NCBI GenBank assembly: GCA_016206505.1
Contig: JACQRJ010000064.1
Coordinates: forward strand, 1 to 33,896
Reading direction: 5' to 3'
Length of the DNA: 33,896 nt
Source of the DNA: Candidatus Peregrinibacteria bacterium
GTDB lineage: Bacteria > Patescibacteriota > Gracilibacteria > UBA1369 > LOWO2-01-FULL-3
The notes under the pieces are model-generated. The model was given only the letters and a program-made list of their open reading frames with translations. It did no database searches and was not told the DNA's origin. Within the stretch, counting starts at the first letter, position 1. Each line of letters begins with the position of its first letter. This document shows, piece after piece, positions 1 to 33,896 of this stretch. Position numbers and translations under genes: made by a program.

Positions 1-26
1 GGATTATATTTTTAACCCTCAAACTT

Positions 27-1520
27 ATGAAAAGGTTGAAACGAATGTTTGTATGGATTTCTTTAATGATGAGCATACTGAATGTCGGAATTTTCCGTCT
101 GGCCGCATATGCACAAGAGGCGCCAAGTGTCGTCATTAATGAGATTGCCTGGGCAGGTAGCGCCGATGGCTCCAATGATGAGTGGATTGAACTTTATAAT
201 GTCACAAATTCTCCTGTGGATTTGTCCGGCTGGTATATAGAGGATGATAGCGAGACTGTTTATATGATCGAAAGCGGAGTTTTGGCAGCTCATGGATATT
301 TTGTAATTGAGGATACTGAAGAAGCTGTCAGTTCCTACAAAGCCCAGGTTGTCACCGGTTTGTCATTGGCAAATGCCGGAGATAGTCTCGTTTTAAAAAA
401 TAAAACCGGTCAGGTCATTGACAGCGTGAATACTTCCGGCGGCGCATGGTTTGCAGGGAACAGCACAAGCAAAGCCAGTATGGAAAGGATAAATCCGTCT
501 TCAAGTGGTAATGATGCCTCTAATTGGGCCACAGCATTGTCGTCAAATGGAGAAAAAGGTAGGAATGGCAAGGCGATTTTGGGTACGCCCGGAAGCTACA
601 ACAGTAATTTCGGCGGCAGCGGGCCTGAAGTTTTTATCGAACCGTCTGAAACGATTGCATATAGCGGAGATGAGCTTGTGTTTGAAGTTGCGGTGAAAGA
701 TGTAACTGATTTTTATGCTTATGGCTTTGAACTGAATTATCCCGCTTTGATTTTGGAATTTATTTCGGCACAGGAGCAGGGTTTTATGAAGGCGGATGGC
801 ACAAAAACCGCGTTTAATGCAGCTTTGAAAGATGGAAAAGAAGGTACTTTGGTTGTGGGCAATGCGCGAATGGCAAATCCTGCAAAAGGTATTGATGGCA
901 GCGGCGTACTTTTTCAGATGAAATTCAAAGTTATCAGCGAAGAAAGCGATAGCGGGGCCGTAGAATTTGGTGGAAAGAGCTTTGTGTCCGATAGTAAAGG
1001 AGACATTGTGGCCAAATATACAAATGCGGATGTCAATATCGCAGAAGGGCAAAGTGCAGTTGTTCAACTTGCAAATGTGGCGGCAAAGTTGGGAGAAAAA
1101 CGTTACAGTTTTAAAATTTCCTGGCAGGAGGATCTGGATGGTGCAAATGGTTACATCGTGAAAAAAATGAAACCAAACGGTCAATTTGCTGAGATTGCAA
1201 ATATTGCAGACAGTTTTTATGTCGATGAGAAAGACATAGTTCCGGGGGTTACTTACAAATATCAGGTAATTGCAGTAAAAAATAACGCAATGAGCGAACC
1301 TGTAGTCGTAACCGGAGTGGAGACGAGAGGAATAAAGGGAGACAATGATCGCAGCGATAGCGTGGATGGGCGAGATATTGAAAAATTAGCACGGGCTTTT
1401 GCAAGCGGAATGGAAGATGAAGAATACAATCCTTTGGCGGATAGTAATTTTGACGGTGTAATAGATGGAAGTGATTTGATTGATTTGGGAATGAACTTTG
1501 GGATGACTTATAAAGGCTAA
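27..1520 (+). CDS. Secreted protein: signal peptide, lamin-tail (LTD) domain, cohesin-like domain, Fn3-like domain, C-terminal type I dockerin-like repeat pair
   Basis: N-terminal hydrophobic signal; VVINEIAWAGS...DEWIELYN LTD motif; cohesin-like GDELVFEVAVKDVTDFYAYGFELNYP; two EF-hand-like loops DNDRSDSVDGRDI and ADSNFDGVIDGSDLIDL. Confidence 0.85.
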   Translation: MKRLKRMFVWISLMMSILNVGIFRLAAYAQEAPSVVINEIAWAGSADGSNDEWIELYNVTNSPVDLSGWYIEDDSETVYMIESGVLAAHGYFVIEDTEEAVSSYKAQVVTGLSLANAGDSLVLKNKTGQVIDSVNTSGGAWFAGNSTSKASMERINPSSSGNDASNWATALSSNGEKGRNGKAILGTPGSYNSNFGGSGPEVFIEPSETIAYSGDELVFEVAVKDVTDFYAYGFELNYPALILEFISAQEQGFMKADGTKTAFNAALKDGKEGTLVVGNARMANPAKGIDGSGVLFQMKFKVISEESDSGAVEFGGKSFVSDSKGDIVAKYTNADVNIAEGQSAVVQLANVAAKLGEKRYSFKISWQEDLDGANGYIVKKMKPNGQFAEIANIADSFYVDEKDIVPGVTYKYQVIAVKNNAMSEPVVVTGVETRGIKGDNDRSDSVDGRDIEKLARAFASGMEDEEYNPLADSNFDGVIDGSDLIDLGMNFGMTYKG

Positions 1521-1531
1521 GGATTCTGCGG

Positions 1532-1610
1532 GCTTTGGGGAGGCACATTTTATTTCTTTGCTCAAGCTGCTCTTTGATTCGCAAAGAAATAAAATGTGCC
1601 TCCCCAAAGC
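1532..1610. repeat. Perfect 30-bp inverted repeat with 19-nt loop
   Basis: GCTTTGGGGAGGCACATTTTATTTCTTTGC (1532-1561) is the exact reverse complement of 1581-1610; weaker pairing extends outward. Confidence 0.95.
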
Positions 1611-1663
1611 TTCAGACTTAACCTTTATAGAAGTAAGAATTTAATAATTAATACAAACTTTTT

Positions 1664-2269
1664 ATGGAAAATGTGGAAACTGTTTATATCGAAGGCCAGT
1701 TTTTGGATGGTGATATTTTGAGAACTTCGGTTTTCGGAATGGATTTTGAGGAAGGAGTTTTGGGCATAGCGTTTAATCTAAAATACGACAATGAAATTCT
1801 GGATTTCATAAAATATGAGCCTGGAGAATTTCTGGAACAGGGCGGAGACCCTTTTTATCTGGTTTCAAATGATGAAGATGAAGGGAAAATCGTTTTCGGC
1901 GAAACTTTGCGGCGTGACGATGAATTTCCTTCGGGAGAGGGCAAAGTTGCAGATTTTTACTGGCAAATAATAGAAGACGGCGAGTTTACTTTTTCTTTTG
2001 AAAGAGGTGTTGTTTCTACGCTTGATGCGGTTAGGCAGGATTTGAAAAATGTAGATTGGCAAAGCATAATCTTGCGTCGGGATGAAGATGAGGAGCTGAT
2101 TCTGAATGAGCAAGAGTCAATTTTAAATACCGGAGAGGCAAATTCTTTTTTTGACTTATCGAATTTGTTTCCCTGGTTTGCGATGGGGATATTTTTGATA
2201 GCCATCGGATTATTCATAAGCAAAAAAAGCTTTAAGAAAAGGACATATTCATCTGTCAATTTTAAATAA
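1664..2269 (+). CDS. Cohesin-like domain protein with C-terminal TM anchor and basic tail
   Basis: Cohesin-like DILRTSVFGMDFEEGVLGIAFNLKYDNEILDF; C-terminal FPWFAMGIFLIAIGLFISKKSFKKR. Confidence 0.7.
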   Translation: MENVETVYIEGQFLDGDILRTSVFGMDFEEGVLGIAFNLKYDNEILDFIKYEPGEFLEQGGDPFYLVSNDEDEGKIVFGETLRRDDEFPSGEGKVADFYWQIIEDGEFTFSFERGVVSTLDAVRQDLKNVDWQSIILRRDEDEELILNEQESILNTGEANSFFDLSNLFPWFAMGIFLIAIGLFISKKSFKKRTYSSVNFK

Positions 2270-2342
2270 ATTCTCTTTGTTTGTGTTTGAGGAAATTATG
2301 TATTAAATTTGTCTTAATTGATCAAATAATCCTCCTCATTCC

Positions 2343-2864
2343 ATGATAAAAGAATTTATAACCATCCACGAAGCTGCAGAAATCAGCGGCAAATCAGTTC
2401 AGACCATTCGCAGAGCATTGAAAACAAAAAAAATAAAATTCCGCAAGAAGGGTACGGCTCAGGGTTTCAATTATTTAATTAGTCGAAATTCGATTTTGGA
2501 CTTTTATAAAGTCAAAAACAGTTTTATGAGACACGGAGCGGATGAAGTTTTAAATGAGAATCAGGGCAAGATTCCTTTCGAAGCCGGTGAGGCCGATGCA
2601 ATAAAGAACGATGTAAGAAATGGAGTTAAAAACGAAAAATTGATTGAAGAGGCGTCTGTAAAAGCTTCCGAGAGTTTTAGTGTTTCAACCGAAGATTTCA
2701 AAAATTTCACCAAGACTTTGGAAAGAATGGTGACCCAACATTCCGAAGAGAGGCAGAATTTTTTACGTCTGGTAAATACTTTGCAGGAAAAGATTTTTGT
2801 TCTTGAAAATCAAATGAATCTGTTGCAAAGTCCGAAAAGGAGATGGTATCAGCTTTGGAAGTAA
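2343..2864 (+). CDS. Helix-turn-helix DNA-binding protein with coiled-coil C-terminus
   Basis: ITIHEAAEISGKSVQTIRRALKTKKIKFRKKG resembles an excisionase/MerR-type HTH. Confidence 0.7.
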   Translation: MIKEFITIHEAAEISGKSVQTIRRALKTKKIKFRKKGTAQGFNYLISRNSILDFYKVKNSFMRHGADEVLNENQGKIPFEAGEADAIKNDVRNGVKNEKLIEEASVKASESFSVSTEDFKNFTKTLERMVTQHSEERQNFLRLVNTLQEKIFVLENQMNLLQSPKRRWYQLWK

Positions 2865-2867
2865 ATT

Positions 2868-3506
2868 ATGTTTAAAGATATTTCGTTTTCCTGGGAGCTT
2901 TTGAGAAAGACCCTTCATATTTCGGGGCTTTTTGTTTTGATACTTTACACAGTTTTGTATCATCTATTTTCCCAGCAGGTGGCCATTCTGGCCATGACCG
3001 CTTTATTGCTCATTGTTTTGGAAGTGGACTACATAAGAATAGAGCATAAGCCAAAATTGATTAAAATTTTTGAAGGGATTTTTCGTGAAAAAGAAAAAGA
3101 TTATTTGAATGCAGTGGTCTTCTTTATCATCTCTTGCATCATAAGCTTTGCAGCATTTGATTACTGGATTGCGGTTTTGGCAATGTTGATGACTGTTTTT
3201 GGCGATGCATTTGCCGCTTTATTTGGAAGGCTTTTTGGTGAAACAAAGATTTACAGAGAAAAATCTTATGTAGGAACTTTGGCTGGACTTTTGGCAAATG
3301 TTTTGGTCGGATTTTTTGTAATACCAGCGCTGCCATTGCTTTTCTTTGCCATGGCTTTTGTTGCAAGTATGGTGGAAATGTTTACTGGAAAACTGGATGA
3401 TAATTTAACGGTTCCTCTTTTTGCTGGTTTTGTTGGTCAAATGATAGTTTATTTTTACGATTTAAATTTGCCGCAGGTCAATTTTTCCAATTTAGGTCTA
3501 TTCTGA
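2868..3506 (+). CDS. Polyprenol/dolichol kinase-like integral membrane protein (SEC59/phytol kinase superfamily)
   Basis: Multi-TM; FGDAFAALFGRLFGETKI...KSYVGTLAG motif typical of the family. Confidence 0.7.
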   Translation: MFKDISFSWELLRKTLHISGLFVLILYTVLYHLFSQQVAILAMTALLLIVLEVDYIRIEHKPKLIKIFEGIFREKEKDYLNAVVFFIISCIISFAAFDYWIAVLAMLMTVFGDAFAALFGRLFGETKIYREKSYVGTLAGLLANVLVGFFVIPALPLLFFAMAFVASMVEMFTGKLDDNLTVPLFAGFVGQMIVYFYDLNLPQVNFSNLGLF

Positions 3507-3527
3507 TTTACTTCCTAAATCTTTTTT

Positions 3528-4820
3528 ATGTCCCTTTCTGAAAATACTCTGAAACAGATAAAGAAAGCCGCCTTTCTGATGAAGCCGGATCGCCACGCCA
3601 GAGGCGGGGACGCTGAATTTGAAATGCTGTTTATAACTCCGCAGAGAATAATCGAAGTCAATATTCCGGTGAAAATGGATGATGGAAAATTGAAAATTTT
3701 TAAAGGCTTTAGGGTACAGCATAATAATACTATGGGACCTTATAAGGGTGGTATCCGTTATCATCAGGATGTGGATATGGAAGAGGTTAAGGCTCTGGCT
3801 TTTTGGATGACGATAAAATGTTCTGTGATGGGGCTTGATCTGGGTGGAGCGAAAGGCGGGATTGTGGTGAACCCAAAAGAGTTGTCTAAAGGCGAAGTTG
3901 AGAAATTGACAAGGGCTTATGTCCGTTTGATTGCCAATGATATCGGGCCAACTTTTGATATTCCGGCTCCCGATGTAAATACAAATCCGGAAATTATGTC
4001 TTTAATATACGACGAATATTCAAAAATTGCGGGGAAAGACAGTCCCGGCGTGGTTACCGGCAAGCCAGTTGATAATCATGGCAGTAAGGGAAGGGATATT
4101 GCTACGGCTCAAGGTGGAGTTTTTGTGTTGCATGAATTGGTGCAGGAACAAAAAATGGTGACTGCTGAAACTCGCGTAGTGATTCAGGGTTTTGGTAATG
4201 CCGGTGGAGTCGTGGCGAAGTTATTGGCGGCCGAAGGGTACAAAATTGTGGGAGCATCGGATTCACAAGGCGGAATTATTTGTAATTATGGAATTGATTC
4301 GGAGAGCTTACTTCAATGCAAGGTAGAAAAGAAAACTGTAAAAGAATGCGGTTTGCATGTTACAGAGTTGCATGGTTTAAGTGGAGCAAGTTGTAAAAAA
4401 GTTTCCAATGAAGAATTGCTTGAGCAGGAGTGCGATATTCTGGTTTTGGCGGCTTTGGAAAATCAGATAACTGTCAAAAATGCGCCAAAAATTAAAGCAA
4501 AGTTTATTTTGGAATTGGCAAACGGGCCTACTTCCCCTGATGCGGATGATATTTTGAAAGAACGGGGAGTAGTTGTTATTCCCGATATTTTGGCGAATGC
4601 GGGGGGCGTGACTGTGAGCTATTTTGAAATGCTGCAAAATGCGGCCGGAGTCAGCTGGTCTTTGGAAGAAGTTTTTGAAAAATTGAAAGAAAAAATGATT
4701 ACGGCTTTCAAAGAAGTTCAGCAAATGGCGGAAAAGTATAAATGCACCCTAAGAGAGGCGGCTTATATTCGGGCGATTTCGCGGATTGAGGCCGGATTGA
4801 AAGCAAAGTCTTTGCTGTGA
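3528..4820 (+). CDS. gdhA: Glu/Leu/Phe/Val dehydrogenase (glutamate dehydrogenase)
   Basis: IPVKMDDGKLKIFKGFRVQHNNTMGPYKGGIRYH; GGAKGGI; GFGNAGG NAD(P)-binding motif. Confidence 0.95.
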   Translation: MSLSENTLKQIKKAAFLMKPDRHARGGDAEFEMLFITPQRIIEVNIPVKMDDGKLKIFKGFRVQHNNTMGPYKGGIRYHQDVDMEEVKALAFWMTIKCSVMGLDLGGAKGGIVVNPKELSKGEVEKLTRAYVRLIANDIGPTFDIPAPDVNTNPEIMSLIYDEYSKIAGKDSPGVVTGKPVDNHGSKGRDIATAQGGVFVLHELVQEQKMVTAETRVVIQGFGNAGGVVAKLLAAEGYKIVGASDSQGGIICNYGIDSESLLQCKVEKKTVKECGLHVTELHGLSGASCKKVSNEELLEQECDILVLAALENQITVKNAPKIKAKFILELANGPTSPDADDILKERGVVVIPDILANAGGVTVSYFEMLQNAAGVSWSLEEVFEKLKEKMITAFKEVQQMAEKYKCTLREAAYIRAISRIEAGLKAKSLL

Positions 4821-4831
4821 TAGTACTTCCC

Positions 4832-4860
4832 TTGTCTTTCAATTTGGCTTTTCATATACT
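4832..4860 (+). promoter_or_regulatory. Sigma70-like promoter for ppdK
   Basis: TTGTCT-17 nt-TATACT; in-frame ATG at 4868 lies 7 nt downstream. Confidence 0.6.
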
Positions 4861-4867
4861 GCGGAAT

Positions 4868-7525
4868 ATGATTATCCAAAGTTCATCAGTTGCTAAAGCC
4901 GCTATCATGAAAAATTTCGCAAAAAAAGAAAAATTTATTTACTCTTTCGATGAAGGAGACAAAAGCATGAAAGAGCTTTTGGGAGGCAAGGGGGCAAATT
5001 TGTCCGAAATGACAAAAATCGGCGTACCCGTACCTTTCGGATTTACAATCACGACTGAAATGTGCGCGCATTTTCTGGAACATGGTGAATATCCGGCGAG
5101 TTTTGGCGAGGAGCTTGAGGAAAAACTGAATTTATTGGAGATTACGATGAGAAAAAAATTCGGCGATAAAAATGCGCCTTTACTCGTTTCGGTGCGCAGC
5201 GGAGCGGCTGTTTCCATGCCTGGGATGATGGATACGGTTTTGAATCTGGGACTAAATGATGAAACTGTAGAAGGTCTAATTAAGCAGACGGGCAATGAGC
5301 GTTTTGCTTATGACAGTTATCGCCGTTTTGTCCAAATGTTCGGCAATGTGGTGATGGGGGTCGATCACGATCATTTTGAGGAAATTCTTGAAGGCGTGAA
5401 AGAAGAAAAGGGTGTGGGGATGGACACGGATCTCGATGGTGAAGATTTCAAAAAAATGGTTGCCGATTTCAAAAAAATGATTAAGGAAAAAACCGGAGAC
5501 AATTTTCCCGATAGCCCTTATGAACAGCTAAAAATGGCGATCGAGGCGGTTTTCAATTCCTGGAAAAATGATCGCGCGATCACTTACAGAAGGATTCACG
5601 GAATTACAGGGCTGAAAGGTACTGCCGTGACTGTGCAATCGATGGTTTTCGGCAATATGGGTGACGATAGCGGTACGGGTGTGGCTTTTACACGGGATCC
5701 TTCCACGGGCGAGCGTATTTTTTACGGAGAATTTTTGATGAATGCGCAGGGTGAAGACGTGGTTGCGGGGATTCGTACGCCGATGCCGATTGATAAATTG
5801 AAAGAGATGAATGGGGGCGTTTATGATGAGCTTTTTGAAGTGAAGGAAAATCTGGAGAAACATTATAAAGATATGCAGGATATCGAATTTACAATTGAAA
5901 AAGGTAAGCTCTTTTTGTTGCAGACAAGAAATGGGAAAAGGACGGCGCATGCGGCATTGAGGATTGCGGTTACAATGGTTGAGGAGGGGTTGATTACAAA
6001 AGAAGAAGCATTGCTGAAAATTGATGCAAAGGCTTTGAATCAACTTTTGCATCCGCAAATAAAGGCCAGCGCTGAGAGAAAAGTGGTTGCCAAGGGCTTG
6101 CCCGCTTCGCCTGGAGCCGCCTGTGGGAAGGTGGTTTTTAGCGCGGATGATGCATGTGAGGCTGTGAAGGAGCGCGCCGAAAAAGTTATATTGGTACGCA
6201 AAGAAACAAGTCCGGAGGATATTCATGGGATGCATATTTCCGAAGGAATTTTGACGGCGCGCGGCGGGATGACCAGTCATGCCGCGGTTGTTTGCCGAGG
6301 AATGGGAAAATGCTGCGTGGCCGGGTGTAATGAAATTATGGTAAATGCCGCAGCCAAGAAAATCGTGATTGGAGATTTGGTTATCAATGAAGGCGATATA
6401 ATCACCCTGGACGGTTCGACAGGAGAAGTGATGCTGGGCGAAATGGAGATGCAAAAGCCCGAGCTTACCGGAAATTTTAAGACTGTGATGAATTGGGCGG
6501 ATGAAATTCGCAAATTAAAAGTAAGAACAAATGCCGATACTCCGGAAGATTGCAAAGTGGCGATTGATTTTGGAGCAGAGGGAATAGGGCTTTGTAGAAC
6601 AGAGCATATGTTTTTTGATGAAGCGCGGATTCCTTTGGTGCGCAGAATGATTTTGGCAAAGACTGCGGATGACAGGGTGGAGCCGTTGAAAAAACTGAAA
6701 GAATTTCAAAAAAATGATTTTATCGGAATTTTTGAAGTAATGGAGGGCAGACCGGTGACTGTGAGGTTGCTTGATCCCCCATTGCATGAATTTTTGCCTG
6801 ATACAGATGAGCAGATCGAGGCTCTTTCGAAAGATATGAAATTAAGCAGCGATGATTTGAAAACGATTGTTTCCAGTCTGCATGAAATAAATCCAATGCT
6901 TGGCCACCGCGGATGCAGGCTTGGCATCACTTTTCCCGAGATTTACAGAATGCAGGTTCAGGCCATTTGCGAAGCGGCGATAGAGGTTTCCGCAAAAGGC
7001 AAAAGAGTGAATGTGGAAATTGAAATTCCGCTGGTGGGGCATGTAAATGAATTGAAATATTTGCGTGAACTTGCTTGCGGCGTCATTGCGACTTACGAAG
7101 ATATAAATTTCGATTATAAAATCGGCACGATGATTGAAGTGCCAAGAGCCTGCATGACTGCCAATGAAATCGCCGAGGTTGCGGATTTCTTTTCATTCGG
7201 GACAAATGATTTAACTCAAATGACTTTTGGTTTCAGCAGAGATGATGTAGGGAAATTTATGAATGATTATCTGTCAAAAGGCATTTTGGAAAGGGATCCG
7301 ATGGCTTCAATCGATCAGGAAGGGGTTGGTTCTTTGATGAGAATTTGTATTGAATTGGGCAGAAAAGTGAAACACGATCTGGATATTGGCATTTGCGGGG
7401 AACATGGAGGAGATCCCGATTCCGTGATTTTTTGCCATAAAATAGGACTGAATTATGTGAGCTGCAGTCCATATCGGGTGCCGATTGCAAAACTTGCGGC
7501 GGCGCAGGCGGTTTTGAAGCGGTAG
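4868..7525 (+). CDS. ppdK: Pyruvate, phosphate dikinase (alternative start 4907)
   Basis: GGKGANLSEM N-terminus; GGMTSHAAVVCRGMGK phosphohistidine motif; IGLCRTEHMF; SFGTNDLTQMTFGFSRDD. Confidence 0.95.
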   Translation: MIIQSSSVAKAAIMKNFAKKEKFIYSFDEGDKSMKELLGGKGANLSEMTKIGVPVPFGFTITTEMCAHFLEHGEYPASFGEELEEKLNLLEITMRKKFGDKNAPLLVSVRSGAAVSMPGMMDTVLNLGLNDETVEGLIKQTGNERFAYDSYRRFVQMFGNVVMGVDHDHFEEILEGVKEEKGVGMDTDLDGEDFKKMVADFKKMIKEKTGDNFPDSPYEQLKMAIEAVFNSWKNDRAITYRRIHGITGLKGTAVTVQSMVFGNMGDDSGTGVAFTRDPSTGERIFYGEFLMNAQGEDVVAGIRTPMPIDKLKEMNGGVYDELFEVKENLEKHYKDMQDIEFTIEKGKLFLLQTRNGKRTAHAALRIAVTMVEEGLITKEEALLKIDAKALNQLLHPQIKASAERKVVAKGLPASPGAACGKVVFSADDACEAVKERAEKVILVRKETSPEDIHGMHISEGILTARGGMTSHAAVVCRGMGKCCVAGCNEIMVNAAAKKIVIGDLVINEGDIITLDGSTGEVMLGEMEMQKPELTGNFKTVMNWADEIRKLKVRTNADTPEDCKVAIDFGAEGIGLCRTEHMFFDEARIPLVRRMILAKTADDRVEPLKKLKEFQKNDFIGIFEVMEGRPVTVRLLDPPLHEFLPDTDEQIEALSKDMKLSSDDLKTIVSSLHEINPMLGHRGCRLGITFPEIYRMQVQAICEAAIEVSAKGKRVNVEIEIPLVGHVNELKYLRELACGVIATYEDINFDYKIGTMIEVPRACMTANEIAEVADFFSFGTNDLTQMTFGFSRDDVGKFMNDYLSKGILERDPMASIDQEGVGSLMRICIELGRKVKHDLDIGICGEHGGDPDSVIFCHKIGLNYVSCSPYRVPIAKLAAAQAVLKR

Positions 7526-7598
7526 ATTTATCAACACTACTTCTAAAGAGAATACAGTCAGTCTATGACTGAAGTGAAAAAAATGCTAAAGTGTAAGT

Positions 7599-7916
7599 AT
7601 GAATCTTGAACATTATTCTTTGGATAAATTGGGAAAAGAAATTGCAGCCATTATCAGAAATCATTTGGATGTTTCAAAATATCGGGTGTTTTTTTTCGGT
7701 TCACGGGTAACAGGTAAAAATACTGAGAGGTCGGATATAGATATTGGTATTGAAGGACCAATCCCCGTGGACGTAGAAACAATGATGGAAATAGAGGAAG
7801 AAATTGATAAACTGCCTACGCTTTACAAAATAGAAATTGTTGATTTCGTTAAAGTGGAGCCGAAATTTAAACAAGTCGCAAAACAGCATATTGAATACTT
7901 AAAAACTGATAAATGA
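7599..7916 (+). CDS. MNT-type minimal nucleotidyltransferase
   Basis: FFGSRVTGKNTERSDIDIGI nucleotidyltransferase signature. Confidence 0.85.
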   Translation: MNLEHYSLDKLGKEIAAIIRNHLDVSKYRVFFFGSRVTGKNTERSDIDIGIEGPIPVDVETMMEIEEEIDKLPTLYKIEIVDFVKVEPKFKQVAKQHIEYLKTDK

Positions 7917-7999
7917 CCAAATTCCAATCATTACATGAAAATTTCATTGATTATACGCCCAGTTCGCCCCAATTGAGCTTTGACCTGAGCATGCGGTAG
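7913..7999 (+). pseudogene. Truncated HEPN/nucleotidyltransferase-substrate-binding partner (N-terminus only)
   Basis: ATGA overlap with the MNT stop; reads MTKFQSLHENFI then runs into the antisense of the nadK 3' end (DYTPSSPQLSFDLSMR*). Confidence 0.6.
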
Positions 8000-8841
8000 T
8001 ATCTGTTGCCGGTACGGAGGATATAAGCGTGTCTGGTGCTTTTTCGGATTTTGATTTTGTCGCCGTATTCCAAAGAAACCAGATCCTGGCCGTCTATCGT
8101 TAAACCAAGTTGTGTTCTTTCTTTGAGACGCTCGGTTTCTATGGTGATTTCCAATTGTTTTTTGTCGGGTATGACAATAGAGCGCATGGAGAGTGATGCG
8201 GGACAAATCGGAGTTACCGTGATGCTTTGAATATAGGGATGCACAATTGGTCCACCGGCGGAAAGCGAATGAGCGGTCGAACCGGTGGGAGTGGCTACAA
8301 TCAGACCATCGGCTTTGATTTGCACCAATTTGCGATGATCGACTGAAAGATCCATGGTGATAAGACGGGCAAAGGCTCCCTGATTGATTACGGCATCGTT
8401 TAGAGACAAGAAGCTTTGGAGCTTTTTATTGTTGCGATAAATAGTAACCCGCAGCATTGAACGCTTATCAATGTGATATTTGCCGTCAAAAATCTTATTG
8501 AGATTTTCAAAAAGTTTTTCAGGTGTGGATTCTGTGAGAAAACCGAGATTGCCGAAATTGACCGGCAATATGTAAACTTTTTTGCGCGGAAGTTTGCGTG
8601 CGGTTTTTAAGACGGTGCCGTCGCCGCCAAAAATAAGAATCAGATCGGAACGTTGCAAAACCTGCTCGCGAGTGCAGCCTTTTTCATTGTTATTCAGCGC
8701 TTTGCAGGAGGCTTCGTCAAAAATGATTTCTTTTTTATGTTTATTTAAATAATTTACAAGCTTTTTAAGAGTTGGGGTGTGATGCGTGATATTGCTTTTG
8801 CAGATCAATCCGACTTTTTGGAAGGAAAGTTTTGGCGACAT
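7951..8841 (-). CDS. nadK: NAD kinase
   Basis: IFGGDGTVLKTARK; NFGNLGFLTE; TPTGSTAHSLSAGGPIVHP. Confidence 0.95.
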   Translation of the reverse strand: MSPKLSFQKVGLICKSNITHHTPTLKKLVNYLNKHKKEIIFDEASCKALNNNEKGCTREQVLQRSDLILIFGGDGTVLKTARKLPRKKVYILPVNFGNLGFLTESTPEKLFENLNKIFDGKYHIDKRSMLRVTIYRNNKKLQSFLSLNDAVINQGAFARLITMDLSVDHRKLVQIKADGLIVATPTGSTAHSLSAGGPIVHPYIQSITVTPICPASLSMRSIVIPDKKQLEITIETERLKERTQLGLTIDGQDLVSLEYGDKIKIRKSTRHAYILRTGNRYYRMLRSKLNWGELGV

Positions 8842-8960
8842 GGTTATATTTTACCATAAAAATGGCATTTTTTTAATGGGTGCTTGGTTGGGAGATTTTG
8901 TGCCAGGTTTCTTGACTTATTCTGCGATTATGCTACATTTTGCCAAAATAAATTTTTTTT

Positions 8961-9452
8961 ATGCCTTATGAAGAGATTTTAGATCTTTTGGCGGCTTCCG
9001 GTGATGATCTGTTTACCAAGGCTTTTAGGGAAGTTGGGATTGTGGAATATGTTCAGGGTCGTACAATGGCGGGAAAAAAGCTTAATGGATGGTTGACAGA
9101 GGGTGGTTATGGTGGAGAGGTTGCAGTTAACGACCATGATCCCGCCGCTCCAAGTTATGCAGGTGCAACAATTTTTTCCAACGGTTTTCAGTTTCGTATT
9201 TGTTCGAAGGGCGCCGTTTGTCCTCTACCTGCAAATCTGGCCGGATTTCTCGCAGGCCTTGGCTGTACGGATTGCATGTTTTCGGGTCAGGGGCATGTTT
9301 TAAATATTAATGTACCTTTTGAAGTGATGGAGCCTGAGATGAAGTCTGTTCAGGATGGGCCTATTGATCCCGGCGTTCGAAGAATGATTGATGATATGCG
9401 TAGTCGTCAGAGTGGCATCATAGAAAAGACCTGCTATAATTGTCTTCCATAA
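8961..9452 (+). CDS. Hypothetical protein
   Basis: 163-aa ORF with plausible upstream promoter (TTGACT...TACATT); C-terminal CYNCLP. Confidence 0.65.
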   Translation: MPYEEILDLLAASGDDLFTKAFREVGIVEYVQGRTMAGKKLNGWLTEGGYGGEVAVNDHDPAAPSYAGATIFSNGFQFRICSKGAVCPLPANLAGFLAGLGCTDCMFSGQGHVLNINVPFEVMEPEMKSVQDGPIDPGVRRMIDDMRSRQSGIIEKTCYNCLP

Positions 9453-10540
9453 GCGAGGAGATTATAAAAAGACTTCGCCGCGGCCTGCCAGGAGAATTTC
9501 TGAGACTGTTTGAGTCCTTGGAAGTGTAGTGTTTCGCACAAGCTTTGATCCGAGGCGGCTTTTTGCATTTTGTGTGCGATTTCTACAGTATCTTTCGGAT
9601 CAAAAAGCAAAGCGGCATCTACCACAACTTCTGGAATCGAGCTTGTATTTGAGGCCAAAACAGGGCAGCCGCATTGCATGGCCTCCACCAATGGTATGCC
9701 GAAGCCTTCGTAGAGAGACGGAAAAATAAGCGCCTGCGAAAGATTGTAAAGGTTTTGCAAACTGTTTTCGGTGAGATAACCGAGGATGTGAACGTGTCCA
9801 TCTAAGCGTTGCTCTTTGATTTTTGCCAATATTTCGTTGTAGTGTCGCGTTTTTTGGCCGACGATTATCAAATGCCAGCCTGGATTTTTATAGAAAAATA
9901 TTTTGAAAGCTTCGATTAGCCGGATGTAATTTTTGCGAGGCAAAAGGGTGCCGACAGAAAGAAAAAAGTTTTTGGGCAAGGCGGTTTTGACAATAAAATC
10001 ATACAACTTTGTCTTATCGAGTGGCTTGAAGTTTTGCGAAGCGGCAGGATAGATAACTTCGACTTTGTCCTCTGCGAATGAAAATTTTTTGAGCAAGTCG
10101 CGTTTTGTATTTTGCGAAACTGCCAGGACTTTCCAGGCTTTTTTGAGAGCTTTTTTAAGATAAAATCTTTCAATGATCGTGGCTTTTTTGTTGTGAGATT
10201 TTGCATGTAGGAAAGCCACAAGATCGTGAACGGTGAAAATCGATTTTATTTCCTTCTTTAGAATTGCGGGGATGATGTAGCTCGTGGGAGAAAAGAAAAT
10301 ATCGACTTTTTCTTTGGCGGCATCTTTGGCCACTTTTCTGTGCCAAAAGAAGCTTTTAGCAGCTACTTGTCGCATTTCGGCATTTTTGTATTGTTCAAAA
10401 CCTGGAATTTTGTCTTTTGTATAAAGGATGTAATGATTTTTTGTGTCGAGGGTAAGCAGGCTTTGCACAAGATTGAAGGTGTAATATCCCTTTCCGGCCT
10501 TCTCGCCGCCCGCTTCACGAATGTCTATCCCGATTTTCAT
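9434..10540 (-). CDS. GT4-family glycosyltransferase
   Basis: FTVHDLVAF; SVGTLLPRKNYIRLIEAF; FPSLYEGFGIPLVEAMQCGCPVLASNTSSIPEV. Confidence 0.92.
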   Translation of the reverse strand: MKIGIDIREAGGEKAGKGYYTFNLVQSLLTLDTKNHYILYTKDKIPGFEQYKNAEMRQVAAKSFFWHRKVAKDAAKEKVDIFFSPTSYIIPAILKKEIKSIFTVHDLVAFLHAKSHNKKATIIERFYLKKALKKAWKVLAVSQNTKRDLLKKFSFAEDKVEVIYPAASQNFKPLDKTKLYDFIVKTALPKNFFLSVGTLLPRKNYIRLIEAFKIFFYKNPGWHLIIVGQKTRHYNEILAKIKEQRLDGHVHILGYLTENSLQNLYNLSQALIFPSLYEGFGIPLVEAMQCGCPVLASNTSSIPEVVVDAALLFDPKDTVEIAHKMQKAASDQSLCETLHFQGLKQSQKFSWQAAAKSFYNLLAYGRQL

Positions 10541-10604
10541 AACTTGATTATAACACTGAATTTGCGATATGCTTTGCGAGTGAAGTGATTAATCCGATTT
10601 AAAT

Positions 10605-11186
10605 ATGTCCGATTCCTTGAAAAACAGGTTTAAAAAGATGCCTTCAAACAAAAAAATGATTTTGGTGTGCTCATTTTTAACTGTTATTTCACTTTTTATG
10701 CCGTGGTATTCCGATATTGACCAATTCAAAACCGGAGACGGTTTTTTGGGAATTACAGGCCCATTGTATATGGCTGGGATTTTGATTTTGATTTTAAATG
10801 TTGCTTCGCTGGGACTTGTGGCGATGGAGTTTTTTGACAAGCCGGAACCAAAATTGCCTATTTCCACTAAACAATTTCATATTTTGTCCGGCAGCATTTC
10901 CACCGTGCTGCTTGTTTTGATGTTATCTGTTTATTTTCATCCGAAATTTGGAATTAATTTGACCAATAAAAGTGCGGAATTTGGAATGATTTTAGGATTT
11001 ATCGGGATGGCGGGAGTGATTTTTGGAGCTTTGATGAAGCAAAAAACAGTTACCGGACCGAAAATTGAAATAGATTTTGAAGATAGAGTGCAAAAAAGCG
11101 TAGAAACATCCGGGAGGATACCGACAATCGAAGAATTAACGCGCGAAATTAATAAAACCAGTGACTTAAATATCCATGACAGATAA
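10605..11186 (+). CDS. Hypothetical membrane protein, about 4 TM
   Basis: Hydrophobic segments; 11-nt overlap with the downstream ORF. Confidence 0.65.
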   Translation: MSDSLKNRFKKMPSNKKMILVCSFLTVISLFMPWYSDIDQFKTGDGFLGITGPLYMAGILILILNVASLGLVAMEFFDKPEPKLPISTKQFHILSGSISTVLLVLMLSVYFHPKFGINLTNKSAEFGMILGFIGMAGVIFGALMKQKTVTGPKIEIDFEDRVQKSVETSGRIPTIEELTREINKTSDLNIHDR

Positions 11187-11424
11187 TACAGAAACGGAAG
11201 AAATAATATTTTTCTGCAAAGATTGCCAGGAAATCGTAAAAACGAACCGATGCGGGCGCAAATACGTTTATACCTGTGATAAATGCGGCACAAAAAATGT
11301 GGCGTTCGGGACAAAAAAAAGTATTTATTCATTTTTCAGGCTCGAGGATGAAGCGAAAAGTGATAAAAAGGCGACTTTGCAGGATATGAAGTCAAAGTCC
11401 AGAGCGCCGACGGAACTGGCCTGA
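11176..11424 (+). CDS. Small zinc-ribbon-like protein
   Basis: CKDCQEIVKTNRCGRKYVYTCDKCGTKN. Confidence 0.7.
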   Translation: MTDNTETEEIIFFCKDCQEIVKTNRCGRKYVYTCDKCGTKNVAFGTKKSIYSFFRLEDEAKSDKKATLQDMKSKSRAPTELA

Positions 11425-11466
11425 AGGAACCTCTGAGAAATGTGCACTGTTACGTCAACTGCGAGA
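11425..11466. repeat. Half copy of the ~120-bp palindromic element family
   Basis: aggaacctctgagaaatgtgcactgttacgtcaactgcgag aligns with the left half of 16806-16930; starts right after the TGA stop. Confidence 0.6.
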
Positions 11467-11494
11467 TTTTAGAAAAATTTTAAGAAAATTTTAG
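11464..11494. repeat. 31-bp AT-rich repeat, copy 1 (part of four ~11-bp units, 11466-11509)
   Basis: AGATTTTAGAAAAATTTTAAGAAAATTTTAG; exact reverse complement at 17903-17933. Confidence 0.9.
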
Positions 11495-11562
11495 GAATAT
11501 TTTAAGATTGATTGCTAGAATGTGTCTTGTTCAAGCTTTTTAATTGCAATTTAAAAAATCTA

Positions 11563-11591
11563 TTGACGGTGAGCGTACGCTCACCTATACT
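11563..11591 (+). promoter_or_regulatory. recA promoter with an 18-bp perfect palindrome as spacer (putative operator, 11568-11585)
   Basis: TTGACG-17 nt-TATACT; GGTGAGCGTACGCTCACC equals its own reverse complement. Confidence 0.8.
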
Positions 11592-11611
11592 CGAATCAAT
11601 TATTATCTAAG

Positions 11612-11730
11612 GAAGCTCTGAAAATCGATGGAATGCAATGAGGCAACGAGCTTACGCTCAAACCGTATGCGCTATACGGTGCGAAGTAAGCGAGGAAGGC
11701 GACGCAACATTACGCGATTTTCAGAGCTTC
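11612..11730. repeat. Palindromic element copy A (recA 5' leader)
   Basis: GAAGCTCTGAAAATCG...CGATTTTCAGAGCTTC perfect outer arms; central CCGTATGCGCTATACGG; interior near-identical to copy B. Confidence 0.93.
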
Positions 11731-11745
11731 TATAACCCCAAAACT

Positions 11746-12795
11746 ATGACAGAGAAGGATGAAAAAAAGAAAGCTATAGAACTTGCTATGGCTCAAATAG
11801 AAAAGAATTTTGGTAAAGGTGCCATTATGCAGATGGGCGACATGGCCCGAGTGCCGATAGAGACAATACCTACCGGATCTCTTTCTCTGGATATTGCGCT
11901 CGGCGGAGGAATTCCGAGAGGCAGAATTGTTGAAATCTATGGTCCGGAAAGCTCCGGCAAGACTACTTTGAGTTTGCATATTTTGGCTGAGGCGCAGAAA
12001 AAAGGCGGCATTGTTGCCTTTGTGGATGCCGAGCATGCGCTTGATCCGGAATACGCAAAAAGAATAGGTGTAAAAGTGGAGGATCTGCTTTTGTCGCAGC
12101 CGGACAGTGGAGAGCAGGCTTTGGAAATCGTGGAAACATTGGTGCGCAGCAATGCGGTGGACGTGATTGTGATAGATAGTGTGGCGGCATTGACTCCACG
12201 GGCGGAAATCGAAGGTGATATGGGAGACAGCCACATGGGTTTGCAGGCGAGACTGATGAGTCAGGCCCTTCGTAAGATTACGGCGGTTGTTTCGAAATCA
12301 AAGACTACAGTGATCTTTTTGAATCAGTTGCGTATGAAGATCGGCGTGATGTTTGGCAATCCGGAAACTACTACAGGAGGGCAGGCTTTGAAGTTTTATT
12401 CTTCAATAAGAATGGACATCAGGGCGGCTACCAAAATTCAGGATTTAACTACCGAAGATAAAGAAATGGTCGGCACCAGGGCGAGAGTGAAGATTGTAAA
12501 AAATAAAATCGCTCCGCCATTTAAGACTGCAGAATTCGACATTATGTATAACAAAGGTATTTCTTTTGAAGGTGATTTGATTGATCTCGCTGCAAAATAC
12601 AATGTTTTGAGAAAGTCCGGTGCCTTTTACAGCTATGGCGACACAAAATTGGGACAAGGTAGAGAAAATTGCAAATTGGCCTTGAGTGAAAATAAAAAAT
12701 TGCTGGATGCAATTACGAAAGATGTGAAAACTTTGGTTTATGGTTCGCCAAAAGAAAAAGAAGAGACTATTAAAAAAATGCCGGCAAATGCCTAG
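11746..12795 (+). CDS. recA: RecA recombinase (ORF stays open upstream to ATG 11638 inside copy A)
   Basis: [14 protein letters not shown] Walker [27 protein letters not shown]. Confidence 0.97.
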
Positions 12796-13654
12796 GAAAC
12801 TTCTGAAAATCGATGGAGTGCAAGGAGATGAGGAGCTTCCGCCGGAGCCGCCCGCCTTCGGCGGGCGGCGAGAAGGAAGCTACGAAATTGACGCAGCATT
12901 GCACGATTTGCAGAAGTTTCCAGACTATCAGGACTCTGCAAAAGCGTCAGATGCAAGGCGGCAGGAAAACCTCGACCGCAGTGTGCTGGCTTGCACAAGA
13001 GGATCGAGGTTTTCCGACAACGCAGCATGTGACACTTTTGCAAAGTCCTACTATGAAAAATTGATGCAATATGCTTTCCATATTCTGTCCAGAAAGAGGT
13101 ATACGGTGAAGGAAATGAGGCAAAAACTGGTTAAATATGTAGGCGGCATGCTGAAAAACGGTGCAATGCTAGGAAACAAGGAGGCTGTGCAGGAGCCGCC
13201 CGCCTTCGGCGGGCGGCGAGAAGAAAGCGGCACCGTTGACGAAGCAGTGTACCGTTTTCGACATGCCTCAAGAGAGATTCATGGCGCAAAACTCATTAAT
13301 GAGGGAGTTTTGCGCCTTGAGGAGCTTGGATATCTAAATGATGAATTATATGCGCGTGATTACCTGGCTCAAAGAATTAAATTAAGACCGAGGGGAAAGA
13401 TTTTGTTGAGAAAGGAGTTGATTTTGAAAGGAATTGATAAAGCGATTATTGAAAAAGGTATTTTTGATTCTGAAATTGATGAATTTGAATTGGCAAAGGA
13501 TCTGCTTCTGAAGAAGGTAAAAAAATTGGCAAAATACGATAAAAAGACGCAAAAATCCAAGGCTTATACCTTTTTAGCCTCAAGGGGATTTGGAAGAGAT
13601 GCTATTTACAGAGCAATGGAATCTTGTTACGATAACAATGCAAGCTGGGATTAA
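12788..13654 (+). CDS. recX: RecX-like regulator with N-terminal and internal sequence encoded by palindromic elements
   Basis: RecX helices [66 protein letters not shown]; internal ATG at 13064 is an alternative start. Confidence 0.8.
12795..12921. repeat. Palindromic element copy 1
   Basis: GGAAACTTCTGAAAATCG...CGATTTGCAGAAGTTTCC arms; core GCCGCCCGCCTTCGGCGGGCGGC. Confidence 0.9.
12930..13049. repeat. Palindromic element copy 2
   Basis: AGGACTCTGCAAAAGCGTCAGATGC pairs with GCATGTGACACTTTTGCAAAGTCCT. Confidence 0.88.
13145..13267. repeat. Palindromic element copy 3, in frame inside recX (123 bp, 41 codons)
   Basis: GGCATGCTGAAAAACGGT...ACCGTTTTCGACATGCC arms; same GC-rich core as copy 1. 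Confidence 0.88.
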
Positions 13655-13693
13655 TATTGATCCTGGTTTTTTTTAGATATTTAATTTCTTTTT

Positions 13694-14941
13694 ATGCAAT
13701 CACAATTTCTTGCGGCTATTAATCAACTCTGCGATGAAAAAAATATTCCCAGAGACAGAGTGATAGAAACTATCGAAGCGGCCTTGAGGGCTGCTTATCG
13801 CAAAGATTATGGCAATAAAAATCAGGTTATAGACGTAAAACTGGATGAGAAATCCGGTATTGCCACTGTTTATCAGGTTTATGATGTGGTGGAAAAAGTC
13901 GAGGATCCGGATATGCAAATGACTGCGGATCAGGCCAAGAAATATGATAAGAAAGCTAAAATTGGAGAACAGGTGAAGCTTGATGTAACACCAACAGATT
14001 ATGGCCGTATTGCGGCGCAGGCGGCTAAGCAGGTGATTATTCAAAAAATTCAGGATGCTGAACGCGATGTTTTGTATGAAACTTTCAAAGATCGTGAAAA
14101 TGAGCTTGTGAATGCTATAGTTCATCGTGTTGATGGTACAAATATTTATGTAAATCTGGATAATAAAACAACGACAAATTTGCCCTATGATCAGCAAATT
14201 CCCGGTGAAAAATATTATTCCGGGCAGAGAATAAAGCTGTATCTGGACAAAGTCGTAAAAACTACAAAGGGGCCGCAACTGCTTATCTCAAGAACCCATT
14301 CAAATCTCGTAAAGAAGCTTTTGGAATTGGAAATTCCGGAAATTAAATCCGGGCTTGTACACTTGAAGTCAATAGCGCGTGAGCCGGGTATAAGATGTAA
14401 AGTTGCCGTTCATTCAGATGATGAAAAAATTGATCCGATTGGGTCATGTGTAGGCCAAAAAGGCGTGCGTGTTCAAAATATCATGGAAGAGTTGAATGGC
14501 GAGCGCATTGATATTATTCAGTGGTCTACAGATATGGATGCGTATATTAAAACCGCTTTGGCACCTGCAAAAGTTTCCGTGATTAAGCTGGACGAACAGC
14601 AGAAGCGCGCAAAAGTCTATGTACAGCCGGATCAAAGACCTTTGGCTATTGGTAAACAGGGGCAAAATGTCCGATTAGCTTCGATTTTGACTGGTTGGGA
14701 AATTGATATTTTAGATATTAGTGACTATGAAGGAACCGTACCAAAAGCGGAAAAGAAGGAAGAAATCGCCAAGGTGGCCGATGTTGGTTTGAACGAAGCC
14801 ATTGTAAAGGCGTTGAGTGCCGCAAATTTGACTGAAGTGGCTCAGCTTAAGGGTTTGACAGCTAAAGATTTGATGGAAGTCGATGGTATTGATGAAAAAG
14901 CGGCAAAAGAAATCGTTGAAGCAGTGAAGAAGGTGGCATAA
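13694..14941 (+). CDS. nusA: Transcription termination/antitermination factor NusA
   Basis: RDRVIETIEAALRAAYRKDYG; DPIGSCVGQKGVRVQNIMEELNGERIDII; RPLAIGKQGQNVRLAS; C-terminal HhH. Confidence 0.95.
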   Translation: MQSQFLAAINQLCDEKNIPRDRVIETIEAALRAAYRKDYGNKNQVIDVKLDEKSGIATVYQVYDVVEKVEDPDMQMTADQAKKYDKKAKIGEQVKLDVTPTDYGRIAAQAAKQVIIQKIQDAERDVLYETFKDRENELVNAIVHRVDGTNIYVNLDNKTTTNLPYDQQIPGEKYYSGQRIKLYLDKVVKTTKGPQLLISRTHSNLVKKLLELEIPEIKSGLVHLKSIAREPGIRCKVAVHSDDEKIDPIGSCVGQKGVRVQNIMEELNGERIDIIQWSTDMDAYIKTALAPAKVSVIKLDEQQKRAKVYVQPDQRPLAIGKQGQNVRLASILTGWEIDILDISDYEGTVPKAEKKEEIAKVADVGLNEAIVKALSAANLTEVAQLKGLTAKDLMEVDGIDEKAAKEIVEAVKKVA

Positions 14942-14991
14942 AGACCCGAAAAATGCTATAATTGCGGGATATATTCGAACCGAAATATCCC

Positions 14992-16806
14992 ATGACAGAG
15001 CAAAATCAGGCTCAGAGCGGACAAATGCCGTCGGCCCAAAACGGGCAGGCCAATGCTCAAGGAGCAGCCCAAGTTGCTGCCGAAGCAGTAGCGATTGTAG
15101 CACCGGTACAGGAGGCAGCCTTAGATGCGGCGAAGCCTGAAAAAACTACAGTTTCCATCGTTGGTTCTGAGGGGGCGACTGCAAATATGAGCCAGGTGAA
15201 TCGCGAATTTCAGGAAAAATCCACTTTGAAAATAGCAAAGGATTTGGGTTTGCCATACATTGATATTGCGAAAACTCCTTTGAATCCGGATTATTTGAAG
15301 ATTTTGGAAATCAATGCGGCGAAAACTGCGAGAATTATTCCGTTTTTTAAAGTCGGCAAAAAACTGAGAATTGCCGCGGACGAGCCAACACGTAAAGAAA
15401 CTGTTGAAGCTTTGGAAAAATTCAGAGCTGACGGTTATGAAGTTGAGGTGAATCTGGCATCGGCATCTGGAATGGATGATGCGTTCAAAATTTACGATCA
15501 GACACAGCAATACAAAAAAGTTGAAATCATTGAAAATGTTGAGCAAAAAGCTATCAAGGCCTATGAAAAAGAAATCGCCAATATGGCTGATTTGGGCCAA
15601 AAACTTGGGGCGATGACTGCCGAGGAAGCCATAAATATCATGAATGTTTCAGCAATGAAAACCAATGCTTCGGATATTCATTATGAACCGGCGGAAGGTA
15701 ATGTTGTAGTGCGTTTTCGTATCGATGGCATCCTGCATAAAGTTTTCGAAACGAAGCCGGAGATTTATGCCAAAATGGCTGATCAGATCAAGTATCAATC
15801 TAAAATGCGTCTGAATGTTGTCACGATTCCTCAGGATGGAAGATATGTTTTTAATTACAATGATAAAAAAATTGCCGTGAGGGTGGCCAGTATTCCGACA
15901 CCTTACGGGGAGTCATTTGTTTGCAGGTTTTTGCCATCGGACAGAAAAAGCGTGACTTTCGAAGAACTGGGATTTTCAGGTTTGGCCCTTAAGAAACTGC
16001 AAAATGCCAGTAAGATTGTGCAGGGTATGATTCTGGTAACAGGGCCGACCGGAAGCGGTAAAAGTACTACGCTTTATTCGGTTCTTTCGGAGATGAATAA
16101 GCCGGAAAACAAAATCATTACTCTGGAGGATCCGGTGGAATATTATATGAGAGGCGTGACTCAAAGTCAGATTGATGAAAAAAACGGTTATACTTTTGCA
16201 GGAGGTTTGAGGTCTATTTTGCGACAATATCCGGATATCGTGATGATCGGTGAAATTCGTGACCTTCCTGTGGCAGAGACCGCTTCACAGGCCGCTTTGA
16301 CCGGCCATGTGGTTTTGAGTACTTTGCATACAAACAGTGCGATTGAGACGATTCCGCGTCTGATAAATATGGGACTTAAACGATTTATGGTTGCTCCATC
16401 TTTGAATACCATTGTGGCGCAGAGGCTTGTACGAAAGGTTTGCAAAAGTTGCGGTACGCTAGAGGCTGTTTTGGAATCGGAGAAAAAAGAATTTGAAGAA
16501 GTTTTTGAAAATTTGAAAAAAATTCATCCGGGAATGGAACTTGATTTACCTTTGCAGATACCGAAAGTTCACGGATGCGAAAAGTGCAGTAATACAGGAT
16601 ACTTTGGACGAATTGTGATTGCGGAAGTCGTAACTGTAGACAGCGAAATGAAGAGATTGATTTTGGACAAGGCGAGCAGTGTCGATCTGATTGCGGCGGC
16701 ACGTAAGGAAGGGATTATTACCATGAGGGAAGATGGGTTTTTGAAAGTAAAGGCAGGTTTGACGACTTTGGAAGAGGTGCATAGGGTAACAAACTTTTTA
16801 GGCTAG
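14992..16806 (+). CDS. pilB: Type IV pilus/type II secretion assembly ATPase (PilB/GspE)
   Basis: TGPTGSGKSTTLYSVL Walker A; EDPVEYYM; GEIRDLPVAETASQAALTGHVVLSTLHTN; CKSCG/CEKC zinc motif. Confidence 0.92.
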   Translation: MTEQNQAQSGQMPSAQNGQANAQGAAQVAAEAVAIVAPVQEAALDAAKPEKTTVSIVGSEGATANMSQVNREFQEKSTLKIAKDLGLPYIDIAKTPLNPDYLKILEINAAKTARIIPFFKVGKKLRIAADEPTRKETVEALEKFRADGYEVEVNLASASGMDDAFKIYDQTQQYKKVEIIENVEQKAIKAYEKEIANMADLGQKLGAMTAEEAINIMNVSAMKTNASDIHYEPAEGNVVVRFRIDGILHKVFETKPEIYAKMADQIKYQSKMRLNVVTIPQDGRYVFNYNDKKIAVRVASIPTPYGESFVCRFLPSDRKSVTFEELGFSGLALKKLQNASKIVQGMILVTGPTGSGKSTTLYSVLSEMNKPENKIITLEDPVEYYMRGVTQSQIDEKNGYTFAGGLRSILRQYPDIVMIGEIRDLPVAETASQAALTGHVVLSTLHTNSAIETIPRLINMGLKRFMVAPSLNTIVAQRLVRKVCKSCGTLEAVLESEKKEFEEVFENLKKIHPGMELDLPLQIPKVHGCEKCSNTGYFGRIVIAEVVTVDSEMKRLILDKASSVDLIAAARKEGIITMREDGFLKVKAGLTTLEEVHRVTNFLG

Positions 16807-16930
16807 AGAAACCTCCGAAAATCGCGTAATGTTGCGTCAACTTCCTCGCTTACTTCGCACCGTATAGCGCATACGGTTTGAGCGTAAGCTCGTTGTTTCC
16901 TTGCATTCCATCGATTTTCGGAGGTTTCTC
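16806..16930. repeat. Palindromic element copy B (between convergent pilB and dprA)
   Basis: GAGAAACCTCCGAAAATCG...CGATTTTCGGAGGTTTCTC perfect 19-bp outer arms. Confidence 0.95.
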
Positions 16931-16935
16931 AGGTT

Positions 16936-17877
16936 CTATATATCCATTAGGCTTATGAACCTGCCGTTTTTGCTGGTGACGAGATTTTTGAGTTCGAGTT
17001 GGGAAATTTCGATGAGGAGTTCTTGCGTATTTAGGCCGGTTTTTTGCTGAATGGTATCGAAATCTCGGCCGTTTTGACCGCTTATGGCTTCAAGGATCAG
17101 TTTCTCGACCGGGGAAAGTTTTAGAGCGAGAGGCTCCGGCACTGTAGAAGGTGCCTCTGCAAAAGCCGCAGATGTGGTTTTGTTTGTTGAATGAGTTGGT
17201 GCTCTGAATAATTGCGGTTGTTTTTGCAGCATTTCGATGATTTGCTTGCCATTTTTCACCGGATAGGCGCCGCCGTATTGGAGCAAATTCAAGATTCCAT
17301 CAGAGTTTTCACGGTCAATATCTCCGGGAAAAGCAAAAATATCGCGGCCAAAATCCAGAGCGTATTTTGCCGTAATTAAAGCGCCGGATTTCATAGGCGC
17401 TTCAACAACGATTGTGGCAATTGATAAGCCGGCGATGATGCGATTTCTTTGAGGAAAATGATATTTGAGCGGCGGTTCTTCCGGTTCAAATTCAGTAATA
17501 ATCAGGCCTTTTCTTTCTATTTCTTCCGCCAAGTCATTATTGGGACGCTTGTACAGATGATTTAGCCCGCAACCGAGAACTGCAATAGTTGGAATATCAT
17601 TTTTGATGGCCTGCGTATGTGCGATAGAATCGATGCCGGTGGCCAGACCGGAAACTATGGCGATATCAAGAACGCTTAAGTCTTTTATCAGATCTTTTGT
17701 GATTTGTGCGCCATATTGCGTGTTTTTGCGCGTGCCGACAATGGCAATGCAGGTTTTGTTTATCAGACTGATGTCGCCTTTGTAATAAAGACAATTCGGT
17801 GGCTTATAAACTTCTCTCAGAAGAGGTGGAAAATCTGCTTTTGCGAGAACTGCCGATTGTACGATATGGTAAAGCAT
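16936..17877 (-). CDS. dprA: DNA processing protein DprA
   Basis: AIVGTRKNTQYG; SGLATGIDSIAHTQAI; VLGCGLNHLYKRPN; FPQRNRIIAGLS; FAFPGDID. Confidence 0.95.
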   Translation of the reverse strand: MLYHIVQSAVLAKADFPPLLREVYKPPNCLYYKGDISLINKTCIAIVGTRKNTQYGAQITKDLIKDLSVLDIAIVSGLATGIDSIAHTQAIKNDIPTIAVLGCGLNHLYKRPNNDLAEEIERKGLIITEFEPEEPPLKYHFPQRNRIIAGLSIATIVVEAPMKSGALITAKYALDFGRDIFAFPGDIDRENSDGILNLLQYGGAYPVKNGKQIIEMLQKQPQLFRAPTHSTNKTTSAAFAEAPSTVPEPLALKLSPVEKLILEAISGQNGRDFDTIQQKTGLNTQELLIEISQLELKNLVTSKNGRFISLMDI

Positions 17878-17902
17878 AGGGTATACTTTATATCAAATGA
17901 AT

Positions 17903-17933
17903 CTAAAATTTTCTTAAAATTTTTCTAAAATCT
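17903..17933. repeat. 31-bp AT-rich repeat, copy 2, inverted relative to copy 1
   Basis: Exact reverse complement of 11464-11494; ends one base before ATG 17935. Confidence 0.9.
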
Positions 17934-17934
17934 T

Positions 17935-19554
17935 ATGCCGAATATAGTTACGGAATGGGAAAAGGCACATTTGGCAAAAATGGGCTTGCCGCTGCCTACT
18001 ATTTGCATCGAGGAGAGGCACAGGAGAAGGCTTTGCAATCGTAACGAACGCAGAATTTACAAAGACAAGTGCGATTTGACCGGAAAGTCGATAATTTCTC
18101 TGTATTCTCCCGATAAGAAGAACGTAGTTTATTCGCAGGAGGCGTGGTGGAGTGATGACTGGGATCCGAAAAGTTATGGCAGGGATTTTGATTTCAATCG
18201 CGGATTTTTTGAGCAACTGAAGGAATTGCGCATGGCTGTGCCGCGTTTGTCATTGATGAATACGCGGGCGGAAAATAGCGAATATTGCAATGTCACCACT
18301 TCAAACAAAAATTGTTATCTGGTTTTTGGCGGGGATTTTGATGAAGATTGCATATACAGTGTTTTTGCCATGCATTCGCGTAATTGCAGCGATCTTTATT
18401 GGGTGAATCGAGCGGAGCTTTGCTATGATCTGGTGGATTGTACCGATGTTTATAATCTGAAATACAGTCAGAATGCCTACAATTGTCGTGATAGCGCATT
18501 TTTGTATGAATGTCGCGGTTTGAGTAATTGTTTTATGTGTGTGGGACTGCGCAATAAACAATATTATATATTGAATAAGCCATATTCCGCCGAGGAATAT
18601 AAGCAAAAAATAGCGCAATTTAACCTGGGCAGTTATAAGGCGGTTTTGGAATTGAAAAAGCGGTTTGCACAGTTTAAATTAACCTTTCCTCATCGCTATG
18701 CCCAAATCATAAATTGTGAAAATGCTACGGGTGATAATTTGGGCGGGGTAAAGAATGCTGTGAATTGTTTTGATATCGAAGGGCCGGCGGAAGATATAAA
18801 GGATGTGATGCTGGGAGGATGGGGTATAAAAGATGTTTTGAGCTGCGATCATGTCGGGCACAAAATTGAAATGGTTTATGAGATTTTGGGCTCTATCGGA
18901 AGTTATAATTGCGCCTTTGGAACCTTTAATTGGGACTGTAAGGATATTTTGTATAGCGATATGGTCGTGAATAATTGTCGGCATCTTTTCGGCTGCACAA
19001 ATATGAAAAAATCCGAGTTTTGTATTTTGAACAAGCAATATACGGAGTCGGAGTATTTTGATATGAAAGCGAGAATTATTGAACATATGAAAAAAACCGG
19101 AGAGTGGGGCGAATTTTGGCCGATGCAGGACAGTATGTGGTGCTATAACGAGACCGTCGCCAATGATTATTTCCCATTGAGCAAAGAGGAAGTGTTGGCC
19201 AAGGGCTTGAAATGGTTTGATGAAGAGAAAGTGGAGATTGGGACCGGCGACACCGTGCCTGATGAGATTGATGCCGTTTCTGAAAATATTTTGTCAGCAA
19301 CTTTTATCTGCGCAGAAACGGGCAGGCCGTATAAAATCAATGAAACCGAGCTGAAGTTTTATAAGCGTTTAAACGTGCCGATTCCTCATTATGCATCGGA
19401 AACACGAAATGAAATAAGGTTTAAAAGCAGGCTTAAAAGGCGAAGTTTTGAGCGGAAATGCGATAAATGCGGAATGGCGATTTTGAGCAGTTATGATTCT
19501 TCACGACCTGAAAAGATTTATTGCGAAAGGTGTTATTTGGAAACTTTGAATTAG
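17935..19554 (+). CDS. Cys/Asn-rich repetitive protein with N- and C-terminal zinc-ribbon-like motifs; function unknown
   Basis: Recurrent NC.D/C..xxNC patterns (SRNCSDLYWVN, AYNCRDSAFLYECRGLSNCFMC, SYNCAFGTFNWDCKDILYSDMVVNNCRHLFGC); C-terminal CDKCGMAIL...IYCERCY. Confidence 0.75.
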   Translation: MPNIVTEWEKAHLAKMGLPLPTICIEERHRRRLCNRNERRIYKDKCDLTGKSIISLYSPDKKNVVYSQEAWWSDDWDPKSYGRDFDFNRGFFEQLKELRMAVPRLSLMNTRAENSEYCNVTTSNKNCYLVFGGDFDEDCIYSVFAMHSRNCSDLYWVNRAELCYDLVDCTDVYNLKYSQNAYNCRDSAFLYECRGLSNCFMCVGLRNKQYYILNKPYSAEEYKQKIAQFNLGSYKAVLELKKRFAQFKLTFPHRYAQIINCENATGDNLGGVKNAVNCFDIEGPAEDIKDVMLGGWGIKDVLSCDHVGHKIEMVYEILGSIGSYNCAFGTFNWDCKDILYSDMVVNNCRHLFGCTNMKKSEFCILNKQYTESEYFDMKARIIEHMKKTGEWGEFWPMQDSMWCYNETVANDYFPLSKEEVLAKGLKWFDEEKVEIGTGDTVPDEIDAVSENILSATFICAETGRPYKINETELKFYKRLNVPIPHYASETRNEIRFKSRLKRRSFERKCDKCGMAILSSYDSSRPEKIYCERCYLETLN

Positions 19555-19676
19555 GGAGATGCTAAGAAACGCGCAATGCTTTGTCGCCTTCGGATTTTCC
19601 TTTTCGCCGTATAGCTGCATACGTTTCAGTCGAAAAATCCTTGTCTCCTCGTATTGCATCGTTTCTTAGCATCTCC
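19555..19676. repeat. Palindromic element copy D (between convergent ORF and purM)
   Basis: GGAGATGCTAAGAAACG...CGTTTCTTAGCATCTCC outer arms; central CCGTATAGCTGCATACG. Confidence 0.93.
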
Positions 19677-19685
19677 TCAGAAAAT

Positions 19686-20705
19686 TTAGAGCACTTCGCC
19701 GATGATTTGGGCTTCGATGCCGTGATTTTTGCAGATTGCGGAGATTTTTTCGAAGTCGTCCGAGACCAAAATCATGCCGACACCCATGTTCCAGGTTTTG
19801 TAGGCTTCATCCTCACTGACGTTGCCGAGTTCCATGAGCTTTTGCATGGCAGGTGGCGGTTTTGGCAGAGTTGTGAGTTTGTAGTTTAGGCCTGTTTTTT
19901 TGAGAATACGTGGCAAGTTTCCCGGGATGCCGCCGCCTGTGATATGGCAAACTCCTTTGAGTTCCACTTTTGCTGATTCTTTATAGCGGCCGTGCATTTC
20001 CATAATGGCACTGGCGTAAATTTTTGACGGTTCGATAACGACTTCACCCCAGGTACGGTTATCGTCGTATTTTTCATTAACCCAGTTTGTTCCGAATTTT
20101 TCGGATAAGATATGGCGCACGAGAGAGAGGCCGTTTGAACGGAAATTTGGAGAAAGAAGTCCGATCAATTTATCGCCGATTTTGATATTTTGACCGTTGA
20201 TAACCTTGTTTTTTTCGACAATACCCACACACGTGGCATTCCAGATATAGCCGTTACACATTTTGCCCATTTCAGCGATTTCGCCGCCGGGGATCACCAC
20301 TTTGTGCTTAAGTGCAGCTTCTTTCAAGCCTTCCATCAATTGCGCAATTTTGGCTTCATCGACCTTATCAACATCAATAGTGTTTGTGACAGAAATCGGC
20401 TCGGCTCCAATACAAACTGCATCATCAATCACCATGCACAAAAGATCTGTGCCCATAGTGTCGTATTTGCCCATCATTTCAGCGACTTGCATTTTGCTGC
20501 CGACGCCGTCATCGTTTTGCACCAAAAAATAATCGCCCATATCCAAAGTTCCGGTAAATCCCCCGTCTTCAACAACCGGCTGCCCGATCATGCCTTTGCG
20601 TCCGATAAAAGTTTCTTTTGCAGCGTTGTAGGCGATAGCCGAACATTTATCCCCCATTTCAACATTTACTCCCGATGCTTCATAGGTAGACATAGAGTCC
20701 TTCAT
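19686..20705 (-). CDS. purM: Phosphoribosylformylglycinamidine cyclo-ligase
   Basis: NDDGVGSKMQVAEMMGKYDTMGTDLLCMVIDDAVCIGAEP; ITGGGIPGNLPRIL; TWNMGVGMILV. Confidence 0.93.
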   Translation of the reverse strand: MKDSMSTYEASGVNVEMGDKCSAIAYNAAKETFIGRKGMIGQPVVEDGGFTGTLDMGDYFLVQNDDGVGSKMQVAEMMGKYDTMGTDLLCMVIDDAVCIGAEPISVTNTIDVDKVDEAKIAQLMEGLKEAALKHKVVIPGGEIAEMGKMCNGYIWNATCVGIVEKNKVINGQNIKIGDKLIGLLSPNFRSNGLSLVRHILSEKFGTNWVNEKYDDNRTWGEVVIEPSKIYASAIMEMHGRYKESAKVELKGVCHITGGGIPGNLPRILKKTGLNYKLTTLPKPPPAMQKLMELGNVSEDEAYKTWNMGVGMILVSDDFEKISAICKNHGIEAQIIGEVL

Positions 20706-20726
20706 AATTGTGATTTTTAGCCGGTT

Positions 20727-21401
20727 CTATTTGTAAGTGGCGTTCATCTTATCACCGGTGACGCGTCCGCGGTCAAGGGTAATGACGCGTTTCTTGATGG
20801 TGCTTACGAGGTCCTGGTTGTGGCTTGCAAAAATTACGGTAGTGCCGTACTGATTGATTCTTAAAAGTAGTTTGGCAAGTGCCTGTGCGTTTGCCGGGTC
20901 AAGATTGCCCGTCGGTTCATCGGCAATTATCATCTCAGGATCATGTACCAAAGCTCTGGCAATAGCCGTTCTCTGCGCTTCGCCGCCGGAAAGCTGACGG
21001 GGAAAATTGTTTCTCTGTTCTTCAAGCCCCACCAGTTTTAAAACTTCAATAGTGCGTTTTTCGATAAATTTCTGGCCGTACCCGGCCACTTCAAGGGCAA
21101 AAGCGACGTTTTCAAAAACCGTTTTTTGCGGTAAAAGTTTGTAATCCTGAAAAACGATGCCGACTTTACGGCGATATTCCTGAACTTTTGAGGGTTTCAA
21201 ATTTGCAACATCGTAATTATCGATTTTTACAGAGCCATGATCGACCACTTCCTTGCCAATAAGCACATGGATGAGCGTTGTTTTTCCGGCACCGGAAGCG
21301 CCAACTATGGAAACAAATTCACCACCTTTGATCTTGAAGGACACACCATCGAGGACTTTTTTCTTGCCGTAGCTCTTTGTGAGATTTTCGACTTCGATCA
21401 T
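20727..21401 (-). CDS. ftsE: Cell division ATP-binding protein FtsE
   Basis: [73 protein letters not shown]. Confidence 0.93.
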
Positions 21402-21407
21402 GGTTGG

Positions 21408-21436
21408 AGTATATCTTTAGCGGTGGAATTTGTCAT
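21408..21436 (-). promoter_or_regulatory. Promoter for ftsE overlapping the xerC 3' end
   Basis: On the minus strand ATGACA-17 nt-TATACT; only 6 nt from -10 to ATG. Confidence 0.6.
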
Positions 21437-22337
21437 GGACTTCTTTTAGGCCTTTGTTGGTGACGTGAGTGTAAATTTGCGTGGTCGTTATTGAGCTGTG
21501 GCCGAGCATTTCCTGGACAGAGCGGATGTCGGCGCCGTTTTTTAGGAGTTCAGTGGCGTAAGTGTGTCTTAGCGTATGAGGCGTGACTTTTTTTATGATG
21601 CCGGCTTTTAGGGCGTATTTGCGGACGATTTTTTCGATGGAAACCGTGGAAAGTCGTCTATTTGAATCATTTGTGATGTCGATTTTTTGGCCGCGACCGC
21701 TGTTTACAAAAAGCGGCTTGAAATTATCCTGACGGGTTTTCAGATAATCTTTGATGAGGTCTGCGGCTTTTTTTGAAAGGAAAATGATCCGTGGTTTTTG
21801 GCCTTTGCCGCGAACCATAAATTCGCGCTCCTTGAGATTTACCTGCTCGCGATTTAAGGAATAGAGTTCGCTGACACGGAGTCCTGTGCTGTATAGGGTT
21901 TCAAGAAGCGCAAGATCTCTTGAAGCAGAGTTTTTTGTATGATCGACAGCTTTGAAAAGATTTCCCAATTCTTCACGCGTGAGAAATTCAACTGTGCGTT
22001 TGGGAATTTGTGAAAGTTCGATTTTCTCAGCACTAAGCGATTTGATGTCGTTTTTGGCAAGATGTTTGAGGAAGGCACGCAGCGCGATGATGTGGTAATT
22101 TTGGGTCTTTTTGGAAAGGGGTTTGTTGAATTTATCGGTTTGACGATTGAGGTAAAGGCGGTAGTTATTGATGATTTGCAAATTTAACTCTTCGGGCGGT
22201 GGTTCTATCTTTGAATTTTGTGAAAGAAACTCGAGGAAGCGGTTTAGATAATGGGAATAATTCTGAAGAGTTTTTGGAGATTTATTTTGAAGTTCGAGAT
22301 ATTTGAGAAAATTATCAATTAGCGTTTGGAAGTCCAT
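21417..22337 (-). CDS. xerC: Tyrosine recombinase XerC/XerD-like
   Basis: LYSTGLRVSELYSLNREQV; TPHTLRHTYATELLKNGADIRSVQEMLGHSSITTTQIYTHV. Confidence 0.92.
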   Translation of the reverse strand: MDFQTLIDNFLKYLELQNKSPKTLQNYSHYLNRFLEFLSQNSKIEPPPEELNLQIINNYRLYLNRQTDKFNKPLSKKTQNYHIIALRAFLKHLAKNDIKSLSAEKIELSQIPKRTVEFLTREELGNLFKAVDHTKNSASRDLALLETLYSTGLRVSELYSLNREQVNLKEREFMVRGKGQKPRIIFLSKKAADLIKDYLKTRQDNFKPLFVNSGRGQKIDITNDSNRRLSTVSIEKIVRKYALKAGIIKKVTPHTLRHTYATELLKNGADIRSVQEMLGHSSITTTQIYTHVTNKGLKEVHDKFHR

Positions 22338-22424
22338 AAAATGAGGGTTTTATGAAGATTAAGTTTGCACAACAAATCTACCACAAGGTTCAAAAGATCT
22401 ACAATCGATTATGTTGAAATTTAC

Positions 22425-22853
22425 TTAAACGGTTTTTGGCGGCTGGCCATGTGTACTCGCCTTATCCTCACCACCAAGCTGAAGTTCACTGTCCAGGCGT
22501 GTTGTAAAATTGGTAATAATTTTTGGGAAATTGCCGGTATCTTTGCCGATTGCACGCTCTTTGGCGTCATCAATCAATAAGTCGGTTTTGGTCTTTCGAA
22601 GATATTGTTTGGCCTCCTTTTTGGCGAAGCGCAGTTCAATATTTTGATAAATTTTCTTGTCATCAAGTGGGGTATTTTGATCGATATTTGCTCTTTCAAT
22701 ATCGTTGGAAAAGCGCACAAAATTTTTGTCTTTGGCGATTTCGACTTTAGCTTTACGCGATTTGTCATGCCAGATGCCAAGAGCGGACTTCACTTCCTGG
22801 GCGGCATCGGTAAGATTTGAATTATTTTGAGCCATATTTTTTTTACTTTTCAT
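22425..22853 (-). CDS. Hypothetical small charged protein
   Basis: 142-aa ORF co-oriented with xerC-ftsE-purM, divergent from dgt. Confidence 0.55.
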   Translation of the reverse strand: MKSKKNMAQNNSNLTDAAQEVKSALGIWHDKSRKAKVEIAKDKNFVRFSNDIERANIDQNTPLDDKKIYQNIELRFAKKEAKQYLRKTKTDLLIDDAKERAIGKDTGNFPKIITNFTTRLDSELQLGGEDKASTHGQPPKTV

Positions 22854-22907
22854 GATATTTTATCATATTTATGCTAGGATTTCAATGGCAGGAAAGCCCG
22901 AAAACTT

Positions 22908-24044
22908 ATGATTTTTACCAGAAAAAAACTTGAAGAAATGGAAAGTAGCAATCTTGCACTTTATGCGATGAAAAGCGCAAATAGTCGAGGCAGAAAGCAT
23001 AAAGAGCCTGAAGAAGATATCAAGAGGCTTTGTTTTCAGAAAGATCGGGACAGAGTGATTCATTGCAAGGCTTTTCGCAGGCTGACCGAAAAAACGCAGG
23101 TTTTTGTGGCCGGAAGCGGAGATCATTACCGTACGAGATTGACACATACGATTGAAGTGGCTCAAATAAGCAGAGATTTGGCACGAAGATTGGGACTGAA
23201 TGAAGATTTATGTGAAGTGATCGCTTTGGCTCATGATCTGGGGCATCCGCCGTTTGCACATGGCGGGCAGGAAGTTTTGGATGAAATTTTGAAAGGTTAT
23301 GGGGATCATTTTGAGCATAATGAACAAAGCAGAAGAATTGTGGAGATTCTGGAAAAAAATTATCCGGATTTTGAAGGATTGAATTTGACTTATGAAACGA
23401 TTGAAGGCTTGATGAAGCATCAAACCGCTTTTGATCAGGCAGGAAAAAAATTTGAGAGGTCCGCGCATCTGGAAGCGCAAATCGTGAATATTGCCGATGA
23501 AATCGCGTATAACAATCATGATATGGATGATGCTGTGAGGTCGGGAATTGTCGATATTACGGTCTTTGAAAAATTTGAGCTTTGGCAGATGGCAAAAGAA
23601 GCGGTTTTGAAGAAATATGGCAAAACTTCGGAATGGATTTTTGTTTCGCGTAATATCAGTATGATGATTGCTTTGATGATGGAGGATTTGTGCCAGAATG
23701 CGAATGAAAATCTGGAAAAGCAAAGTATCAAGAATTTTGAAGATGTGAGGGCTTTTAAAGGTTGTTTGATATGCTTCAGCGGTAAAATGCGAATGATGAT
23801 ATCAGTAATGCGCAAATTTTTGTTTGAGAATTTTTATATGCATCCAAAGATTATGAAAGAAATAGAGAAGGGGCAAAAAATGGTCAAAGAGGTTTTTGTT
23901 TTTTACATGCAAAATCCCGATAAGCTGCCGAAGCGTTTTCAAAGAAAAGGTGATCCGTTTTATGTCAGCGTAAAAGATTATATTGCCGGCATGACCGATG
24001 GTTTCTTATTGGAAGAATTTGAAAAGTTGATACAAAAGAGGTAA
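22908..24044 (+). CDS. dgt: dGTPase-like HD-domain triphosphohydrolase
   Basis: FRRLTEKTQVF; RTRLTHTIEVAQISRDLARRLGLNEDLCEVIALAHDLGHPPFAHGGQEVLDE. Confidence 0.93.
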   Translation: MIFTRKKLEEMESSNLALYAMKSANSRGRKHKEPEEDIKRLCFQKDRDRVIHCKAFRRLTEKTQVFVAGSGDHYRTRLTHTIEVAQISRDLARRLGLNEDLCEVIALAHDLGHPPFAHGGQEVLDEILKGYGDHFEHNEQSRRIVEILEKNYPDFEGLNLTYETIEGLMKHQTAFDQAGKKFERSAHLEAQIVNIADEIAYNNHDMDDAVRSGIVDITVFEKFELWQMAKEAVLKKYGKTSEWIFVSRNISMMIALMMEDLCQNANENLEKQSIKNFEDVRAFKGCLICFSGKMRMMISVMRKFLFENFYMHPKIMKEIEKGQKMVKEVFVFYMQNPDKLPKRFQRKGDPFYVSVKDYIAGMTDGFLLEEFEKLIQKR

Positions 24045-24047
24045 TTT
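24019..24047 (+). promoter_or_regulatory. Candidate nrdR promoter in the dgt 3' end
   Basis: TTGAAA-17 nt-TAATTT, 7 nt before ATG 24055. Confidence 0.4.
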
Positions 24048-24054
24048 TTTCATC

Positions 24055-24501
24055 ATGAACTGTCCAAAATGTGAACATAACGATACAAGAGTTCTGGATT
24101 CGCGTGAAACCGATGCCAATAAAGCCGTAAGGCGCAGGAGAGAGTGTAATAAATGCAATCATCGTTTCACGACTTTTGAGCGAGTGGAAACGACAAAGTT
24201 TTTAGTGGTGAAGAAGGATGGAACAAGAGAAAATTATGACAGAAGTAAGCTGGAAAAAGGTATCTGGATTGCCTGTGAAAAAAGAAAAGTGACCGAAGAC
24301 CAGGTGCGCAAGTTGATTAATGGTCTGGAGGAAAAGTGGGCGGCTTTTGGCAAGGAAATTTCCAGTAAAATAATAGGCGAAGATGTGATGAGGGTTTTGA
24401 AAGAGCTGGACGAGGTGGCCTATATCAGGTTTGCCTCTGTTTACAGGCAGTTTAAAGATATTGATAGTTTTAAAAAGGAATTGCAGAAGCTTTCCGCGTG
24501 A
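24055..24501 (+). CDS. nrdR: Transcriptional repressor NrdR
   Basis: MNCPKCEHNDTRVLDSRETDANKAVRRRRECNKCNHRFTTFERVE. Confidence 0.97.
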   Translation: MNCPKCEHNDTRVLDSRETDANKAVRRRRECNKCNHRFTTFERVETTKFLVVKKDGTRENYDRSKLEKGIWIACEKRKVTEDQVRKLINGLEEKWAAFGKEISSKIIGEDVMRVLKELDEVAYIRFASVYRQFKDIDSFKKELQKLSA

Positions 24502-24546
24502 TCGGAACTTGCCCCTGTTCATGAGCAGACCGCTAGTCTTCGCCGC

Positions 24547-24575
24547 TTGCCTTTTTGCGTATTTTGTTGTATAAT
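24547..24575 (+). promoter_or_regulatory. Sigma70-like promoter for the L,D-transpeptidase gene
   Basis: TTGCCT-17 nt-TATAAT. Confidence 0.65.
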
Positions 24576-24603
24576 ATGCTATTGGTAAAAATAAACATAA
24601 CCC

Positions 24604-25752
24604 ATGCATATCAAAAAAATACTATCACCTTTGACGGCTGCTTTATTTGCTACCGTTTTTACGTTTAATACTGTTTTTGCTTCTTCAGGGCAGATACTGC
24701 GCGTATCGGTAATTGATGTCGGCACAAATCAGGCTGTCGCTGAAGCGGATTTTGAAGATCCGGGAAGTATCGAAATAGTGAAAGAAGGCAGGACTATTTC
24801 CAGGGTAAATGTTAAAAAAGAAGTTGAAATATGCGGTTTTGAAGCACCGGAAGAAAGCAAATATGATGCTTCTGTTGTTGAAGTCAGGAGAGTTTTGAGA
24901 GTTGAGCCTGGAGAAGAGTTCCGAGTTAAAGTTTTTTTGAAAAATAAGGGAAATATGCCCTGGTTCAAAAAAGGCAGCAGTTGTCTGGGGCCGAAGATGT
25001 CTCTGGGAACAGATAAAGAACGCGATCATGACGGGCTTTTCTATGCGGAAGGCTTGATGGGCTGGGAAGCTTCAAACAGAATTTATATGGATCAAATGAG
25101 AGTGGATCCGGGCGAAATCGCTTCATTTACCTTTTTTGGTAAGGCCGGTGATGAAGCAGATGTAATGAAAGAATATTTTACGCCGGTTTTGGAGGGGATT
25201 TCATGGCTGGACAAAGCAAGTTTCGGGTTTGAAGTCATGATAGGCGAAACTGGCGAATCCATGAAAAAGGTTCATCAAAAAGTGCGTTTTTCATTGGGTA
25301 GCGGTTCTGTAATGAATCTGAATCTTGACGGAGAAAAAGCACTTTTGGTTGATCGCACATCTGCACAAAAGCTCTATCTATTGATTGATAATAAAGTGGT
25401 AGCTGAGTTTCCCGTGAGCACAGGTGCTCCGGCAACGCCTACACCGGTTGGAACTACAGAAATAAAATTGAAACAAGAAGTACGCGTAGGCAGCAAGTCG
25501 CCGTATTATATCATGCCAAAATTCATGTGGTTTCGTGAAGGCGGTTATGGGTTTCATGCTCTGCCAAGCCTTGGCGGTGACGGAGGGATTTTTTGGACTG
25601 AGGCTTTGGATCACATTGGCAGGCCGGTAAGCCACGGTTGTATCAGATTACTACCCGACGATGCCGATTTCGTTTATGACTTTGCAGAAATCGGAACAAA
25701 GGTTATGGTGAGGCACGGCGTAATTATCGACGATGGCTACTTTAACGAATAA
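24604..25752 (+). CDS. Secreted L,D-transpeptidase (YkuD) with N-terminal accessory domain
   Basis: Signal peptide; HIGRPVSHGCIRLLPDDADFVYDF catalytic motif. Confidence 0.9.
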   Translation: MHIKKILSPLTAALFATVFTFNTVFASSGQILRVSVIDVGTNQAVAEADFEDPGSIEIVKEGRTISRVNVKKEVEICGFEAPEESKYDASVVEVRRVLRVEPGEEFRVKVFLKNKGNMPWFKKGSSCLGPKMSLGTDKERDHDGLFYAEGLMGWEASNRIYMDQMRVDPGEIASFTFFGKAGDEADVMKEYFTPVLEGISWLDKASFGFEVMIGETGESMKKVHQKVRFSLGSGSVMNLNLDGEKALLVDRTSAQKLYLLIDNKVVAEFPVSTGAPATPTPVGTTEIKLKQEVRVGSKSPYYIMPKFMWFREGGYGFHALPSLGGDGGIFWTEALDHIGRPVSHGCIRLLPDDADFVYDFAEIGTKVMVRHGVIIDDGYFNE

Positions 25753-27688
25753 AAAAGATTTTTCCCGATTGTTTGCAGGCCTAATAGTCATTGCAATCTC
25801 ATTGGGCAGTTTTGGAGGCAACTCAAATTTCGTTTCGGCTTCAGTGTTTGTTGATGAAGAACTCGAGGCAAAACATGAGAATTCTTTGAAAGCGATATTA
25901 GTGAATGATCTGATGAAGCCGTATATGACCACTATTCCTTGCGATATTGCCGTTGTGGGAGGTGGAAGTGGAGGTTTCGCGGCGGCGTTAGCCGCCGCGC
26001 GAATGGGGGTTCCCACCTGTCTGATTGAAAAAACGGACTGGCTGGGCGGGATGTTGACTGCTGCGGGGGTGTCAGGAATTGACGGTCATTTTGATACGGC
26101 TTCTGGAATTTTTCGGGAATTTCTGAATCGTGTCAGCAATTATTACGCAGAGCGGGAAACACTTGATGAAACAAACAGGTGTAAAGTCAGCTTTTTCTGT
26201 TTTGAGCCTCATATTGGTAATTTGATCCTGAATCAGATGTTTTCCGAGCAGAAAAACTTGAAAGTATTTTTTAATGCCGAGGTGCAGAAAGTTTATCGTG
26301 AAGAAAATACCGTTTTGGGAATAAGTTTTAAGATGGGAGGCAAAGAATATGTCATGCCCTCAAAAGTAACCATTGATGCCACGGAATTCGGTGATCTGAT
26401 GTATCTGGCAGACGTGCCTTTTGACCTTGGGGTAGACGAATATTCCGCCAAGGAAGACAAGCGTGGTTTGCAGTGCATTCAGCCTTTAACCTATGTGGCG
26501 ATTTTGAAAAATTATGAAAAGGATTCAACTATTAAAGAGCCGATGAATTATAAAGCGGAAAATTATCAATGCGTAACAAAAAACGAGCAATGCAAAGATT
26601 CAAACAGTCTTTTTACAAAAGAAAGACTTTTTACTTACGGTAAATTGCCAAATGGCAAGCTGATGCTGAATATTCCAAGCCACTCCTACGGCAATGATTT
26701 CGATGCAAGCGATCCGGAATTTGAAGATTTAAGCCGGTATCAGATCATGAAAAAAGCGAAAGATTATACAAAAGGTTTGATTTATTTCATGCAGCAGAAT
26801 CTCGGATTTGAATATTATGGCCTTTATAACGAGTTCGGGACAAATGATGCTTTTGCAAAAATCCCTTACGTGAGAGAGTCACGAAGGCTGGTTGGTGAAT
26901 ATCGTTTATCAAAAGAAGACGTGATGCCAAATTCCGGCCGCTCGAAGCTTTTTACTGACAGTATTGCCGTTGGAGATTATCCGATTGATCTGCATTTTTG
27001 CGATGCGGGTTATGGTGACATCTTTTTTTCCATTCCTCCCTATCAAATTCCTTACGGGGTAACTGTGCCTTTTGAGATCGATGGCTTTATGGCTGTGGAA
27101 AAAAACATTTCTGTAAGCCATTTGGTAAATGGTACGACAAGGTTGCAGCCTGTTGTAATGTCTGTAGGCCAGGGAGTGGGTGTTGCTGCGGCATTGGCCG
27201 TGCAAAATGATATTTTGCCTCGAGAAGTGCCGATCAATGAAATTCAGGATATCTTGTTGGATCAGGGTTCCAGAGTTTTTTATTTTCAGGATGTTCCTCC
27301 GGATCATTTCGCATATAAAGCCGTGAGTGAATTGGCCGTGCGAGGAGTGGTTTTCGGCTTTACGGATCAGAAATTTCTGCCATGGAAAAAGATAAAAAGA
27401 GAGGAATTTGAACAGATGCTAAATGGAGCATTGGCAAATTTTGGCGGTAAATATCCGTCTTTCGCCTTTTCGGATAAAGAAAGTAAAATGCAGAGATCGG
27501 AATTGGCCAGATTTTTGGCGGTACAGATTTTGGGACTTTCTCCGGATGAAAATTATATGATGTCACTGGCGGAAATGGGAGTCGTCAATGCGGATTTATC
27601 AAAATTCAGGCCGGATGATCTGAGCAGCAGAGCCGAGGCGGCTGTTATGTTGATGAGAGTGATCGATATTTTAGAGGGCGGTTTTTAG
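25733..27688 (+). CDS. Secreted FAD-dependent oxidoreductase with C-terminal SLH-like repeats
   Basis: N-terminal hydrophobic signal; CDIAVVGGGSGGFAAALAAARMGVPTCLIEKTDWLGGML; VPPDHFAYKAVSELAVRGVVFGFTDQKFLPWKKIKREEFEQML. Confidence 0.85.
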   Translation: MATLTNKKDFSRLFAGLIVIAISLGSFGGNSNFVSASVFVDEELEAKHENSLKAILVNDLMKPYMTTIPCDIAVVGGGSGGFAAALAAARMGVPTCLIEKTDWLGGMLTAAGVSGIDGHFDTASGIFREFLNRVSNYYAERETLDETNRCKVSFFCFEPHIGNLILNQMFSEQKNLKVFFNAEVQKVYREENTVLGISFKMGGKEYVMPSKVTIDATEFGDLMYLADVPFDLGVDEYSAKEDKRGLQCIQPLTYVAILKNYEKDSTIKEPMNYKAENYQCVTKNEQCKDSNSLFTKERLFTYGKLPNGKLMLNIPSHSYGNDFDASDPEFEDLSRYQIMKKAKDYTKGLIYFMQQNLGFEYYGLYNEFGTNDAFAKIPYVRESRRLVGEYRLSKEDVMPNSGRSKLFTDSIAVGDYPIDLHFCDAGYGDIFFSIPPYQIPYGVTVPFEIDGFMAVEKNISVSHLVNGTTRLQPVVMSVGQGVGVAAALAVQNDILPREVPINEIQDILLDQGSRVFYFQDVPPDHFAYKAVSELAVRGVVFGFTDQKFLPWKKIKREEFEQMLNGALANFGGKYPSFAFSDKESKMQRSELARFLAVQILGLSPDENYMMSLAEMGVVNADLSKFRPDDLSSRAEAAVMLMRVIDILEGGF

Positions 27689-27713
27689 ACTTCTTAACAG
27701 TTTTACAATTTGA

Positions 27714-27719
27714 TATACT
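27714..27719 (+). promoter_or_regulatory. -10 element for pcrA, 9 nt from ATG
   Basis: TATACT; weak TTCTTA 17 nt upstream. Confidence 0.45.
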
Positions 27720-27728
27720 CCGCTGGCC

Positions 27729-29906
27729 ATGAGTAGAATTTTGCAAAATCTGAATGAAAAACAAATTGAAGCCGTGACTCATTTTACCGGACCTCTTTTG
27801 GTTTATGCGGGTGCGGGAAGCGGCAAAACAAGCGCTTTAACTCATAGAATAGCCTATCTGATCGAGGAAAAATTCATAAATCCCTGGAATATTCTGGCGG
27901 TAACTTTTACCAATAAAGCTGCAAATGAAATGAAGCAGCGTCTAGTGAAGCTTTTGGGACGCGAGGAAGCGCAGGATAGCAATATGCCGACAGTTGGAAC
28001 TTTTCATAATATCTGTGTGCGCATTTTGAGAAAGGAAATCCATTTACTGGATTTTGAGAATACTTTTGCAATTTACGACATCGTCGATCAGCAAATTCTG
28101 ATTAAGAGAATCATGGAAGAACTTTTTATGGATATTAAAAAACTCAATCCAAAAGCGGTTCTGGCTCATATTTCAAATGCAAAAAGCCAGTTACTTACTC
28201 ATGAAGAATATGCCAACTATGCTAATGATTTTTTCAGTGAAAAAGTGGCGCAGATTTATCTCAGATATCAGGCCGCGCTGAGGCGCAACAATGCTTTGGA
28301 TTTTGATGATCTGATTATGAAAACGGTTGAACTTTTCAAAAAATTCCCCGATGTGCTCGACCGCTATCAGGAAAAATTCCGGTTTATTTCGGTGGATGAG
28401 TATCAGGATACAAATAAATCCCAATATATTTTTATAAAAATGCTGGCCGAAAAATATCAAAATCTCTGCGTAATCGGCGATAGCGATCAAAGCATTTACA
28501 GTTGGCGTGGCGCCACAATTCAAAATATTCTGGATTTTGAAAAGGATTATCCGGGGGCGAAAGTTGTCTTGTTGGAGCAAAATTACAGGAGTACGCAGGT
28601 GATTTTGGATGCTGCAAATATGGTAATTGCGCGGAATATGCAAAGAAGAGAAAAGAAGTTGTGGACGGAAAAACAGGGCGGAGAGAAAATTTCACAATGG
28701 CTTTGCGATAATGAAAGGCACGAAGCGGAAATGATTTTGAGGGAAATAAAGAGCAAAATTGTCGGCAGTGAATATCCGGTTTATAACGATTTCGTTATTT
28801 TATATCGGACAAATGCCCAGTCGCGCGTGTTTGAAGAAGCTTTTTTGCGCCATGCTATTCCTTATCGAATCGTCGGAGGAATAAAGTTTTACGATCGCAA
28901 AGAGGTAAAAGATATTTTGGCTTATTTGCGCATAGTTCAGAATCCGAGCGATAGCGTGAGTCTGCTGCGAATTATCAATACTCCGACAAGAAAAATCGGA
29001 GATAAAACTTTGCTTTGCGTGGAAGATTTTGCCAGAAAACACGAAATATCCGTTTTTAATGCGATGCTTTTGGCTGATGAAATCGAAGAAATTCCGGCGG
29101 CGAAGAAAAAGGCGATTGAGGATTTTGCAAAAATCATCAAAGAGTTGCAGATTTTAAATGCTCAGTCTCCCGCCAGCGCCATGATTAAATATGTTCTGGA
29201 CAAAACCGGCTACAAAAAAATGGTGGATGACGGCAGTGTCGAAGGTGAAGCCAGGCTGGAAAATATTTCCGAGCTTGTGACTGTGGCTTATAAATATGAT
29301 CGTCTGGAAAATGGCATGTCTCTTAATATTTTTCTGGAAGAAGTGAGCCTGATTTCCGATCTGGACAGCATTGAAGACAAAGATAATGCGGTTACATTGA
29401 TGACTGCACATGCGGCCAAAGGGCTTGAATTTCAATATGTCTTTGTTGCGGGGCTGGAAGACGGCGTATTTCCGCACAGCAGAAGTTTGATGGATCGCGA
29501 AGAGCTGGAGGAAGAACGCAGACTTATGTATGTGGCGATGACCCGAGCCAAGGAAAAACTGTATCTGCTTCATTCCCAGACAAGAATGCTCTACGGAGAA
29601 GCCAAAAGTAATGCGCCTTCGCAATTTTTGGCTGATATAAACGATGAACTTGTGGAGAGAAACTTCGGTCAACATTCATATCGCGGACATATTTCTATTG
29701 CTTCAATTGAAAACAGGCCGGTGCCGATCGAGCTTGATGCCGGATTTGAAACGGACCTGGGGCAAGGAGACCGAGTTACGCATGGAATTTTTGGTCAGGG
29801 AATAGTGATAGATATAACAGGCGGAGTGATTACAGTGGCTTTTGAAGACAGCAAAGTTGGAGTGAAAAAATTGGCTTTGTCTATTGCGCCGTTAAAACGT
29901 GTTTAG
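27729..29906 (+). CDS. pcrA: UvrD/PcrA-family helicase
   Basis: AGAGSGKTSALTHRIAYLI; DEYQDTNKSQY; GDSDQSIYSWRGA; MTAHAAKGLEFQYVFVAG; C-terminal GDRVTHGIFGQGIVIDI. Confidence 0.96.
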   Translation: MSRILQNLNEKQIEAVTHFTGPLLVYAGAGSGKTSALTHRIAYLIEEKFINPWNILAVTFTNKAANEMKQRLVKLLGREEAQDSNMPTVGTFHNICVRILRKEIHLLDFENTFAIYDIVDQQILIKRIMEELFMDIKKLNPKAVLAHISNAKSQLLTHEEYANYANDFFSEKVAQIYLRYQAALRRNNALDFDDLIMKTVELFKKFPDVLDRYQEKFRFISVDEYQDTNKSQYIFIKMLAEKYQNLCVIGDSDQSIYSWRGATIQNILDFEKDYPGAKVVLLEQNYRSTQVILDAANMVIARNMQRREKKLWTEKQGGEKISQWLCDNERHEAEMILREIKSKIVGSEYPVYNDFVILYRTNAQSRVFEEAFLRHAIPYRIVGGIKFYDRKEVKDILAYLRIVQNPSDSVSLLRIINTPTRKIGDKTLLCVEDFARKHEISVFNAMLLADEIEEIPAAKKKAIEDFAKIIKELQILNAQSPASAMIKYVLDKTGYKKMVDDGSVEGEARLENISELVTVAYKYDRLENGMSLNIFLEEVSLISDLDSIEDKDNAVTLMTAHAAKGLEFQYVFVAGLEDGVFPHSRSLMDREELEEERRLMYVAMTRAKEKLYLLHSQTRMLYGEAKSNAPSQFLADINDELVERNFGQHSYRGHISIASIENRPVPIELDAGFETDLGQGDRVTHGIFGQGIVIDITGGVITVAFEDSKVGVKKLALSIAPLKRV

Positions 29907-29926
29907 ATTTTTGATTTGAGTGATTT

Positions 29927-30724
29927 ATGAAAATTTTGTTTATCGGGGATATTTATGGGCGGCCAGGGAGAGAGATCGTTCGCAAAATTTTGCCCGAAGT
30001 TTTATCAGAGCATAGGCCTGATCTGGTTTTGGCAAATGCGGAAAACTTGACTCATGGTAATGGGTTTTCAGCAAAGCATATTGAAGAAATGATAGGACTT
30101 GGTATCGATGCTTTTACGACAGGAAATCATGTCTGGGATAATAAAGATGGGGTTTCGTATTTGGGCGATCCTGCTTTTCCCGTCCTGCGGCCGGCTAATT
30201 TTGCAGGAGAAAACCTGCCTGGAAGAGGTTATGGCCTTTTTGAAGGGAAAAACGGCGGGAGGATTTTGGTTATAAATTTACAGGGAGGTATTTTCATGAA
30301 AATGGCAGTGAAATCCCCTTTTTTGGTTGCAGATGCGATTCTGCAGCAGTTTGATGGAGAAGATATTGCAGGCATTTTTGTTGATTTTCATGCTGAGACA
30401 ACTTCAGAAAAATATGCGCTGGGTTGTTATCTTGATGGCCGTGTAAGTGCTTTTGTTGGCACTCATACCCATGTTGCGACTTGCGATTTGCGTATACTTG
30501 ACAAGGGTACCGCTTTTATGTCCGATGTGGGCATGACAGGGCCGTATGACAGTGTGATTGGTGTGCAAAAAGAGTTGGTGATAAAAAAATTTTTGACCGG
30601 CGAAAAAGTGCCTTTTCATCCTGAGACAGAGGGTAAAATGATCTTTAATTCCGTGCTTATCGAGCTTGACCCTAAAAATAAAAAAGCATTAAATGTAACG
30701 CATGTAACTAAATTTTATGGATGA
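29927..30724 (+). CDS. ymdB: YmdB-family metallophosphoesterase (TIGR00282-like)
   Basis: MKILFIGDIYGRPGREIV; TTGNHVWDNKD; VDFHAETTSEKYALGCYLDGRVSAFVGTHTHVATCD. Confidence 0.93.
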   Translation: MKILFIGDIYGRPGREIVRKILPEVLSEHRPDLVLANAENLTHGNGFSAKHIEEMIGLGIDAFTTGNHVWDNKDGVSYLGDPAFPVLRPANFAGENLPGRGYGLFEGKNGGRILVINLQGGIFMKMAVKSPFLVADAILQQFDGEDIAGIFVDFHAETTSEKYALGCYLDGRVSAFVGTHTHVATCDLRILDKGTAFMSDVGMTGPYDSVIGVQKELVIKKFLTGEKVPFHPETEGKMIFNSVLIELDPKNKKALNVTHVTKFYG

Positions 30725-31937
30725 ACAAAAAGGCAGACTTAGAGGTTATTTGATTATTGCGATTTTGGCATTTGTTATCGGGTGGCAGCTGACAAATTAT
30801 GGCTTTTTGGAGCGATTTTCCTTGGGCAAGCCGCCTGTGAATGACGTTTCTCCGGTTACAAGCGCCGATTTGCAGGACGTCAATCTGGATCTTTTCTGGA
30901 TGATCTGGAAAATGCTGGATGAGCAACATGTGGACAGCGCAAATGTCAAAGATGACGCAAAAGTTTATGGCGCGATTCGCGGTCTGGTTGATTCTTATGG
31001 CGATCCTTATACGTCTTTTATGGATCCTTCCGAGTCGAAAGAATTTACCGACAGTATCGAAGGAAAGCTTGAGGGCATTGGTGCGGAACTTATAAAAGAG
31101 GATGGCAATCTGGTGATTGTAACTCCATTGAAAAACAGTCCTGCGGAAAAGGCGGGACTGAAAGCTCAGGATATAATTTTGAAAGTGGAAAAGGAGTACA
31201 CGGCGGATATGAGTATGTTTGAAGCGATTATGAAGATTCGCGGAGAAAAGGGAACGACGGTGAATCTGACTGTCGCCAGGAAGGGCATGGATAAGCCGTT
31301 TGAGGTTTCAATAGTGCGTGACAGTATAGATATTGACAGCGTGACCATGGAAAAACTTGAAGGAGGGATTGTTTATTTAAGCGTTAATCAATTCAATGAC
31401 AAGACAAACGATCAATTTGGAAAAGCTGTGAGCGAACTTATTTTGGATGAGCCGAAGGGACTGATTGTGGATTTGAGGTTTAATGGCGGAGGATATCTGG
31501 ATATTGCTGTGGAACTTTTGTCTTATTTGTTGCCTTCAAAAACTCCGGTGGTTTTGATTCGTGATAAAAATGGAGAGGAGGTGAAAAAATTGGCTAATGG
31601 CAATCCTAAACTTTTGAATGTGCCTTTGGTGGTTTTGGTAAATGAAGGGAGCGCTTCAGCTTCTGAGATTGTTGCGGGAGCTATTGCCGATCAGAAGAGA
31701 GGTGTCATCATGGGCACAGTGACTTTCGGCAAAGGAACTGTGCAGGAAGTAGCTGATTTTGCCGATGGATCGAGCATAAGATTTACGATAGCGAAATGGT
31801 TTACTCCAAACGGGAAAAGTGTTGATAAGGTCGGACTTACTCCGGATATTCTGGTGGAAGTTTCTGATGAAGATGCGGAAAAGAATTATGATCGTCAAAA
31901 AGAGGAAGCGGCGAAGTATTTGAGGGGGCTTTTGTGA
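30717..31937 (+). CDS. ctpA: S41-family C-terminal processing peptidase with PDZ domain
   Basis: Signal anchor; YGDPYTSFMDPSESKEF; PDZ; VNEGSASASEIVAGAIADQKRGVIMGTVTFGKGTVQ. Confidence 0.95.
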   Translation: MDEQKGRLRGYLIIAILAFVIGWQLTNYGFLERFSLGKPPVNDVSPVTSADLQDVNLDLFWMIWKMLDEQHVDSANVKDDAKVYGAIRGLVDSYGDPYTSFMDPSESKEFTDSIEGKLEGIGAELIKEDGNLVIVTPLKNSPAEKAGLKAQDIILKVEKEYTADMSMFEAIMKIRGEKGTTVNLTVARKGMDKPFEVSIVRDSIDIDSVTMEKLEGGIVYLSVNQFNDKTNDQFGKAVSELILDEPKGLIVDLRFNGGGYLDIAVELLSYLLPSKTPVVLIRDKNGEEVKKLANGNPKLLNVPLVVLVNEGSASASEIVAGAIADQKRGVIMGTVTFGKGTVQEVADFADGSSIRFTIAKWFTPNGKSVDKVGLTPDILVEVSDEDAEKNYDRQKEEAAKYLRGLL

Positions 31938-32009
31938 GTGGCGTTTCATGACTGCAATTTGCTTTGCAGCTCGGGCTGAAACTGCTATAAATGGTTTAAA
32001 TTAACCCAA

Positions 32010-32969
32010 ATGTTTATGACCGCAGCAAAACAACAGACCAATATTGGCGACGAAGAAGAATTGCCAGTAGTTTCTGAAAAGAGCAAGAAAGACGAAATTT
32101 TAGGCGCTTATCAGTTGTTGATACAAAAATTCAGGGAAGGCGGACAGTCCACACAGGAACGCAAAATCGCCATTGCAAGAAAAAATGAAGATGATCTTGT
32201 GGAAAATGCTTCAAAGCTTGCCGCGAATGACATTTTGGCAAATGTGGCCGGTCTTGAAGCATCCGTAAGAAAATGGCTTTCGGAACTGGCGGAATCTTTG
32301 ATCAAAGAACTTCAAAATCTAAAAAATGCCAGAGAAGCTCTGCAAATTGAAAAAAATCGCCTTGAAGAAGTTCACGAAATTAAAGCGGAAGCCGATACTC
32401 TTTCAAATCTGATATTGGCTCATGGGGAAAAGGAGAAGGAACTGGAAAAAATAATGTTTTTGCAGCGGGAAAATTGGCAAAAAGAACAGGACGAATATAA
32501 ATATCAATTGGGCTTAAAACGCAGAAAAGAGGAAGACGAGTATGAAGAAAAACGTCTGACGAAGGAAAGAATTTTGAAAGATAGAGAGCAGCGAATGGCT
32601 GAGCAGGAGGAGGAGTTAAAAAACTTAAGGCTACTCAAGGAGGCTTTTGACCAGCGTCTTTTGACAGAGCTTGAAATTGCGAAAGAAGAAGCTATCCGTC
32701 AAACAAGAGAAAAAGGTGCAATTGAGGCAAAATTATTGGCTGAAAAAACGGAGTCGGAAAAACGGATGTCAAATCTGACGATTGATACTTTAAGCAAGCA
32801 ATTGGCTCAGTATGAAAGCGACATTCAAAAATTGAAAAAAGAATTGGAAATAGCAAATAACGGGGTTAAGGATATTGCTTTGAAAGTTATTGAAAGCAGA
32901 GGGAGGCAGGGCGATCAGCATCGTCCTTTGGAACCTGGCCGCAAAGAGGAAAAGGTGCGAACTGAATAA
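32010..32969 (+). CDS. Hypothetical coiled-coil protein
   Basis: Extended Glu/Lys-rich heptad-like sequence. Confidence 0.7.
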   Translation: MFMTAAKQQTNIGDEEELPVVSEKSKKDEILGAYQLLIQKFREGGQSTQERKIAIARKNEDDLVENASKLAANDILANVAGLEASVRKWLSELAESLIKELQNLKNAREALQIEKNRLEEVHEIKAEADTLSNLILAHGEKEKELEKIMFLQRENWQKEQDEYKYQLGLKRRKEEDEYEEKRLTKERILKDREQRMAEQEEELKNLRLLKEAFDQRLLTELEIAKEEAIRQTREKGAIEAKLLAEKTESEKRMSNLTIDTLSKQLAQYESDIQKLKKELEIANNGVKDIALKVIESRGRQGDQHRPLEPGRKEEKVRTE

Positions 32970-33082
32970 ATATTGCCCCTTTAGTTTACAGTTTCGTTGC
33001 GATTTGCTTGCATTTTGTTATTGTTTTGTTATTATATATGTGCAAGCCAGAGTGCTGTTAAACTACAGCTTCTCGGGTGACA

Positions 33083-33114
33083 CAGAAACTCTTCCGAAAG
33101 GAAGGGTTTTTCTG
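33083..33114 (+). terminator. Hairpin terminator candidate
   Basis: CAGAAACTCTTCC-GAAA-GGAAGGGTTTTTCTG, GNRA-type tetraloop with internal T-run. Confidence 0.55.
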
Positions 33115-33140
33115 TATAATTTGTTGGCCTGGTGAAGCAT

Positions 33141-33216
33141 GGGGCTGTAGTTTAATGGTAAAATACTCTGGCCTGTCACCCGAGAGATGCGAGTTCAAAT
33201 CTCGTCGGCTCCACCA
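33141..33216 (+). tRNA. tRNA-Asp-like (GTC anticodon), encoded CCA, atypical anticodon arm
   Basis: GGGGCTG/CGGCTCC acceptor, GCGAG-TTCAAAT-CTCGT T-arm, CTGTCAC anticodon loop, ACCA end; TATAAT at 33115-33120. Confidence 0.85.
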
Positions 33217-33494
33217 AGCTTTTTAGGGCTATTCTTCAAGGCTATCTGTATAAAAATTCAAAGCTGTTTCGTACCAGTACGAAAAATTGGATTGCGGTGC
33301 AGATTTGCGATTATGGCAAAATCGTAGTCTAAGCAGAAATCCTTCCTAGGAAACGAAGGTGGTGGATTCGGATTTTCCGCTGCAGACAGATAAAAATCTG
33401 CGTTCGAGAGAAATGGCAGCGACCTGAAATTAGAAGTTGTCGTTTTTAAAGTTTCACCGGTGACACTTTTGTTTGGGACACGAGATGGCATAAA

Positions 33495-33896
33495 TCAGGC
33501 CCGCTGTTTGCTTTTGAAGAGGCGAGAAGCCAGGGCGGCGATTGCCAAAATCAGCATCCAGGCGGAGTTGCCTGTTGGATTTTCGGACGGGGCGCTCTTC
33601 TGTGCGCCGCTTGGCGAGCCGGCAAGTCTACCGACTGTACAACCTTCCGAATTGTTCGATGGCGGCGGCGAGCTTGTTTCTGCGCTGGCTGTTTCCGATT
33701 GGAGTTCCCACGGTATCTTGCCGTCCGGTCCCTCAAGCGGATTTGGCATTGCGGGGAAAAATGGCACTTCTTCGCCTGTTGCGGCCTTGATTTTATGCCA
33801 GATTCCGGCTTCGGTAAGAGCTAAAATCTGTGTTCCATTCAGTTTCATCAAAACTGTTGTTCCCGCTTTGTTGTTTCGTACTTCAACGTAATCCAC
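33495..33896 (-). CDS. C-terminal part of a secreted protein with a C-terminal TM anchor and basic tail (truncated by window edge)
   Basis: Ser/Pro-rich linker followed by NSAWMLILAIAALASRLFKSKQRA; open at the window end. Confidence 0.65.
   Translation of the reverse strand: MDYVEVRNNKAGTTVLMKLNGTQILALTEAGIWHKIKAATGEEVPFFPAMPNPLEGPDGKIPWELQSETASAETSSPPPSNNSEGCTVGRLAGSPSGAQKSAPSENPTGNSAWMLILAIAALASRLFKSKQRA

Follow-up and report, generated by a model that had tools for sequence, protein, structure and literature searches.

The palindrome in the recA promoter of this member of the Candidatus Peregrinibacteria is, judged from its sequence and distribution, very probably the LexA (SOS) operator of the lineage, to which LexA would bind and thereby keep recA blocked until DNA damage occurs. 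The palindrome was noticed in a window of 33,896 nucleotides, which is the whole stretch of DNA that was analysed and in which positions 11563-11591 read TTGACGGTGAGCGTACGCTCACCTATACT. The features of the recA locus are as follows:

11563..11568, plus strand: -35 hexamer TTGACG of the recA promoter, whose last base doubles as the first of the operator (sequence; TTGAC abuts the box in relatives)
11568..11585, no strand: predicted LexA operator GGTGAGCGTACGCTCACC with the conserved half-sites GGTGAG and CTCACC and a variable six-base core (sequence, sites in the genome, relatives)
11586..11591, plus strand: -10 hexamer TATACT of the recA promoter (sequence; recurs in relatives)
11746..12795, plus strand: recA coding sequence, 349 amino acids, the gene under the operator (TIGR02012, 538.7 bits; the start agrees with the recA starts of relatives)
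12740..13654, plus strand: open reading frame downstream of recA with RecX domains from about 13067 (Pfam RecX_HTH1-3), possibly co-transcribed with recA

The operator is a perfect palindrome of 18 bp and the only perfect palindrome of at least 18 bp in the window. It had been predicted to lie between TTGACG and TATACT and to form the spacer of the promoter; the former is correct, but the palindrome comprises the 17-bp spacer plus one base, as it shares position 11568 with the end of the -35 hexamer. First-order Markov sequences contain on average 0.33 perfect palindromes of at least 18 bp per window, and 28% of them hold at least one, so that the palindrome is not significant by itself; it gains significance from its placement in the promoter and from its recurrence.

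The 1.15-Mb source genome contains five exact copies of GGTGAG-N6-CTCACC and one copy with one mismatch. These six sites precede recA, lexA (two sites, 24 bp apart), radA/sms, a Bro-N gene and an HNH-like gene, whose product has no Pfam match and was read as HNH-like because of its Cys/His pattern. The sites at recA, lexA, radA and the Bro-N gene share a common layout, in which TTGAC is followed by the box and a -10-like hexamer. Matches with up to two mismatches are as frequent as background (19 in the genome versus 16 for a reversed control pattern), and only sites with no or one mismatch were therefore used.

The named close matches of the source genome are metagenome-assembled genomes of Candidatus Peregrinibacteria and Gracilibacteria. 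A palindrome not conserved upstream of recA in relatives would have counted against the original prediction, but it is conserved, as seen in 30 recA loci including that of the source genome, some of which come from genomes closely related to one another: 28 have exact half-sites and 29 have at most one mismatch, the lone outlier belonging to family f15, which has its own variant box. TATACT follows the box in 20 of 29 recA promoters. A box with at most one mismatch was also found at 27 of the 28 lexA loci whose upstream sequence could be used (lexA of G024 was left out of the 28 and its box was seen separately), and most of these promoters carry a second copy around 21-28 bp downstream; the lexA promoter of G011 has three-mismatch sites only, and the lexA boxes of families f3, f7 and f11 are degenerate with up to two mismatches. 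Eight well-assembled relatives contain 36 exact GGTGAG-N6-CTCACC sites, compared to none for the reversed control pattern. Of the 17 genomes that represent the order, the source genome included, 16 carry the composite operator-promoter TTGACGGTGAG-N6-CTCACCTA with at most one mismatch, and none of 364 genomes from the rest of the phylum does; the single genome of the order that lacks it belongs to f15. A search of viral contigs for this composite found none. Across the relatives, the outer six bases on either side are near-invariant, whereas the inner six are variable and often non-palindromic; at recA, they tend to alternate between pyrimidines and purines. Several exact sites in G036 and in other genomes have no recognizable promoter around them. 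G036 (L115, L117-L119) contains several exact sites whose core is GACAGG or GACAGA; two of them are located near contig ends, and the promoterless sites of this genome possibly belong to a repeat.

The box is common to the lexA and recA promoters of the same genome and extends to further DNA repair and damage-inducible genes. In the relatives, the genes directly 3' of the box include radA and dinD (NF008573, 312 bits with a cut-off of 242) as well as genes for a Y-family polymerase, RmuC, a PIF1-like helicase, a cytosine methylase and a Fic protein; Bro-N, RhuM, AntA and KilA-N genes are numerous in the same position. Y-family polymerase genes are present in 30 of 60 genomes and often lie right after lexA or after a box of their own. 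Further sites had been anticipated at promoters of repair genes, and those of lexA, radA, dinD, the Y-family polymerase, rmuC and the PIF1-like helicase indeed carry them. The proposal that the palindrome is a divergent DNA-damage operator is thus supported by the presence of the box at lexA, recA and repair genes and by a canonical LexA protein encoded in the genome.

The lexA product of the source genome, encoded at L003:1533-2153, consists of 207 amino acids, passes the TIGR00498 equivalog model (180.8 bits, cut-off 110.95) and combines a LexA DNA-binding domain of the winged-helix type with a peptidase S24 domain. An alignment with solved LexA structures revealed that the cleavage site Ala93-Gly94 and the catalytic residues Ser129 and Lys166 are kept; LexA is therefore expected to undergo RecA-stimulated self-cleavage. 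Its recognition helix reads SDNSVLKHL, and its own promoter harbours two copies of the box. Downstream of lexA lies dinB, from which it is separated by two small genes, while dinB directly follows lexA in several relatives. The small gene pair (L150:933-1455, contig C5) resembles a MazE-type antitoxin and a ParE-type toxin, with weak matches below the Pfam cut-offs. The Y-family polymerase domain match of dinB itself (L150:1456-2766) spans 522 nt compared to about 444 in relatives, which suggests that this gene holds an in-frame insertion.

Since GGTGAG-N6-CTCACC fills the space between the -35 and -10 hexamers, RNA polymerase should have no access to the recA promoter while a LexA dimer is bound. 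Upon DNA damage, RecA filaments would trigger the self-cleavage of LexA, and the genes under the box, recA, lexA and radA among them, would be induced together; dinB, located behind lexA, would probably be induced as well.

Two other explanations of the palindrome have to be weighed against a LexA operator. It could have arisen by chance at a single promoter or act as a hairpin in the transcript, and about one in four such windows is indeed expected to hold a perfect palindrome of 18 bp. Chance was rejected on the basis of the conservation in relatives: the box is kept at recA and lexA over many genera, and the reversed controls gave no site. A hairpin is argued against by the inner six bases, which are often non-palindromic in relatives, and the palindrome would not be transcribed from the recA promoter, as it lies between the -35 and -10 hexamers. 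Taken together, this explanation is extremely improbable. Slightly more room is left for the idea that a dimeric regulator other than LexA binds the box and controls lexA, recA and radA, for which the dissimilarity between the box and the classical LexA consensus sequences could be cited; however, lexA promoters carry two copies, as autoregulation would predict, the targets are typical SOS genes including dinD, and the box varies with the recognition helix of LexA between families, which makes such a regulator very unlikely. A LexA operator is the reading preferred here.

The variation between families is best seen by comparing LexA helices with the sites at lexA promoters. Families f1-f14, f16 and f28 have, with few exceptions, helices resembling SDNS[IV]LKHL, and the site at their lexA promoters is GGTGAG-N6-CTCACC or closely similar to it. 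In two families, the box alters jointly with the DNA-recognition helix: the SDGF[IV][VI]HC helices of f15 are accompanied by ATGAG-N6-CTCAT-type sites, which stand at lexA and in most members also at recA, and the SKN[AS][VI]AKVV helices of f19 by sites that resemble GTGnACGnnCGTnCAC at lexA and, in less perfect form, at recA. Mapped onto the LexA tree, on which f15 is nested among the GGTGAG types, the box classes require three changes, the least possible number, compared to a mean of 23.0 after shuffling; since the classes were assigned by family, this count summarizes the site calls and is no independent measurement. It is likely that the class harbours a natural series of LexA boxes altered jointly with the recognition helix of the repressor, with GGTGAG-N6-CTCACC in nearly all families of the order, ATGAG-N6-CTCAT arisen inside it in f15 and GTGnACGnnCGTnCAC in f19, and with the box of the main lineage also preceding many genes that resemble those of phage antirepressors (Bro-N, RhuM, AntA, KilA-N). 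The recA promoters of distant class members gave no match to four test patterns. Other candidate LexA sites were noticed in such distant members (L122-L136, L172-L186), for instance GTATACACACTGTATAC in f21 and GAAC-N4-GTTC-like sites in f20.

Repeats surround recA in the source genome. Elements of around 120 bp with terminal inverted arms are located at positions 11612-11730, 12795-12921 and 16810-16929 of the window and also at 13151-13257; the genome contains 17 matches to this repeat, about ten of which are near full length. One copy lies between the operator and the start codon of recA; in relatives, box and gene are mostly 60-110 bp apart. A longer recA open reading frame beginning at 11638 runs through a repeat element, and 11638 was dismissed as an unlikely start. 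A second, different long inverted repeat is found between recA and recX (12930-13049), with arms of 57 nt that are 74% complementary.

The classical LexA boxes are CTGT-N8-ACAG in E. coli and GAAC-N4-GTTC in B. subtilis, and the site matches neither consensus, as the original prediction had stated. As in E. coli, an operator for a LexA dimer overlaps recA, lexA and dinD-type promoters; however, half-site, spacing and recognition helix differ, and no match was obtained when the site was read against CTGT-N8-ACAG. The B. subtilis type also has a palindromic LexA operator at the recA and lexA promoters, and the centre of the site described here, GAGC-N4-GCTC, shares the dyad of GAAC-N4-GTTC with one base off per half-site. 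Relatives do not keep the C of GAGC, most recA sites having T instead, and the conserved half-site, in contrast to the B. subtilis type, is the longer GGTGAG, which lies farther from the dyad. GAAC-N4-GTTC was looked for at the lexA promoters of the order and not found, with one to four mismatches to it. The GTGnACG-type sites of the sister family f19 look intermediate in this comparison.

A study by Sanchez-Osuna, Barbe and Erill from 2017 (doi 10.1111/1462-2920.13826) reportedly deals with the SOS network of Patescibacteria, i.e. with the same superphylum and regulatory system, and it may already describe the box reported here. This work is cited among studies of direct-repeat LexA motifs (PMC7739468), whereas the Peregrinibacteria box is palindromic. 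LexA boxes of other phyla include TTAC-N3-GTAA, GGTT-N10-AACC, GTTC-N7-GTTC and a direct repeat in Balneolaeota (PMC8565304, PMC7739468). As here, these boxes are lineage-specific and belong to a LexA-controlled SOS network, but none equals GGTGAG-N6-CTCACC, and the conserved half-site GGTGAG is unlike the LexA motifs that both papers list. A literature search for Peregrinibacteria in combination with LexA or the SOS response found no paper.

With the box and its targets, an uncultured lineage of small-genome bacteria gains an SOS operator and an SOS regulon that are concrete and open to testing, and SOS genes can be found in its genomes by scanning for the composite operator-promoter. The joint changes of helix and operator within one repressor family can be used for testing how LexA specificity evolves. 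If the proposed series of boxes is correct, the antirepressor-like genes of the Bro-N, RhuM, AntA and KilA-N types would be damage-inducible through the box.
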